From: Candidatus Kapaibacterium sp.
GTDB taxonomy: Bacteria; Bacteroidota; Ignavibacteria; Kapaibacteriales; Kapaibacteriaceae
Length of the DNA stretch: 60,636 bases
Direction: 5' to 3'
Assembly: GCA_030833725.1 (NCBI GenBank)
Contig: JAURGP010000006.1
Span: 1 to 60,636 of the forward strand
Under the pieces are notes generated by a model. It ran no database searches. It saw only the letters and a list, made by a program, of their open reading frames with translations, and had not been told where the DNA came from. A program made the translations under genes and the position numbers. Below, one piece after another: positions 1-60,636 of this stretch (positions are counted from its first letter, which is position 1; every line of letters starts with the position of its first letter).

Positions 1-1347
1 CGGCCGCGATACGGCGGTGGCATCGGGGAACCGCTGGCCGACCGATTCCGGGCCTGCCGGCCGAACGGGTTGGCCGACATGCAGCGCGTTGACGATTTCC
101 GTCACCATATCGCGCTGCTGCAACAGGTTCATGACTGCCGCAGGAGCCAGTCTTCCCTCGCGCTGCTGCTCGTAGGCGCCCATCTCAATGCGGCGTCCTA
201 CCAAGCGGGGGTTACCAATGGCATCGGTGTTGTTGTGGTTCACGAACCGGTCGATGACGCCGGCATCGAGAGCTACCGACTGCGACGACAGTCGCAGGCC
301 ATCGTCGTCGGTACCGAAGTAGCCGTCGGGACCGAGAACGTCGTCGATATCAACAACGTCGGGGTTGATGGTCCAGTAGCCATATTCAAAGTCCTGCTCT
401 ACGAGATTCGCAACCGACTCCAGCGCTCCTCCACCGGCAGTGTCAACGGCCAGCAGGCGCTCGGTCTCCGTAAGGTCGCCATTCCACAGGATCGAGTTTT
501 GCAAGAATACATCGGACTGCACCCACATGGCATGGCCACGAAGAGCGGAGCTCTCTGCACCAGCTGTGTTGCGGATGAATGTCGTGTTGGTGATGTAGGT
601 ATCGGAGGCGGCCAGGATCGCACCGCCACCCGCTTCGGCATGGTTGCTGTCGAAGACGCAGGAGACGACCTGCACTGTGGCATTACTCTCGGTTGAACTC
701 TTGGTTGATTCGACCAGCAGGGCACCACCCTGGCCCTCCGTACGATTCGCCCAGAAGAGCGACTGGCCAAAAAATGGGCCGTAGCCATAGGACGGTGCAT
801 CCACGATGTCGCTAATGTGCACGGCTCGGCTGCGGTTATGGTCGAACACGCAGAACTCGAAGCGCAGACGTCCTACGTTGGAGGCCTGCACCGGTGTTGC
901 ATCGAAGTTGGTGAATCGGCAGTTGTAGAAGGCCGGCTGGCCACCATTGATGGCAATACTGCCACGAGGACCCTGAAACACTAGGCCGTCGAAGCGTGTC
1001 GTGGAGTCGTGATTGTCCAGCGCCCACGCATCCAGCAGGAGCATCACGGTTGGACGACGGAACCAGTCGCGATGCTCACGGAGAGCTTCATCGCCACGGA
1101 AGCCACCATACAGGCGCACACCCTTCGGCATTGCAGCAGCGGGGCCCAGTGTGTAGGCCCCCTGCCCAAGCCAGATCTGATCGCCTTCAGCGGCTTCTGC
1201 TAGGGCGCCTTCCAGCGACATGGCCGACTGCCACGATTGTCCGTCGGCTCCAACAGCCGCATCGGCGGCAACAAACAAGGTATCCGCAGCCTGTAAGGGG
1301 CTAACCACGAGGAGGAATACGCAAAGAAGAAGTGCAGGGTTGTTCAT
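1..1347 (-). CDS. Secreted parallel beta-helix protein with choice-of-anchor Q-like motif (partial, 3' end outside window)
   Basis: An open frame of 449 codons runs from ATG at 1347 off the left edge with no stop. The first 20 residues (MNNPALLLCVFLLVVSPLQA) are a Sec signal peptide. The body is Asn/Gly-rich with short repeated turns such as GGALLVES and GGGAILAASDTYITNTTF, typical of right-handed parallel beta-helix (PbH1/polymorphic outer-membrane-like) proteins. Near residue 400 it carries ALDAGVID and IGNPRLVGRRIEMGAYE, the signature of the choice-of-anchor Q domain seen in surface proteins. It probably lies at the cell surface or is secreted; a T9SS tail, if any, is beyond the edge. It follows rpoC on the same strand but a hairpin with a U-run separates them. 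Family assignment is confident, substrate unknown. Confidence 0.85.
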   Translation of the reverse strand, partial: MNNPALLLCVFLLVVSPLQAADTLFVAADAAVGADGQSWQSAMSLEGALAEAAEGDQIWLGQGAYTLGPAAAMPKGVRLYGGFRGDEALREHRDWFRRPTVMLLLDAWALDNHDSTTRFDGLVFQGPRGSIAINGGQPAFYNCRFTNFDATPVQASNVGRLRFEFCVFDHNRSRAVHISDIVDAPSYGYGPFFGQSLFWANRTEGQGGALLVESTKSSTESNATVQVVSCVFDSNHAEAGGGAILAASDTYITNTTFIRNTAGAESSALRGHAMWVQSDVFLQNSILWNGDLTETERLLAVDTAGGGALESVANLVEQDFEYGYWTINPDVVDIDDVLGPDGYFGTDDDGLRLSSQSVALDAGVIDRFVNHNNTDAIGNPRLVGRRIEMGAYEQQREGRLAPAAVMNLLQQRDMVTEIVNALHVGQPVRPAGPESVGQRFPDATAVSRP

Positions 1348-1374
1348 CCATCGAACCTACTGAAAACCCTGCAC

Positions 1375-1411
1375 AAAAAGACAAGCCCCAACAACGCGAG
1401 TTGCTGGGGCT
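1375..1411 (-). terminator. Rho-independent terminator after rpoC
   Basis: A 12-bp stem with one mismatch (arms 1384-1395 and 1400-1411, GCGA loop) is followed on the minus strand by five T residues (1375-1379). It starts 24 nt past the rpoC stop and probably ends the secE-rpoC transcription unit. It leaves only 27 nt before the next ATG, so the beta-helix gene depends on read-through or on a promoter overlapping the terminator. Confidence 0.8.
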
Positions 1412-1434
1412 GATGGATGGCATGGTGATGAGTG

Positions 1435-5715
<4,281 letters not shown>

Positions 5716-5761
5716 CGTTACTCCGATGGGAAGTTCCGTTTCAGTTTATCGGTCAATCTCG

Positions 5762-8700
5762 TTAGTCGATCTTGACGTCCAGACACAAGCCCTGCAACTC
5801 GCGAACGAGTACGTTGAAGGACTCAGGAATGTTCGGCACTGGCATGTTCTCGCCCTTGACAAGCATTTCGTACATCTTGGCACGACCTTGCACGTCGTCG
5901 GACTTCACAGTAATCATCTCTTGCAGGGTGTGTGCGGCGCCGTAGGCCTCAAGTGCCCACACCTCCATCTCACCCAGACGCTGACCACCAAACTGCGCCT
6001 TACCACCCAGCGGCTGCTGCGTGATCAGCGAGTACGGTCCGATGGAGCGTGCGTGGAGCTTGTCGTCCACCAAGTGGGAGAGCTTCATCATGTAGATGAT
6101 ACCCACCGTCACTTCGTTATCGAACGCTTCACCGGTGCGGCCATCATGCAGAACCGTCTTGCCGGTGCGTGGCAGACCAGCCTGGGCGAGGTATTCTCCG
6201 ACCTCGTCCCACGATGCACCGTCGAAGATCGGCGTGGCAAAGTGCGTTCCCAGCTTGGAACCAGCCCAGCCCAGAGCGGTCTCGTACAGCTGTCCAAGGT
6301 TCATACGGGAAGGTACGCCCAGCGGGTTTAGGACGATATCTACCGGCGTGCCATCTGGTAGGAACGGCATGTCCTGCAGTGGCACGATCTTCGACACGAT
6401 ACCCTTGTTACCGTGACGACCGGCCATCTTGTCGCCGACCTGCAGCTTGCGCTTCTTGGCAACGTAGACCTTGGCCATCTGCAGAATGCCTGGCTGGAGT
6501 TCGTCACCGGCAGCAATCTTGTTGCGTTCGATGCGACCGTCCAGCATCAGTTGCTGGCGACGCTCTTCGTAGTTCTTCATCAGGCTACGAATAAGCGTCA
6601 TCGTTTTCTTTTCAGCCACCCAGTCCTGGTCGATGTTCATCGCCGATGGGACGAAGGTTCCTGCTTCGTACTTGGAGAGCAACTCCGTCTTGGAAAGCTT
6701 CGCTCCCGAGCGGAACACCACGGTGTCGTTCGCCGAGCGAATCCCCGTGCTGGTCTGGCCATCGAGCAGCTCGCCGATGCGCTCTACGCACTCTACGTCG
6801 AGCGAGCGCAGGGCCTGTTGCTCACGCTTGGTGATCAGGTCTTGGCGACGCTTTTCTTCCGCGCGGAACTCCGTATCGGAGGTCAGCACGCGACGTGCGA
6901 ACAACTTCGTGTTGATCACGGTGCCCTTCAATCCAGGAGGCGCCTTCAGCGATACGTCCTTGACGTCTCCGGCTTTGTCGCCAAAGATGGCGCGGAGGAG
7001 CTTTTCTTCTGGCGTAGGATCGGTTTCGCCCTTCGGCGTGATCTTACCAATGAGGATGTCGCCTTCGCGAACCTTCGAGCCAACGCTCACGATACCGCGA
7101 TCGTCGAGGTCCTTGGTTGCTTCTTCCGAGACGTTCGGAATCTCGCGGGTGAACTCTTCCTCACCACGCTTGGTATCGCGCACTTGGAGCGTGAACTCCT
7201 CGATGTGGACGGACGTGAACACATCCTGAGCGACCATGCGCTCGCTGATCACGATAGCATCCTCGAAGTTGTATCCGCGCCATGGCATGAAGGCCACCAG
7301 CACGTTCTGTCCAAGAGCGAGTTCGCCCTTATCCGTCGAGGCCCCGTCGATGATCGGTTCGCCTTTTGCCACGCGCTGTCCAGCGCGTACAATCGGACGA
7401 TGGTTCACCGCCGTGTCTTGGTTCGTGCGGTAGTACTTCAGCAGCTCATAGCGCACAACACGATCCGTGTCGAAGGAGGTCAACTGCTCGTCCTTCGGGC
7501 GCTTGTCGTCGTAGCGCAGCTGGACATAGTCGCCGCATACGTATTCTACAACGCCGTCGTCCTCGGCCAGAACCACCGTACGCGAGTCGCGCGCAACACG
7601 TGCTTCCATGCCCGTACCAACGATAGGAGCGCTCGGACGCAACAGAGGTACACCCTGGCGTTGCATGTTCGAGCCCATCAATGCGCGGTTGGCGTCGTCG
7701 TGCTCAAGGAAGGGAATCAGCGAGGCAGCTGGCGAGGTAATCTGGTCGGTGGAGACCTCCATGTACTCAACCTGCGTAGGATCTACCACGACGTAGTCAC
7801 CGCTCTGACGTGCCTTCACCGTTTCACCGGCGATGCGCATGTTCTTTTCGAGCTCGGTACCGGCTGGGACGATGATCTTGCCTTCTTCCTTATCGGCCGG
7901 CAGGAACTCCAGATCATCCGTCACAACGCCCTTCACCACCTTGAGGTACGGCGTTTCGATGAAGCCGAACTTGTTCACGCGAGCGTGAATAGCCAGCGAC
8001 GAAATCAGACCGATGTTCGGACCTTCCGGCGTCTCGATCGGGCAGAGGCGACCGTAGTGCGTGTAGTGAACGTCGCGCACCTCGAAGCCAGCGCGCTCAC
8101 GCGTCAGACCACCAGGTCCCAGTGCCGACGTTCGCCGCTTGTGCGTGACTTCCGACAATGGATTGGTTTGATCCATGAACTGCGACAGCTGATTTGTTCC
8201 GAAGAACTGATTGATCACGCTGGTAATCGTACGAGCGTTGACCAGTTCCGACGGCGTGATGTTCTCGCTATCACGCACGCTCAGCCGCTCCTTGATGGTA
8301 CGCGACATACGCGTCAAACCAAGGTTGAAGGCCGATTCGAGCTGCTCACCCACCGTACGTACACGACGGTTGGCAAGGTGGTCGATGTCGTCCACCGGCA
8401 TCTTGCCATCGCGGACGTCGATCAGGTACTTCACGATCAGTACGATGTCGTCTACCGTGAGTGTGGTGACGTCGAACGGCACGTGCAGGTTCAACTTCTC
8501 GTTGATGCGGTACCGTCCTACAACACCAAGGTCGTAGCGCTTCGGATTGAAGAACAACTTCTCCAACAGTCCCCATGCTGTGTCCAGATCGGGAGGATCG
8601 GACGAGCGGAGCTGACGGTAGATTGTTTCAAGAGCGTCTTCACGGGTGCGAGCGGTATCCTTTGCCAGCGTCTTGGCAATGATTGGCTCGTCATTCGGGT

Positions 8701-9586
8701 TCTCATACTTATACAGGCGGATCGAGTCTACCTCAGCCCCATTCAACATCTCGATGAGATTGGGATCTACGACGTAGTCGCGCTGAGCAACGATCTCGCC
8801 TGTGGCCATGTCGATCACATCGGCAGCAACGCGCCGGCCGAGGTGGTCCTCGGTGAGGTCGGAGATGGCAACATCTTCGGCCAGATCGAATAGGTTCAGG
8901 AGGTCTTCATCGCTGGAATAGCCCAGAGCACGCAGCAGCGTGGTTACGGGGAACTTCTTCTTGCGATCGATGTAGGCATACATCACGTCGTGGATGTCCG
9001 TGGTGAACTCAATCCACGAGCCCTTGAAGGGGATGATGCGTGCCGAGAAAATTTTCGTTCCGTTCGGGTGCATGGCCTCGTCGAAGAAGCAGCCCGGGGA
9101 ACGGTGGAGCTGCGCAACAATCACGCGCTCGGCACCGTTGATGATGAACGTTCCCCGCGGAGTCATCGCTGGGATCTGACCGAGGTACACCTCTTGGTCG
9201 ATCGCCTCGATGTAGTCCTCCGACGTAGGATCGGCCTTCGACGACAAGCGGAGACGAGCCTTCAGCGTTTTCGCATAGGTCAACTCTCGCTCGCGGCACT
9301 CCTCCTCGGTGTACTTGGGCTTCTCGATGAAGTAATCGATGAAGCTCAACTCGTACACCCCGGCGTTATCCTCGATCGGGAAGTTCGAAATGAAGGCGCG
9401 TTGCAAGCCAAGCTCACGGCGCTCTTCAACAGCGGCCGATTCCTGCAGAAACTCGTTGTACGAGTCAATCTGAATCCCGAGAAGGTCCGGGTAGGTGTGA
9501 TGCTTGCTCACATGGCCAAAATGCACTCGCTCGCGAAGACGCTTGAGCGGCAGTGTGTACAGGGAAGAATCCAGTAAAGCTTGCAT
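5762..9586 (-). CDS. rpoB: DNA-directed RNA polymerase subunit beta
   Basis: The 1274-residue beta subunit. The rifampicin-pocket segment reads NQLSQFMDQTNPLSEVTHKR followed by RTSALGPGG; the residues equivalent to E. coli Asp516, His526 and Ser531 are conserved, which predicts a normal drug pocket. GRLCPIETPEGPNIGL and the C-terminal beta'-contact region are intact. The 115-nt gap from rplL contains a hairpin that could attenuate transcription, and a copy of the dispersed AGGGGGCT motif sits 4 nt before the start codon. A GGAG element is 10 nt upstream of ATG, a somewhat long spacing. Confidence 0.99.
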   Translation of the reverse strand: MQALLDSSLYTLPLKRLRERVHFGHVSKHHTYPDLLGIQIDSYNEFLQESAAVEERRELGLQRAFISNFPIEDNAGVYELSFIDYFIEKPKYTEEECRERELTYAKTLKARLRLSSKADPTSEDYIEAIDQEVYLGQIPAMTPRGTFIINGAERVIVAQLHRSPGCFFDEAMHPNGTKIFSARIIPFKGSWIEFTTDIHDVMYAYIDRKKKFPVTTLLRALGYSSDEDLLNLFDLAEDVAISDLTEDHLGRRVAADVIDMATGEIVAQRDYVVDPNLIEMLNGAEVDSIRLYKYENPNDEPIIAKTLAKDTARTREDALETIYRQLRSSDPPDLDTAWGLLEKLFFNPKRYDLGVVGRYRINEKLNLHVPFDVTTLTVDDIVLIVKYLIDVRDGKMPVDDIDHLANRRVRTVGEQLESAFNLGLTRMSRTIKERLSVRDSENITPSELVNARTITSVINQFFGTNQLSQFMDQTNPLSEVTHKRRTSALGPGGLTRERAGFEVRDVHYTHYGRLCPIETPEGPNIGLISSLAIHARVNKFGFIETPYLKVVKGVVTDDLEFLPADKEEGKIIVPAGTELEKNMRIAGETVKARQSGDYVVVDPTQVEYMEVSTDQITSPAASLIPFLEHDDANRALMGSNMQRQGVPLLRPSAPIVGTGMEARVARDSRTVVLAEDDGVVEYVCGDYVQLRYDDKRPKDEQLTSFDTDRVVRYELLKYYRTNQDTAVNHRPIVRAGQRVAKGEPIIDGASTDKGELALGQNVLVAFMPWRGYNFEDAIVISERMVAQDVFTSVHIEEFTLQVRDTKRGEEEFTREIPNVSEEATKDLDDRGIVSVGSKVREGDILIGKITPKGETDPTPEEKLLRAIFGDKAGDVKDVSLKAPPGLKGTVINTKLFARRVLTSDTEFRAEEKRRQDLITKREQQALRSLDVECVERIGELLDGQTSTGIRSANDTVVFRSGAKLSKTELLSKYEAGTFVPSAMNIDQDWVAEKKTMTLIRSLMKNYEERRQQLMLDGRIERNKIAAGDELQPGILQMAKVYVAKKRKLQVGDKMAGRHGNKGIVSKIVPLQDMPFLPDGTPVDIVLNPLGVPSRMNLGQLYETALGWAGSKLGTHFATPIFDGASWDEVGEYLAQAGLPRTGKTVLHDGRTGEAFDNEVTVGIIYMMKLSHLVDDKLHARSIGPYSLITQQPLGGKAQFGGQRLGEMEVWALEAYGAAHTLQEMITVKSDDVQGRAKMYEMLVKGENMPVPNIPESFNVLVRELQGLCLDVKID

Positions 9587-9643
9587 GGGAAGGGGGCTCC
9601 CGACAGCGTGAACAATGGTGTAATCGCTATGACCAATAAAGAC

Positions 9644-9686
9644 AACAACGCCCGGGAAGGCACAAAACGGCCAACCCGGGGTTGTT
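9644..9686 (-). terminator. Putative rplL-rpoB attenuator hairpin
   Basis: Inverted arms AACAACgCCCGGG (9644-9656) and CCCGGGGTTGTT (9675-9686) with one bulged base flank an 18-nt loop. On the minus strand they are followed by the T-rich stretch TTTATTGG. Position between rplL and rpoB matches the partial terminator of E. coli, which sets the ribosomal protein to polymerase ratio. Function here is inferred from position and structure. Confidence 0.55.
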
Positions 9687-9701
9687 TCGGATGTGCTATG
9701 A

Positions 9702-10082
9702 TTACTTCAGGGTAACCTTGGCGCCGGCTTCTTCCAACTTCTTCTTCAGATCGTTGGCTTCGTCCTTGCCTGCGGCTTCCTTCACGATCTTTGGTGCGCC
9801 TTCAACGAGGTCCTTGGCTTCCTTGAGGCCCAGACCCGTTACTTCGCGAACAACCTTGATCACGTTCAGCTTCTGTGCACCAGCATCGGTAAGCTCAACG
9901 TCGAATTCGGTCTTCTCTTCAGCGGCTTCGCCACCACCAGCTGCTGCTGGACCGGCAGCCATCATCATTGGAGCTGCGGCGGTAACACCGAACTTCTCTT
10001 CAAGTGCTTCTTTCAGTGCAGCGGCTTCGGTAAGCGTAAGCGCGCCAATCTTCTCTACGAGTTCTTCTACGATTGCAGACAT
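9702..10082 (-). CDS. rplL: 50S ribosomal protein L7/L12
   Basis: The 126-residue stalk protein that binds translation GTPases. It has the helical N-terminal dimerisation domain ([23 protein letters not shown]), an Ala/Gly-rich hinge (about residues 38-53) and the conserved C-terminal domain ([27 protein letters not shown]). Length is typical. An AGGA site lies 7 nt before the ATG. It directly follows rplJ by 48 nt, as expected since L10 carries the L12 dimers. Confidence 0.98.
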
Positions 10083-10130
10083 TGTTGTGTCCTGTTGAAA
10101 GGTGTGTAAATAATCGTGTTTTGAGTACCG

Positions 10131-10658
10131 TTACGCTGCCTGTTTCTTGGCAACTTCCTCCACCAGCGAAGCAACATCGCGCATGACTGCACTGATGGCT
10201 CCGTGGATACCCGACACCGGAGCATGAATGCTGCCGATGATGTTTGCGATCAGTTCCTCACGCGTTGGAAGCTCCGAAACGCGCTTGAGTTGTGATCCGT
10301 CGAACACCTGACCGTCGATCCACGCCATCTTGAGGGACGGACGCTCCGTCTTCTCGAAATGCTTGCGAATGATCTTAGCAGGGCCGATCGGATCTGTCGA
10401 GCTGAAGATGATGGCCGTTTGACCAGCAAACTTCTCGACGCCCAGATTGTACTTCTCACCGGCTTCAATAAGAGCACGTGCGATGAGTGTGTTCTTGGCC
10501 ACACGCATCGACGCTCCCTTTTCACGAACTTCAGATCGGAAGGCTTGATCCTCCGCCACTGTCATCCGTGTGAAGTCGACGAAGTACAAGCTTGACGCAG
10601 CGCGGATCTGCTCCGCAAGCTCGGCTACGATCGCCTGTTTTTGTTCCTTCGTTACCAT
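10131..10658 (-). CDS. rplJ: 50S ribosomal protein L10
   Basis: A 175-residue L10, anchor of the L7/L12 stalk. The chosen ATG begins MVTKEQKQAIVAELAEQI, the usual N-terminus, and has GGAG 5 nt upstream; an in-frame ATG 12 codons earlier would lie in the leader and lacks a ribosome site. LYFVDFTRMTV and the C-terminal helix (ISAVMRDVASLVEEVAKKQ) that docks L12 are recognisable. Expression is probably set by an L10 leader just upstream. Confidence 0.95.
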   Translation of the reverse strand: MVTKEQKQAIVAELAEQIRAASSLYFVDFTRMTVAEDQAFRSEVREKGASMRVAKNTLIARALIEAGEKYNLGVEKFAGQTAIIFSSTDPIGPAKIIRKHFEKTERPSLKMAWIDGQVFDGSQLKRVSELPTREELIANIIGSIHAPVSGIHGAISAVMRDVASLVEEVAKKQAA

Positions 10659-10692
10659 ACGGCTCCGATTTAACTGTGATTGTCCGATGCCC

Positions 10693-10723
10693 AACCGTGC
10701 GTCCCTTTCGAGACGAACGGGTT
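10693..10723 (-). promoter_or_regulatory. Candidate L10 leader hairpin
   Basis: In the 104-nt rplA-rplJ gap the minus-strand RNA can form a stem between AACCCGTTCGTC and GACGCACGGTT with a short internal mismatch. It lies 34 nt before the rplJ start. Autogenous L10(L12)4-binding leaders normally occupy this site. The assignment rests on position and stem only; the kink-turn was not verified. Confidence 0.4.
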
Positions 10724-10762
10724 AGAAGCAGTGCACCGAACAGTGCGTAATAGACGTTTGAA

Positions 10763-11464
10763 TTAGTTTTCGCCGGTTCCTACCGAGTGCTCATCGACAC
10801 GAACACTTGGACCCATCGTCGACGTGAAGAACAACGATTTCACATACTTACCCTTCGCCGACTGAGGCTTAGCTCGCATCACGGTGGAAACGAACAGCGC
10901 AGCATTCTCTACCAGCTTGTCCGGCGAGAATGAACACTTGCCTACGGCAGCGTGGATGTTACCGGCTTTGTCAACGCGAAACTCGATCTTACCTGCCTTG
11001 ACTTCCTGAACGGCCTTGGCAACGTCGAACGTTACCGTACCGCTCTTGGGATTTGGCATCAGGCCGCGAGGACCCAGTACCCGACCCAGCTTGCCCACTT
11101 CGCCCATCACGTCCGGGGTGGCAATGATGATGTCGATGTCGGCCCAGCCGCCCTGCAGCTTCTCAACATACTCGCTCAATCCGGCATAGTCGGCACCGGC
11201 TGCCAGAGCTTCTTTATCCTTGGGTGCATTGGCCATCACCAGCACGCGCACCGTCTTACCCGTGCCGTGTGGCAGAGCTACGGTTCCACGTACGAGTTGG
11301 TCGGCCTTCCGCGGATCAACACCCAGGTTCATCGTTACTTCGAACGATTCGTCGAACTTGGCAGTGGCGTTCTTCTTGACGAGTTCTACGGCATCTTTCA
11401 ACGAGTACGTCTTGTTTTGATCGTAGCTGCTGATGGCCTTCTTATAGCGCTTGTTTGTTGCCAT
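10763..11464 (-). CDS. rplA: 50S ribosomal protein L1
   Basis: The 233-residue L1, which forms the mobile E-site stalk of the 50S subunit. Two-domain signatures are clear: [19 protein letters not shown] at the N-terminus, [18 protein letters not shown] in the centre and [11 protein letters not shown]. The gene starts 5 nt after the rplK stop, and its GGAAGGG site overlaps the end of rplK, indicating translational coupling. In other bacteria L1 represses its own operon; no specific target was identified here. Confidence 0.98.
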
Positions 11465-11469
11465 TGTGA

Positions 11470-11895
11470 TTACCCTTCCACCGTAATGCCCATGGAACGA
11501 GCCGTACCGGCAATCATCGACACGGCAGCGTCGAGATCACGTGCGTTGAGGTCGGCCTTCTTGACTTCCGCAATCTCTTCGAGCTGCTTGCGGGTTACGG
11601 ATCCCACCTTCTTCTTGTTCGGCTCACCGGATCCCTTTGGGATACCAGCTGCCTTGATCAACAGGACTGGTGCGGGGGGCGACTTGATCTCAAACGTGAA
11701 GCTCTTGTCGCTGTAGTACGTAATCAGACAGGGCAGTACGACGCCCTGCTGCTTGGTGGTCTTGGCATTGAATTGCTTCACGAATTCCATACCTGCCAGG
11801 CCACGCTGACCGAAGGCTGGGCCTACGGGCGGCGCCATCGTTGCCTCGGCGCCTTTGATCTGGAGCTTGAAGCTCCCCATCACTTTTTTAGCCAT
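11470..11895 (-). CDS. rplK: 50S ribosomal protein L11
   Basis: The 141-residue L11, which binds 23S rRNA at the GTPase-associated centre. It has the family N-terminus ([20 protein letters not shown]) and the rRNA-binding C-terminal domain ending [17 protein letters not shown]. Length is exactly typical. An AAGGA site precedes the ATG. It heads the rplKA pair after nusG with an 83-nt gap in which no clear terminator or promoter was seen. Confidence 0.98.
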
Positions 11896-11978
11896 GTGTT
11901 CCTTTCGTGGTCTACGAATGAGCGTCCGTTACCGGTTGTACTCACTCTCCCACTGAATGAGAAATAAACGAGCTCGCT

Positions 11979-12578
11979 CTAGTGCGATTCGGATTCCACC
12001 TGATGAAAGTCGAGTTCGATCGGGGTTTTGCGCCCCAGAATGCCGACCTCGACCTTGAGTTTCTGCTTTTCGTTGTTGACTTCCTTGATCGTACCGTTGA
12101 AGTTGGCAAACGGTCCGTCGATCACCTTCACGGGATCGCCTTCACGGAAGATGATTTCGGACGTCGATACATCACGGCGCTCTTCAACGCGACCCATGAT
12201 GCGATCAACCTCGTCCTTCTGGAGAGGCTGGGCGCCGGCCTGCGTGCCTACAAAGCTCACGATCGACTGCAGCGACAGGATAATCTGCTTGAGGCGATTA
12301 TCCAGCGAGCACTCGATCAGGATGTAGCCGGGCAGGAAGTTGCGCACCCGTGTCCGCTTCTTACCGTTCCGGACTTCGTAGACCGTTTCCTGGGGAATCA
12401 GAACGTTCAGGACACGATTCTCCATGCCAAGCCGAGCCATCTCTTGTTCGATGCCCTGCTTCACCTTGAGTTCATGTCCGGTAAACACGCGCAAGGCATA
12501 CCACTTGGGCTCGAGAGCGCCAAGTCGTTCCTGCTGTGTGCGTTCCTGCGCGTTGTCCTGATTCGTTCCGTTGGTCAT
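11979..12578 (-). CDS. nusG: Transcription termination/antitermination protein NusG
   Basis: A 199-residue NusG, which binds RNA polymerase and couples it to Rho or to the ribosome. The NGN domain (WYALRVFTGHELKVKQGIEQE) and C-terminal KOW domain (EGDPVKVIDGPFANFNGTI) are intact. ATG at 12578 is preferred to an in-frame GTG two codons earlier: TAAGGA lies 7 nt before the ATG but only 1 nt before the GTG. That ribosome site overlaps the secE stop, so the genes are coupled. Confidence 0.97.
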   Translation of the reverse strand: MTNGTNQDNAQERTQQERLGALEPKWYALRVFTGHELKVKQGIEQEMARLGMENRVLNVLIPQETVYEVRNGKKRTRVRNFLPGYILIECSLDNRLKQIILSLQSIVSFVGTQAGAQPLQKDEVDRIMGRVEERRDVSTSEIIFREGDPVKVIDGPFANFNGTIKEVNNEKQKLKVEVGILGRKTPIELDFHQVESESH

Positions 12579-12588
12579 GTACACATCC

Positions 12589-12774
12589 TTACGGGAAAAT
12601 GACCATCATCACCTGCGTCATCGCCGTATCGATCACAAATGTGACCCCGATGATGATCAAGCTGGTAACGATCACAACCACCGTGCTTTCACGGAGCTGC
12701 TCGCGTGTTGGCCAGGAGACTTTTTTCATCTCCTTGCTCACATCCAATAAAAACTGTCTTGCTTGTGCCAGCAT
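12589..12774 (-). CDS. secE: Preprotein translocase subunit SecE
   Basis: A 61-residue single-spanning SecE, the short form found in most bacteria outside the gamma-proteobacteria. It has the amphipathic conserved helix DVSKEMKKVSWPTREQLR and one membrane span (VVVIVTSLIIIGVTFVI). A GAGGA site precedes the ATG. It lies 37 nt downstream of tRNA-Trp and just before nusG, the usual order. Confidence 0.97.
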   Translation of the reverse strand: MLAQARQFLLDVSKEMKKVSWPTREQLRESTVVVIVTSLIIIGVTFVIDTAMTQVMMVIFP

Positions 12775-12811
12775 TTCGGCTTCCTCGACAGTGAGAATCG
12801 ATCGTTCGTTG

Positions 12812-12884
12812 CACGGGCGGCAGGACTTGAACCCGCAGCCTGCGGTTTTGGAGACCGCTGCTCTACCAGTTGAGCTACACCCGT
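12812..12884 (-). tRNA. tRNA-Trp (CCA)
   Basis: 73-nt cloverleaf with acceptor ACGGGUG/CGCCCGU, anticodon loop CTCCAAA giving CCA, T-arm GGTTCAAGTCC and discriminator G, as expected for tryptophan. The 3' CCA end is not encoded. It sits 37 nt upstream of secE and 10 nt after tRNA-Thr. Confidence 0.97.
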
Positions 12885-12894
12885 ATCACCGCAG

Positions 12895-12967
12895 AGCTGA
12901 TGACCGGGATTGAACCGGTGACCTCCACCTTACCAAGGTGGTGCTCTACCAACTGAGCTACATCAGC
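12895..12967 (-). tRNA. tRNA-Thr (GGU)
   Basis: 73-nt cloverleaf with acceptor GCTGATG/CATCAGC, D-arm AGCTCAGTTGGTAGAGC, anticodon GGT in a CCTTGGTAAGG stem-loop and discriminator T. In the classical order tuf follows this tRNA; here tRNA-Trp follows after only 10 nt. Confidence 0.97.
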
Positions 12968-12977
12968 ACATCGCCAG

Positions 12978-13050
12978 AGCGGGAGACGAGACTCGAACTC
13001 GCGACCAACAGCTTGGAAGGCTGTGACTCTACCAACTGAGTTACTCCCGC
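12978..13050 (-). tRNA. tRNA-Gly (UCC)
   Basis: 73-nt cloverleaf with acceptor GCGGGAG/CTCCCGC, anticodon TCC in an AGCCTTCCAAGCT stem-loop, T-arm GAGTTCGAGTCTC and discriminator T. It is 10 nt upstream of tRNA-Thr in the same transcript. Confidence 0.97.
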
Positions 13051-13054
13051 ATCC

Positions 13055-13072
13055 TGACCGCTCAAGCGGTCA
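13055..13072 (-). other. Perfect hairpin between tRNA-Tyr and tRNA-Gly
   Basis: A 7-bp perfect inverted repeat TGACCGC/GCGGTCA with a 4-nt loop occupies the 35-nt spacer between two tRNAs. No U-run follows on the minus strand, so it is not a terminator. It may separate the tRNA folds or guide RNase processing; this is inference. Confidence 0.5.
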
Positions 13073-13085
13073 AGCTCTTATTCTG

Positions 13086-13168
<83 letters not shown>

Positions 13169-13182
13169 ATGACCAGAGCCGA

Positions 13183-13214
13183 CAAAACTAACACAGGAAG
13201 CCGAACCTACCAAA
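13183..13214 (-). promoter_or_regulatory. Bacteroidota-type promoter of the tRNA-secE-nusG operon
   Basis: On the minus strand TTTG (13211-13214) is followed after exactly 20 nt by TAGTTTTG (13183-13190). This matches the known Bacteroidota primary-sigma consensus TTTG-N19-21-TAnnTTTG. Transcription would begin about 13176, a few bases before tRNA-Tyr. Confidence 0.8.
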
Positions 13215-13241
13215 CACCCCACCAAACTGCGACAAACTGCG

Positions 13242-14411
13242 TCAATTGGAGGCAGCCATCCTGCGCATGAAGTCCTGGAAGAGGTAGTCCGAGTCGTGGG
13301 GGCCGGGGCTGGCCTCGGGGTGGTACTGAACGGCAAAAGCATTGTGCTGTGGCAGGTTGATACCAGCACAGGTGTGGTCATTCAGGTTCACGTGGGTCAT
13401 CTCTGCCCAGTCAGGAAGCGTGCTTGGGTCCACGGCAAAGCCGTGATTTTGGGAGGTGATCTCGATGGCCCCGGTAGGGACGTACTGCACGGGGTGGTTG
13501 GCACCCCGGTGGCCGAACTTCAACTTGTAGGTGCTGGCGCCCACGGCCAGCGACATAATCTGGTGGCCCAGGCAAATACCGAACATCGGCGCGGTACCGA
13601 GCAGCTCACGCACCGTCGCAATGGCTCCGGTCACGGCTGCCGGATCCCCAGGGCCGTTACTGAGGAAGATTCCGTCCGGCTGTAGCGCCCGTATCTCGCT
13701 GGCCGTTGTCGTGGCTGGCACCACGGTCACCCGGCAGCCATAGGCAGCCAGGCGGCGCAGGATGTTGCGCTTTACGCCAAAGTCCACGGCTACCACGTGA
13801 TAGGTCTGGGAGGGGGCTTCCGTGGGCTGTTGCGTGGTGTACTGGTACCATGTGCGCGACAACTCCGCTTCGTCAGTCTCGGGCTGAACGGTATAGGGCG
13901 TGGCCGTCGTTACCTGTGGCGTAAGGTCCAGTCCTTCCATCGAGGGCACCAAACGGGCACGCTCGACAAGTTCGGCAGGGTCAAGATTGGATCCGTGCGC
14001 AATCACCGCTCGCATCGCCCCTTCCGAACGAAGGATCCGTACCAGAGCCCTCGTGTCGATGCCAGCGATGCCGGCAACACCAAAGTCCTCGAGGTATTGC
14101 TGCAGTGACCGTTGCGCGCGATAGTTCGACACCACCCGGGATAACTCGTGAACTACCAGGCCGGCGGCCTTCAAACCGTCGGACTCCACATCTTCATCGT
14201 TCACACCATAGTTCCCGATGTGCGGATACGTGAACGTCACGATCTGGCCGGCATAGGACGGGTCGGTGAGTACCTCCTGATAGCCACTCATCGCCGTGTT
14301 AAAGACCAACTCCCCCTGACTCTCGGCACCGATGGCACCAATGGCCACACCCGTAAAGGTGGTTCCGTTTTCAAGGGCCAATACGGCCTGCACGGCGGTA
14401 GCGGTGGTCAT
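13242..14411 (-). CDS. carA: Carbamoyl-phosphate synthase small (glutaminase) subunit
   Basis: A 389-residue subunit that hydrolyses glutamine and passes ammonia to the large subunit CarB for arginine and pyrimidine synthesis. The N-terminal CPSase domain has [21 protein letters not shown]. The class I amidotransferase domain has the nucleophile in MFGICLGHQ and the His/Glu pair in [12 protein letters not shown]. An AGGA site precedes the ATG. carB is not in the window. The gene is divergent from the HNH gene, and the dispersed motif AGGGGGCT occurs inside it at 13811. Confidence 0.97.
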
Positions 14412-14524
14412 GAAGGTCCTAGGGGGAAATGTGGGATGTCATCGTTTGGAAACAGTCGTCAAAAACGCCTGCGAAGTTATTGCAGATCGGCCTAAATTCC
14501 GACGATTACTACCAAGAGGTGCCA

Positions 14525-15055
14525 GTGAGCAAGGCGGCGTCACGTAATGTCCTGAGTGCGAAGGTCTTGGTCTTGAATCAGTCCTACGAGCCGATCAGCG
14601 TGTGTTCGGCGCAGAAGGCCCTGTTGTTGCTGTTTCTGACGAAGGCAGAGTTGGTAGAGCATCGAGCAGCCCTTGCTGTGCGCACGTGTCGCGAGGCCTA
14701 TCCGTTTCCGAGTGTGATTCGCCTGAGCGCCTACCTGCGCATGCCGTTCAAGAAGATCGAACTGTCGCGAAAGAACATCCTCCGTCGCGACAACTTCACG
14801 TGTCAGTACTGTGGCACGAAGCAACCTCCGTTAACCGTAGACCACATCATTCCTCGTTCTCGAGGAGGTCCCGATCAATGGGACAACCTGACGTCGGCCT
14901 GCCTGCGGTGCAATAACCGTAAGGGGAACCGTACTCCCGAGGAGGCGAGCATGCAGCTCCTAACTGTTCCCCGGAAACCGCATCACGTGCTGTTTCTGAA
15001 GCACTACGCCGGCAAGGTGGATGATTCGTGGCGACCGTACCTGTTCATGGATTAA
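14525..15055 (+). CDS. HNH endonuclease domain protein
   Basis: A 176-residue protein if GTG at 14525 is the start (GAGGT 4 nt upstream, and the conserved KVLVLNQSYEPISV follows soon after); an in-frame ATG 96 nt earlier is possible. The C-terminal half is an HNH domain: RRDNFTCQYCG, VDHIIPRSRGG and CLRCNNRKG, with two CxxC pairs for structural zinc and the catalytic DH. Such single-domain HNH proteins are common in Bacteroidota with unknown substrate. There is no restriction or phage gene nearby. Confidence 0.85.
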   Translation: MSKAASRNVLSAKVLVLNQSYEPISVCSAQKALLLLFLTKAELVEHRAALAVRTCREAYPFPSVIRLSAYLRMPFKKIELSRKNILRRDNFTCQYCGTKQPPLTVDHIIPRSRGGPDQWDNLTSACLRCNNRKGNRTPEEASMQLLTVPRKPHHVLFLKHYAGKVDDSWRPYLFMD

Positions 15056-15085
15056 CTCGGACTAGCTCGGACTAGGTCGGACTAG
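15056..15085. repeat. Three tandem 10-bp repeats
   Basis: CTCGGACTAG is repeated three times (last copy begins with G) immediately after the stop of the HNH gene. It has no hairpin potential of note and sits in the 43-nt gap to the convergent gene. Confidence 0.85.
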
Positions 15086-15098
15086 CTTGTTATCACAA

Positions 15099-18029
15099 CT
15101 ACGGCAGCACGACCACTCTAGTACTTCCGCGCTGGCCCTCGTCGATCATCAGCGTGTAGCTCCCTGCGGCCAATCCCACCGTCGATACCGTCGTGGCATC
15201 GGACGTCGTTTCAACTTCGCGCACAACACCTCCCATTGCATCAAGCACCGTGATCCGACGCGCGCCGGGGTGATGACGTACAATGAAGTCCTCGTCGCCG
15301 ACAGGATTCGGTTGAACAGTACAGCGTGCGGTAGAGCGATCCTCGTCCACGGAGGTCGGGATCGCAGAGAATTCTATCACGTACCACGGCGTCTGGTCAA
15401 CATTGGTCTCGAAACTCAGAGCGAATCGTCCGGTGACGCTAGGCGTGGACGACCGACGCTTCTCGATGAGTGGTCGCGCATCCGGCCCGAGCGGTGTTAC
15501 ATGGCAGGAATCCCAACCCGGGGCACGCAACGTCAGGCGGATCGAGCGTCCCTCAAGCATCATACCTCCCTGCCCCCACCGTTCCAGCGTCGCGTTATCA
15601 GCCGCGAACTCGGCGCCCTCATTCAGCCCCCTGGCACCAATCACACAGAGATTACGCGCCGACATCACGATCGCGCTGTCGGTGAGCGACTGCACCACCA
15701 CGGTCGTGAAATCTCCAGCGGAGGTTTGCTCCACCACCAGATCGCGCTCGCTGACGATCTCGCCCGCCAGCTTGCCTGCCACGGCCATCGTATGTGGTGT
15801 GACCACCCGCATGAGGGCCTTTGTTGCGTCAAAGTAGATCTGACCATTCTCGGCATCAAGAGCTGTGAGGTCAACGGTATTCGCAAGGGGCGAGATATCG
15901 AGTTGAGGCAGATACGACTCCTCGTCCTGCAGTTCGGAGTCCATCACGATGCGACGGAACAGACCCATACGCCCGTCGGCACCCAGCGACAGCGAATAGG
16001 CCTGCGTAGAATGGAAGAGCGGGTTGCTCAAGGACTGACGCGAGTTGCTGATCACCAACGACTTCTCCGAGGGCTGCACATCAAAGCGGCGCAGCATGTT
16101 CGATGCCAGTGGAAGCATCGTCAGTACATGGGGCTTGTCGTACATGTCCCAATAGTTCAGCGAATCAACCCGCCAATTGCCGGCGCGGGGCGCCGCGGCG
16201 AAGTAGCTGAAGTGGATACCATCCCAGTCGTGTAGTCCGGCATAGGCCGGCATCACCACACCCACTTCTGGCAGGTACGGCCGCGGGTACTGGTAGCCCA
16301 ATCCGCTCAATACGTAGGGCTTGTCCTCCATGTTTTGGGCAGAGTGCACCCAGCTACTCGACCCGCCGGTTTCTTGGAGGAACGACAACGCACTGGAGCG
16401 GAACTCATAGTAGCTGAAGAAGTCGTAGTTCCGGGCGGCATAGCGGTCGCGTACATCATACACCCTGCGTCCAGGCGTGAGCAACGTAGCCGTACCCACC
16501 GTATCACGCAGGAACCGACGATCGCCCTCCAGCAAGGCTTCTTGGGAGGCGAGGTAGAACTCTGCTTGATCGGCAGCGCGCTGTGGCGACACAAACGGAT
16601 CGGAGAATGCAAGACGCTGGATGGTGCGATTCTCCATGGACTCTCCCGCCCTCACACCGGGGACGTTGATCTCTGTGAATGTCACATCATCGATGAACAC
16701 GTCACCGGGATCCATTCCCATGTAGGCGATCATGATCACCGAGCCTTCATCCGTGGACTTAGCAATGAAGTCGAAGTCGTACTTCTTCCACTCCGAAGTG
16801 ATCTCTACGGTTTGCGTCAGGCCGTAGTTATCGTAGGGGTAGCCGTTATTGCGAATGTCTACCCGAAACCGTCGCGTACCCTGCTCGGGAGTTGTTTTCA
16901 ACCACATCGACAGGCGGTATCCGTGGCCACGCGTCGCTTTCTCCAACGCTTGGTAGACGTAGATCCCACCTACCGCTCCGTTATTCGAAGGACGACCGAT
17001 GCGAATGCGCCCGCCAAACTCACCCGAGACCTTTTCCGTTTCGGAGTACTGCAGAATGGCCTGGGCATCCAGACTGGCATTGGCAACCAGTGTCCAGTTG
17101 GTTTGATCGAACGGATCTTCAAAGCCGCCGTTGCGTATCTGTTCGGAGGGGTCGGCAGCGCGGAGCCGCCAGGCCTGCGATAGTGCGGCCGTGGTGGTGT
17201 ACCCCTTTCCACGTAGGAAGTCGTGGTACAAGGAATCCATGAGCGCAAGGTGCTCTAGGCCGACAACCCTCGTACCGGATGGATTGGTGGCCACCACGTC
17301 CTTGGTGTAGGCCCAGTACACGCTCAGCGACGACTCCTCCACAGGCCCCACGTAGAGCAGAGCAGGATCATCCTTGTAGGCCAGTCCCGTGTGGGGATTG
17401 ACGTGGTCCAGCACAAGGCGCATGATGTCGCGATGGATGCGCTGCACCACCGGATCAAAAAAGATCGGCGTTCGTGTTCCCCACCCCGTCGAATCAGGCT
17501 GGCGCACGCCATCGCCGGCTCGAGGCCTCCAGATACTATGAAAGTAGAAGCCGTAGTAGATCCCTTGCTCACGCAGCTGATGTAGGAACCAGTCAAAGCG
17601 GGCAATGTTGATCGAATCCAGTCCGCCTCCCGTGGATGTTGGCCCGTCGGCCAGCACCGAGTATCCTCGCCAGTAGGTGTAGTCGAACTGCATGAACTGC
17701 ACGGTATTGATCCCGAGGGCGCGCAGTCGTCGGGCAATGCGGACAGCCGCCGCGCTGTCGGGGAAGCAGCCAGTCAGGCGCATCGTGGTTCCCACGATGC
17801 GGAATCGCGTGCTGTCCGGATACCACAGATGACCGTCCCGCGAGACAATCTGACCGCGTTCACCGGCACGCTCAACTGATCCATACAGCAGAGACGTATC
17901 TACATCCAAGGAGTCGCCCATGGCAAACGGATAGGGATTCACCAGTGGCTGTGCCTCGAGCCGAACGGCCAGAACGACAACGACGCAAAACAGAACGTAC
18001 TTCATCACATAGTTCATCACATGCTTCAT
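15099..18029 (-). CDS. Secreted glycoside-hydrolase-like protein with CBM-type module and T9SS tail
   Basis: 976 residues. A signal peptide ends near residue 27 (VRLEA-QP). Residues 70-290 resemble the TIM barrel of GH5/GH42-like enzymes (LRALGINTVQFMQFDY, NPHTGLAYKDDPALL); the usual NE acid/base motif reads EES at about 231-233. Residues 299-455 look like a CBM4/9 carbohydrate-binding fold starting NGGFEDPFDQTNW. The C-terminus (VQPNPVGDEDFIV to AAGSYTLMIDEGQ) is a type A T9SS sorting domain, so export to the cell surface is expected. The start overlaps the DUF1501 stop as ATGA. The first 12 codons repeat a 12-bp unit giving three nearby Met starts. Enzymatic role is inferred. Confidence 0.75.
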   Translation of the reverse strand: MKHVMNYVMKYVLFCVVVVLAVRLEAQPLVNPYPFAMGDSLDVDTSLLYGSVERAGERGQIVSRDGHLWYPDSTRFRIVGTTMRLTGCFPDSAAAVRIARRLRALGINTVQFMQFDYTYWRGYSVLADGPTSTGGGLDSINIARFDWFLHQLREQGIYYGFYFHSIWRPRAGDGVRQPDSTGWGTRTPIFFDPVVQRIHRDIMRLVLDHVNPHTGLAYKDDPALLYVGPVEESSLSVYWAYTKDVVATNPSGTRVVGLEHLALMDSLYHDFLRGKGYTTTAALSQAWRLRAADPSEQIRNGGFEDPFDQTNWTLVANASLDAQAILQYSETEKVSGEFGGRIRIGRPSNNGAVGGIYVYQALEKATRGHGYRLSMWLKTTPEQGTRRFRVDIRNNGYPYDNYGLTQTVEITSEWKKYDFDFIAKSTDEGSVIMIAYMGMDPGDVFIDDVTFTEINVPGVRAGESMENRTIQRLAFSDPFVSPQRAADQAEFYLASQEALLEGDRRFLRDTVGTATLLTPGRRVYDVRDRYAARNYDFFSYYEFRSSALSFLQETGGSSSWVHSAQNMEDKPYVLSGLGYQYPRPYLPEVGVVMPAYAGLHDWDGIHFSYFAAAPRAGNWRVDSLNYWDMYDKPHVLTMLPLASNMLRRFDVQPSEKSLVISNSRQSLSNPLFHSTQAYSLSLGADGRMGLFRRIVMDSELQDEESYLPQLDISPLANTVDLTALDAENGQIYFDATKALMRVVTPHTMAVAGKLAGEIVSERDLVVEQTSAGDFTTVVVQSLTDSAIVMSARNLCVIGARGLNEGAEFAADNATLERWGQGGMMLEGRSIRLTLRAPGWDSCHVTPLGPDARPLIEKRRSSTPSVTGRFALSFETNVDQTPWYVIEFSAIPTSVDEDRSTARCTVQPNPVGDEDFIVRHHPGARRITVLDAMGGVVREVETTSDATTVSTVGLAAGSYTLMIDEGQRGSTRVVVLP

Positions 18030-19621
18030 CGCTGGACATTCAAGAGTGTGGACGTAGCTGCAGAACCAGATCGAAGCGTAAGGACGTACGATCCAGCAGA
18101 CAAACCCGACACGTTCAGTCGAACAACACCGCTGATCGTGTCGATCGGTTCGCCGTGCAGCACGCGCCCGCGCACATCGCGGACTTCAAGCATGGCATCG
18201 GCCGTGGGTGCAACGTTCACGCGTACGACAACGTCATCCATCGCCGGGTTAGGAGCAATCGACGAAAAACCTAGGACGTCCCGCCCACCTCCGCGCTCTG
18301 CAACCGATACCGGCACATCGAACAGTGGCAACGCCGTTTGCTGGAAGTCGCGATAGAGGACGTCTGCGGCGACTGTCCGCGGTTGACCGAACCACTGCAG
18401 CAACACCGATGCGTAGATGTCACGGTAGTCGTGCTGCACCAGCATGTCGCCGATGGGATCCAGGTTTTCCAGATCGGGATCGCTACCGTACACCGCGCCG
18501 TTGACCTTCGTGCCGAAGACGAACAGCGGCGCCGCGGTGCCGTGGTCGGTTCCGTAGCTACCGTTTTCATGCACGCGGCGCCCGAACTCGCTGAACGTCA
18601 TGCCCGCAACGCGGTCTTCGAAGCCCAGCTCCTTCATCTCGGCCATGAAGGCCGACACGGCCTCCGACAGCTCTCCGAGGAGATTGGCATGGGTGCCCAC
18701 GGTAGGATCGTTGGTGTTAACCTGATTGGCATGGGTGTCGAAGTTGTTGTTGGCCCAGCTCACGAGGTACACCTGCGTTTTCAGACCACCAGAAATGAGC
18801 TTCGACACCACGCGCAGCTTGCTAGCGATATCGGTGGTGGGATAGGCTATCGACGACGACGCAGCCTTATCGGCTGCCCCTTTCACCACTTCGGCATACA
18901 CATCAGCACTGCGGGCAACGTCGCGCATAAAGCGCACTTCACGCCCGGCCGGTGTGTCGCCATAGTCCGCCGAGGGCACTTCTTCGATCGAGCCGCCGCT
19001 GTTGACGATCCGATAAAACTCCTCTGGGTCGCGGAAGCTGATTCCCATCGATCCTTTCGGACCCTGCAAACCCAGCGAGAGCGATGTGCCGATCTGTACG
19101 GCCAGGGGTGACGACGGCAGCGTGGACGGGAAGTCTGGGGCCTGCACATCCAGATACCTGCCGATCCATCCGGTAGCTCCAAACACGTCGGCGTCCGTTG
19201 CTGTCAGCCAGATGTCTGTTCCCCGAAAGTGGGATCGGTCCGGGTTTGGATAGCTCACTCCCTGGATCACTGCCATCTTCCCTTCATCGTACAGGGCACG
19301 GAAGCCGTTCATTCGTGGATGCCAGCCAAGCGTATCCGTGAGCGGCAGTGCTGCGTCCTTGGCGATGCTGATGTTTGGACGGCGCTCATAGTAGCGGTCG
19401 TTGGTCATCGGAATCACCGTGTTCAGGCCATCGTTGCCACCCTGTAACTGGATCAGCACCAGAATACGGTCGGACGCGCCGTCGGCCCCACCAAGGAGCT
19501 GCGCCCATTGGCGGTCACCTCCAGCCAAGGCCTTTACGGCAATGGAGTCGATCATCGTTGGAAGCGTGGTCACGGCAAGTCCGGCCGATCCAACTGAACC
19601 AAGGAAACGTCTGCGATTCAT
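18026..19621 (-). CDS. DUF1501 family protein with Tat-like signal and T9SS tail
   Basis: 531 residues from ATG at 19621, chosen because AAGGA lies 7 nt upstream; a GTG 7 codons earlier is the alternative. The N-terminus NRRRFLGSVGSAGLAVTTLP matches a twin-arginine signal. The body is the DUF1501 sulfatase-like fold (LIQLQGGNDGLNTVIP, SFRDPEEFYRIV, TFSEFGRRVHENGS, GTDHGTAAPLFVFG). The last 80 residues (IAPNPAMDDVVVRV to SAGSYVLTLRSG) form a T9SS sorting domain. It lies 22 nt after DUF1800, its usual partner in many bacteria, and overlaps the next gene by 4 nt. Function of the family is unknown. Confidence 0.9.
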   Translation of the reverse strand: MNRRRFLGSVGSAGLAVTTLPTMIDSIAVKALAGGDRQWAQLLGGADGASDRILVLIQLQGGNDGLNTVIPMTNDRYYERRPNISIAKDAALPLTDTLGWHPRMNGFRALYDEGKMAVIQGVSYPNPDRSHFRGTDIWLTATDADVFGATGWIGRYLDVQAPDFPSTLPSSPLAVQIGTSLSLGLQGPKGSMGISFRDPEEFYRIVNSGGSIEEVPSADYGDTPAGREVRFMRDVARSADVYAEVVKGAADKAASSSIAYPTTDIASKLRVVSKLISGGLKTQVYLVSWANNNFDTHANQVNTNDPTVGTHANLLGELSEAVSAFMAEMKELGFEDRVAGMTFSEFGRRVHENGSYGTDHGTAAPLFVFGTKVNGAVYGSDPDLENLDPIGDMLVQHDYRDIYASVLLQWFGQPRTVAADVLYRDFQQTALPLFDVPVSVAERGGGRDVLGFSSIAPNPAMDDVVVRVNVAPTADAMLEVRDVRGRVLHGEPIDTISGVVRLNVSGLSAGSYVLTLRSGSAATSTLLNVQR

Positions 19622-19643
19622 GGTGTTGTCCTTCTCACTCACA

Positions 19644-21041
19644 TTACATCAGTTGGAATTCCGGCATGCGAACAATCGTCTGGAACAGCTGGCGGAGGCG
19701 GCTATTGGCCGTTGTCTCATCAATATTCCAGTAGCTGGCAGGCAGGCCTCCCATCATCACATCCAGTAAAATGTCGCGCTGTTCCTGGCTGGTCTCCACC
19801 GGCAGGAGCAACTCACACACGCCGGCAACAACGGCCTCGGCATCGTCGTACTGGGGTAGTCTGCGCACCACGGACACCAGGTCAATCTCCAACGGCGTTT
19901 GCTGTGTGGTCTGCAGGCGTGTACCCGTTCCCATCTGCCGTCCTTCCAGGAAGGCCTCGCCAAAGCGCTGGCGATTGGGGAAGGATGAACTGTTGATCCA
20001 GTTGTGATGACCCTTCCAGCCCTGCACCGTTGGAGGGTAGAACGGCGTCATGGTGAGCTGGATCATCGCCTGCACGATGGACGCCGGATCGACGGCCGTA
20101 GCATTCAGCAGGGATGCTAGCCCCACGGATAGTTGAAGGGGGCTCTTTATGAGAGCACCACGATGCTGCGTGGCATAGAAGTAGTTCGAGCTCAACAGCG
20201 TTTCAAGCACAGGACGAAGGTTGTAGGCGTGTCTGCGCACCAAGTATGCTACGGCAGCAATCGCATCATCCGAGGGATAGTAGTCCACAAACGTTTGAAT
20301 CATCTTCGTGGCGATGAACCTTGCACACGCATCCTGCTCCAGCGTGATGCGAATGACATCGTTGTATTCCCACGGACCGGACTGTCCCAGAATGGTCTTC
20401 TGACCCAGGTCAGCCAACTGACGATTGTACTCGGCCGTGCGCCCCATCACACGCCAGCCCGTAAAGGCACGGGCGGCCTCGAGCACATCAGCCTCGGTGT
20501 AGTTGCCAACACCCAGCGAGAACAGCTCGAACCACTCGCGAGCAAAGTTCTCATTTGGTCGACCCTTGACGCTTTGATTACCGTCCAGGTAGCGCAACAT
20601 GGCCGGATCACCAACGATCTGCTCACTCAGGGTTGGGTAGTCGTAGGCATGTTGGCGGAAGAGCATGCTCTGTGCCACCATCCACTGCGAGGCATACACA
20701 ACGATGTAGTCGCTGGTGAAGTGATTCTGCCAGAACGCCACCATGAGGTCCCGCACGGATGTGGTGGTGAGCACATGTCCGATCCACCACTTCTGCAACT
20801 CTGCCCACAGCGGCGGGCCGGTCTGTTGCGTCAGCGCAGGAGGATCGTTCGCCCAGCTCGGTACCGAAACAGGAGGCTCGAGCGCCATCAATGTTGCCAC
20901 TGCTTGTGGAGCCCCCTTCCCGACAAGTGCCTCCACCATGTCGAGCGATGGGTGAAACGTAGCTCTGCGCAACAGATGCAGGGCATCGGCACGGGTGAGC
21001 ACCGGTGCAAAAGGTGAGAGATCAACGGGGGTGTTGTTCAT
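19644..21041 (-). CDS. DUF1800 family protein
   Basis: 465 residues from ATG at 21041 (MNNTPVDLSPFAPVLTRADA, with GGA 6 nt upstream); an earlier in-frame start would overlap the divergent promoter region. Family signatures include HLLRRATFHPS, FWQNHFTSD, NENFAREWFELFSLGVGNYTE, VLEAARAFTGW and GWKGHHNWINSSSFPNR. DUF1800 proteins are nearly always encoded beside DUF1501 proteins, as here, and are thought to act in the envelope; no activity is established. No clear signal peptide is seen, unlike its partner. It heads the three-gene run with the T9SS cargo. Confidence 0.9.
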   Translation of the reverse strand: MNNTPVDLSPFAPVLTRADALHLLRRATFHPSLDMVEALVGKGAPQAVATLMALEPPVSVPSWANDPPALTQQTGPPLWAELQKWWIGHVLTTTSVRDLMVAFWQNHFTSDYIVVYASQWMVAQSMLFRQHAYDYPTLSEQIVGDPAMLRYLDGNQSVKGRPNENFAREWFELFSLGVGNYTEADVLEAARAFTGWRVMGRTAEYNRQLADLGQKTILGQSGPWEYNDVIRITLEQDACARFIATKMIQTFVDYYPSDDAIAAVAYLVRRHAYNLRPVLETLLSSNYFYATQHRGALIKSPLQLSVGLASLLNATAVDPASIVQAMIQLTMTPFYPPTVQGWKGHHNWINSSSFPNRQRFGEAFLEGRQMGTGTRLQTTQQTPLEIDLVSVVRRLPQYDDAEAVVAGVCELLLPVETSQEQRDILLDVMMGGLPASYWNIDETTANSRLRQLFQTIVRMPEFQLM

Positions 21042-21098
21042 GGCACGTCCGATAGATGACAAGGGAAAGTAAGAAAGTATTCCTTTCACCGGCCTGCG

Positions 21099-21106
21099 TA
21101 GCTTTG
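21099..21106 (+). promoter_or_regulatory. Candidate -7 box (TAGCTTTG) of the yfhO-like gene
   Basis: TAGCTTTG fits the TAnnTTTG consensus and ends 21 nt before the ATG, leaving a short leader with a GAGGT ribosome site. No TTTG was found 19-21 nt upstream, so only the -7 element is supported. Confidence 0.5.
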
Positions 21107-21127
21107 CGCGGAACAAGTGAGGTACCT

Positions 21128-23620
21128 ATGAATTCGCGCGTGACTTCTCGTGATGCAGCCGCTCTCGGCTTCATTCTCCTAACCGTCGTCGTGTTTTTTT
21201 CCGATGCCCTTTTCGGTGGATTGAACTTCCTCGCCGAGGGAGATAACGTGGCGTTCTTCTCCTTCATCCCCTACCTCGAGGCAGCGAAGGAAGCTGGAGA
21301 GTTCCCCCTGTGGGTGCCCTACATCTTCAGCGGTATGCCATCACTGGCGTCCTTCCTGGCTGCCGGTGATCGATCGTGGGATGTGCTGTCGAATGTGCTG
21401 TTTGCCATTCCCCGGTTCATGGGCGAGGCCACGGGTAATGACACCACGCGTTTGGCACTGTGGTATGCCATCTACGGCTTTGGCGTGTACACGCTGATGC
21501 GCGTGAAGAAGCACGACTACCTCGTGTCGACCTTCAGCGCCGTGGCCGCAGTGTTCTCCACCTTCGTGATTGTCTGGATCATGATCGGTCACAGCACGAA
21601 GCCCGTGTCGCTGGCTACCCTGCCATGGATTCTGCTGGCCTTGGAACGGAACCGTGAGAAGTTCAGCTTGCTCAACGTGTTCCTGCTCACTCTGGCCATG
21701 ATCACGCTGGTGTCGGCAACACACCCACAGATGATGTTCTACCTTGGCTGCGCCGCTGGCATCTACCTCATCACGGAACTGGTAATCCACGTACTCCGTA
21801 AGGATGGCGCCGTGGAGGTCCTGAAGTCCGCTGGAGCCCTGGTTCTGGCTACGGGCATTGCGCTGGGGACGCATGCCGACATGTTCCTGGCCACAAGAGC
21901 CTACACGCCAGAGTCCACACGTGGTTCCGCACCGTTGGTTCAAGTAGAAGATGGTACGGTGGACCAGTCTGGCGGCAATGATTACGAATACGCCACCAAC
22001 TGGAGCTTCTCCCCAGAGGAGATGGCTACGTTCTTCGTGCCGAACTACTTCGGCTTTGGCAACCTGTCGATTCAAGAGCCGGGTGCCCCCGAGCCACGAC
22101 AGGACAATCTGTACTGGGGACAGATGCCGTTTACCGATGCAGCGAACTACATGGGCATTGGCGTGCTGCTCCTGGCCCTTGTTGGCGCGTGGTATCAGCG
22201 GAAGGATCCCTTCGTGATCTTCCTGATCGTACTGAGCGTGTTTTCGCTACTGCTCTCCTTTGGCAAGAATATGCCACTGCTGTACGATCTGTTCTACCAC
22301 TATGCACCGGCCTTCAACAAGTTCCGGGCACCTTCGATGGCCCTGGCTCTGTTGCAGTTTGCCGTGCCGGTGCTGGCTGGCTATGGTATCAGCACGGTGA
22401 TGCAGTGGTCGGGTCGGAAGGAGTACCAGAAATCTGCACTCGTGATTGGCGGAGCTACAGCAGTGTTCCTTGTGCTTGGATTTCTGATCCCGTCGACGTT
22501 CGAGAGCAGCTACACCACGGCGGTACAGCAGACACTGACCGAGAAGTATGGCCAGCAGATCAATCCCTCGGTGGCATCGGCTCGGTCCGTGCTCACCTTC
22601 GAGGAGATGAAGGCCGATTGGTTGGCAACGGGCTTCCTAGCGCTGCTCTTCGGCGCTGTGATCGTAGGTATGGTACGGGGCTCACTCAAGCCAGCTGTAG
22701 CCGTGCCAGTGCTCATTCTCCTGACGCTCACAGATCAGTGGCGCGTGGACAAGCGTCCGTACCATCCGGAAGAGGGCCAGCCACAGGAGACGGTCTTTGC
22801 CCAACATGCTGACGTCGTGCAGTGGCTGCGGCAGGATCAGCAACCATACCGCATTGCGGATCTGTCCAATCGTGTGCCTGCCAACTGGTGGGCCTACCAC
22901 TTCATCGAGAGCATTCAAGGGTATTCGTCGGCCAAGCTGCGCGTGTACCAAGACATGCTCGACGTTGCCGGAGTTGGTCGCGGACGCGAGCCGCAACCAG
23001 GGAACTCCGTGGTGGTGAATCCCTTCATGTGGAACCTGCTGAACGTTCGGTACATCGTTGCTTCTCAGCCGATCTATGACGGCATCGAGCCCGATTATCG
23101 CTCCCAGCGCGGACTACTGGTGTATCGCAATCCTGTGGCCTTCGATCGCGCCTGGTTCGTTGATGGCGTTATTGTTGAGCAGAATCAGCGCGTGATCTTG
23201 GATGCCCTCCGTGATGGCACGTTTGCAGCCGACTCCATCGCCTACGTCGAGAAGGCGCTGTCTGAAACCGTTCAGGCACCCGACAGCACAGCAACCGTGC
23301 AGGTTGCCGACCGTGGGAATCAGCGGCTTGTTCTGAAAACAACAAACTCGGCAACGTCCTTCCTCGTGGTCAGCGAAGTGTTCTACAACGAGTGGATGTG
23401 TACCATCGACGGCAAGCCAACCGACATTCACAAGACCAACTTCTTGCTACGTGGCGTGGTCGTTCCCGCTGGGACGCACACGATCGAATTCACCTATGTC
23501 AGCCCGGCGTTTGAAACCGGTCGTACCATCAGTCTGGCCTCGAATGCGCTGGCCCTCCTGATTGGTGCAGGGGGCTTCCTGCTATGGTGGCGTGGCCGTG
23601 GAAAGGTTTCCGCAGCATGA
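21128..23620 (+). CDS. YfhO family multi-spanning membrane protein
   Basis: 830 residues from ATG at 21128 with GAGGT 5 nt upstream. About a dozen hydrophobic spans cover the first 550 residues; the periplasmic loops carry family motifs GDNVAFFSFIPYLEAAKEAG and FPLWVPYIFSGMPSLASF. A soluble domain follows (YRIADLSNRVPANWWAYHF, SVVVNPFMWNLLNVRYIV), then a last span near the C-terminus. YfhO proteins resemble GT-C glycosyltransferases; B. subtilis YfhO acts in lipoteichoic acid glycosylation, but in Bacteroidota the acceptor is unknown. It overlaps the next gene by 4 nt (ATGA). Confidence 0.88.
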   Translation: MNSRVTSRDAAALGFILLTVVVFFSDALFGGLNFLAEGDNVAFFSFIPYLEAAKEAGEFPLWVPYIFSGMPSLASFLAAGDRSWDVLSNVLFAIPRFMGEATGNDTTRLALWYAIYGFGVYTLMRVKKHDYLVSTFSAVAAVFSTFVIVWIMIGHSTKPVSLATLPWILLALERNREKFSLLNVFLLTLAMITLVSATHPQMMFYLGCAAGIYLITELVIHVLRKDGAVEVLKSAGALVLATGIALGTHADMFLATRAYTPESTRGSAPLVQVEDGTVDQSGGNDYEYATNWSFSPEEMATFFVPNYFGFGNLSIQEPGAPEPRQDNLYWGQMPFTDAANYMGIGVLLLALVGAWYQRKDPFVIFLIVLSVFSLLLSFGKNMPLLYDLFYHYAPAFNKFRAPSMALALLQFAVPVLAGYGISTVMQWSGRKEYQKSALVIGGATAVFLVLGFLIPSTFESSYTTAVQQTLTEKYGQQINPSVASARSVLTFEEMKADWLATGFLALLFGAVIVGMVRGSLKPAVAVPVLILLTLTDQWRVDKRPYHPEEGQPQETVFAQHADVVQWLRQDQQPYRIADLSNRVPANWWAYHFIESIQGYSSAKLRVYQDMLDVAGVGRGREPQPGNSVVVNPFMWNLLNVRYIVASQPIYDGIEPDYRSQRGLLVYRNPVAFDRAWFVDGVIVEQNQRVILDALRDGTFAADSIAYVEKALSETVQAPDSTATVQVADRGNQRLVLKTTNSATSFLVVSEVFYNEWMCTIDGKPTDIHKTNFLLRGVVVPAGTHTIEFTYVSPAFETGRTISLASNALALLIGAGGFLLWWRGRGKVSAA

Positions 23621-24219
23621 CGTTCACCGACGTCCTCCATACGATCGCTGATTCAGTAGCAGCACATGGGCACATCGCGTTCCCCGGTGAGGTACTATCC
23701 CAGCTGAGCCCGGAAGATGTGGCATCTATACGAGAGGCCTATGGCTCGCTGTACTTGATGAAGTTGCCCGACCACGAGATCGCCTTTTTCGAGTGGGTCA
23801 AGGAGGTCGAGCCCGAGGTGTGGAACGACATCTGGGCAAGCACGGACGAAGCCCCCTACCTTGTCAGCCTTGCTCACCTACCGGACTTTGCCGGACCAAT
23901 GCATCCGGGCTCGTACTGGATCCGTGATTTGCAGTCGGTGCCGAACTACTTCTTCATGCCCGACATGATCCTCCAGAAGGAGTCGCAGGACTTCCTGGCC
24001 GCCTCACGACATCGCTTGCTAGATCAACAGCGCGTATCGCTACCACAGGCCTTTGCCCTGCAGGCCAGTGTGGGTCCGGTGGATCTGTGGCACTTTGCCT
24101 ACCATCATCAGATTCCTCTGACGGAGGTCCGCGAGGCGATTGCAGCCCTCGTTGAAGATCAGATCGTGGTCCATGTGCCGCGTGCCGAGCATCTCTCCGA
24201 CTACTTCAACGTGGACTGA
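23617..24219 (+). CDS. Conserved hypothetical protein
   Basis: 200 residues starting at the ATGA overlap with the preceding membrane protein gene. Soluble and acidic, with no signal peptide or membrane span. DLWHFAYHHQIPLTEVREAIAALVEDQIVVHV near the C-terminus looks like a winged-helix-like or small helical domain. I do not recognise a family. Co-translation with the YfhO-like gene and a 5-nt gap to aspartokinase suggest one transcript. Confidence 0.8.
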   Translation: MTFTDVLHTIADSVAAHGHIAFPGEVLSQLSPEDVASIREAYGSLYLMKLPDHEIAFFEWVKEVEPEVWNDIWASTDEAPYLVSLAHLPDFAGPMHPGSYWIRDLQSVPNYFFMPDMILQKESQDFLAASRHRLLDQQRVSLPQAFALQASVGPVDLWHFAYHHQIPLTEVREAIAALVEDQIVVHVPRAEHLSDYFNVD

Positions 24220-24224
24220 TCGAC

Positions 24225-25535
24225 ATGCGCGTTCTGAAGTTTGGAGGTACCTCCGTGGCTACGGCCGAAGCCCTGCAGCAGGTGGTGCAGATCATTCAGG
24301 GTGAAGTGGCATCCAACGGACCGTGCATGGTAGTAGCCAGTGCTACAGCAGGCACTACGAATAAACTCCTCCAGGCAGCAACCCTTGCGCCCTACCGATG
24401 TGAGGACGCGCGCCAGATCCTTGCACATATTGCCGACGACCACCACACGCTGGCAAGAGAAGTGATAGACTCGGGTTCTCTTCTGCACGACACCCTCGAG
24501 CACATCGATGCTCACATCCAGCGTGCCCTCGACCTTGTAGACAGCCTGCACGTCCTGCAGGAATGGACCGAACAGTCCAGTGATGCTCTCGTGATGACGG
24601 GCGAACTGCTGAGTACTACGATTCTGGCGGCCCTGCTGCAGGGGTGGTCTACTCCCGTCAGCTTGATTCCTGCCACCGAACTGCTGCAGACCGACGATGC
24701 CTTTGGTGCTGCAACAGTGCACTTCCCTGCCTCGCAGGAGCAGTGTCGGCGTAGGCTGTTGCCCGTGCTCCGGGAGGGCATGTCGGTGGTAACGCAAGGG
24801 TTCATCGGCGCTACAGCCGACGGCCTCCCCACAACGCTAGGTCGGGGTGGCTCGGATGCCTCGGCGTCCATCCTCGGAGCCTGTGTTGCTGCAGAGGAAG
24901 TCCAGATCTGGACCGACGTCAGCGGCGTCTACAGCGCCGACCCTCGGTTGATCCCCACCGCCCGACCGATTTCATCGCTGCATGTAGGCGAGATTCGCGA
25001 ACTGGCGCTCTACGGAGCAAAGGTGGTGCATCCAGAGGCAATTCTTCCTGCCCTCGAGGCTGGCATCCGCGTTCGCATCTTGAATACGTTTGCTCCACAG
25101 GATGAGGGTACCGTCATCACGAACATCACGAACGATGCCGAACATCATGGTCCGTTACATGGTCCGTTACATGGTCCGTTGCATGCGGTGTCGGCAGTGC
25201 AGAATTGCGTGGTGATGCAAGACGCACCAACGGATGGTCTACCCTTGCCGTGCCTGCTCGAACTGCACACGGTGGATCACAGCGTGAAGGTGTTCCAACC
25301 AACCACGGCAGAACAGCGTCTGTTGGTTGGCACAGCACCGACGGTTGCCGTACTGTGCATCGTTGGACCAGCGGCGGTTCACAATGCTACGTTGCACATC
25401 CTTGGTGATGCCCTCCAGGAAATCGATGTGCTCGCCACCGTAATGGGCACCTCTCCCTGGGCGGTGTATGCAGTAGTACCCCAGAGCCAGTGTCTACAGG
25501 CTCTACAGCAGGTGCACACCCTGCTTGGCAGCTAA
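24225..25535 (+). CDS. lysC: Aspartate kinase
   Basis: 436 residues catalysing the first step of Lys/Thr/Met synthesis. The kinase domain has KFGGTSVATAEAL at the N-terminus, then QGFIGATADGLPTTLGRGGSDASAS split over residues about 190-215 and the ATP site WTDVSGVYSADPR. The C-terminal 120 residues hold an ACT-type regulatory region (VHNATLHILGDALQEIDVLATVM). No homoserine dehydrogenase domain is fused. Unusually, the linker between the two parts carries a three-copy tandem repeat encoding HGPL. Other family members have ThrA-type fusions, excluded here by length. Confidence 0.93.
   Translation: MRVLKFGGTSVATAEALQQVVQIIQGEVASNGPCMVVASATAGTTNKLLQAATLAPYRCEDARQILAHIADDHHTLAREVIDSGSLLHDTLEHIDAHIQRALDLVDSLHVLQEWTEQSSDALVMTGELLSTTILAALLQGWSTPVSLIPATELLQTDDAFGAATVHFPASQEQCRRRLLPVLREGMSVVTQGFIGATADGLPTTLGRGGSDASASILGACVAAEEVQIWTDVSGVYSADPRLIPTARPISSLHVGEIRELALYGAKVVHPEAILPALEAGIRVRILNTFAPQDEGTVITNITNDAEHHGPLHGPLHGPLHAVSAVQNCVVMQDAPTDGLPLPCLLELHTVDHSVKVFQPTTAEQRLLVGTAPTVAVLCIVGPAAVHNATLHILGDALQEIDVLATVMGTSPWAVYAVVPQSQCLQALQQVHTLLGS
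25146..25181 (+). repeat. In-frame 12-bp tandem repeat within the aspartokinase gene
   Basis: CATGGTCCGTTA is present three times in a row (25146-25157, 25158-25169, 25170-25181; last base G), adding HGPL units to the kinase-ACT linker. Copy number could vary by slippage without frameshift. Confidence 0.9.
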
Positions 25536-25538
25536 AAC

Positions 25539-26177
25539 CTAGTCGTCGTCCTCGGCCACCATCTGCCGAACGACATCCCGTACCGGCCCCACATGTCGCA
25601 GGAAGAGAGGAATACACAAGGCAACAGCAATGGCCCGAAGATTCGCCGAATCGTCAATCGGAACCATCGTGAACAGTTGTAGTGCCTGTTCCGGAAAGCT
25701 CATGGCAAGAACCATCGTAGCAATGATGGCCGTCATCGACCCGATGTGGATGTCGCGACGGATGATGTAGTAGCCCACGAGGTACATCAGCGCCCACGTG
25801 ACCAGCAGCATCGGATTCAGCACGGCACTGATGCCGGCAGCCGTGGCCAGCCCCCTACCACCCTTGCCTCCCAAGAAGAGATTGTACGTGTGACCCAGCA
25901 CCGCACCAACAGCAGCCGAAGCCGTCACCATCAGCGTATCATCGCCAAGCCAGCGACCGACGTAGACGGCGGCAATCCCTTTGCCAGCATCAATCGCCGC
26001 CGCTGCAATGGCCAGTACCAAGGATCCACTCACGTCGTAGAGATTCCGTGCACCAACATTGCCGGAACCCTCGTCCGTGATGTTGCTACCACTGGTGAAT
26101 TTGCGAAGAAGATAGGCCGCAGGAATCGTGCCCAGCAGGTAGCCAAGGACGCCAGCCAGAACATACATGAGCATCAT
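25539..26177 (-). CDS. plsY: Glycerol-3-phosphate acyltransferase PlsY
   Basis: 212 residues with five predicted membrane spans. It transfers the acyl group from acyl-phosphate to glycerol-3-phosphate, the first step of phospholipid synthesis. Diagnostic motifs: GYLLGTIPAAYLL, the SGNVGARNLYDVSG stretch (phosphate binding) and GKGGRGLATAAG (acyl-phosphate loop). Start overlaps the permease stop as ATGATG. It converges with aspartokinase with a 3-nt gap and is the last gene of the maf-permease-plsY run. Confidence 0.95.
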   Translation of the reverse strand: MMLMYVLAGVLGYLLGTIPAAYLLRKFTSGSNITDEGSGNVGARNLYDVSGSLVLAIAAAAIDAGKGIAAVYVGRWLGDDTLMVTASAAVGAVLGHTYNLFLGGKGGRGLATAAGISAVLNPMLLVTWALMYLVGYYIIRRDIHIGSMTAIIATMVLAMSFPEQALQLFTMVPIDDSANLRAIAVALCIPLFLRHVGPVRDVVRQMVAEDDD

Positions 26178-27043
26178 GAGCGCACCTTCAAGAACCGCAT
26201 TTGGAGGAATGACACTACAATCAGAATAACAAAGATCACGTAGGCTAGAGCCGAGGCATAGCCCATCTGATTACTCTGCTCGAAGGCTCGGTGGTACACT
26301 TCGTACACCAGCGTGGACGTAGCACCCAACGGACCACCCTTCGTCATCACATAGATCTCGACAAACACTTGGAAGGACTTGATCGAGTTGATCACCACCA
26401 CAAACAGCAGCGTTGGGCGAACCATGGGCAGCGTAATCTTCCAGAATTGCTGCCAACGTGAGGCACCAGCCAGTTCGGCTGCTTCGTACATGTCCTTGCT
26501 GATCGCCTCCATACCGGCAAGGAAGAGCACCATGTAGTAGCCGGTGCTCATCCATACATCCATGGCCATGATGGCCGGTAGTGCGGTTGCCTCTGTCAGC
26601 AGCCAACCATTCTCCGGATGAGGGATCCCCATCATGGCAGCGATGGCGTTCACATAGCCATCACGGGCATACAGGTTGGTGAAGATCAGTGCTATGACCA
26701 CCAGCGACGTGACCGACGGCAAGAAGTACGAGGCTCGCAGGAGTGCTCCGATGCGCGGCCCTCGGCGTTGCATGGCTACTGCCAGCGTTAGAGCGCAAGC
26801 TGTGGTCACGGGCACCGTACCAACGGTAAAGATCACGGTGTTCCACAGTGCCCGCCAGAATCCGGGATCGGACAGGAGCGCCGAGTAGTTCTCCAGCCCG
26901 ATGAAGGTGAGCTCGTTGCTGAGTGTGCGGTACTCGGAGAAACTCAACACCAAGGCATAGGCCAGTGGATACAGCCAGAACACTACAAACGTGATCAGCC
27001 AGGGCGCGAGCAAGGTGAGCGTGTAGGCACGGTTAGTCCTCAT
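26174..27043 (-). CDS. ABC transporter permease, MalF/UgpA type
   Basis: 289 residues with six predicted spans; ATG at 27043 overlaps the maf stop as ATGA. The cytoplasmic EAA loop reads EAAELAGASRWQQFWKITLP, which docks an ATPase. The N-terminus (APWLITFVVFWLYPLAYALVLSF) is typical of the first permease of carbohydrate importers (CUT1). Neither a MalG-type partner, a binding protein nor an ATPase is nearby, so the rest of the transporter must lie elsewhere. Substrate cannot be told; glycerol-3-phosphate would fit the plsY neighbour but that is speculation. Confidence 0.9.
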   Translation of the reverse strand: MRTNRAYTLTLLAPWLITFVVFWLYPLAYALVLSFSEYRTLSNELTFIGLENYSALLSDPGFWRALWNTVIFTVGTVPVTTACALTLAVAMQRRGPRIGALLRASYFLPSVTSLVVIALIFTNLYARDGYVNAIAAMMGIPHPENGWLLTEATALPAIMAMDVWMSTGYYMVLFLAGMEAISKDMYEAAELAGASRWQQFWKITLPMVRPTLLFVVVINSIKSFQVFVEIYVMTKGGPLGATSTLVYEVYHRAFEQSNQMGYASALAYVIFVILIVVSFLQMRFLKVRS

Positions 27044-27681
27044 CGCTGCACCGGCGGTAGGGAGTGCATCTGTTGCGCCACCGTCCGTAGCGACGTGTAC
27101 AGCAATTCCAGTGGCAGGCCAACGATCGTGTAGTAGCATCCCGCGATGTGCGACACAAACACCGCACCCAAATCATCTTGGATGCCATAGGCACCGGCCT
27201 TATCCATGGGCGATCCCGTTGCCACGTAGGCCTGGATCTCGATGTCGTCGAGCTGTCGGAACGTAACGTCCGTTTGGCGACTCACCACCATGGTGGACAT
27301 GCCGTAGGCATCGGGCACAGCAATCGCCACTCCCGTATGCACGGTATGCGTTCGGCCACTCAGGCTACGCAGCATGTCGGCTGCGTGCTCGGGACTGGAC
27401 GGCTTATTCAGAATCGCACCGTCCAGAACAACGGTAGTGTCGCTACCGATCACGATCGACGGCTCGCCAGCAATGATCAAGCCCCGTTCCGCCTTCATGC
27501 GAGCGAGTTGCTGCACGTAGATGGAAGGGGGCTGATCGAGTGGGATACAGTCTTCGTCAACATCAGGGCGAACAACCGAGAAGGTAAAGCCCAGATGCGT
27601 CAATAGGCTCTGACGGCGCGGAGATTGCGAGGCCAGGACAAGTGGAAGGGGTAACCCCAGCAGCGTATTGATGGAAGTCAT
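27040..27681 (-). CDS. maf: Maf family nucleotide pyrophosphatase
   Basis: 213 residues. Maf proteins hydrolyse dTTP/UTP or modified nucleotides and act as house-cleaning enzymes. Motifs: PLVLASQSPRRQSLLTHLGF (P-loop-like), the IVIGSDTTVVL catalytic Asp region and GSPMDKAGAYGIQD. ATG at 27681 is chosen because TACCTTTG ends 6 nt upstream, pointing to a leaderless transcript; an upstream TTG in frame would lie inside that promoter box. The stop overlaps the permease start. Confidence 0.93.
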   Translation of the reverse strand: MTSINTLLGLPLPLVLASQSPRRQSLLTHLGFTFSVVRPDVDEDCIPLDQPPSIYVQQLARMKAERGLIIAGEPSIVIGSDTTVVLDGAILNKPSSPEHAADMLRSLSGRTHTVHTGVAIAVPDAYGMSTMVVSRQTDVTFRQLDDIEIQAYVATGSPMDKAGAYGIQDDLGAVFVSHIAGCYYTIVGLPLELLYTSLRTVAQQMHSLPPVQR

Positions 27682-27687
27682 GCGCTG

Positions 27688-27695
27688 CAAAGGTA
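27688..27695 (-). promoter_or_regulatory. Candidate -7 box (TACCTTTG) of maf
   Basis: Perfect TAnnTTTG on the minus strand, 6 nt before the maf ATG and without a Shine-Dalgarno in between. Transcription would begin at or next to the start codon. Confidence 0.55.
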
Positions 27696-27750
27696 GGGGC
27701 GGTGCGGGCAAAAACGTGATTGAGCTGGCACCCCGAGCTGGATTCCGGAA

Positions 27751-28287
27751 TCAGATACCCAGTGCGCCGGTCACGGCGTTCTGGATCGTAGACCCCATTG
27801 GATCTTCACCACTCTTGTAGCGCGCTACGATCTTGCCATCCTTACCGATGAGAAACTTCTCGAAGTTCCAGCCCACTTCGCCACCGCTGGCTGTAAGCCA
27901 TTGATAAAGAGGATGCTTGTCCGATCCCTTCACCGACACCTTGGCCATCATTGGGAACGACACATCATACTTGGTGCTACAGAACTCCTTGATCTCTTCG
28001 TTCGTACCCGGCTCCTGCGCGCCGAAGTCGTTGGCAGGAACGCCAACAATGACGAAACCCTTGTCCTTGTACTTGGCGTAGAGTTCTTGAAGGGGCTTAT
28101 ACTGCTTAGTGTAGCCACAGAACGACGCAACGTTGACCACCATCACCACCTTCCCCTTGAACTGGGAAAGCTTCACCGGCTTCCCATCGATGTCGGTCAT
28201 GGTGAATTCATGGAAGGACTGCTGTGCTTCTGCCTGCGACATGCTAAAGACTCCTGCGAGAATGATGGCAACAAGAATGCGAATCAT
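27751..28287 (-). CDS. Exported glutathione peroxidase-like thiol peroxidase
   Basis: 178 residues: a signal peptide (about 1-21, SMSQAEA-QQ) then a GPx fold. The peroxidatic Cys is in VNVASFCGYTKQYKPL (Cys rather than Sec); the FVIVGVPANDFGAQEPGT and WNFEKFLIGKDGKIV motifs supply the Gln and Trp of the catalytic tetrad. Periplasmic members of this family reduce hydroperoxides, usually with thioredoxin-like donors. GGAG lies 7 nt before the ATG. It stands alone between two operons. Confidence 0.92.
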   Translation of the reverse strand: MIRILVAIILAGVFSMSQAEAQQSFHEFTMTDIDGKPVKLSQFKGKVVMVVNVASFCGYTKQYKPLQELYAKYKDKGFVIVGVPANDFGAQEPGTNEEIKEFCSTKYDVSFPMMAKVSVKGSDKHPLYQWLTASGGEVGWNFEKFLIGKDGKIVARYKSGEDPMGSTIQNAVTGALGI

Positions 28288-28336
28288 GGGGCTACTCCAA
28301 TAGTGGTCACCGAATAGTGCCTACGGAAACTGCTGA

Positions 28337-28924
28337 TTACGGTAGATGGTTCCCTGCACTGGCGTGACGCGTGATACAGAGCACACGAGCGGAAGCCGTC
28401 GGATGGTTCACAAAACTCACATCCGAGCAAACGAAGTTGTCCTGTGGCACGGTACGCAGCATCTCCAACAGTGCACGGTACTCCGCCTGCCCCTCCGGAT
28501 GAGGATAGCACACTACCGTGATCGTGCCTCCCGGAGCCAGAATCTGCATGGCCTGGGTCACGGCTGCACAGGTTGTTGCCGTTGTGGTTGTGCAGGACTT
28601 ATCCCCTCCTGGCAGGTATCCCAGGTTAAACGTTACGGCCCGGATCGATCCGTGCACGGAAGACGGTAGATACGTGATGAGCTCTTCATGCCCAGCATGG
28701 AACATCTCAACACGGTTGGACAGGTCTGACAGTCGTGCACGGGTCGATGCTATTGCCTCGGCCTGAATGTCGAATCCATACACCGTACCGGTTGGTCCCA
28801 CCAGTTCAGCAAGCACGCTGGTGTCGTAGCCGTTACCTACCGTAGCATCTACCACCACATCGCCCGGTTGAACGATGTGTTGCAGGAGAGCGTGCACGTA
28901 GGTCACGGCATTCCGGTACGTCAT
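28337..28924 (-). CDS. mnmM: SAM-dependent methyltransferase, MnmM (YtqB) type
   Basis: 195 residues from an ATG that overlaps the preceding stop (ATGA). Rossmann methyltransferase motifs: DVVVDATVGNGYDTSVLAEL (SAM motif I), VYGFDIQAEAI (II), and TFNLGYLPGGDKS, the NLGYLPGGDK hallmark of the YtqB/MnmM family. MnmM of Gram-positive bacteria and some others methylates nm5s2U to mnm5s2U at tRNA position 34. The upstream partner resembles the oxidoreductase half of MnmC, which makes its substrate. Assignment of the family is strong, the exact substrate is inferred. Confidence 0.85.
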   Translation of the reverse strand: MTYRNAVTYVHALLQHIVQPGDVVVDATVGNGYDTSVLAELVGPTGTVYGFDIQAEAIASTRARLSDLSNRVEMFHAGHEELITYLPSSVHGSIRAVTFNLGYLPGGDKSCTTTTATTCAAVTQAMQILAPGGTITVVCYPHPEGQAEYRALLEMLRTVPQDNFVCSDVSFVNHPTASARVLCITRHASAGNHLP

Positions 28925-29907
28925 GCTTGCCACCACCGTTGGATATCTACTTCGGCATCAATCGGCGCACCGTACATCACATGATCCAGCAGCTGCGTTG
29001 CTGCCCACGGCGCCCAGAGCGATCCCTTGGCACCCAAACCGTTGAGAATGGCATGCTGGCGATGCTCCGGGTGGATGCCCACGAATGGACGCTTGGATTG
29101 TGCAGCCGGTCGCACCGCCGCCTGCTGTCCTACGACCGTCAGTGGCCGGTGAAGAATCTCCTCAGCCTTAGCAAGGAGTGTCTCGCGCGCCGTGGCCGTA
29201 GGTGTGTTCGTCAGGTCGTCCCAGTCATGCGTCGAACCGATGCGCAATACCTGTTGTCTCTGGTCCAGTGGGCCTGGAATGATCCATATTCCGCGGATCA
29301 CCACTGCCGACAACGGTTCTCCCTCATGAACCACATCGAGAATCTCCCCTTTCACTGGCTGAAACGGCAACCACGACCACAGGTCATGGTGTGACGCCTG
29401 CCAGCCAGTAGCCCACACCGTAAGATCAACATCCATCGGCGAGGCCGTCGTCGTGTCATTGTGCGCGCTCACGGCATCGATGAAGGCATTCGTGTCCACG
29501 GTCGCTCCTTGGTACGCCACACCGCCAAAGGGATAGTGTACACCGTCGTAGTGGCCAGGGGCCAGCGGTTGCCACTCCACACCCGGACCGCGCTCTACGG
29601 CTGCTGCCCAGAGATCGGCATCCTTCTGCGTGAGGAATAGTCGCCGAATGGTGCGCGGCGTCCAAAACGTTGCCTGATACTTCAACTCTGCCTGACGATA
29701 GGCCTCATGGGCAAACGGTAGAAGGACCTCGCTGCGCCACGTCGATTTTGGACGCGTACCCGTTGTGGGGTTGATCAACCCGGCAGCTACACGCGACGCA
29801 TTGAGCTGCGGAAACGGATCTACGATGGTGACCTCTACGCCACGCTCCGCACACCAGTGAGCCATCCACGCACCGGCCAGCCCCCTTCCCAGCACGTGCA
29901 CTCTCAT
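28921..29907 (-). CDS. FAD-dependent oxidoreductase, MnmC(o)/DAO type
   Basis: 328 residues. GRGLAGAWMAHWCAERGVEVTIVD is the FAD-binding dinucleotide fold of D-amino-acid oxidase (DAO) enzymes; AAGLINPTTGTRPKSTWRSE and the C-terminal VGIHPEHRQHAILNGLGAKG complete the fold. In MnmC the equivalent C-terminal domain oxidatively removes the carboxymethyl group of cmnm5s2U34 in tRNA. This gene sits between tcdA and mnmM with 4-nt overlaps on both sides, which suggests the same role as a stand-alone enzyme. ThiO-type glycine oxidase is the alternative; no thiamine genes are near. Confidence 0.75.
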   Translation of the reverse strand: MRVHVLGRGLAGAWMAHWCAERGVEVTIVDPFPQLNASRVAAGLINPTTGTRPKSTWRSEVLLPFAHEAYRQAELKYQATFWTPRTIRRLFLTQKDADLWAAAVERGPGVEWQPLAPGHYDGVHYPFGGVAYQGATVDTNAFIDAVSAHNDTTTASPMDVDLTVWATGWQASHHDLWSWLPFQPVKGEILDVVHEGEPLSAVVIRGIWIIPGPLDQRQQVLRIGSTHDWDDLTNTPTATARETLLAKAEEILHRPLTVVGQQAAVRPAAQSKRPFVGIHPEHRQHAILNGLGAKGSLWAPWAATQLLDHVMYGAPIDAEVDIQRWWQA

Positions 29908-30638
29908 GACATGTCCACCGATTGCGAGAGGTCACGCACGACCACACTGGCACACGCACCACCGTAGGCGGCAGGCATCCACGACACGGTGCCGAAGGCG
30001 CTCTTCTTGAAGTGGGAACCGTCGGTAAACATCAGGGCATCCTCGTTGGTTTCTTCGAGCGAATACACCGCCGTGATACCAGTGCGAATGTTGTGCCGCG
30101 CCAGACGCTTGCGCACAAACCTTGCCAGACCGCACTTCTGCGTTTCGCTCAGGTCGGCAATACGAATCTTCGTAGGATCCACCTTGCCCCCAGCGCCCAT
30201 AGCACTCACGATGCGGAAGCCCTGCTGGTGCGCTTGCTGCAGTAGGATCACCTTTGGGGTGAGCGAGTCAATCGCATCAACGATGTAGTCGTAGGACGCC
30301 ATCAGCAGTCGTTCAACCTGGTTGGGCGTGACAAACTGCTTCAATGCTACAACGTGCAGGTCGGGATTGATGGCTTGCAGACGCTCACGCATCACGTCTA
30401 CCTTATAGCGGCCTTCCGTGGTGATCAGTGCTGGTAACTGACGGTTACGGTTGGTGGGGTCGACGACGTCGCCGTCAACAATCGTTAGGCGGCCGATGCC
30501 GGCACGAGCAAGAAACTCGGCTGCGAACGATCCTACACCGCCCATGCCAACAACCAGCACGTGACGAGCCGACAGTGCGTCGCAGGCTTCATCCCCAAGG
30601 AGTAACCGTGTGCGGGACGTCCATCCCGCATCGGTCAT
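29904..30638 (-). CDS. tcdA: tRNA threonylcarbamoyladenosine dehydratase TcdA
   Basis: 244 residues of the E1/MoeB/ThiF superfamily. ATG at 30638 overlaps the tatD stop (ATGA) and is preferred over an in-frame ATG 14 codons earlier inside tatD. Motifs: RTRLLLGDEACDAL, ATP-binding GMGGVGSFAAEFLARAGI, VDGDVVDPTNRNRQ. The family cyclises t6A37 of tRNAs to ct6A with ATP. Its neighbours also look like tRNA modifiers, which agrees. It lacks the catalytic-Cys loop of true ubiquitin E1 proteins. Confidence 0.93.
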   Translation of the reverse strand: MTDAGWTSRTRLLLGDEACDALSARHVLVVGMGGVGSFAAEFLARAGIGRLTIVDGDVVDPTNRNRQLPALITTEGRYKVDVMRERLQAINPDLHVVALKQFVTPNQVERLLMASYDYIVDAIDSLTPKVILLQQAHQQGFRIVSAMGAGGKVDPTKIRIADLSETQKCGLARFVRKRLARHNIRTGITAVYSLEETNEDALMFTDGSHFKKSAFGTVSWMPAAYGGACASVVVRDLSQSVDMS

Positions 30639-31294
30639 GGCCTGAACACGCTGTCGAAAGTCTTCTGCAGGGTTTCGCATAACGTTTCCACCGATACACC
30701 TCGCAGCTCGGCTGCACGAGCATAGATCGCTGCGATGTCTACATCGGTTTGGTCGTCGGTCTCCAGGAGGAACATGTCGTCGGCAACGGTGGCGATGGCC
30801 TGGGCTGCCGGTGAATCGGCCTGCATGATGGCAGCGCCAAAGGATACGTAGATACCCGCCTCTACCAAACGCTCCAGCACATCACCGCCCTTGTTAAAGC
30901 CGTGCACAATCCACGGCTGAACGGGATGGAGGTCACGATGCAGAGCCACCACATCGGCATGAGCTCGTACACAGTGGATGATAAGGGGCTTGCACAGCAG
31001 TTCGCTGATCGAGATCTGGTCCTCAAACACACGCATCTGGTCGGCCCAGGGCACGGGAATCGACCGATCCAATCCACACTCTCCAATGGCTAGAACCGAC
31101 TCCGCATGCGCAAGGTCGCGCATGAACAGGATGGTATCGTCGATCTCTCCATCGATCGAACGAGGATGCACACCTACCGAACACGGTAGGTCGTCGAGCA
31201 AGTCCTCGGTGGCGGCGTCAACAAGATTGTTCACGATGCTTTCTACATCGTCCGACGCTGGGCGTCGGTGGCAGTGGATGTCCTTGTATCGCAT
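30635..31294 (-). CDS. TatD family metal-dependent hydrolase
   Basis: 219 residues from ATG at 31294 (MRYKDIHCHRR). Metal-binding HCH at the N-terminus, GECGLDR, IIHCVRA and HGFNKGG, and a C-terminal LETDDQTDVDIA give the amidohydrolase barrel with the TatD ligands. It is somewhat short (family about 255). TatD proteins are 3'-5' exonucleases active on DNA/RNA; many quality-control roles are proposed. First gene of the overlapped tatD-tcdA-oxidoreductase-mnmM operon. Confidence 0.88.
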   Translation of the reverse strand: MRYKDIHCHRRPASDDVESIVNNLVDAATEDLLDDLPCSVGVHPRSIDGEIDDTILFMRDLAHAESVLAIGECGLDRSIPVPWADQMRVFEDQISISELLCKPLIIHCVRAHADVVALHRDLHPVQPWIVHGFNKGGDVLERLVEAGIYVSFGAAIMQADSPAAQAIATVADDMFLLETDDQTDVDIAAIYARAAELRGVSVETLCETLQKTFDSVFRP

Positions 31295-31325
31295 GTGTGG
31301 AGATGTGCTAAACGGTGCTACGTCC

Positions 31326-31369
31326 GAAAATAACAGAGCCTGCATCACAAAATACGTCGATGCAGGCTC
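31326..31369 (-). terminator. Terminator of groES-groEL
   Basis: A perfect 11-bp stem (31359-31369 with 31336-31346) and 12-nt loop are followed on the minus strand by TTATTTT. It is 55 nt past the groEL stop and just ahead of tatD. Confidence 0.75.
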
Positions 31370-31423
31370 CATTTACTGTCACATGTTGTCACAAATCGTT
31401 ACAACCAGCTGCGCACGCGCGGC

Positions 31424-33052
31424 TTAGTACATGTCCATGCCGCCACCATGAGGCATGGCTGGGGCTGGGTTCTTCTCTGGATTCTCTACGATCGTGGCTT
31501 CGGTGGTGATCAGCAGCGATGCAACCGACGCTGCATTCTCGAGGGCTACGCGAGAGACCTTCGTTGGGTCGATCACGCCTGCCTCAAACAAGTCCTCGTA
31601 GGTCTCGCTGTAGGCATTGAAACCGAAGGCGCCGGTGCCTTCCTTGATCTTGTTGATGATCACGGAACCTTCCAATCCTGCATTGTGCAGAATCTGGCGG
31701 ATTGGCTCTTCCACAGCACGACGTACGATGTTGATACCGGTCCGCTGGTCATCGTTCTCAACAGCGATGGCGTCCAGCTTGCTTACGGTACGGAGGTAGG
31801 CTACACCGCCACCTGGGACGATGCCCTCTTCAACGGCGGCGCGTGTTGCGTGCAGTGCATCTTCTACGCGAGCCTTCTTCTCCTTCATTTCCACTTCCGT
31901 TGCCGCACCGATCTTCAGAACAGCAACACCGCCGGCCAGCTTCGCAAGGCGCTCCTGCAGCTTCTCACGGTCGTAGTCGCTGGTAGTCTTCTCAATCTGG
32001 GCGCGGATTTCCGCAACGCGCTTCTTGATGTCGTCCGAGTTGCCGGCACCTTCTACGATGGTGGTGTTATCCTTGTCGATCGCAACGCGCTTGGCCGTGC
32101 CGAGCATTTCCAGAGTTGCCGCGTCCAGACGGAATCCTTTTTCTTCGGAGACAACCATGCCGCCGGTAAGAACAGCGATGTCCTCCAGCATTGCCTTGCG
32201 GCGGTCACCAAAGCCAGGAGCCTTCACAGCTGCTACCTTCAGCGTGCCACGCAGACGGTTTACCACCAAGGTAGCCAAGGCTTCACCCTCGATGTCCTCG
32301 GCGATAATCAGCAGCGAACGACCTTGTTGTGCCGTCTTCTCGAGTACTGGCAGCAGGTCCTTGATGGCACCCACCTTTTTGTCGTGGATCAGGATGTATG
32401 GATTGTCCAGAACGCATTCCATCGTGTCGGTATCCGTAACGAAGTACGGCGACAGATAGCCGCGATCGAACTGCATACCTTCAACAACGTCCACGGACGT
32501 TTCCGTACCCTTGGCTTCTTCCACGGTAATCACACCGTCCTTGCCCACGCGATCCATGGCGTCGGCAATCAACCCACCGATGGTTGGGTCGTTGTTGGCA
32601 GAGATGGTGCCTACCTGACCAATTTCCTTCTTTCCTTTTACCGGTACGCTCAGCTCCTTCAAGCCTTCGTGAATCGACTTCACGGCCAGATCGATACCGC
32701 GCTTCAGGTCCATGGGGTTGGCACCAGCGGTCACGTTCTTCAAGCCCTCACGGACAATGGCCTGAGCCAACACCGTAGCGGTGGTGGTGCCGTCGCCGGC
32801 AATGTCGTTGGTTTTGGAAGCTACTTCGCGAACCATCGAAGCACCGAGGTTCTCCATCGAATCTTCCAGTTCGATCTCCTTAGCAACGGTTACGCCGTCC
32901 TTGGTCACCAGTGGAGCACCGAACTTCTTGTCGATCACCACGTTACGACCTTTAGGTCCGAGCGTCACGCGCACGGCGTCGGCCAGTTGATCCACACCGC
33001 GCTTCAGCGCGGCACGAGCTTCTACGTCGAATGATACTTTCTTACTTGCCAT
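31424..33052 (-). CDS. groL: Chaperonin GroEL (Hsp60)
   Basis: 542 residues, the usual length. ATP-binding [15 protein letters not shown] and the [14 protein letters not shown] loop, the catalytic Asp region [28 protein letters not shown], and the C-terminal GGM tail ([10 protein letters not shown]) are all intact. AGGT lies 7 nt before the ATG. It is 51 nt downstream of groES in the classical bicistronic operon controlled by a CIRCE element. A single canonical copy; no deviation seen. Confidence 0.99.
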
Positions 33053-33103
33053 GATTGATACCTACCTTGAATACGTGATGAATCTTGTTGGTTGTGGTGT
33101 GGT

Positions 33104-33391
33104 TTACCCGATAACAGCAAACACATCGCCTTCGCGCATGATGAGGTACTCGTCGCCATCAATTGATACTTCCGTGCCAGAGTACTTGCCGTACAGGACG
33201 GTGTCGCCAACCTTGAGTGTCATAGGAGCTAGCGTACCATTTTCTGCGACCTTACCGGCGCCAACGGCGATGATGCTACCCTGCATCGGCTTTTCCTTCG
33301 CCGTGTCGGGAATGATGATTCCGCCCTTGGTGGTTTCTTCTGGTGTTGCCGGCTTTACGATCACACGATCGTGCAATGGCTTCAGGTTCAT
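33104..33391 (-). CDS. groS: Co-chaperonin GroES (Hsp10)
   Basis: 95 residues from ATG at 33391, which has a strong GGAGGAG site 4 nt upstream; a longer in-frame start would lie inside the CIRCE element. [17 protein letters not shown], the mobile loop [14 protein letters not shown] and the roof loop are conserved. It caps the GroEL ring. Leader length of about 75 nt includes the whole operator. Confidence 0.98.
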
Positions 33392-33441
33392 AACTCTCCT
33401 CCGAGTAATAGATGGGTTGTGAGTGACAATGATAGATGACC

Positions 33442-33468
33442 GTAGCACTCTCATGGTGCGAGTGCTAA
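33442..33468 (-). promoter_or_regulatory. CIRCE operator (HrcA binding site)
   Basis: The inverted repeat TTAGCACTC-N9-GAGTGCTAC (read on the minus strand) differs from the CIRCE consensus TTAGCACTC-N9-GAGTGCTAA at the last base only. It lies just downstream of the predicted start site and 51 nt before groES, so HrcA would block early transcription in the absence of heat stress. hrcA itself is not in the window. Confidence 0.93.
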
Positions 33469-33473
33469 CGACG

Positions 33474-33504
33474 CAAAATTATGGGCAGTAGCATGAGCCA
33501 ACAA
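33474..33504 (-). promoter_or_regulatory. Bacteroidota-type groES promoter
   Basis: TTG (33502-33504) and TAATTTTG (33474-33481) on the minus strand are 20 nt apart, fitting the TTTG-N19-21-TAnnTTTG model. The predicted start site touches the CIRCE element. Confidence 0.75.
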
Positions 33505-33560
33505 GTGAAAAGATGACAATGGGAGTGTCATCTTGGCGCAGATGCAGACACTATGGCAGA

Positions 33561-34352
33561 TTACATCACGAGACCGAAGAGGGCATCGATCACGAGGATG
33601 CCAGCTGCAGAGATCGTAAAGGCACGGACCGTGGAGGCGCCCACGCCCTCGGCGCCGCCGGTGGTGTGGAATCCAACATGCACCCCTATCAGGGCCGTGA
33701 ATCCACCAAACACGAACGATTTCAGAATGCCGGTCCACACTTCCAAAGGTTGGAAGAAGGCCTGAATGGAGGAGAAGAACGTGATGGCACTGAAATCAAA
33801 CTTGATCGATGTTAACAGGTATGCTCCAGCAAGCGCAACAATGTTGGAGAACACCGCCAGTACCGGCATCATCGTCAGGGCTGCAACAGCACGGGGCATG
33901 GCCAGATAGCGGTTCTTGTCGATGGCCATCATCTCCAGGGCATCCACTTGTTCGGATACCTGCATGGTACCGATCTGGGCTGCAATAGCACCGCCTACCC
34001 TGCCGGCAATCACCAGCGCTGTGAGCACGGGTGTCAACTCGGTGAACACCACAGTAGCAATTGAGCCGCCGATGAAGGGGCGAGCGATCGAGATCAAGTT
34101 GAACTTCGCAAACAGGTTCGTCGCCTGCAGTGCGGCAATGGCTCCGGTGAAGGATCCCACCAGTAGCACCAGCGGAAGTGAGTCGGAACCGACAATCTTC
34201 ATTTGTTCCAGCACGAGTGCTCGGTTGGCCACCACCTTGGGCAAGTAGCGCCCAGCCTGGATCAGAAGCAGCACTACCTGACCTACTTCAGATAACGCTC
34301 CCAGCGTAAGCCTACCAATGCGGCCAACAAGATTGACGAGTGCATCTACCAT
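33561..34352 (-). CDS. mlaE: MlaE/YrbE family lipid ABC transporter permease
   Basis: 263 residues from ATG at 34352 (a TTG three codons earlier is possible). Family signatures: LPLVLLVGSFTGAIAALQA, ELTPVLTALVIAGRVGGAIAAQIGTM and VSEQVDALEMMAIDKNRYLAMPR, with about five spans. MlaE is the inner-membrane permease of the Mla phospholipid transport system. Usually mlaF (ATPase) and mlaD lie adjacent; here neither side encodes them. Downstream is groES on the same strand, upstream an unrelated lipoprotein with a terminator between. Confidence 0.93.
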   Translation of the reverse strand: MVDALVNLVGRIGRLTLGALSEVGQVVLLLIQAGRYLPKVVANRALVLEQMKIVGSDSLPLVLLVGSFTGAIAALQATNLFAKFNLISIARPFIGGSIATVVFTELTPVLTALVIAGRVGGAIAAQIGTMQVSEQVDALEMMAIDKNRYLAMPRAVAALTMMPVLAVFSNIVALAGAYLLTSIKFDFSAITFFSSIQAFFQPLEVWTGILKSFVFGGFTALIGVHVGFHTTGGAEGVGASTVRAFTISAAGILVIDALFGLVM

Positions 34353-34380
34353 ACCGCGCAATCTACGGGAAAAGGAATCG

Positions 34381-34406
34381 CCCTACCTCTCAGTCGAGAG
34401 GTAGGG
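34381..34406 (-). terminator. Terminator after the Spy-like lipoprotein gene
   Basis: A perfect 11-bp stem (34381-34391 with 34396-34406, AGTC loop) starts 27 nt beyond the stop at 34434. The following minus-strand bases contain only a short CCTTTTCCC T-run, so termination may be partial and allow entry to mlaE. Confidence 0.7.
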
Positions 34407-34433
34407 CGATGTGGAGATTGTCCTATCGGTGAA

Positions 34434-35135
34434 TCAGCCGCGTCCTGGTCCGCGTCCTGGTCCGCGACCGGCGCCACGGGCCAACCAACGCTCGAGAATC
34501 ACCTTCTGTTCGTCGGTGAGGATCTCGCTGAGACCAGCGTAGAACTCGTCGTCGCACGCCTTCATCATTTCACGAGCCTGCTCCCGCAAGCCACTGGTCT
34601 TGATAGCCTCGCGTACGGATGCATTTAGCTCACGCAGTGCTGCGCGGGCTTCTTCACGAGTAATCTCGCCGGCTTCCAACTGCGCCTTGATCGATTCACG
34701 CTGCGCCTTGGCATCAGCCAGTAGTTCGTCCATCGCTGCACGGTGTACTTCCATCGCTGCACGCACGCAGGTGCGATGAGCTTCCATCAGCGAGCGAACG
34801 GCCACAGCTTGATCTGCCGACAGATTCAGAGCAGCCATCAGACGGCCAAATGGATGTGGGTGAGCGCTATCGGACTTGCGATCCTCGCGACCCGGTCCAC
34901 GATCTTCGCGATCGTTACCCGGTCCGCGCTTGCGACCATCACGCAGCATCTGTGCGTCCTCGTCCAGCGTAGCGTCGGTGAGGATATAGCTGCTCTCGAG
35001 CACCTCGAACGAGCTGGTCTCGGTCACGTCGGAAAACATCAGCCCAGCCGGATCAACCGGCATCGAATCGCAACCGGTCATGGCGAAGAGCCCTGCCAGT
35101 GCGACGGCCATCAGGCCAACAATCGACTTCTTCAT
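34434..35135 (-). CDS. Spy/CpxP-like LTxxQ lipoprotein
   Basis: 233 residues. A lipobox (AMTGC, Cys22) marks a membrane-anchored lipoprotein. Residues 70-95 are rich in Arg/Asp/Gly (GPGNDREDRGPGRED). The rest is helical with two LTxxQ-type motifs (LNLSADQAVAV, ILTDEQKVIL), as in the periplasmic chaperones Spy and CpxP. The C-terminus GRGPGRGPGRG comes from a 12-bp DNA repeat. AAGG precedes the ATG. A role in envelope stress or metal sensing is inferred only from the family. Confidence 0.82.
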   Translation of the reverse strand: MKKSIVGLMAVALAGLFAMTGCDSMPVDPAGLMFSDVTETSSFEVLESSYILTDATLDEDAQMLRDGRKRGPGNDREDRGPGREDRKSDSAHPHPFGRLMAALNLSADQAVAVRSLMEAHRTCVRAAMEVHRAAMDELLADAKAQRESIKAQLEAGEITREEARAALRELNASVREAIKTSGLREQAREMMKACDDEFYAGLSEILTDEQKVILERWLARGAGRGPGRGPGRG

Positions 35136-35222
35136 GTGTATACCTTAGTGAGAATGTGAGTAAAGTTCGCTCTTTTTCTGTTCTGGAGCAATGATCCGTA
35201 CAGGCTGAGTATGTTACAGGGT

Positions 35223-37310
35223 ATGAATAAAAATGTTCGATCCTCGCTGTCCATCGCTGCCTGCGTGGCCTTGATGAGTGTTCACGTTGGCGCACAAATC
35301 AGCCGAGATGCCTGTATCCGGCCTGCCCTTGTCGTTCCAGCTGACCTCGATTCTGCTGTCACCGTGGCTTGGACGGCTTCCGGAAGCCCCTTACAGACAG
35401 TGCGTTCAACGCAACCGCTCGACAATGGTTTAACCGTCAGCGACACGCTGGATACCCTAAATGGCTCATCGATGCAGTGGAGCCTTGATCTGGACGCCAC
35501 AACTCACGCTGTACATGAGCTGCGTCAGGTGGTCCATATTGATACCCTGCGCTTACTTACCACTACCTACATCGCGGTGGATCGGCGCAGATCGGCAAGG
35601 GGCTTTCCGCAGCGCACGGCTATCGTGGTCGTCGATCATGTCACCGCTAGGGATTTGGAACCTGAACTTGCACAGTACCGGTACGACTTGCTCTGTGAAG
35701 GCTGGTTCGTGCGACGTATTGAGGTGCCTGCGACAATCCAACCGAGAGATCTGAAGCAACGCATCCTTGAAACACTGCATGCACTTCCAGATGCATGCGA
35801 TCGCAGTCAGGTACATGTGACGCTCGTTGGAGACCTTCCGTATGCCAGTAGTGGTGGCTACAACGTAGCCGGTGCCATACCAAATCCGGACTTCCACCCA
35901 GAACATGGCGGAGCGTGGGCATCGGACGCCTACTATGCGGACATCGAAACCAGTCCCGGTGTCGACGCTGAGTACCAGTGGACCGATGACGTGGTGACGC
36001 TCACGGACTCGGCCGTTGTGCAGCGCGAGGAGAATCGCAATGTTCCCGGCGATGGCAAGTTCGACCAGTCAGTACTGCCATCCGACCTGGAGCTGTGCGT
36101 TGGCCGCATCAACATGACAGACCTCCCGACAATGGGAAGCCCCCTACCACTGCTTCGACGATACTTCACCAAGAACCACGAGTACCGGACGCGCACGTTC
36201 GTTGCTCCACATCGCGCGCTCATCGACGACAACTTCGGCCTGTTCACGCGTCGGACGTCGGCTGCCCAGATCACCGAGGCCTTTGCAGCTTCGGCGTGGA
36301 GATCGTTTTCCGTTATCGTGGGGCCATCCAACATCATCGACGGAGACTGGATCGGCGATCCTGCCCGTCCACGCCCCTCCCTGGACTCGACAGCCACACT
36401 CCTGGCCTATGGCTGCGGCGGTGGTGGTTACGAACACTGTTCCGGGGTGGTCACAACAGCAGAGCTGAGCACGTCGCCCGTGCATAGCGTGTTCACATTG
36501 CTGTTCGGCAGCTACTTCGGTGATGTGGCTAGTACCAACAATCTGATGCGTGCAGCACTGGCTGCCGAGGGCTGGACGCTTACGTGCGGGTGGTCGGGCC
36601 GACCGCATTGGTTCCTCCATCCGCTGGCAGCGGGTGCCACGATTGGTGAGTGCCAGCGCTTGACGGCCAACAACAACGGCGAGTATGTCGGGGCCTCCGC
36701 TGAGGTGTTCTCGGACTCCTCGCAGGTAGCGTTTCCCCTTGGTTTGCGCAATATTCACACGCTACTGTTGGGCGACCCCACGCTTAGCCTACAGGGTCCG
36801 GTGCTGGCGGGCGAAGCACAACTCCTCCCACAATCTCAGGGTGTACAACAGATCGAGTGGGAATCATCGGCGCAACACTCCGACACGACCCCAACGGCCT
36901 ACATCGTGGAGGCATCCCCACACGTCGACAGCGTGTTCTCGGTGATCGATGTTGTTCCGCCGTCTACCACGCGCTGGATACGCACCACTGTTACGATTCC
37001 GAGCACGACCACCGTTCTGCGCGTTCGTCCCTACTTCACCAGTGCCGGACGACTTGCGCCTCTGCCTGGTCGGGGAATCCTGAAACAAATTCAGCCGTCA
37101 TTTGTCGAACAGTCCAGGGACGTCAGGACGATGATGTCCTGTCGGTGGGTTGCCGCCGATCTGCACGGCAGAATCATCCTGGCCGAGGAAGGACCTCACA
37201 TCGAACCAGCTGAGTGGGTCCAGCTACACTACCGTCGCCTCTCTCACGTAAGGGGCATGATCGTAGTCTCCAATGGCAACTCGGCAGCCGTTCTGCGTAT
37301 TTCTCCGTAA
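35223..37310 (+). CDS. Gingipain-like (peptidase C25 fold) secreted protein lacking the catalytic dyad
   Basis: 695 residues from ATG at 35223 (35211 is an alternative). Signal peptide ends near residue 25 (VHVGA-QI). Residues about 130-490 follow the C25 fold: a Rossmann-like core (VHVTLVGDLPYASSGG), DLELCVGRINM, a ring of short helices, and GDPTLSL. In active members one strand ends in GHG and the next in a Cys; here they read YGCGGG (Cys398 in place of His) and LLFGSYFG (Gly429/Ser430 in place of Cys). The last 60 residues resemble a worn T9SS tail (DLHGRIIL, LRISP). So it is probably a non-enzymatic surface protein. It is divergent from the Spy-like gene. Confidence 0.7.
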   Translation: MNKNVRSSLSIAACVALMSVHVGAQISRDACIRPALVVPADLDSAVTVAWTASGSPLQTVRSTQPLDNGLTVSDTLDTLNGSSMQWSLDLDATTHAVHELRQVVHIDTLRLLTTTYIAVDRRRSARGFPQRTAIVVVDHVTARDLEPELAQYRYDLLCEGWFVRRIEVPATIQPRDLKQRILETLHALPDACDRSQVHVTLVGDLPYASSGGYNVAGAIPNPDFHPEHGGAWASDAYYADIETSPGVDAEYQWTDDVVTLTDSAVVQREENRNVPGDGKFDQSVLPSDLELCVGRINMTDLPTMGSPLPLLRRYFTKNHEYRTRTFVAPHRALIDDNFGLFTRRTSAAQITEAFAASAWRSFSVIVGPSNIIDGDWIGDPARPRPSLDSTATLLAYGCGGGGYEHCSGVVTTAELSTSPVHSVFTLLFGSYFGDVASTNNLMRAALAAEGWTLTCGWSGRPHWFLHPLAAGATIGECQRLTANNNGEYVGASAEVFSDSSQVAFPLGLRNIHTLLLGDPTLSLQGPVLAGEAQLLPQSQGVQQIEWESSAQHSDTTPTAYIVEASPHVDSVFSVIDVVPPSTTRWIRTTVTIPSTTTVLRVRPYFTSAGRLAPLPGRGILKQIQPSFVEQSRDVRTMMSCRWVAADLHGRIILAEEGPHIEPAEWVQLHYRRLSHVRGMIVVSNGNSAAVLRISP

Positions 37311-37358
37311 ATAGAGACTTGTTGTACCCGTTTTCGTGAAATCCAGGTAGCTATCCTC

Positions 37359-40300
37359 ATGATGCATCGTCTGATCTATCTCTTTGCGCTCGCTGTACTT
37401 ACGTCTGCAACTTCAATGGTTGCGGGTACAGACTCGTACACCGTTCACCAGCTGTCCTATCTGCTACCGAATGGTACAACCGTTCCGGCCAGATCCTATG
37501 TGATTGAGCGGCCGGCCGAGGGTACGTACGTTCCCGGGCGCGTGATCGTGAAAACGCGGGCAACGTATGGCATCCACCGCGGCGAAAATCACATCATGGG
37601 CAGCACGGCGAATGCGGCTCTGGCAATGGCTCGCGTAGATGCCGTCACGATGGCCTACGGTGGCGGAGCTCCGCAGCTGCCATACGAGGATGTGAAGCTT
37701 GAGCAGGCCGTCGGCCTGGATCGGACGTATGAGATTCGCTATGCCGAGCCACTGCATCCGTATGACCTATGTCAACAGTTGATGGCCTCTCCGGATGTTG
37801 AGTATGCCGTTCCTGTGCGCATCCACGAGATGTACTTTACCCCGAACGACCCTCTCTATGCCCAGCAGGCATGGCTGACGAACATGAAGCTCTCTGCAGC
37901 GTGGGACGTCACCAAGGGCAGTAAAGACGTGATTGTCGCCATCGTGGACTCTGGCACAGACTGGCAGCACGAGGACCTCTCGGCACAGATCTTCACGAAC
38001 ACCAAGGAGATCCCGAATAACAACCGCGATGACGACGGCAATGGATTCATCGACGACGTACGCGGCTGGGACTTTGTTGGTAATGTCACCCTCCAGGAAG
38101 CGTTTGGCGGAGTGCTGAAGCCCGACAACGATCCTCGCATCATGGGTACACAGATCAATGGCACCAATGGTCACGGCACGGTTGTAGCCGGTTGTACTGG
38201 CGCAAGCACCAACAATGCCAAGGGTGTGGCCAGCACGGGCTTCAACGTTACGCTACTGCCCATCAAGTGCGGATCCGACCGTACCGACGTGCCCTCGATC
38301 TTGGAAGGCTATACCGCCATCCGATATGCTGCCGACATGGGCGCCCACATCATCAACTGTTCGTGGGGTGGCAATGGGTCAGCACCTGACATGCAGGCCG
38401 TGGTCGACTACGCTACGGCGAAGGGTTCGCTCGTCATTGCTGCTTCGGGCAATGATGGCAGCGACAACGACGTTGTTCCACACAATCCAAGTAACCTAGA
38501 AGGCGTAGTGTCCGTTGGGGCTTCCAATAACAACGACCGCGTTGCAGGCTTTTCGAACTACGGCTGGTCGGTTGATGTCTACGCTCCTGGTGAAAACATT
38601 CGGAGTACGTGGCATGGAGGGGGCTACAACGCTCTGTCGGGAACGTCGTTCTCGGCACCGCTGGTCTCCGGTGTGGCGGCATTGATCAAGGCCGTGCATC
38701 CAGACTGGACGCCAGAGATGATTGCTGCACAGATCCGCTCAACGGCTGATGAAATGAGCACCGTGTCGGCCACGAACCGCCCCAAGTACTTCGGCCGCGT
38801 GAATGCTGAACGGGCGGTAAAGGTCAATCAATCACTAACCTCAGGTGACCGTCTGCCAGGTATCTCGATCATCGGAACGACCATTGCCGGCGGCGGAACC
38901 ATCAGGACGTACGATCCAACGGAGATTTCCCTGCAGCTGCGGAACGTTCTCGCTGAGGCCACAAACACACAGTTGACGATTAGCACCACCACGCCTGGTG
39001 TGACCATCGTTGGTGGCGGTACGATTTCTGCTGGAATCATTGGCCATATGCAGGAGGTCACAACACCAGTGACGCTGCAGCTTGGCTCGTCATTTCCGTG
39101 GTACGTAGCTAATATCGAACTGCAGATCGCCATCAAGGTGGGAGCCTATCTCAACTTTGACCGCGTGGACATCCCGGTTGCCCTTACCACATCGAACGTG
39201 TTTTCGCCCTACTTGCAGAACACGGGTGGACAGCTCACCTTCGAGGCTGTTGACGCCACCGACAACGGTGCATTTTGGGCCACCACCACCTATCAAAACC
39301 AGCCTGCCCTTGTGCGGTCCGGCGGCGGCAACCTGCAGTCAGCTCCCTTCCGAGTAACATCGGCGCTGGCGGCGATTTCGGCTACATCGGCGGTGTTGGG
39401 TGGTACGCGCAGTGGCGCTCCCACGCTGGCAACAACAACCAACGGCGGCTCGTCGTGGACGTTCAGCAACGTTGCTGCAACGATGACGTCGGTGGCGGCG
39501 GTCCACATGTTTACGGCGCAGAACGGCCTTGCCGTGGGTACTGGTGCAGGGTCACAGATTGGCGTCATGAAGACCGCCAACGCTGGCTCCACGTGGGCGG
39601 CCGTGGCTTCGGCGCCGGCCATCACCGGCACAGCCGAATCCGTTCTTCCAAAAACCACGTTCTTCCTCGGTCAGAATGCCTGGCTGGGAACGTCGGCGAA
39701 TCGCGTACTCTTCACGACCGATGCCGGTACCACGTGGCGCCAGGGCAGACTGTCCGTCAATGGTGCCGTGATCACCTCGATTGCCTTCAAGGATGCCACC
39801 AACGGCGTAATGCTCTACCGCACCAGCGGCGCTGCCTCAGCCCCCTACCGCATTGCCAAGACCACCACAGGTGGCGCATCGTGGATTGTGGATGTCTTCG
39901 ACCCTGCATCGCTTGGCATCACGCCCGTGATGGTCAACAGCCCGGGTGATCACCACATCCTCGTTGGTTCGAATGGAGAAGTGTTCGGTAGTGACAACAA
40001 CGGAGAAGATTGGCAACCGATCTTGTCTCAACCGAATGGACTCGTTACGGCCACTGCTTCTGTCATGGGTTCACGCCCACTGTTGTACACAGCCGGCCAT
40101 GGTGTTGGACAACTGTCATACCGGTATGCTGGACCAAACGGAACACGGATTGCCACACTCGATGCTACCGTGATGGAATTCGACACAGTTGAATCCGGAA
40201 AGAATCGCCAGCGAATTGCACGCGTGAATAGCACCGGCGAGTCCGACGTTGTGGTCGACTCGGTGGTGATCGTTCCAAAGGGCACGACTCCTACCGATGC

Positions 40301-40727
40301 CTTCCGCATTACGATTCCCATCGACGACGTGATCTATGCCGGCACCTCCGATCAGATGGGTGTCCGCGTCTATGCTACAACACCCGGATTGTACGAGGCA
40401 GACCTGGTGATCTACACCAATGCCACTCCGGCCGTCCTGACGATCACGATGCGCGCGGTTGTGCCTGATCCAGTGTCCGTGAACGAAGATGCCGTGCTGG
40501 CAGGTGAACTCTATCCCAATCCGGCCCGCGACGTGGTTTCCGTGGACGCTCCAGCAGGGGCAACGATCATGCTGGTCGGTACCAATGGTATGGTGGTGTC
40601 GCAAACAACGACTGCCGCTGGTGGGACGTGCTCAATCAACACGGCACAGGTTCCTGCAGGGAGCTACGTGGTGCGCATTGCTACGGCCACAGAGGTTCGC
40701 ATTCTTCCCCTGAGGATTGTGCGGTAA
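37359..40727 (+). CDS. T9SS-secreted subtilisin-like serine protease
   Basis: 1122 residues. Signal peptide (about 1-22), propeptide, then an S8 subtilase domain with the full triad: Asp197 (VAIVDSGTDW), His272 (GTNGHGTVVAG) and Ser430 (NALSGTSFSAPLVSG). Residues about 620-900 hold repeats of the BNR/photosystem-stability beta-propeller kind (TTNGGSSWTF, KTANAGSTWAAV, TTDAGTTWRQG). The C-terminus is a type A T9SS sorting domain (GELYPNPARDVVSV to PAGSYVVRIATATEV). A surface or extracellular protease with an adhesive propeller. It follows the C25-like gene by 48 nt. Confidence 0.95.
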   Translation: MMHRLIYLFALAVLTSATSMVAGTDSYTVHQLSYLLPNGTTVPARSYVIERPAEGTYVPGRVIVKTRATYGIHRGENHIMGSTANAALAMARVDAVTMAYGGGAPQLPYEDVKLEQAVGLDRTYEIRYAEPLHPYDLCQQLMASPDVEYAVPVRIHEMYFTPNDPLYAQQAWLTNMKLSAAWDVTKGSKDVIVAIVDSGTDWQHEDLSAQIFTNTKEIPNNNRDDDGNGFIDDVRGWDFVGNVTLQEAFGGVLKPDNDPRIMGTQINGTNGHGTVVAGCTGASTNNAKGVASTGFNVTLLPIKCGSDRTDVPSILEGYTAIRYAADMGAHIINCSWGGNGSAPDMQAVVDYATAKGSLVIAASGNDGSDNDVVPHNPSNLEGVVSVGASNNNDRVAGFSNYGWSVDVYAPGENIRSTWHGGGYNALSGTSFSAPLVSGVAALIKAVHPDWTPEMIAAQIRSTADEMSTVSATNRPKYFGRVNAERAVKVNQSLTSGDRLPGISIIGTTIAGGGTIRTYDPTEISLQLRNVLAEATNTQLTISTTTPGVTIVGGGTISAGIIGHMQEVTTPVTLQLGSSFPWYVANIELQIAIKVGAYLNFDRVDIPVALTTSNVFSPYLQNTGGQLTFEAVDATDNGAFWATTTYQNQPALVRSGGGNLQSAPFRVTSALAAISATSAVLGGTRSGAPTLATTTNGGSSWTFSNVAATMTSVAAVHMFTAQNGLAVGTGAGSQIGVMKTANAGSTWAAVASAPAITGTAESVLPKTTFFLGQNAWLGTSANRVLFTTDAGTTWRQGRLSVNGAVITSIAFKDATNGVMLYRTSGAASAPYRIAKTTTGGASWIVDVFDPASLGITPVMVNSPGDHHILVGSNGEVFGSDNNGEDWQPILSQPNGLVTATASVMGSRPLLYTAGHGVGQLSYRYAGPNGTRIATLDATVMEFDTVESGKNRQRIARVNSTGESDVVVDSVVIVPKGTTPTDAFRITIPIDDVIYAGTSDQMGVRVYATTPGLYEADLVIYTNATPAVLTITMRAVVPDPVSVNEDAVLAGELYPNPARDVVSVDAPAGATIMLVGTNGMVVSQTTTAAGGTCSINTAQVPAGSYVVRIATATEVRILPLRIVR

Positions 40728-40767
40728 CGGATGTATCTTTCGCTATCACCACGAGCAGGAAATAGCG

Positions 40768-42018
40768 ATGGCTGGCGAAGATCCCGGAATACTGTTTAGT
40801 TCGGGTAACCCGTACGAACGTCCGTCGTTTACGCTCGGGATTGAGGAAGAGTACATGGTCCTCGATCCCGAGACGTACAATTTGCGCTCACACGTGAACC
40901 TCGAGCTCATCAGCAAGGGTCGCCTGCTGTTGCATGAGCATATCAAACCCGAGATGCACGGCTCCATGCTGGAGATCGGGACGGGTATCTGCAAGACCAC
41001 CACCGAGGCGCGTCACGAAGTCACGAAGATTCGTTCGATCGTCCATCATCTGGCCAAACAGAATGGCCTGCTGATCGGCGCCGCATCCACGCATCCGTTT
41101 GCGCATTGGGAGGATCAGGATATCTACCCTGATGATCGCTATCAGATCATCTTGGAAGACATGCAACTACTGGCGCGATCACTCCTGATCTTCGGCATGC
41201 ACGTCCACGTTGGCATCGAAAACCGCGAGGTCCAGATTCAGCTGATGAACGAGATGCGGTACTTCATGCCGCACATTCTTGCTATCAGCACCAACTCCCC
41301 GTTCTGGGAGGGGGCTGACACAGGCCTCAAGAGCTTCCGCTCCAAGATTTTCGAGCGTTTCCCCCGCACGGCTTTGCCTGACCTCTTCTCCGACTGGAGC
41401 GAGTACCAGCACTACGTCAACCTGCTGGTCAAGACCGGCTCGATCGATAATGCCAAGAAGATCTGGTGGGACATTCGTCCGCATCCGGTGTTCCCTACCC
41501 TCGAGATTCGGATCTGCGACCTGCCAATGCGCATCGAGGAAACTGTGGCCATTGCCGCTCTCTGCCAAGCGATCGCCGCAAAACTGTACTCCCTGTACGA
41601 GAAGAACCTGTCGTTCCGCCAGTACCGCAGATCCCTCCTGATGGAGAACAAGTGGCGCGCGGTGCGGTATGGTCTTGACGGCAACCTGATCGACTGGGGT
41701 CGACAGAAGGAAATGCCCGCACGGGACCTGATTCGCGAGCTCCTAGAGTTTGTCGATGATGTGGTTGACGATCTGGGTTCACGCGATGCTATCGCGTATG
41801 TGGAACGCATCCTTGAAGAAGGCAGCGGTGCCGACCGCCAATTGCGAGTATTCAAGGAAACGGGCCGCATTGAAGATGTTGCCCGCTACATCCACGAGGA
41901 GTCAACACGCGATCTCTTTGACGATGTGTCGCCATTCCTGGATACTGTGCGACCACCCAGCGACGACGCCGTGCAAGAGAAACTGACGTCCATTCGAAGC
42001 GAAACCGATCCATCCTGA
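40768..42018 (+). CDS. GCS2-family carboxylate-amine ligase (YbdK type)
   Basis: 416 residues from ATG at 40768 (CAGGAAA 5 nt upstream; the preceding gene stop is 40 nt away). GCS2 motifs: FTLGIEEEYMVLDPETYNL, IKPEMHGSMLEIGTGIC, LIFGMHVHVGIENRE and HPVFPTLEIRICDLPMR. The family joins glutamate or another acid to an amine with ATP; E. coli YbdK has weak glutamate-cysteine ligase activity. TATCTTTC at 40734-40741 may be its promoter box. A lone RimK-like ATP-grasp gene is found elsewhere in the window (53989-54930), as often seen with this family, but not adjacent. Confidence 0.9.
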   Translation: MAGEDPGILFSSGNPYERPSFTLGIEEEYMVLDPETYNLRSHVNLELISKGRLLLHEHIKPEMHGSMLEIGTGICKTTTEARHEVTKIRSIVHHLAKQNGLLIGAASTHPFAHWEDQDIYPDDRYQIILEDMQLLARSLLIFGMHVHVGIENREVQIQLMNEMRYFMPHILAISTNSPFWEGADTGLKSFRSKIFERFPRTALPDLFSDWSEYQHYVNLLVKTGSIDNAKKIWWDIRPHPVFPTLEIRICDLPMRIEETVAIAALCQAIAAKLYSLYEKNLSFRQYRRSLLMENKWRAVRYGLDGNLIDWGRQKEMPARDLIRELLEFVDDVVDDLGSRDAIAYVERILEEGSGADRQLRVFKETGRIEDVARYIHEESTRDLFDDVSPFLDTVRPPSDDAVQEKLTSIRSETDPS

Positions 42019-42023
42019 TTGCC

Positions 42024-43538
42024 ATGATCTACACGTACCTGCTTGCGTTTGCATTGATACTCGTACCCGTCGTGCTCCATGCCGGCGATTCCACGGCCTC
42101 GCTGCCCATCTTTCAGCAACCCGTCACCACGCGACATACCGCTGTCATTGGTGGCAAGAGCATCACCTACGACGCCACGGCGGGCCACCTTACGCTCACG
42201 AAGGAAGATGGTACGGTTCGGGCACGCATGTTCTTTGTAGCCTACACCAAGGTAGGTAGCGCCGACCCGTCCAAGCGCCCGGTGACGTTTTCATTCAACG
42301 GAGGCCCAGGGTCGTCCAGCGTGTGGTTGCACATCGGCGTACTGGGACCGAAGCGCGTTCGCATGAACGACGACGGCACCACCACGCCCCCTCCCTACTC
42401 CATGGTGGCCAATGATGAGTCGTGGCTGGATCTTACCGATCTGGTCTTCATCGATCCAGTGAGCACGGGATACTCCCGAGCTGCTGATGAGAAGACGGCG
42501 GGCAAGGAGTTCCATGGATACCAGCAGGACATCGAATCGGTGGGCGCCTTCATTCATCGGTGGGTAAGCGACCACCAGCGGTGGGCGTCGCCCAAGGTTC
42601 TGATCGGCGAGAGCTACGGCACCACCCGTGCTGCAGGTCTGAGCGAGCACCTCCAGTCGCGATACGGCATGTACCTGAACGGCGTGATTCTCGTCAGCGC
42701 TGTGTTGAACTTCCAAACGATTCGATTTGACGAAGGTAACGACCTCCCCTATGCACTCTTCCTGCCAACGTATGCAGCTACGGCACTGTACCATGGCAAA
42801 ACCGGCACCACCCTCTCGGCCGAGCAGCGCTCGGTAGCGCTACGCTCTGCTGTTGATGCTGTGCGGAAGTTTGCCATCAACGACTACGCAACACTGCTGA
42901 TGAAAGGCGATCGCATCAACGCCGATGAGCGGTCGGATGCCGTGCAGCAGCTGGGCTTTACTGGTCTGTCACGTGACTACCTAGACCGTACCAATCTGCG
43001 GGTGAACATCCACAAATTCTGCGCCGAGCTTCTGCGTGATCAGGGGTTGACCGTCGGCCGATTTGACAGCCGGTATACCGGCTCTGTAGCCAATCCGTTG
43101 TCGGAATTCATGGAGCGCGATCCCAGCTACCAGCCCACCATTGCTGGCTGTTTTAGCACGTGCATCAATGATTACCTCGCCCGCGACCTTCGCGTCTCCA
43201 CCACCCTGCCCTACGAAGTCCTAACCGGTCGTGTGTGGCCATGGGATTTCGGCACGGCGGAGAACCAATACCTGAACGTAGCGCCGGCATTGCGAGATGC
43301 CATCCTGATGAATCCCGACCTCAACGTCTGGGTCCTGAACGGCTACTACGATCTGGCAACGCCGTTCTTTGCCACCGAGTACACCATCAACCACTTGGGC
43401 CTACCGGCCGCTCTGCGCAACAACATTTCCATGACGTACTACGAAGCCGGTCACATGATGTACCTGCTGCCTACGGAGTTGAAGCGGATGAAAGATGGCG
43501 CTGTGGACTTCTATCGATCAGCCACTGGTACAAACTAG
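42024..43538 (+). CDS. Peptidase S10 serine carboxypeptidase-like protein
   Basis: 504 residues with a signal peptide ending near residue 20 (VLHAG). S10 motifs: FSFNGGPGSSSVWLHIGVLGP (oxyanion hole), FIDPVSTGYSR, nucleophile in IGESYGTTRAAGL, Asp in GYYDLATPF and His in YYEAGHMMYL. Exported, probably periplasmic or surface, releasing C-terminal residues from peptides. No T9SS tail. It starts 5 nt after the ligase gene. Its TAG stop overlaps the convergent crtZ stop within the palindrome CTAG. Confidence 0.95.
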   Translation: MIYTYLLAFALILVPVVLHAGDSTASLPIFQQPVTTRHTAVIGGKSITYDATAGHLTLTKEDGTVRARMFFVAYTKVGSADPSKRPVTFSFNGGPGSSSVWLHIGVLGPKRVRMNDDGTTTPPPYSMVANDESWLDLTDLVFIDPVSTGYSRAADEKTAGKEFHGYQQDIESVGAFIHRWVSDHQRWASPKVLIGESYGTTRAAGLSEHLQSRYGMYLNGVILVSAVLNFQTIRFDEGNDLPYALFLPTYAATALYHGKTGTTLSAEQRSVALRSAVDAVRKFAINDYATLLMKGDRINADERSDAVQQLGFTGLSRDYLDRTNLRVNIHKFCAELLRDQGLTVGRFDSRYTGSVANPLSEFMERDPSYQPTIAGCFSTCINDYLARDLRVSTTLPYEVLTGRVWPWDFGTAENQYLNVAPALRDAILMNPDLNVWVLNGYYDLATPFFATEYTINHLGLPAALRNNISMTYYEAGHMMYLLPTELKRMKDGAVDFYRSATGTN

Positions 43539-43966
43539 TCGCGCCAGTACTGCCTGGGCACCCAGAGCAACCCAAAGGCCTCGCCGGTTTCACGACCGAT
43601 GTGCTTGTGATGGGCGTGATGCGCACGGTGGACGGCTCGCAGGTATCGATTGGTGGGAGTATGGGGCTTGCCCACTCGCCGGTGAATGAGGTAGTCGTGC
43701 ACAAAGAAGTACGAAAACCCGTACAACGCAACGCCGATGCCCATCCACAGTGCCGGACCATCGGGGGCACCAACCACAGTCAGGCTTATCGACGTGGTCA
43801 TGAAGAACAACACAAACCAGTCATTCCGCTGCCAGAACGAGCGGGGCGGCTTATGATGCGATTCATGTAGCACCCACAGCGGTCCATGCATCACATTCTT
43901 GTGAAACCAGCCGGTGAAGAACTCCATGCCGATAAACGACAATCCAATCCACAGCACACTCATCAT
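43535..43966 (-). CDS. crtZ: Beta-carotene hydroxylase, CrtZ type
   Basis: 143 residues with three to four membrane segments. The His clusters of the fatty-acid/carotene hydroxylase superfamily are complete: HKNVMH, HESHH, HDYLIHRR and HRAHHAHH, binding a di-iron centre. CrtZ converts beta-carotene to zeaxanthin. No other carotenoid gene is present, so the pathway must be encoded elsewhere. It is the last gene of a four-gene minus-strand run with 1-4 nt overlaps. Confidence 0.88.
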   Translation of the reverse strand: MMSVLWIGLSFIGMEFFTGWFHKNVMHGPLWVLHESHHKPPRSFWQRNDWFVLFFMTTSISLTVVGAPDGPALWMGIGVALYGFSYFFVHDYLIHRRVGKPHTPTNRYLRAVHRAHHAHHKHIGRETGEAFGLLWVPRQYWRD

Positions 43967-44529
43967 TTGCTAGGCCTTTCAAGTCGCTGCTGACCAAGTC
44001 CTACCAACAACAGTCCCGGAACTGCCACGAATGGCCAGTGCTCTGTCATGTCCAGCACGAGTAACGGAGCCGTGAGCGCTACCGCTCCCAGTCCGATCAT
44101 GATCATGTTGATAGCCTGTGGCCTGCCGGATCGTACACGGGCATAGTTCCGTGCCATCACCGCTGACGTCACAGTATTGATTATCGTGAGCACCAATCCC
44201 AATCCAATCATTCCCCACACAGCAATCGATACGGTTGCATACAGCAGCAGCGATTCGGCTTCGGCTACTGAATGCAGCAGGCCAAGGGAGAGTATCACCA
44301 CCAGCAGCACCACTGCCAGCAGAATGCTCACCACGCGGGCAGATGGCGTGGGCAGAAAGCGGTACAACTGGCTACTGGCAACAAGGGTTGCCGGCACCAT
44401 GGTTCCCAGAAACAAGGCAAGTGGTGCAAACAGCGTTGATGCATCAGCCGGCTCCGTCGTTGGCACGAGTGTCAAGAGGAGCAGTCCCACCACCTGAGCA
44501 CCTATCGTAAATTTCCATCGCAGATTCAT
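43963..44529 (-). CDS. Unrecognised integral membrane protein
   Basis: 188 residues almost entirely made of hydrophobic spans (about six), including VVGLLLLTLVP, VVSILLAVVLLVVILSLGLL and MIMIGLGAVALTAPLLV. No charged catalytic motif or known signature was recognised. It overlaps crtZ and the CDF gene by 4 nt each (ATGA), so is co-translated with both. A function in envelope or pigment biology is only a guess from neighbours. Confidence 0.85.
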   Translation of the reverse strand: MNLRWKFTIGAQVVGLLLLTLVPTTEPADASTLFAPLALFLGTMVPATLVASSQLYRFLPTPSARVVSILLAVVLLVVILSLGLLHSVAEAESLLLYATVSIAVWGMIGLGLVLTIINTVTSAVMARNYARVRSGRPQAINMIMIGLGAVALTAPLLVLDMTEHWPFVAVPGLLLVGLGQQRLERPSK

Positions 44530-45464
44530 GGATGCTCCTCATGTTCGGTATTGGGGAGAGGGTCGCACGTACCACAGTCGCTTGCAAGCAGGGGGCTCTC
44601 CACCTGCACTGTGGCATGGTTAATCGAACAGTGCTCCCGGAGGTAGGCTTGGACGTTACGCACCATGTCGTCGGTTGGCTGGTCCGTGACCACGTGCACA
44701 GAGGCCTTAACGTCGCGATGTCCCAGCTCCCAGATGTGAACATCGTGCACATCCAACACACCGTCAAGAGCACCGAGTCCCGTGCGCACGTTCTCAGGAT
44801 CGATGTTCTGGGGTGCTGACTCCATCAAAATCACACCGGCGCGGTAGATCACGGCACCAGCTCCTCGCAGAATGATCAGGGCAATCGCCAGTGAGATCGC
44901 CGGATCGATCCATTGCCATCCCGTGAGCTCCAGAAGCACAGCTGCAACAATCACACCGGCACTGGAACCAAGATCCGTCAGTACATGCAGATACGCCGAC
45001 TGCGTGGTGATATGATCAGACCGGTGCAGGTACCAGGCACTGATGCCGTTACCGATAAAACCGGCAATCGCTACGTAGAGCATGGCTTCGGCATGCACGT
45101 CATGGGGATCGAAGAACCGCTCGACAGCCTCGATGGCGATGAAGATACACATCCCCACCAGCAGGAAGCCGTTGGTAAGGGCGGCCAGAATCTCGATGCG
45201 GCGCAGGCCAAACGTGTACCGCGCATCGTGCCGCTCGCGCGCGCGAGCGGCCAAGTGTAAGCCGGTGTAGGCAATCAGGAGCGAGCCCAGATCAACAAAC
45301 ACGTGGCCGGCATCACTGAGGAGGGCCAGAGATCCCGACACAACACCACCCACGATCTGGAGTACCAGAATCGATGTGGTGATCGCCATGGCAATCCGGA
45401 GTGGTCGGATGTCGTGGTGATCGTGGTGGTGATCGTGAGGATGATCGTGATCATGATGGTGCAT
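44526..45464 (-). CDS. Cation diffusion facilitator (zinc-type) transporter
   Basis: 312 residues. The N-terminus is a metal-binding His/Asp tail (MHHHDHDHPHDHHHDHHD). Six spans follow with the CDF metal site ALLSDAGHVFVDLGS (HxxxD) and the second pair in the fifth span (VLTDLGSSAGVI). The C-terminal cytoplasmic domain has VLDVHDVHIWELGHRDV. It exports Zn2+ or similar ions in exchange for protons. Start shares one base with the cdsA stop (TGATG). Confidence 0.94.
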   Translation of the reverse strand: MHHHDHDHPHDHHHDHHDIRPLRIAMAITTSILVLQIVGGVVSGSLALLSDAGHVFVDLGSLLIAYTGLHLAARARERHDARYTFGLRRIEILAALTNGFLLVGMCIFIAIEAVERFFDPHDVHAEAMLYVAIAGFIGNGISAWYLHRSDHITTQSAYLHVLTDLGSSAGVIVAAVLLELTGWQWIDPAISLAIALIILRGAGAVIYRAGVILMESAPQNIDPENVRTGLGALDGVLDVHDVHIWELGHRDVKASVHVVTDQPTDDMVRNVQAYLREHCSINHATVQVESPLLASDCGTCDPLPNTEHEEHP

Positions 45465-46342
45465 CAGACAGCATCCCGGATCAAGTTGACCATCGTAAGG
45501 TAGATCAGCACCAGCGGTGCAGCAAACAACATGCTATCGAACCGATCCAAGAAACCACCATGACCGGGGATGATATGCGAACTGTCCTTGATCACGGCGT
45601 CGCGCTTCAACCACGACTCTGCCAGATCTCCAATCGGACCAAACACACCTACGATCGCCCCACAGGCAACAGCGTCCAGGATAGCCATGGACGGCAGGAG
45701 CCACATGGACATGAGTACAAAACTCACTACAGCCCCAGCGAGTCCGCCGGTAGCCCCCTCCCATGTCTTCTTGGGACTGACGCGCTCGAGCAACTTGTGC
45801 TTGCCGATACTGAGACCAGTGAAGTAGGCTAGGGTATCACTCGACCATACACTCACAAACAGAGTAAGGACGAGGGCGCCACCAGCGTCGATCCATAGGC
45901 TGGCGTCACCCGTCGATGATGCTGTATTCCGCAGAAACAGAATGGTCGTAAAGCCAATCGTCACATAGGCGATGCCAGAGAGCGTGACAGCCGTGTTCAG
46001 GATGGCGTTTTCCTTCGCCCTCCAGATCTCGGCTCCCAGCGTAAGAAGTGTTCCTGCTACGAAGGCCAGCAGTGCAAGCCCCATCCAGATCGTACCAGTT
46101 GTGCCGGTGCTGTCGAGCGCTTGGGCAAAGCAGATTTGGAGCAGCACGGCCCAGACCAGACCCACCGAAATGTTCGCCGACGCATGCTTGGAGTCAGCCA
46201 GATGGTAGAACTCCCACAACGCTACCGTTGATACAACGATCATGGTGGCAGAGAACCACCAGCCACCCAGCCATATCAACAACACCGCCAATGGAATTCC
46301 CACGGCCGCCGCAAGCACACGCTGTACAAGGTTTGTCATCAT
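45464..46342 (-). CDS. cdsA: Phosphatidate cytidylyltransferase
   Basis: 292 residues with about eight spans. CdsA makes CDP-diacylglycerol from phosphatidic acid and CTP. The family signature is SPKKTWEGATGGL together with DSSHIIPGHGGFLDRFDSML near the C-terminus. The ATG at 46342 is only 4 nt from a TAGATTTG box, suggesting a leaderless message. It is first in the cdsA-CDF-membrane protein-crtZ run, which begins a phospholipid gene with unrelated partners. Confidence 0.95.
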   Translation of the reverse strand: MMTNLVQRVLAAAVGIPLAVLLIWLGGWWFSATMIVVSTVALWEFYHLADSKHASANISVGLVWAVLLQICFAQALDSTGTTGTIWMGLALLAFVAGTLLTLGAEIWRAKENAILNTAVTLSGIAYVTIGFTTILFLRNTASSTGDASLWIDAGGALVLTLFVSVWSSDTLAYFTGLSIGKHKLLERVSPKKTWEGATGGLAGAVVSFVLMSMWLLPSMAILDAVACGAIVGVFGPIGDLAESWLKRDAVIKDSSHIIPGHGGFLDRFDSMLFAAPLVLIYLTMVNLIRDAV

Positions 46343-46346
46343 TGTA

Positions 46347-46354
46347 CAAATCTA
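46347..46354 (-). promoter_or_regulatory. Candidate -7 box (TAGATTTG) of cdsA
   Basis: Perfect TAnnTTTG on the minus strand, 4 nt before the cdsA start codon. No TTG was found at the expected -33 distance. Confidence 0.5.
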
Positions 46355-46409
46355 CTCCCGTACATTCGTAGTGCAGTGTTCCGTTTCACCAATCGACTCT
46401 CACGGTTCC

Positions 46410-47276
46410 ATGCAGGTGTTTACCCTTCCCGAATCATCGCCATTCAATGTCCTACTGACGGGTGATCTGGACTTTGTGATGGAGTTTGCTCATCGCCTCC
46501 GCGCGGCGAACGTACCGTTTCACATTCTGCCTCCGATGGACGAGTTTGATGAAATCGAGTATGAACTGGAGCTCGTGGCAGAAGAGATGAATCACGGTGC
46601 TGTAGATCCCGATGTGTACGGGGAGTTTTCCGCGGCAGTAGTGGGCGATGTGCGTTCCACGGCGGGAACCTATAGCCACATCGTGGATCTGGGCGTTGCC
46701 CCGGTGATTGAGCGAAAGTCGACCTTGGCCGTAGCCTGCTCGGTGAATCCCGCTGCGACGGTTGTGGTGTCCACACTTACCAACACGGCAACCGAAATCG
46801 GCATGCTCACGGGTGCAGCCTCACGCGTGGTTGGGACGGGGCTTGCCCCTTCGCTGATCACGACGGCTACCCACATCGAGATCGCCGCTGGCTTGAACGC
46901 CACCCCTGATCGCCTTCCGCATGCGCAGGCGCTACTACAGCACCTCGGTTATGCTACCGAGGTTGTAGAGGACCGTGTTGCTCTTGTGCAGGTGCGCGTG
47001 TTGGTGACACTGATCAACGAAGCGGCCTTTGCCGTGATGGAGGGTGTGGCCACACCTGAGGATATCGATGCGGCGATGCGCCTGGGCGTGAATTATCCCA
47101 AGGGGCTCCTGGCATGGGCCGATGAGATTGGTATCCCAGTGGTGACGATCATCCTCGACAGCTTGTACCGGGAGTACCAACAAGAGCGCTACCGGCCATG
47201 CGTCCTGCTGAAACAGTACATGCGTGCCGGCTGGCATGGAGTATCAAGCAAGCGTGGATTCTACACCTACGACTAA
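46410..47276 (+). CDS. 3-hydroxyacyl-CoA dehydrogenase-like protein without canonical active site
   Basis: 288 residues from ATG at 46410. The C-terminal half matches the 3HCDH helical domain closely: INEAAFAVMEGVATPEDID, AAMRLGVNYPKGLLAWADEIG and AGWHGVSSKRGFYTYD. The N-terminal half has the length and layout of the Rossmann domain but no GxGxxG (NVLLTGDLDFVMEFA). The segment that normally reads GMHFxNP with the catalytic His reads VVGTGLAPS (residues 141-149). So NAD binding and catalysis as in the classic enzyme are doubtful. A short overlap with the next gene suggests one transcript. Confidence 0.75.
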   Translation: MQVFTLPESSPFNVLLTGDLDFVMEFAHRLRAANVPFHILPPMDEFDEIEYELELVAEEMNHGAVDPDVYGEFSAAVVGDVRSTAGTYSHIVDLGVAPVIERKSTLAVACSVNPAATVVVSTLTNTATEIGMLTGAASRVVGTGLAPSLITTATHIEIAAGLNATPDRLPHAQALLQHLGYATEVVEDRVALVQVRVLVTLINEAAFAVMEGVATPEDIDAAMRLGVNYPKGLLAWADEIGIPVVTIILDSLYREYQQERYRPCVLLKQYMRAGWHGVSSKRGFYTYD

Positions 47277-48027
47277 GCCGCTCACGCTGCCGACAACGGA
47301 GTCGACAACGGAGCGCAAGCCACAGGTGCACGTTGCCCTCGACTTCGATGGCACGATCACCGTGGGCGATACAGGCGATGACCTCTTCCGCACCTTTGGT
47401 GCCTTCGAGCCCCTGCACTCGCAACTCCTCGGTGGACAGATGTCGGTAGCTGAGTACTACCTGCGCGCGGTGCGCTCGCTCACCGCCGACGCGACACCGC
47501 AGGCTGTGCACTCCTTTGCCCTCCGCCGACAGGTCGACCCAGGCTTTCTGGCCCTCGTAGAACTCTGTGAGCGACACCGAGCCCATGTCTCGGTAGTGAG
47601 CGATGGCTTCGATGTGTACATCACTCCCATCCTAGAGCAAGCCGGCTGCGGCCACCTTCCGGTAGCGTGCAACACACTGCAGCATACCGATGAACAGTGG
47701 CACGTAGCGTTTCCTGGCGCATCGGAATCGTGCTCCTGCTTTTGCGCATCGTGCAAGCGCAACGCACTGCTGGCCACTGTCCACGAGCATGATCTTATTG
47801 TGTTTGTTGGGGATGGCCGATCCGACCGATGCGCGGTGAAGCATGCCGACGTTGTGTTTGCAAAGGACAACCTCGCTGCCTGGTGCACCGAGCAGCGCAT
47901 TCCGCATCACCCATGGCGCACGCTGCATGATGTTGCTCGCGTGTTGGGAACAAAGTTTGCAACGCAGGCGTTGCGTCCTCGAAGGCAGGCACAGCTGGCT
48001 CGAAAAGCTGCCTACGAAACCGAATAG
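47236..48027 (+). CDS. HAD-superfamily phosphatase, MtnX/phosphoserine-phosphatase-like
   Basis: 263 residues from ATG at 47236, overlapping the preceding gene by 41 nt (a GTG at 47224 is also possible). HAD motifs: ALDFDGTITVGDTGDDL (motif I), VSVVSDGFDVYITPIL (motif II) and FVGDGRSDRCAVKHADVVFA (motif III/IV). A Cys cluster CSCFCASCKR lies between motifs II and III and could bind metal, as in MtnX-like enzymes. MtnX acts in methionine salvage; no other mtn gene is here, so the substrate is open. Confidence 0.88.
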   Translation: MEYQASVDSTPTTKPLTLPTTESTTERKPQVHVALDFDGTITVGDTGDDLFRTFGAFEPLHSQLLGGQMSVAEYYLRAVRSLTADATPQAVHSFALRRQVDPGFLALVELCERHRAHVSVVSDGFDVYITPILEQAGCGHLPVACNTLQHTDEQWHVAFPGASESCSCFCASCKRNALLATVHEHDLIVFVGDGRSDRCAVKHADVVFAKDNLAAWCTEQRIPHHPWRTLHDVARVLGTKFATQALRPRRQAQLARKAAYETE

Positions 48028-48046
48028 CACGACTGTACTGATCCTT

Positions 48047-49306
48047 ATGCGCGCTCTCCTGTGGTTCCGCAATGATCTTCGCCTCGAGGATCATCGCATT
48101 CTGTCGAGTATTGCCTCTGAAGCGGAGGTGCTTCTGTGCGTCTTCGTGGACAACCCCGACACGTATCGCGTAACGGATCTAGGGTTTCCTAAGACTGGTG
48201 CCCATCGACGACGATTCCTGCTTCAAACGCTCGCCGAGCTTGACCAGCAGCTGCGGTCGCTGGGACAGCGCCTGCTGGTGGCCGAGGGCCAGCCAGCAGC
48301 CGTGATCCGTACGTTGTGCCAGGAGCACAACATCACCCATGTGTACTGCTCCCGGGAGGTCACCACAGAGGAGCTGCAGGACGAGGCTGCCGTTGCCGAA
48401 GCCATCAGCCCCTTACCCCTGCACCGATTCTGGGACCGCACACTGATTCATCCAGCGGATCTGCCGTTCCACATCGACAACCTTCCGGACGTGTTCACAT
48501 CGTTTCGTAAGGCTGTCGAGAAGCGCTGGAGTGTTCGACCGATGTACCCTCGTCCTACGGTTCTTCCAGCACCTCCAGCGATGGACTTCCCTGAGGTGTC
48601 ATCGGTGGCGTTGCCGCAGGAGTGTGGAGCCTTTCCGTTCAGTGGTGGTCCTACATCCGCCATGCGGCACCTGCACGACTACATCCATACCCGTCAGCTG
48701 ATCCGCACCTACAAGGACACCCGAAACGGGTTGATCGGCGCAGAGTATTCGTCGAAGTTTTCTCCGTGGCTGTCCGTTGGCAGCCTTTCACCCCGTACGA
48801 TCTACTACGCCGTGCGGGAGCATGAGGCTACCTATGGCGCAAACGACAGCACCTATTGGCTGATCTTCGAACTGCTCTGGCGGGACTTCTTCCGCTTCAC
48901 GGCAGCACGGCATGGTGCGGTGTTGTTCCATCGGTGGAGTCTGCGTGGCGAGGGGCCGGTGTGGCGTAGGGACCGCGATGCATTCGATCACTGGCGCAAC
49001 GGCACCACCAGCGACGACTTCGTGGACGCCAACATGCGGGAGTTGTTTGCCACGGGCTGGATGAGTAACCGTGGCCGTCAGAACGTGGCCAGCTACCTCA
49101 GCAAGACGCTTGGCATCGACTGGCGCTGGGGAGCCGCCTGGTTCGAGTCGATGCTGCTGGACTACGACCCCTGCAGCAACTACGGCAACTGGGCCTACGT
49201 TGCTGGTGTGGGCAACGACCCACGCTCCAGCTATCGTGTGTTCAACACGCAGAAGCAGGCCCAGACCTACGACGCCGCCGGTGCGTTTCGCCGGTTATGG
49301 CTGTAG
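48047..49306 (+). CDS. phr: Deoxyribodipyrimidine photolyase / cryptochrome (DASH type)
   Basis: 419 residues from ATG at 48047 (MRALLWFRNDLRLEDHR, the canonical start). N-terminal photolyase alpha/beta antenna domain, then the FAD domain: TYKDTRNGLIGAEYSSKFSP, STYWLIFELLWRDFFRF, ANMRELFATGWMSNRGRQN and DPCSNYGNWAYVAGVGNDPR. The KDTRNGLIGAEYSSKFSPWL and WRDFF blocks are characteristic of CRY-DASH proteins, which repair cyclobutane dimers in single-stranded DNA or sense blue light. Its 3' end overlaps the convergent ATPase gene by 12 nt. A functional distinction from CPD photolyase needs alignment. Confidence 0.93.
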   Translation: MRALLWFRNDLRLEDHRILSSIASEAEVLLCVFVDNPDTYRVTDLGFPKTGAHRRRFLLQTLAELDQQLRSLGQRLLVAEGQPAAVIRTLCQEHNITHVYCSREVTTEELQDEAAVAEAISPLPLHRFWDRTLIHPADLPFHIDNLPDVFTSFRKAVEKRWSVRPMYPRPTVLPAPPAMDFPEVSSVALPQECGAFPFSGGPTSAMRHLHDYIHTRQLIRTYKDTRNGLIGAEYSSKFSPWLSVGSLSPRTIYYAVREHEATYGANDSTYWLIFELLWRDFFRFTAARHGAVLFHRWSLRGEGPVWRRDRDAFDHWRNGTTSDDFVDANMRELFATGWMSNRGRQNVASYLSKTLGIDWRWGAAWFESMLLDYDPCSNYGNWAYVAGVGNDPRSSYRVFNTQKQAQTYDAAGAFRRLWL

Positions 49307-51985
49307 GGGGCTTGAGGCATAGCGTGTCTCGAGACGTTTCACACCTTCCACGAGAGCTACGAGGCATACTCCGCAGAGGATGCTAATCGCCCACGTCAAC
49401 CATGAAATGGGAACGGAGCTGAACACATGGTTCAATAGAGGCGTATACACAAATGCCAGCTGGAGTACGAGTGTAAGTGAGATTCCCAGAATCATGAGCA
49501 TGCTGACGGGGCCGGTTGGAGCTTCCGAAAGATCCATCCTTCTGCAGTTGAACAGGTAGGCCGTTTCCATCATCACGAGGCTCGTTGCAGCAGCCGTTTG
49601 CGCAGCAGCAGCATCACCACTGATCATGTGTTCCAGCGCATGAACAGCAAACACGCCAAGAACGAGCGTACACCCAACGATCATCACGCGCACCACCTGC
49701 CGGCGCGATAACAGCGGAGCACGTGGGTGTCTCGGTCGTGCGTGCATGATTGTTGAACTTCCTGCTTCGAACGCCAGCGGCAGGCCAAGCACGAGTGCCG
49801 TGATCATGTTGATCCAGAGGATCTGCATCGGAGTTATGGGGAGATCCATTCCCAGTGCAACGGCCGTAACGATCACCATCCCTTCGGCCACATCCGTTGG
49901 TAACACCCACACGATGAACTTCACCAGGTTGGAGAAGACGATCCGTCCCTCACGAACGGCTGCGACAATCGTGACGAAGTTGTCGTCCGTCAGGACCATG
50001 TCGGCTGCTTCTTTCGCCACGTCGGTACCGGCTTTCCCCATCGCAACACCGATGTTTGCCCGGCGTAGCGCTGGCGCGTCATTTACGCCATCACCCGTCA
50101 TGGCCACCACGTGGCCATCGTCCTGCAGGGCTTCTACGAGGCGAAGTTTCTGCTCAGGAGTTACGCGAGCGAACACCACACCGGCGCGGGCCGCCTGGCG
50201 AAACTCGTCCTGTGACATCGCCGACAGATCATCGCCAGAGTAGGCAATCACATCGGTCGACTCAGCACTGTGCATGCCTAGTTCACGACCGATGGCCCGT
50301 GCCGTTGCAAGGTGATCACCCGTGATCATCTTCACCTGAATTCCTGCACCGTAGCACGATGCAACAGCATCGGCAACTTCCGAACGTGGTGGATCGACCA
50401 TCGCCGCCAGACCACAGTACGTCAAGCCCCCTTCCACATCATCCATGCTGAGTTCGCCTGTCCCGGCAGGTAGCGTGCCAATGGCCATGGCGAGGACACG
50501 CATGCCCTGTTCGCTTGCTTCGGACATCTGCGAGAGAACGGCATCATGGTTAATCGGCAGCACCGATCCGTCGTCCATCATCATGCCATCACATCGCTGG
50601 AGGACCGTTTCTACGGACCCTTTCATGGCAACCAGTGGTGCACCGTCGGCTTGTAGGTGGAGCGTTGCCATGAAGCGGTAGTCCGACGAAAACGGAATGA
50701 CGTCTACCTGTGGATACAGGGTTCGAGCGCGCTCGGGGGCAAGGTGCCCCTTGTGAGCAAACACTACGAACGCGGCTTCGGTAGGATCACCTACGGCCAT
50801 CCAGGTATCATTGCGCTGTTCGATTGATGCCGTACCACACAGAGCGCTCACCCTGATGCAGGCATCTAAGGCCGCATCGGTACCGTGGGGTCTCACGATT
50901 CTGCCCTCGGGATCAAAACCTACACCTTCAACGATGTATCTGTGCGACGGCGTCATCACCTGGGTGATGGTCATCTGATTCTTCGTGAGCGTGCCGGTTT
51001 TATCCGTGCAGATCACCGTGGTGCTGCCGAGGGTTTCCACGGCTGGTAGCTGCCGAATCAAGGCGCGCTTCGAGGCAAGGCGCGACACGCCAATGGCAAG
51101 AATGATCGTCACCGCTGCTGGCAGTCCCTCGGGAATAGCACCAACAGCCAAGGCCACCGAGGCCAGTACCATGTCGTAGACTGACAGCCCCCGCAGCACA
51201 CCAACTGCAAACGTGACAGCTGCCAGACCAAGAATACCCCACATCAGGACGGAACTGAATCGGGCAATCATCGTTGTGAGTGGTGTGGCAAGGGCATTGG
51301 TGTTCTGGATGAGTCCAGAGATGCGACCAATCTCCATGGATCTAGCCGTGGCCGTCACGATGGCAACAGCGGTCCCGGATGCAATGGTGGTGGCGGCATA
51401 CACCATGCAGGATCGATCGGCAAGACCATAGGACTCGGGCACGGAATCGACGGATTTCTCCACCGTGACCGACTCGCCCGTCAACGCCGACTCATCGATG
51501 CGGATATCCTTGGCACGGAGGATGCGAGCGTCAGCGGGGATGCGGTCGCCCGCTTCGAGGATGAGGATGTCACCCACAACAATGGTAGCTGCAGGGATGC
51601 GCGAAATCATCCCATTGCGGCGCACTGTGGCATCGGCACCGATTGCCTCTTGGAGGGAAGCCAGCTCGCGGATGGCCTTTCCCTCCTGGAGATATCCAAT
51701 GGTAGCATTCAGGATCACGACCGCCAGAATGACGGCTGAGTCCGTCCAGCCACCCAAGGCCGTTGTAACCACTGCACTGGCAAGCAGCAACAACACCAGT
51801 GGTGCCTTGAGTTGATCCAGAAATCGCAGCAATGCCGGGCGGGCAGTCGCACGCGGCAGGGTGTTCGGACCGTTATGACGCAGGCGCGTGGCAGCTTCAT
51901 CGGTCGTGAGACCACGTTCGTGATCGGAGTGCAGGTGCTGGACTACCTGTTCAGCGTCGATCGCATGCCACGTGTGGTCCTGCAT
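49295..51985 (-). CDS. P-type cation-transporting ATPase (Ca2+-like, type II)
   Basis: 896 residues. Cation ATPase N-terminal domain (HSDHERGLTTDEAATRLRHN), actuator motif TGES (169-172), the phosphorylation site Asp328 in CTDKTGTLTKN, the transport motif AIPEGLP (span 4) and GDGVNDAPAL. These point to type IIA/IIB ATPases that export Ca2+ or Na+. About ten spans. It starts 12 nt after the hutH stop. Ion specificity cannot be read by eye. Confidence 0.94.
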   Translation of the reverse strand: MQDHTWHAIDAEQVVQHLHSDHERGLTTDEAATRLRHNGPNTLPRATARPALLRFLDQLKAPLVLLLLASAVVTTALGGWTDSAVILAVVILNATIGYLQEGKAIRELASLQEAIGADATVRRNGMISRIPAATIVVGDILILEAGDRIPADARILRAKDIRIDESALTGESVTVEKSVDSVPESYGLADRSCMVYAATTIASGTAVAIVTATARSMEIGRISGLIQNTNALATPLTTMIARFSSVLMWGILGLAAVTFAVGVLRGLSVYDMVLASVALAVGAIPEGLPAAVTIILAIGVSRLASKRALIRQLPAVETLGSTTVICTDKTGTLTKNQMTITQVMTPSHRYIVEGVGFDPEGRIVRPHGTDAALDACIRVSALCGTASIEQRNDTWMAVGDPTEAAFVVFAHKGHLAPERARTLYPQVDVIPFSSDYRFMATLHLQADGAPLVAMKGSVETVLQRCDGMMMDDGSVLPINHDAVLSQMSEASEQGMRVLAMAIGTLPAGTGELSMDDVEGGLTYCGLAAMVDPPRSEVADAVASCYGAGIQVKMITGDHLATARAIGRELGMHSAESTDVIAYSGDDLSAMSQDEFRQAARAGVVFARVTPEQKLRLVEALQDDGHVVAMTGDGVNDAPALRRANIGVAMGKAGTDVAKEAADMVLTDDNFVTIVAAVREGRIVFSNLVKFIVWVLPTDVAEGMVIVTAVALGMDLPITPMQILWINMITALVLGLPLAFEAGSSTIMHARPRHPRAPLLSRRQVVRVMIVGCTLVLGVFAVHALEHMISGDAAAAQTAAATSLVMMETAYLFNCRRMDLSEAPTGPVSMLMILGISLTLVLQLAFVYTPLLNHVFSSVPISWLTWAISILCGVCLVALVEGVKRLETRYASSPLQP

Positions 51986-51997
51986 GTTCCAGATGGC

Positions 51998-53506
51998 CTA
52001 GCTGGTAGCCACGCTTGCTGCGTGGACAATCGATCGATCCACCACGAGTCGATGCACGGCATCCATATCGTGATAGAGGACACGATCGACTTCGGCAAAT
52101 GGCACATGCTCGCGAATCGTAGCCACAACCCGCTCGAGGGCTGGGCTGGTTGTGAGCGGACGCAACAGATCGATACCTTGGGCGGCACAAAGGCACTCGA
52201 TGGCCAACACGCGCTCGACGTTGTCGATGATCTCCCAGAGGTGTCGCGCAGCAATACTTCCCATGGAGTTGTGATCCTCCTGATTGGCACTGGTTGGAAT
52301 GCTGTCCACGCTGGCCGGATGGGCTAGCACCTTGTTTTCTGACACCAAGGCGGCGGCCGTGTATTGGGCAATCATCATTCCGGAATTCAGGCCGCCCTGA
52401 GGGGCCAAGAAGCGTGGTAGTCCACCAAGGGCCGCATTCACGAGGCGCTCCGTGCGGCGCTCGGAAATACTGGCAAGCTCCGCTACGGCAATTCCCAGAA
52501 AGTCTAGGGTGATGGCAAGGGGCTGTCCATGAAAGTTTCCGCCCTCGATGGCAACGTCGTCGTCGGCAAACACGAGTGGATTATCAGTAGCAGAATTGAG
52601 TTCCCGTTCGATGACGGAGGCAACGTAGTCCAGGGCGTCGCGCGTAGCCCCGTGCACTTGCGGCATACAGCGGAGGGAGTAGGCATCCTGCACACGGCTA
52701 TCGTTGGTGCGATGGGACTCCCGGATGGCGCTACCGGCAAGAAGCGTTCTGAGTCGGCTGGCCGACGTGAGCTGTCCGGGATGCGGACGCGCACGGTGCA
52801 GGCGCTCGTCGAAGGCATTGTCCGTTCCCCGAAGAGCGTCCAGTGACAGGGCCCCGGCAACATCAGCCAGGTCCACCAGATGACGCACGCGGTCTACAGC
52901 CAGAGCGCCGAAGGCACTCATCATCTGCGTGCCATTGATCAGTGCCAGTCCCTCCTTGGACGACAACTGAACAGGCTCGATGCCGCGTTCGCGCAATACA
53001 TCGGCCGACGCTCTACCACCGATCTCTCCTCTGCCAATGAGAGCAAGTGCCAGATGCGACAGTGGGGCGAGGTCGCCACTGGATCCAACACTCCCCTTGG
53101 AAGGAATGTCTGGATACAACGCGGCATTGATCATGGCCAGCAGCGTGTCCAGTGTCTGCTCACGAATACCAGAGAGCCCCTTGGCCAGAGCATTGACACG
53201 CAAAATCATCATCGCGCGCACCACGGAGGTGGGCAACAGAGGACCGGTACCGGCGGCATGCGAGATGATCAGATTCTCCTGCAGACGGGAAGCTTGATCA
53301 CGGGGAATGAAGACGTTGGCAAACTCCCCAAAGCCCGTCGTGAGACCGTAGACAACGCGTTCATCGGCTATCCATCGATCTACTGCTGCACGGGAAGCGC
53401 GAATTCGCGTCCGCGCACCTTCGGAGAGTCCTACAGGTAGAGATGATTGATGAACGAGGTGGGCAAGCTGGGAAATGGTAAGTGACTGGCCGTCGAGCTG
53501 ATACAT
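51998..53506 (-). CDS. hutH: Histidine ammonia-lyase family protein
   Basis: 502 residues of the aromatic ammonia-lyase family, which make an MIO prosthetic group from Ala-Ser-Gly. Here the tripeptide is Ser142-Ser143-Gly144 (GSVGSSGDLAPLSHL). Tyr53 (YGLTTGFGEF), the selectivity pair Ser-His (LIISHAAGTG, as in histidine lyases), QDAYSLRCMPQVHGA and NQEDHNSMGS are conserved. It would convert histidine to urocanate and ammonia. No hutU, hutI or hutG is nearby. A LuxR-type regulator lies 36 nt upstream on the same strand. Confidence 0.88.
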   Translation of the reverse strand: MYQLDGQSLTISQLAHLVHQSSLPVGLSEGARTRIRASRAAVDRWIADERVVYGLTTGFGEFANVFIPRDQASRLQENLIISHAAGTGPLLPTSVVRAMMILRVNALAKGLSGIREQTLDTLLAMINAALYPDIPSKGSVGSSGDLAPLSHLALALIGRGEIGGRASADVLRERGIEPVQLSSKEGLALINGTQMMSAFGALAVDRVRHLVDLADVAGALSLDALRGTDNAFDERLHRARPHPGQLTSASRLRTLLAGSAIRESHRTNDSRVQDAYSLRCMPQVHGATRDALDYVASVIERELNSATDNPLVFADDDVAIEGGNFHGQPLAITLDFLGIAVAELASISERRTERLVNAALGGLPRFLAPQGGLNSGMMIAQYTAAALVSENKVLAHPASVDSIPTSANQEDHNSMGSIAARHLWEIIDNVERVLAIECLCAAQGIDLLRPLTTSPALERVVATIREHVPFAEVDRVLYHDMDAVHRLVVDRSIVHAASVATS

Positions 53507-53542
53507 AGTGAACGGAGCAAGAAAAGTGTGCGTGAAATCAGG

Positions 53543-53989
53543 TTATTGAGCGTTGTCGAAGTCATGCAGCCAAAGGCCGAGATCGGTTGTGTCCGACAAG
53601 CCCAGCTTGGTGCGGACGCTCTTGCGGTGCTTCTCCACTGCCCTGCGCGACACAAACATGATTTCAGCGATCTGTGATGGATTCATACCCGAACGGAAGT
53701 AGCTGCACACCACAAGCTCCGTACGCGTAAGGTCGGGGTAGGTCCGCAACAAGCGACGCATCAGCGCAGAGGTCACCGTACTGACGTCCTTTTCAATGGC
53801 CGTCAGCCGATCGAACCCTCGGATCTGTGTTCGAATCTCACTGGGCAATTTCGCCAGACGTTGCTTGAGCACCGCGGGATTCTGTTCGAACTGCAGGGCC
53901 TCGAGCTGTCGAGCGAGCTTCTCCAGAAACTCCCGTTTCCGCTGCAGATGCAGGACCAACACCGTGCGATCGTCGGTGGTTTCCGACAT
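53543..53989 (-). CDS. LuxR-type helix-turn-helix regulator
   Basis: 148 residues from ATG at 53989, which overlaps the upstream stop by one base pair unit (TAATG). The N-terminal half is a helical, coiled-coil-like stretch (LVLHLQRKREFLEKLARQLEALQ). The C-terminal 65 residues are a LuxR HTH: LTRTELVVCSYFRSGMNPSQIAEI and VSRRAVEKHRKSVRTKLG. There is no receiver domain. It may control hutH just downstream and/or the ATP-grasp gene it is co-translated with; this is inference. Confidence 0.87.
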   Translation of the reverse strand: MSETTDDRTVLVLHLQRKREFLEKLARQLEALQFEQNPAVLKQRLAKLPSEIRTQIRGFDRLTAIEKDVSTVTSALMRRLLRTYPDLTRTELVVCSYFRSGMNPSQIAEIMFVSRRAVEKHRKSVRTKLGLSDTTDLGLWLHDFDNAQ

Positions 53990-54930
53990 TACGACGTTCC
54001 CTTCGAGGCATTCATCATGGCACTCCATGTATAGCCAGCAGGAACAGCCCGACCCTCGTGGGCAAGTTCGATCAGAAAGGTTGCCGTCTTCTCCACCACC
54101 CAGCGGAAGTTATCGTCGCGCACAGAGCTGCGCTCAGCATCAGGGGCCGGATTCATGTAGTCGATGGCGTAGGGAATCCCATCGCGAACGGCAAACTCAA
54201 TCGTGTTGAAGTCATAGCCCAGCATCGTGCAGATCTTGATGCAGAGCTCGGTGAGGTATCGCGTCATTTCCGGCGACGGAGCAAACGAGGCGTCGTAGCG
54301 CGTATGGTGCGGATTCCGCGGCTCGTACGGCATAATGTGCACATACTTCTTGCCGATACAGTAGCAGCGGTAGTACTCGGTAAACTCGATGGACTCCTGA
54401 AGTGTCATCACGATGTTCGATGTCTCGCTGTACTTCTCAAAGAACTCGTCGATGGTGTGCACCTTGTACACGTGCTTCCAGCCCCCTCCATCAAAGGGCT
54501 TCATCCACGCGGGAAAACCCACGTAGTCGAAGATTTCCTGCCAATTCAGCGGATAGATCAGGTTGCGGAAGCTTTCCGACGTCGTATCGGGGGGATGCTG
54601 CTTGCTAGGTAGCAGGGCCGTATTGGGAACGGGAATACCAACCTTCTGAGCCAGCGCGTAGTTGAAAAACTTGTCGTCGGCACTCCACCAGAAGGGGTTG
54701 TTCACCACACGCACGCCATTGAGCGCAGCCAGCTTCAGCATGGCACGGTAGTAGGGCACGTCCTGCGAGATCCGATCGAGAATGACATCGTACTCGAACA
54801 GCTCATCCAGCGTTACGGCTCCGATCTGGACGAACTCGGCCGCCACGAGGGCATCACGGGAGTTGATCTCCTCGACAACGGCTGGTGGAAACGATTGTTC
54901 CATGCCAAACAGCAAACCAATCTTCTTCAT
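53989..54930 (-). CDS. RimK-like ATP-grasp protein
   Basis: 313 residues with an AGGAG site 7 nt before the ATG. N-terminal preATP-grasp domain (KKIGLLFGMEQSFPPAVVEEI), then the ATP-grasp fold: WWSADDKFFNYALAQKVGIP, the FPAWMKPFDGGGWKHVYKV phosphate loop, IMPYEPRNPHH and DFNTIEFAVRDGIPYAIDYMNPAPD for Mg binding. Such enzymes join a carboxylate and an amine through an acyl-phosphate. The substrate is unknown. Related Bacteroidota genes are often found with GCS2 ligases; one exists 12 kb away. Confidence 0.88.
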   Translation of the reverse strand: MKKIGLLFGMEQSFPPAVVEEINSRDALVAAEFVQIGAVTLDELFEYDVILDRISQDVPYYRAMLKLAALNGVRVVNNPFWWSADDKFFNYALAQKVGIPVPNTALLPSKQHPPDTTSESFRNLIYPLNWQEIFDYVGFPAWMKPFDGGGWKHVYKVHTIDEFFEKYSETSNIVMTLQESIEFTEYYRCYCIGKKYVHIMPYEPRNPHHTRYDASFAPSPEMTRYLTELCIKICTMLGYDFNTIEFAVRDGIPYAIDYMNPAPDAERSSVRDDNFRWVVEKTATFLIELAHEGRAVPAGYTWSAMMNASKGTS

Positions 54931-54976
54931 GTCGAGCTCCTACGTGGGGATGTTCCGTTCGGCGAATATAGGGGGC

Positions 54977-55762
54977 TCAGGCGAAGTCGGGCTGCACAAG
55001 CCGAACACCACTCTCGTGGCTAAACAACGCATATGTTGGTTCGTTACCGAGCCAGTGGCCGAGGTTGACGTACTCTCCTCCAGCCAGCGTTTCGTGAGTA
55101 GCATGGTGTCGATGCCCCATCACCACCAGTTGGTATCCCTCTGCAAGGCGGGCAGCCGCGAAATCACGCAAGCCATCGGCAACGCCGTAACTGCGCTCAT
55201 CTGTGTAAGCACGACTGCTATGCGACGTTGTCGAAGCAAGGGCAATGCCCAGATCCGGATGCAGCCACCGATACAGCGTCTGCGCCCAGGAACTTCTCAA
55301 TACCGAGCGGAGGATCAGGTATCCCGTGTCGTTTGCCGCCTTGCCATCACCGTGGCTGATGTACCAGCGCTGGTCCCCTACTTCCACCTCCACATCACCC
55401 CCGTAGACGGGTATGTCCATATGGTCACGGAAGTAGGTGTAGTGGCCGAAGTCGTGATTCCCCATGAGATACGTGATGGGAAATCCACGGTCGCGCATGC
55501 TGCGTAAGGCAGCTAAGGTGCGCACAAACTCTCGCGGAATCACCCTTCGGTAGTCAAACCAGAAGTCGAAGAGATCGCCCACAATGAACAAGTGGCAACA
55601 GGTGCGCTCGATCTCTTCGAGTGTGGCTAGGAGCCGACGTTCGCGGACGTCGTTCTGTGCTGCCGTACCGTAGCCCAGATGGACATCCGACAGAAACGCT
55701 ACGGACTGTCCGGCCGGCACCTCCAGATGCAGCGAATGCAGCGAAACAACGGGTGAAAACAT
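54977..55762 (-). CDS. lpxH: UDP-2,3-diacylglucosamine diphosphatase-like metallophosphatase
   Basis: 261 residues. Calcineurin-type metal motifs: FLSDVHLGYG, IVGDLFDFWFDYR, LMGNHDFGHYTYF, ISHGDGK and VMGHRHHATHE. The GDLFDFWFDYR block is the LpxH signature, indicating the Mn-dependent enzyme that cleaves UDP-diacylglucosamine to lipid X in lipid A synthesis. GNHD instead of GNRD and a longer length suggest an LpxH2-like variant. ATG is 4 nt from a TATCTTTC box. Divergent from panB. Confidence 0.88.
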   Translation of the reverse strand: MFSPVVSLHSLHLEVPAGQSVAFLSDVHLGYGTAAQNDVRERRLLATLEEIERTCCHLFIVGDLFDFWFDYRRVIPREFVRTLAALRSMRDRGFPITYLMGNHDFGHYTYFRDHMDIPVYGGDVEVEVGDQRWYISHGDGKAANDTGYLILRSVLRSSWAQTLYRWLHPDLGIALASTTSHSSRAYTDERSYGVADGLRDFAAARLAEGYQLVVMGHRHHATHETLAGGEYVNLGHWLGNEPTYALFSHESGVRLVQPDFA

Positions 55763-55766
55763 AGCG

Positions 55767-55774
55767 GAAAGATA
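55767..55774 (-). promoter_or_regulatory. Candidate -7 box (TATCTTTC) of lpxH
   Basis: Near match to TAnnTTTG on the minus strand, 4 nt before the lpxH ATG. No Shine-Dalgarno is present. Confidence 0.4.
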
Positions 55775-55811
55775 ACGCCGAGAATCTAACGCCGGGAATG
55801 TCGGCCTCGGC

Positions 55812-55819
55812 TATCTTTG
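55812..55819 (+). promoter_or_regulatory. Candidate -7 box (TATCTTTG) of panB
   Basis: Perfect TAnnTTTG match, 8 nt before the panB ATG, without an intervening Shine-Dalgarno. Supports the ATG at 55828 over the in-frame start 30 nt earlier. Confidence 0.55.
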
Positions 55820-55827
55820 CCCACACT

Positions 55828-56643
55828 ATGCCAACACCAACTACGCGGAAACGGGTCACCACCTTACGACTCGTCCAGATGAAGCGCGAGGGTACACCAA
55901 TCGCTGCCCTCACCGCCTACGATGCCCTGACGGCCGGAATCTTCGACCGTGCAGGGATCGACGTGCTGCTTGTTGGCGATTCTGTTGGAAACGTTGTTCA
56001 GGGTCACGACACCACCATCCCCGTAACGTTGGATCACATGATCTACCATACGCAGGCCGTGGTGCGCTCCGTCGAACGCGCCCTGATTGTGACAGATATG
56101 CCCTTCATGAGCTATCAGGTATCTCCGCAGGAAGCCTTGCGGAATGCCGGTCGACTGATGAAGGAGGCTGGGTGTGGCGCGGTGAAGCTGGAAGGGGGCG
56201 CGCGCGTGGTGGAATCTGTGCGGATCATGACCGAAAACGGAATTCCGGTCATGGGACATCTTGGCCTTACTCCCCAGAGCATTCACCAGTTCGGATCGTA
56301 TAAAGAGCGCGGAGCCACTACCGAAGAAGCCGATGCCATCAAGCGCGATGCCGAAGCACTCCAGCAAGCTGGTGTGTTCTCCCTTGTGTTGGAAAAGGTT
56401 CCGGCTGCACTGGCTGCCGACGTTACATCAATGGTAGACGTTCCTACGATCGGCATCGGTGCTGGTCCAGAATGCGATGGACAGATTCTGGTATGGGCCG
56501 ACATGCTAGGAGTGACGACGGAGTTCCGTCCGCGTTTTGTGCGGCGCTATGCCGAACTGGCCGACGTGATGACAGCTGCTGTGGGTGCCTACGTTCAGGA
56601 TGTGCGCGATCATAACTTCCCCACGCAGGAGGAGTCGTACTGA
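55828..56643 (+). CDS. panB: 3-methyl-2-oxobutanoate hydroxymethyltransferase
   Basis: 271 residues. PanB adds a hydroxymethyl group from methylene-tetrahydrofolate to alpha-ketoisovalerate, the first committed step of pantothenate synthesis. Motifs: IAALTAYDALTAGIFDRAGID, LLVGDSVGNVVQGHDTTIPVTLDHM (Mg-binding Asp), VKLEGG, MGHLGLTPQSIHQFG and IGIGAGPECDGQILV. Length is typical. The stop shares a base with the following cytochrome gene (TGATG), so a biosynthetic gene leads into the electron-transfer genes. Confidence 0.97.
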   Translation: MPTPTTRKRVTTLRLVQMKREGTPIAALTAYDALTAGIFDRAGIDVLLVGDSVGNVVQGHDTTIPVTLDHMIYHTQAVVRSVERALIVTDMPFMSYQVSPQEALRNAGRLMKEAGCGAVKLEGGARVVESVRIMTENGIPVMGHLGLTPQSIHQFGSYKERGATTEEADAIKRDAEALQQAGVFSLVLEKVPAALAADVTSMVDVPTIGIGAGPECDGQILVWADMLGVTTEFRPRFVRRYAELADVMTAAVGAYVQDVRDHNFPTQEESY

Positions 56644-57029
56644 TGGCTCGAGGAAGCACGTTGCCCGTTCTGCTGGCTGGGATGGTTCTTGCCAGCTGCG
56701 ACGGTGCAGGCACCATCACGAATCCGGATGACATCGTCTTTCCGGATTCCGCTGTGAGCTACCAGGCCCATGTGCAACCGTGGCTCACGTTACGGTGTGG
56801 TCCGTGTCACGGCTCGGGGAATGCTGCTGGAGGCATCAACCTTACGAACTACTCTTCGCTCCTGTTCGACCGACCCAACCTTGTCGTGCCGGGGAATCCG
56901 GATGAGTCGTTACTCTGTCAGGTACTGGAAGGCACGCTTGGCCACCCAGCAGGACAGTTCCAGTTCCTTCGCTCCGATCAAATGGCGGGCATTCGCACGT
57001 GGATCCGCGAGGGAGCCTTCAACAACTAA
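56643..57029 (+). CDS. Monoheme c-type cytochrome lipoprotein
   Basis: 128 residues. A lipobox (VLASC, Cys19) makes it a membrane-anchored lipoprotein. The heme motif CGPCH is at 52-56, in the context VQPWLTLRCGPCHGSGNAAGG typical of planctomycete-type cytochromes. The C-terminus (DQMAGIRTWIREGAFNN) fits the last helix of that family. It would act in the periplasm as an electron carrier. TGATG overlap with panB; a 60-nt gap to the next gene. Confidence 0.88.
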   Translation: MARGSTLPVLLAGMVLASCDGAGTITNPDDIVFPDSAVSYQAHVQPWLTLRCGPCHGSGNAAGGINLTNYSSLLFDRPNLVVPGNPDESLLCQVLEGTLGHPAGQFQFLRSDQMAGIRTWIREGAFNN

Positions 57030-57089
57030 CCCTAACATTGCTTCTGACGTTATCAACGTATTCAAGATCAAGGTTATTCAAGGATTAGC

Positions 57090-58106
57090 ATGCGTCCTCT
57101 TCTTATGATTGTTGCTCTGGCTGCCGCCACAGCACTTCTTGCACCGGGCTGTGCGCGCAAGGCCAAGCCAAGCACGATCGAGGCCCTCGAGCTTCGCACA
57201 GACGATGAGTCGAAGTTCGCCCTAAAAGTGCCGACCAACTGGCAGGTTCAAACCGTGCCGGGCGAATTGATCATCGCCATTTCCAACCCAGCCATCTCCC
57301 GCCGATTCCTCTCCTTCGCCGAGGGTGAAGGCGGCGCCAAGGTCGAGCTTCGTGCGATCCGCATGGATAGCACCACTGTGCTAGACTCCCTCGTGAAGAA
57401 CAGTAAGCTGGAGTTTGAAGACGGTCTGGATCGCTACGAGACTACCACCACCACGCTGGGAGGCAAATCAGCAACGAAGCTGTCCGTAAAGTTCGACCAG
57501 GCCGATGGCGAGTACCAGTCGGAATCGTACTTCGTAGAGAACGACTCCGTGATCACCATATTCACGCTTGCCTCGTTCGGCGGGAACTTCTCCGACTACG
57601 CTACAGAGTTTGAAGAGATTCTAGCCTCGGTAAAAGTTGCCGAGCGACCTGTCGTTGCTCCCGTGGTAGACACGTTAGCTCCCACCGGCCCTGAGCCCCC
57701 TTCCGATACCCTTGCACCGTACAGTGCCCAGTACTTTGCTATCAAGATTCCACAGAACTTCGATGGTGAGAAGGTTGGTACGGGGCTCGGTTCGGTAAAC
57801 TTTATCGGATCACGGCTGGACTGCAACATTCAGGTGGATGTCTTAGACGCCAGCAAGCAGAAGAATCTCGACAAGATCGTCGCCGAGAACAAGGCCACGT
57901 ACAAGAGTGAGCCAAAGTCTGTAACTCTGGGAGGAAAGCCAGCGAAGTACTTCGCCTACAACCCCTCCGGCACAGTCTCTAGCCGAGCATACTTCTGTGT
58001 CAACGGTAACAAACTGTTCCGGATTACTGTTAACTGGTACAAGCCAGAGGAGAAGGTCTACCTTCCCATCTTCGATAAGTCACTCGCCTCGATCACGTTC
58101 AAATGA
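57090..58106 (+). CDS. Lipoprotein with two related PsbP-like domains
   Basis: 338 residues. Lipobox LLAPGC (Cys21). Two similar halves (about 35-185 and 205-338) share the pattern FALKVP/FAIKIP, an acidic loop, LGGKSAT/LGGKPAK, a Tyr-rich strand and a closing LASVKV/LASITFK; this looks like an internal duplication of a PsbP/Mog1-like fold. No enzyme motif. AAGGA lies 7 nt before the ATG. It overlaps the cytochrome-porin gene by 4 nt, so the two are co-translated and may interact at the outer membrane. Confidence 0.82.
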   Translation: MRPLLMIVALAAATALLAPGCARKAKPSTIEALELRTDDESKFALKVPTNWQVQTVPGELIIAISNPAISRRFLSFAEGEGGAKVELRAIRMDSTTVLDSLVKNSKLEFEDGLDRYETTTTTLGGKSATKLSVKFDQADGEYQSESYFVENDSVITIFTLASFGGNFSDYATEFEEILASVKVAERPVVAPVVDTLAPTGPEPPSDTLAPYSAQYFAIKIPQNFDGEKVGTGLGSVNFIGSRLDCNIQVDVLDASKQKNLDKIVAENKATYKSEPKSVTLGGKPAKYFAYNPSGTVSSRAYFCVNGNKLFRITVNWYKPEEKVYLPIFDKSLASITFK

Positions 58107-59284
58107 TCCTACGCGCTCTGATCGCACTTCTTCTTGTGGCGTCGCCTACCCTGTGGGCGACGCCACAGCTTTCTTTGCTTACCGGAAACCGATGTAGCAA
58201 CTGCCATGTGGCGCCCTCCGGAGGTGGTCTCCGGAGCGAGCTTGGCTGGTATAGTTGGTATGACGTCGGCATGATCTCGCGGAATTCCGAGTTGTTTCGG
58301 TGGCTGTACCCGGCCGATGAGTCCAACACATTTTTTGATGGACTCCTCACGCTGGGCATGGATGCGCGAATTCAGTCCACGCGCTCATTCTCCTCACCCT
58401 CGGCCCAGCGCGTCACGTTCCCGATGCAGGCAACGTTGTATGCAGCCATCACGCCAATCAAGGCCATGACCGTTGAGGGGCAGTTCAACTTGGCAGCGCT
58501 GCGCAAGGCGCCGAACAGCACGTCCACCGTGACCTATGCCGGACAACGGGCGGCCATGGGCAGTGTGATTCTCACCCCTGGCGACAACCTTCCCACCGTG
58601 CGTGTGGGTCTGTTCCGACCATCCGTCGGCGTGCGCTACGACGATCACACCGTGCTGCCAGTGAACTACGTCAGTTCCACGGCTCGATTGAACTACCTCG
58701 CCCCGGACTGGGGTGAGTGGGGGTCGGAGTTAACATGGGAAGCTCAGAAGTGGTTGTCGGTGAACCTCGGGCTGTTCGGATCCGAGGGACTATCGAACGT
58801 TCGGATCAGCGACGGCCAATCGGTGATGCCACTGATCAGTGGCACATCACCGACGGTGACGGGTCGGGTAGTGGTATGGCCACAGTTCTTGGCCCAACAC
58901 CTCAACACGTACGCGGGGGGATCCGTACTGGTCAACAACGACTTCTCAATGGTGAGTGCCTTTGCGGGCGTGGGTAGAAGCGATCAGCTCTACGCCATGA
59001 TCGACTACACACAGACGGAGAAGAAGGATGTGCTTCAATCGCGCAACCTGATGGCCGAGTTGGGATGGCAGGTGTGGTCTCCCTTGATCGTGTATGCGCG
59101 GTACGAAGTGGGTCGCACCACCCAGGCGCGAAGTACGACGAGCGCAACAGTGCGCAGTATGGTGTTCGGCGCACAAGCCTTTGTGCTCCCGTACGTCGAA
59201 GTGCGCCCGGAGTATCGCATCTGGGACACTGAACTCCCCGGTGCTACAGGCCGGTGGAATGTCCAACTGCACATTTTCTACTAA
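58103..59284 (+). CDS. Monoheme cytochrome c fused to an outer-membrane beta-barrel
   Basis: 393 residues. Signal peptide about 1-19 (SPTLWA-TP). A single heme-c motif CSNCH (31-35) sits in LLTGNRCSNCHVAPSGGG. The remaining 340 residues are alternating amphipathic strands with aromatic ends (VGLFRPSVGVRYDDH, LNYLAPDWGEWGSEL, YAMIDYTQTEK, VEVRPEYRIWD) and the chain ends in aromatic HIFY, a BAM-type C-terminus. This layout is that of fused cytochrome-porins such as Cyc2 of iron oxidisers, but sequence kinship to Cyc2 was not checked. Its role would be electron transfer across the outer membrane. ATGA overlap with the upstream lipoprotein. Confidence 0.8.
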   Translation: MILRALIALLLVASPTLWATPQLSLLTGNRCSNCHVAPSGGGLRSELGWYSWYDVGMISRNSELFRWLYPADESNTFFDGLLTLGMDARIQSTRSFSSPSAQRVTFPMQATLYAAITPIKAMTVEGQFNLAALRKAPNSTSTVTYAGQRAAMGSVILTPGDNLPTVRVGLFRPSVGVRYDDHTVLPVNYVSSTARLNYLAPDWGEWGSELTWEAQKWLSVNLGLFGSEGLSNVRISDGQSVMPLISGTSPTVTGRVVVWPQFLAQHLNTYAGGSVLVNNDFSMVSAFAGVGRSDQLYAMIDYTQTEKKDVLQSRNLMAELGWQVWSPLIVYARYEVGRTTQARSTTSATVRSMVFGAQAFVLPYVEVRPEYRIWDTELPGATGRWNVQLHIFY

Positions 59285-59303
59285 CATTGAACATGAGGCT
59301 GGA

Positions 59304-59609
59304 ATGATCTGGAAGGTGTTGATGGCTCTGGCCGTAGTTGCCATCCTTGTTGGTGGTGGTGTGTGGGTGTCCGATGGTATGCAGTTCTTTACGAAGGATC
59401 GCGAGCCGATCGTTACCGTCACCAAGGACCCACTCTTCGGTACTGAAACCGAGAGTACCACGTGGGTAGAGACATTTCGATTGGGATTGCTGCCGGATGA
59501 CGCAGCCATCACCGCCGTGCATCGCTCGTACGGTTTCATCCTGGGAGTAAGCGGTGCTGTGATCATCGGCAGCTGGATCATGCTCAAACGCCATCGGACA
59601 CGTCTATGA
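59304..59609 (+). CDS. Small two-span membrane protein of the electron-transfer cluster
   Basis: 101 residues from ATG at 59304 (GAGG 5 nt upstream). Two membrane segments: LMALAVVAILVGGGVWV near the N-terminus and YGFILGVSGAVIIGSWIML near the C-terminus. The intervening 50 residues are polar and contain no Cys or His pair apart from one His. It overlaps the Rieske gene as ATGA, suggesting it anchors or partners that protein. No family recognised. Confidence 0.78.
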   Translation: MIWKVLMALAVVAILVGGGVWVSDGMQFFTKDREPIVTVTKDPLFGTETESTTWVETFRLGLLPDDAAITAVHRSYGFILGVSGAVIIGSWIMLKRHRTRL

Positions 59610-60082
59610 AGACCACGACAGAAACACGTCGGAGATTCCTCTTTCAAGCAACATCGTCGGTTGGCCTGATGCTGACCGCACCGATGATTGCAAGTATCGT
59701 CAGCGGTTGCGAAACCGATGAAACGGCTGCCCCAGATTTGAGCGGTCTGACCGTTGTCGTGGCCGATTACCCGGAGCTGTCGGTGGTAGGGGGCATCACC
59801 ACGGTTATTCTCGAGGGGTTAAACAACTCCGACCCCGTCTTCATCTCCCGCATCGACGTCAACACCTACGCCGTCTTCAGTGCCATCTGCACCCATCAAG
59901 GATGCCAAGTCTTCGATATAGACCAACAGGCAGACAGCGTTGAGTGCCCGTGCCACAACGCCCGATACGCCAAGTCCGACGGTTCAGTGGTACAGCAACC
60001 CGATAGTGGCGAGGCAACCGACTTGCCACGTTTCCCGTCGACGTTCAACAGCAGCACCGGTATTCTCACGATCAATCCGTGA
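59606..60082 (+). CDS. Tat-exported Rieske [2Fe-2S] lipoprotein
   Basis: 158 residues. N-terminus TRRRFLFQATSSVGLML is a twin-arginine signal followed by a lipobox (IVSGC, Cys35). The Rieske cluster ligands are CTHQGC (95-100) and CPCHNA (114-119), with disulphide Cys in both loops as in high-potential Rieske proteins. It would carry electrons at the inner membrane outer face. No cytochrome b gene is close, so it is not an obvious bc1/b6f subunit. Next to a monoheme cytochrome and a cytochrome-porin it may join the same chain. GTGA overlap with rsmB. Confidence 0.88.
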   Translation: MKTTTETRRRFLFQATSSVGLMLTAPMIASIVSGCETDETAAPDLSGLTVVVADYPELSVVGGITTVILEGLNNSDPVFISRIDVNTYAVFSAICTHQGCQVFDIDQQADSVECPCHNARYAKSDGSVVQQPDSGEATDLPRFPSTFNSSTGILTINP

Positions 60083-60636
60083 CTACTACCACCGTAGTTC
60101 TTGCTGAAGCCCTGGAATCCGTTCGCCATGGCCTCCACGCGTCTCGCGCCGTGGAGCGCATGTTTGAACAACTCCAGCCCGACGCTGCGTTGGCTGGGCA
60201 ACTACGGTCGGCTCTCTACAACGCCATTCGTTTCCCCGATCAATCCGGCGTGCTGAGCGTCCCGGAGTGGCTGCGCGCGCGACTGCAGCGATCGCTCGGG
60301 GATCGGTATCAGCAGTTCCTCGACGCCTCAGCTACAGATGCTCCCGTGATGATCCGGGTGAATACCCTCCGCACGACGGTTGCGGCCTGCCTACGAGCCC
60401 TAGCCCCCTACCAACCGGTGTCGCGAGGCGCGCTTGCCATCGAGATTCAGCGTCCCTTTGGGTTGTTTGCCAGCGCAGCATTCCAGCAGGGCTGGTTCGA
60501 GCAGCAGGACGCGACGTCGCAACGGGTAGCACAGGCAACGAACGCCGGCCCCGGGATGCGTGTGGTGGACGCCTGTGCTGGTGCCGGCGGAAAAACCCTG
60601 GCGATGGCGGCGATGATGCAGAACCGAGGTCGGCTG
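60079..60636 (+). CDS. rsmB: 16S rRNA m5C methyltransferase RsmB-like (partial, 3' end outside window)
   Basis: 186 codons run open from GTG at 60079, which overlaps the Rieske stop (GTGA), to the right edge. After a helical region, FASAAFQQGWFEQQDATSQRV and VVDACAGAGGKTLAMAAMM are the catalytic-domain motifs of the NOL1/NOP2/Sun family of rRNA/tRNA cytosine-5 methyltransferases (SAM motif I with DACAGAGGKT). The downstream catalytic Cys motifs are outside. RsmB or RsmF are both possible; the NusB-like N-terminal domain cannot be confirmed by eye. AGCCCCCT occurs in it at 60402. Confidence 0.82.
   Translation, partial: MTTTTVVLAEALESVRHGLHASRAVERMFEQLQPDAALAGQLRSALYNAIRFPDQSGVLSVPEWLRARLQRSLGDRYQQFLDASATDAPVMIRVNTLRTTVAACLRALAPYQPVSRGALAIEIQRPFGLFASAAFQQGWFEQQDATSQRVAQATNAGPGMRVVDACAGAGGKTLAMAAMMQNRGRL

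Follow-up and report, generated by a model that had tools for sequence, protein, structure and literature searches.

A conserved gene module linking a predicted monoheme cytochrome-porin to a Rieske lipoprotein in the Kapaibacteriales

The 60,636-nt stretch of a Candidatus Kapaibacterium genome analyzed here (the window) carries five same-strand open reading frames (ORFs), P1 to P5 (56643-60082; table 1), that we take on balance to encode a module for Cyc2-like electron transfer between the periplasm and the outer membrane. Its core would be the cytochrome-porin P3 and the Rieske lipoprotein P5, the latter acting as a relay. More tentatively, we propose that the module represents an order-wide and undescribed class of conduit, one that would pair a monoheme porin, akin to Cyc2 or convergent with it, with a dedicated orphan Rieske lipoprotein, possibly of the outer membrane. 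An Asp-Asp-His site on a constriction loop, together with Met108, would form the substrate and heme site, and multiheme and secreted cytochromes would extend the reach of the system in some families. A search of the open-access literature returned no description of the module, in agreement with the original prediction made from the DNA, and no report of extracellular or pore-level electron exchange in this order. If the proposal is true, such exchange would be a core trait of an entire order made up of uncultured Bacteroidota, and a Rieske protein would join the known periplasmic relays for porin-cytochromes.

Table 1. Features of the P1-P5 locus (positions in the window)
Feature	Position	Strand	Basis
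P1, monoheme c-type lipoprotein, PSCyt1 family	56643..57029	+	Pfam PSCyt1, 26 bits (cut-off 22)
P2, lipoprotein with two PsbP/Mog1-like domains	57090..58106	+	AF2 fold match; Pfam PsbP_2 below cut-off
P3, N-terminal monoheme cytochrome c and predicted 16-strand outer-membrane barrel	58103..59284	+	AF2 model, porin matches
P3 heme-attachment motif CSNCH (residues 31-35), followed by family signature GGGxR	58193..58207	+	Alignment
P3 Met108, candidate distal heme ligand	58424..58426	+	Met in 70/70 non-redundant homologues
P3 Asp180-Asp181-His182, candidate metal/heme ligand site	58640..58648	+	Conservation; in the model, part of the long loop joining strands 5 and 6
P4, small protein with two hydrophobic spans and conserved loop D-x-x-FGT	59304..59609	+	Alignment
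P5, Tat-exported Rieske [2Fe-2S] lipoprotein	59606..60082	+	Pfam Rieske, 41.4 bits (cut-off 20.3)
P5 Rieske box I (C95-T-H97)	59888..59896	+	C95, H97 invariant, 21/21
P5 Rieske box II (C114-P-C116-H117)	59945..59956	+	C114, H117 invariant, 21/21

A five-gene locus and its conservation in the order

Checking of the ORF calls recovered all five co-directional genes. The original prediction described them as a CGPCH lipoprotein, a double-domain lipoprotein, a CSNCH cytochrome fused to a beta-barrel, a two-span protein and a Tat-exported Rieske lipoprotein, and each is recognizable as such, the barrel in a low-confidence model. Two of the three 4-nt overlaps that it placed in the run do lie there (P2/P3 and P4/P5); the third joins P5 to the following ORF, which has a GTG start at 60079. 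Upstream of the run, a panB-like ORF overlaps P1 by 1 nt.

The neighboring genes are conserved together in relatives. The complete P1-P5 order is found in 18 of the 22 P3-bearing genomes of the family, that of the window included, and a chance run of ORFs is therefore rejected on conservation and synteny. The remaining four comprise three genomes in which no P1 was seen in a flank of only 1.5 kb and one whose contig ends inside P3. In every relative of the family that has a full-length match, the best copy of P3 is 48-62% identical to that of the window.

Of the 60 genomes sampled from the order, 55 encode P3, and in 48 of these P5 lies downstream within 2.6 kb (centre to centre); both counts include the genome of the window. 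This linkage was seen in nine of ten families; one of the 48 genomes (G001) has intact P1-P4 and only a broken remnant of P5. Outside the family of the window, a YceI gene usually lies between P3 and P5. The link is not strict. P3 stands without an adjoining P5 in G025, G034, and G028 despite a long enough flank, and in G054 within its 1.8-kb flank; these four genomes, along with G043 and G052, hold a P5-type Rieske gene elsewhere. G041 has a P5-type Rieske gene and no P3, and G004 and G044 have neither at E 0.001. No Rieske neighbor of P3 was present at seven of eight class-level loci. Homologues of P3 were found neither in viral contigs nor, by tblastn, in plasmids.

A cytochrome fused to a predicted outer-membrane barrel

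P3 is a protein of 393 residues with a signal peptide (judged by eye), a CSNCH motif at residues 31-35, and the C-terminal end LHIFY. It has no match in Pfam or NCBIfam, and comparison with PDB sequences showed no more than a weak resemblance of its N-terminal part to a multiheme cytochrome (E 0.093; E 0.62), which we did not use as evidence. The heme-attachment residues C31, C34, and H35 are invariant in all 25 sequences of an alignment comprising the window and 24 of 40 listed loci, from which near-duplicates and incomplete or split copies were left out; this alignment was made without a C..CH filter and served as the test of the heme motif. Other positions were surveyed in 70 homologues of at least 330 residues (deduplicated from 98), a set that required C..CH and is blind to motif loss. 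From its conservation there, Met108 is a candidate distal heme ligand. His182 is present in 69 of the 70 and an acidic residue at position 181 in all of them; the placement of Asp180-Asp181-His182 in the loop between strands 5 and 6 rests on a low-confidence part of the P3 model.

By its own terms, the original prediction would have fallen with a model that showed no barrel or with neighbors not kept together in relatives; it withstood both checks. The AF2 model of P3 contains 16 long strands and matches 16-strand porins, with a mean pLDDT of 57.5. The inputs to structure prediction (A1 and A5) were the window and related-loci sequences, P3 homologues of 30-45% identity being left out. Residues 11-60 have pLDDT values of only 22-33, so the model lends no support to a heme position or a pore plug. 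Comparison with a list of structures, used for both P3 and P2 and leaving room for families off that list, gave porin matches with Z of 19-21, mostly across residues 72-391. The best was OmpT (Z 21.2, rmsd 2.8, 255 residues), and OprP was close to it (Z 21.0, rmsd 3.2, 271 residues); OprP 2O4V and OprO 4RJW rank second and third, tied with many other porins. As far as a low-confidence model can indicate, P3 would belong to the 16-strand general-porin fold class.

An orphan Rieske protein and the proposed direction of transfer

P5 (158 residues) combines the Tat motif RRRFLF with a lipobox (VSGC) and the ligand boxes CTHQGC...CPCH; its Cys and His ligands and the lipobox Cys are invariant in 21 of 21 aligned sequences. 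The C100/C116 disulfide pair is retained or missing jointly. This residue survey covers 54 of 61 Rieske matches; the seven unparsed ones are three cut at locus ends, the broken G001 copy, a ligand-less protein (G013), and two with a longer box II (L053 and L065). Two positions that tune the potential of the cluster are mostly Ala/Phe in the P5 family and Ala/Tyr in the window. The prevailing Ala/Phe suggests a potential below that of bc1 Rieske proteins, which weakens the case for a simple high-potential chain to the oxidase.

Rieske proteins are usually limited to quinol oxidases and oxygenases. The original prediction remarked that no bc1 genes lay nearby, and this extends to the whole genome (98.4% complete), which has no match to the cytochrome b profile PF00033 at E 1e-4. 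P5 is thus an orphan Rieske protein, and its assignment as a bc1 subunit is rejected.

P1 (128 residues) has the lipobox LASC and a CGPCH motif at 56796-56810; its relatives carry CX2CH or CX4CH, with neither in 5 of 35 distinct matches. P2 (338 residues, lipobox APGC) scores 22.8 bits against Pfam PsbP_2, below the cut-off of 27. Its AF2 model (mean pLDDT 81.2) shows a clear fold match of residues 206-338 to cyanobacterial PsbP (CyanoP; Z 14.3), and its N-terminal domain matches Tsi3 (Z 10.3). P4 (101 residues), with no match in Pfam or NCBIfam, follows P3 in 21 of the 22 genomes of the family and in 23 of 33 from the rest of the order; it is presumably an inner-membrane protein.

The proposed mechanism builds on what the analysis shows of gene content, fold class (in a low-confidence model), conservation, linkage to redox proteins in relatives, the presence of ActC and COX1 genes, and a genome in which no cytochrome b was detected. 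We infer that the heme and the cluster are loaded and that each protein occupies the cellular location given here. P3 would be a 16-strand barrel with one heme c covalently bound on its N-terminal segment, which probably plugs the pore. A single heme cannot span the outer membrane as a decaheme cytochrome does, and the substrate must therefore probably enter the pore. We predict that a small reduced solute, with Fe(II) as the leading candidate, gives or takes an electron at the heme; the electron would then pass to membrane-anchored P5 and the heme lipoprotein P1, and onward to ordinary periplasmic cytochromes c feeding a COX1-type oxidase and alternative complex III. In the genome of the window, the ActC ORF lies within a run of ORFs whose order corresponds to that of alternative complex III. 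Scaffolding or anchoring may be the part of P2 and P4. For the family of the window, inward transfer is the direction we mildly prefer.

Outward transfer is the strongest competitor, yet we consider it unlikely. Quinol-derived electrons would leave the inner membrane through P5 and P1 for P3, and from there reach acceptors outside the cell or partner proteins at its surface. One family of the order (f2) speaks for it: the P3-P5 pair adjoins a multiheme lipoprotein (MtrC-like in three of the four scored by Pfam). Of eight copies of this lipoprotein found, seven lie no more than 2.5 kb from P3, every one of them in this family, and three of its genomes add a cytochrome b561, a 13-heme cytochrome, and a small cytochrome c. 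In L077 the parts fused to b561 are NapC-like and heme-rich (profile scan); in L082 the fused part has six CXXCH, seen by motif. In some other families P5 is followed by a long protein whose N terminus bears a heme-like motif, with Ig repeats in L046 and L051 and, in L046, a type IX secretion tail above the cut-off. Against outward transfer, the genome of the window has no homologue of the f2-type hexaheme lipoprotein at E 1e-10, and a lone heme would need partners to get electrons to an insoluble acceptor beyond the membrane. The COX1 family is present in 60 of 60 genomes, that of the window included; this points to aerobes, although NO reductases belong to the family as well. The f2 clusters that contain b561 would fit outward transfer better. 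The trans-envelope path first envisaged draws independent support from the multiheme and b561 clusters of this one family; for the genome of the window, a span from the cell surface to the inner membrane is hypothetical.

Relation to known systems

The original prediction assigned P3 the architecture of Cyc2, and the architecture is indeed the same. In the published description of Cyc2, a motif AXPXFAR[QK][TY] is placed upstream of CXXCH, a second motif, PXL, four residues past it, and OprP 2O4V and OprO 4RJW are named as structural matches (PMC8406198). Neither motif occurs in register in the P3 family. In 72 of 72 contexts (CXXCH required and not deduplicated, dropping the split-gene fragments L033 and L071 that lack it), Arg is absent at its position in the first motif, for which we chose a spacing of three residues before CXXCH, and Pro is absent at its position in the second, where Gly stands in 71. 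The A-x-P-x-F skeleton is frequent in these contexts. P3 is kept out of Cyc2 because both published motifs are missing. We consider it improbable that P3 is nevertheless a true orthologue of Cyc2 and that the bacterium oxidizes iron: the architecture, strand number, and porin matches agree with the description of Cyc2 (PMC8406198), and the longer skeleton A-x-P-x-F...T-G-x-x-C-x-x-C-H is shared in part, but both motifs fail. The near-universality of the module in the sampled order counts against our favored reading, in that it does not fit a specialized role in iron oxidation.

Just as improbable, in our estimation, is that P5 works for a quinol oxidase of the inner membrane, alternative complex III or another, and that its proximity to P3 reflects co-regulation only. 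Quinol oxidases are the normal partners of Rieske proteins, several genomes hold P5-type genes away from P3, and 59 of the 60 genomes carry a gene of the NrfD/ActC family. Set against this are the adjacency of the P5 and P3 genes in nine of ten families and the gene content of G004, which lacks both P3 and a P5-type gene yet has ActC. The least probable reading is a non-respiratory role in the envelope, as a redox-sensing or redox-gated porin or in keeping exported proteins or lipids reduced, with lipids or cofactors handled by the YceI and PsbP-fold proteins. The presence of these partners and the near-universality expected of housekeeping would suit it, but not the several dedicated electron carriers linked to P3 in relatives.

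Electron transfer between periplasm and outer membrane through P3 and P5 remains our favored interpretation, and its components can be set beside proteins already described. P1 resembles the planctomycete cytochrome c domain PSCyt1 above the Pfam cut-off but is a small stand-alone lipoprotein within a redox operon, and P2 differs from other proteins of the PsbP, CyanoP, and DcrB fold in carrying tandem domains on a lipoprotein. Like the Rieske subunits of bc1 and b6f complexes, P5 has a Tat signal, both ligand boxes, and usually the disulfide pair; it differs in being a lipoprotein, in its porin-linked gene, in the lack of a detected cytochrome b gene, and in the mostly Ala/Phe residues (Ala/Tyr in the window) that replace the tuning Ser/Tyr.

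MtrCAB, PioAB, and OmbB-OmaB-OmcB likewise join an outer-membrane barrel to cytochromes, and the MtrC-like lipoprotein of one family recalls them further. These systems consist of a separate porin and multiheme cytochrome, whereas P3 has a single fused heme and a smaller barrel whose pore holds no decaheme, and an MtrAB-type conduit is rejected.

The closest likeness is to Cyc2 of Acidithiobacillus, Mariprofundus, and the Gallionellaceae, with which P3 shares a signal peptide, a single N-terminal CXXCH, a predicted 16-strand barrel, a length of about 400 residues, the OprO and OprP matches named in the Cyc2 study cited above, and a genome with alternative complex III. P3 is distinguished by its GGGxR signature, the conserved Met108 and Asp-Asp-His, and a Rieske lipoprotein as gene partner, where the partner described for Cyc2 is rusticyanin or Cyc1. 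The two also share the question of how a barrel with one heme moves electrons through the outer membrane, and Met108, Asp180-Asp181-His182, and the Rieske disulfide are residues by which it can be tested.

The five-gene set and the predicted structure of its cytochrome-barrel protein

All five + strand open reading frames of the original prediction are present in the window: a monoheme lipoprotein (P1), a double PsbP-fold lipoprotein (P2), a cytochrome fused to a predicted barrel (P3), a two-span protein (P4) and a Rieske lipoprotein (P5). Two of the three predicted 4-nt overlaps are junctions within the set; the third lies between the Rieske gene and the next open reading frame. Pfam assigns P1 to PSCyt1 (26 bits, cut-off 22) and P5 to Rieske (41.4 bits, cut-off 20.3), and P2 falls below threshold for PsbP_2 (22.8 bits, cut-off 27); P3 and P4 have no Pfam match, and none of the five scores above the cut-offs in NCBIfam. 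Among 35 distinct P1 relatives, some of them fragments, 9 contain only CX2CH, 16 only CX4CH, 5 both and 5 neither. The P2 model (mean pLDDT 81.2) comprises two similar domains, the second aligning with cyanobacterial PsbP (Z 14.3, 132 residues, rmsd 2.6) and the first with Tsi3 (Z 10.3, 121 residues, rmsd 3.7). Aligned P4 sequences have a conserved loop flanked by two hydrophobic spans, and hydropathy and charge suggest a location in the inner membrane.

Coordinates of the features discussed
Locus	Position	Feature
Window	56643-60082	P1 to P5, + strand
Window	60079	GTG start of the next open reading frame
L092 (G001)	7000-7182 and beyond	broken P5
L098 (G013)	4921-5619	second Rieske-like lipoprotein
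L053	6123-6629	Rieske protein, second ligand box CSFADNKCGH
L065	4708-5196	Rieske protein, second ligand box CDQPGCGH
L046	10431-13151	protein of ~900 residues
L051	303-3092	protein of ~900 residues
L011	8903-8927	split in P3

A barrel in P3 is borne out by its AF2 model (ten sequences), which has 16 long strands from residue 82 onward, leaving out two three-residue strands, at low confidence (mean pLDDT 57.5, and 22-45 in the N-terminal 60 residues). With a threshold of E 0.001, Foldseek matches the model to 249 PDB chains, and the top structural matches are OmpT (Z 21.2), OprP (2O4V, 21.0) and OprO (4RJW, 20.7), effectively tied given that Z gaps below 1 count as ties. The Cys, Cys and His of the putative heme site (CSNCH, residues 31-35) are unchanged in all 25 aligned homologues. 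In a non-redundant set of 70 homologues chosen for having CXXCH, Met108 and an acidic residue at 181 occur in all and His182 in 69. We propose Met108 as a candidate distal heme ligand and Asp180-Asp181-His182 as a candidate substrate-metal or alternative ligand site. His182 sits within a 33-residue loop (pLDDT about 33-48) between strands five and six, which, by analogy with OmpF, we take to be a constriction loop. P3 is split across two frames or by a stop in L011 / L033 and L071, representing a pseudogene or an assembly error.

Distribution and gene order in relatives

P3 homologues occur in 55 of the 60 sampled genomes of the order, including that of the window (1.98 Mb, 98.4% complete), and a profile search matched 53 of 296 genomes of the phylum, 52 of these from the same class or nearer. 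The nearest homologues on named contigs come from MAGs of ‘Candidatus Kapaibacterium’, Ignavibacteria and other Bacteroidota, which makes the window Kapaibacteria-like; NCBI assigns Kapaibacterium to the Bacteroidota class Eximiradiia. P3 was unmatched in five genomes of the order, two of which (G004, G044) also had no P5-type Rieske protein at E 0.001; the others have weak partial matches only (G040), a weak match (G023, 1.6e-10) and a good one (G041, 3.1e-31).

The five genes are conserved together in the window's own family (f1), where 18 of 22 P3-bearing genomes, own included, carry all five in order. Three exceptions (G015, G017, G018) lack P1 only, their loci having a flank of 1.5 kb; the contig of the fourth (G021) stops inside P3. 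Outside f1, 33 genomes bear P3: 23 of them have P4, 24 a YceI gene, 27 P5 and 20 all three, usually in the order P3-P4-YceI-P5; the YceI assignment is based on one tested member (PF04264, E 7.6e-24) and extended to the others by a profile of six. Second P3 copies in two f1 genomes, G002 and G017 (L089, L090), have this YceI arrangement typical of other families.

P5 lies downstream of a P3 copy on the same strand, at most 2.6 kb centre to centre, in 48 of the 55 P3-bearing genomes, spanning nine of ten families. The remaining seven comprise three loci at contig ends (G021, G043, G052), three with long flanks (G025, G034, G028) and one with 1.8 kb of flank (G054). Family f4 (G025, G034) has kept P4 and YceI without P5, and in G028 and G054 a PSCyt1-type gene adjoins P3 in place of P5. 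P5-type genes are located elsewhere in G025, G034, G028, G054, G043 and G052. In G001, which is counted among the 48, P1 to P4 are intact and P5 is reduced to a short open reading frame encoding the Tat signal and the lipobox; stop codons follow, the protein end lies in another frame and the Rieske boxes are missing between. This may be an assembly error or a real loss of the Rieske protein. Of the eight class-level loci examined, L054 (G211) has a Rieske and a PSCyt1 gene adjoining P3, and the other seven have neither. Small monoheme proteins adjoin P3 in the class-level loci L058 and L060 and have a GGGxxN motif resembling the P3 N terminus; a scan of the L058 protein found a type IX secretion tail at its end.

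The Rieske lipoprotein and other redox neighbours

A Tat-like RRxF is present in 57 of 61 distinct P5 matches. Of 54 parsable sequences, 41 have both extra Cys of the bc1-type disulfide, 13 have neither and none has just one, a pattern in favour of a genuine disulfide where the pair is present. The potential of bc1 Rieske proteins is tuned at two positions, occupied there by Ser and Tyr. Of the 54 P5 sequences, 23 have Ala/Phe at these positions, 13 Ser/Phe, 7 Ala/Tyr (as in the window), 6 Ser/Tyr and 5 other combinations, suggesting that the potential of its putative cluster is likely lower than that of bc1. The 16 aligned f1 sequences have CExxE (CExDE in 10) beginning at the lipobox Cys. 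Acidic residues behind this Cys resemble surface-export signals of Bacteroidota lipoproteins, making a surface or outer-membrane location of P5 possible. Variant Rieske proteins include two with a lengthened, unusually spaced second ligand box (L053, L065) and a Rieske-like one adjoining P5 in L098, which has CTK and CPVD in place of the cluster ligands and may be a duplicate without a cluster.

In family f2, a 5- or 6-heme lipoprotein adjoins a P3 copy in all five P3-bearing genomes of the set; homologues were found in 5 of the 60 genomes, exclusively f2. Six of its eight copies lie less than 250 bases from P3, one ∼2.4 kb away and one on another contig, and three of four scanned (L050, L072, L082) score above the cut-off of the MtrC/MtrF domain model, with L047 just below. 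Three genomes (G046, G051, G056; L072, L077, L082) have the run P3, P5, small cytochrome c, 13-heme protein and cytochrome b561 (PF00034 for the small cytochrome and PF01292 for b561, each in two scanned), with b561 fused to a part containing six CXXCH in G051 and G056. Including the 5- or 6-heme lipoprotein, this run is apparently a complete inner-to-outer membrane chain. In other families, P5 is followed by a ∼900-residue protein whose N terminus carries CXXCH or CX4CH, possibly a secreted surface cytochrome (L046, L051, L063, L068, L069). Ig repeats were found in the L046 and L051 proteins and also in a comparable protein of L043 whose heme motif is incomplete, and a type IX secretion tail above cut-off in the L046 protein only.

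Electron flow and comparison with known systems

A COX1-family gene, the family also including NO reductases, is present in all 60 genomes, NrfD/ActC in 59 and cytochrome b in 24. No cytochrome b was detected in the window's genome or five others of its genus, in line with the absence of bc1 genes near the module. The coxA gene of this genome adjoins a coxB-like gene and a monoheme lipoprotein gene, and the gene order around its ActC gene is presumably that of alternative complex III. With this gene content P5 has no visible bc1 partner, yet a route from periplasmic cytochromes to the oxidase exists.

We predict that a solute within the P3 pore, the putative substrate, gives an electron to P3, from which it would pass to P5 and P1 and then via cytochrome c to the oxidase. 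Such inward uptake is preferred because its parts occur in the window's genome and a COX1-family gene in all sampled genomes. Outward transfer fits the f2 clusters carrying a b561 gene, and the module may run in either direction depending on its partner.

The Cyc2 architecture proposed for P3 holds for the single heme motif and the predicted barrel. Cyc2, an outer-membrane iron oxidase, is likewise predicted as a 16-strand barrel and also matches 4RJW and 2O4V, according to PMC8406198. The same source gives its sequence marks as AXPXFAR[QK][TY] before the heme motif and PXL after. With three residues assumed to separate the former from CXXCH, neither mark is in register in any of 72 P3 contexts (24 from f1, 40 from elsewhere in the order, 8 from the class), and P3 was therefore not filed as Cyc2. 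In these contexts A-x-P-x-F is often retained, as is Thr or Ser, and several class members have L-P-R-F-A-x-R. Common descent is possible because distant Cyc2 proteins are reported to share significant similarity at the N terminus only (PMC5566968); according to PMC9342728, Chlorobi acquired Cyc2 later. In the open-access literature we found nothing on cytochromes, porins or extracellular electron transfer in Kapabacteria/Kapaibacteria, and nothing joining a Rieske lipoprotein, an outer-membrane cytochrome and extracellular electron transfer. On Rieske proteins and outer-membrane porins in connection with Ignavibacter there was a single paper, which concerns Caldithrix. By its architecture, P3 would work like Cyc2, and its module differs from the putative OmbB- and MtrB-like conduits reported for Ignavibacteria in PMC7399161.
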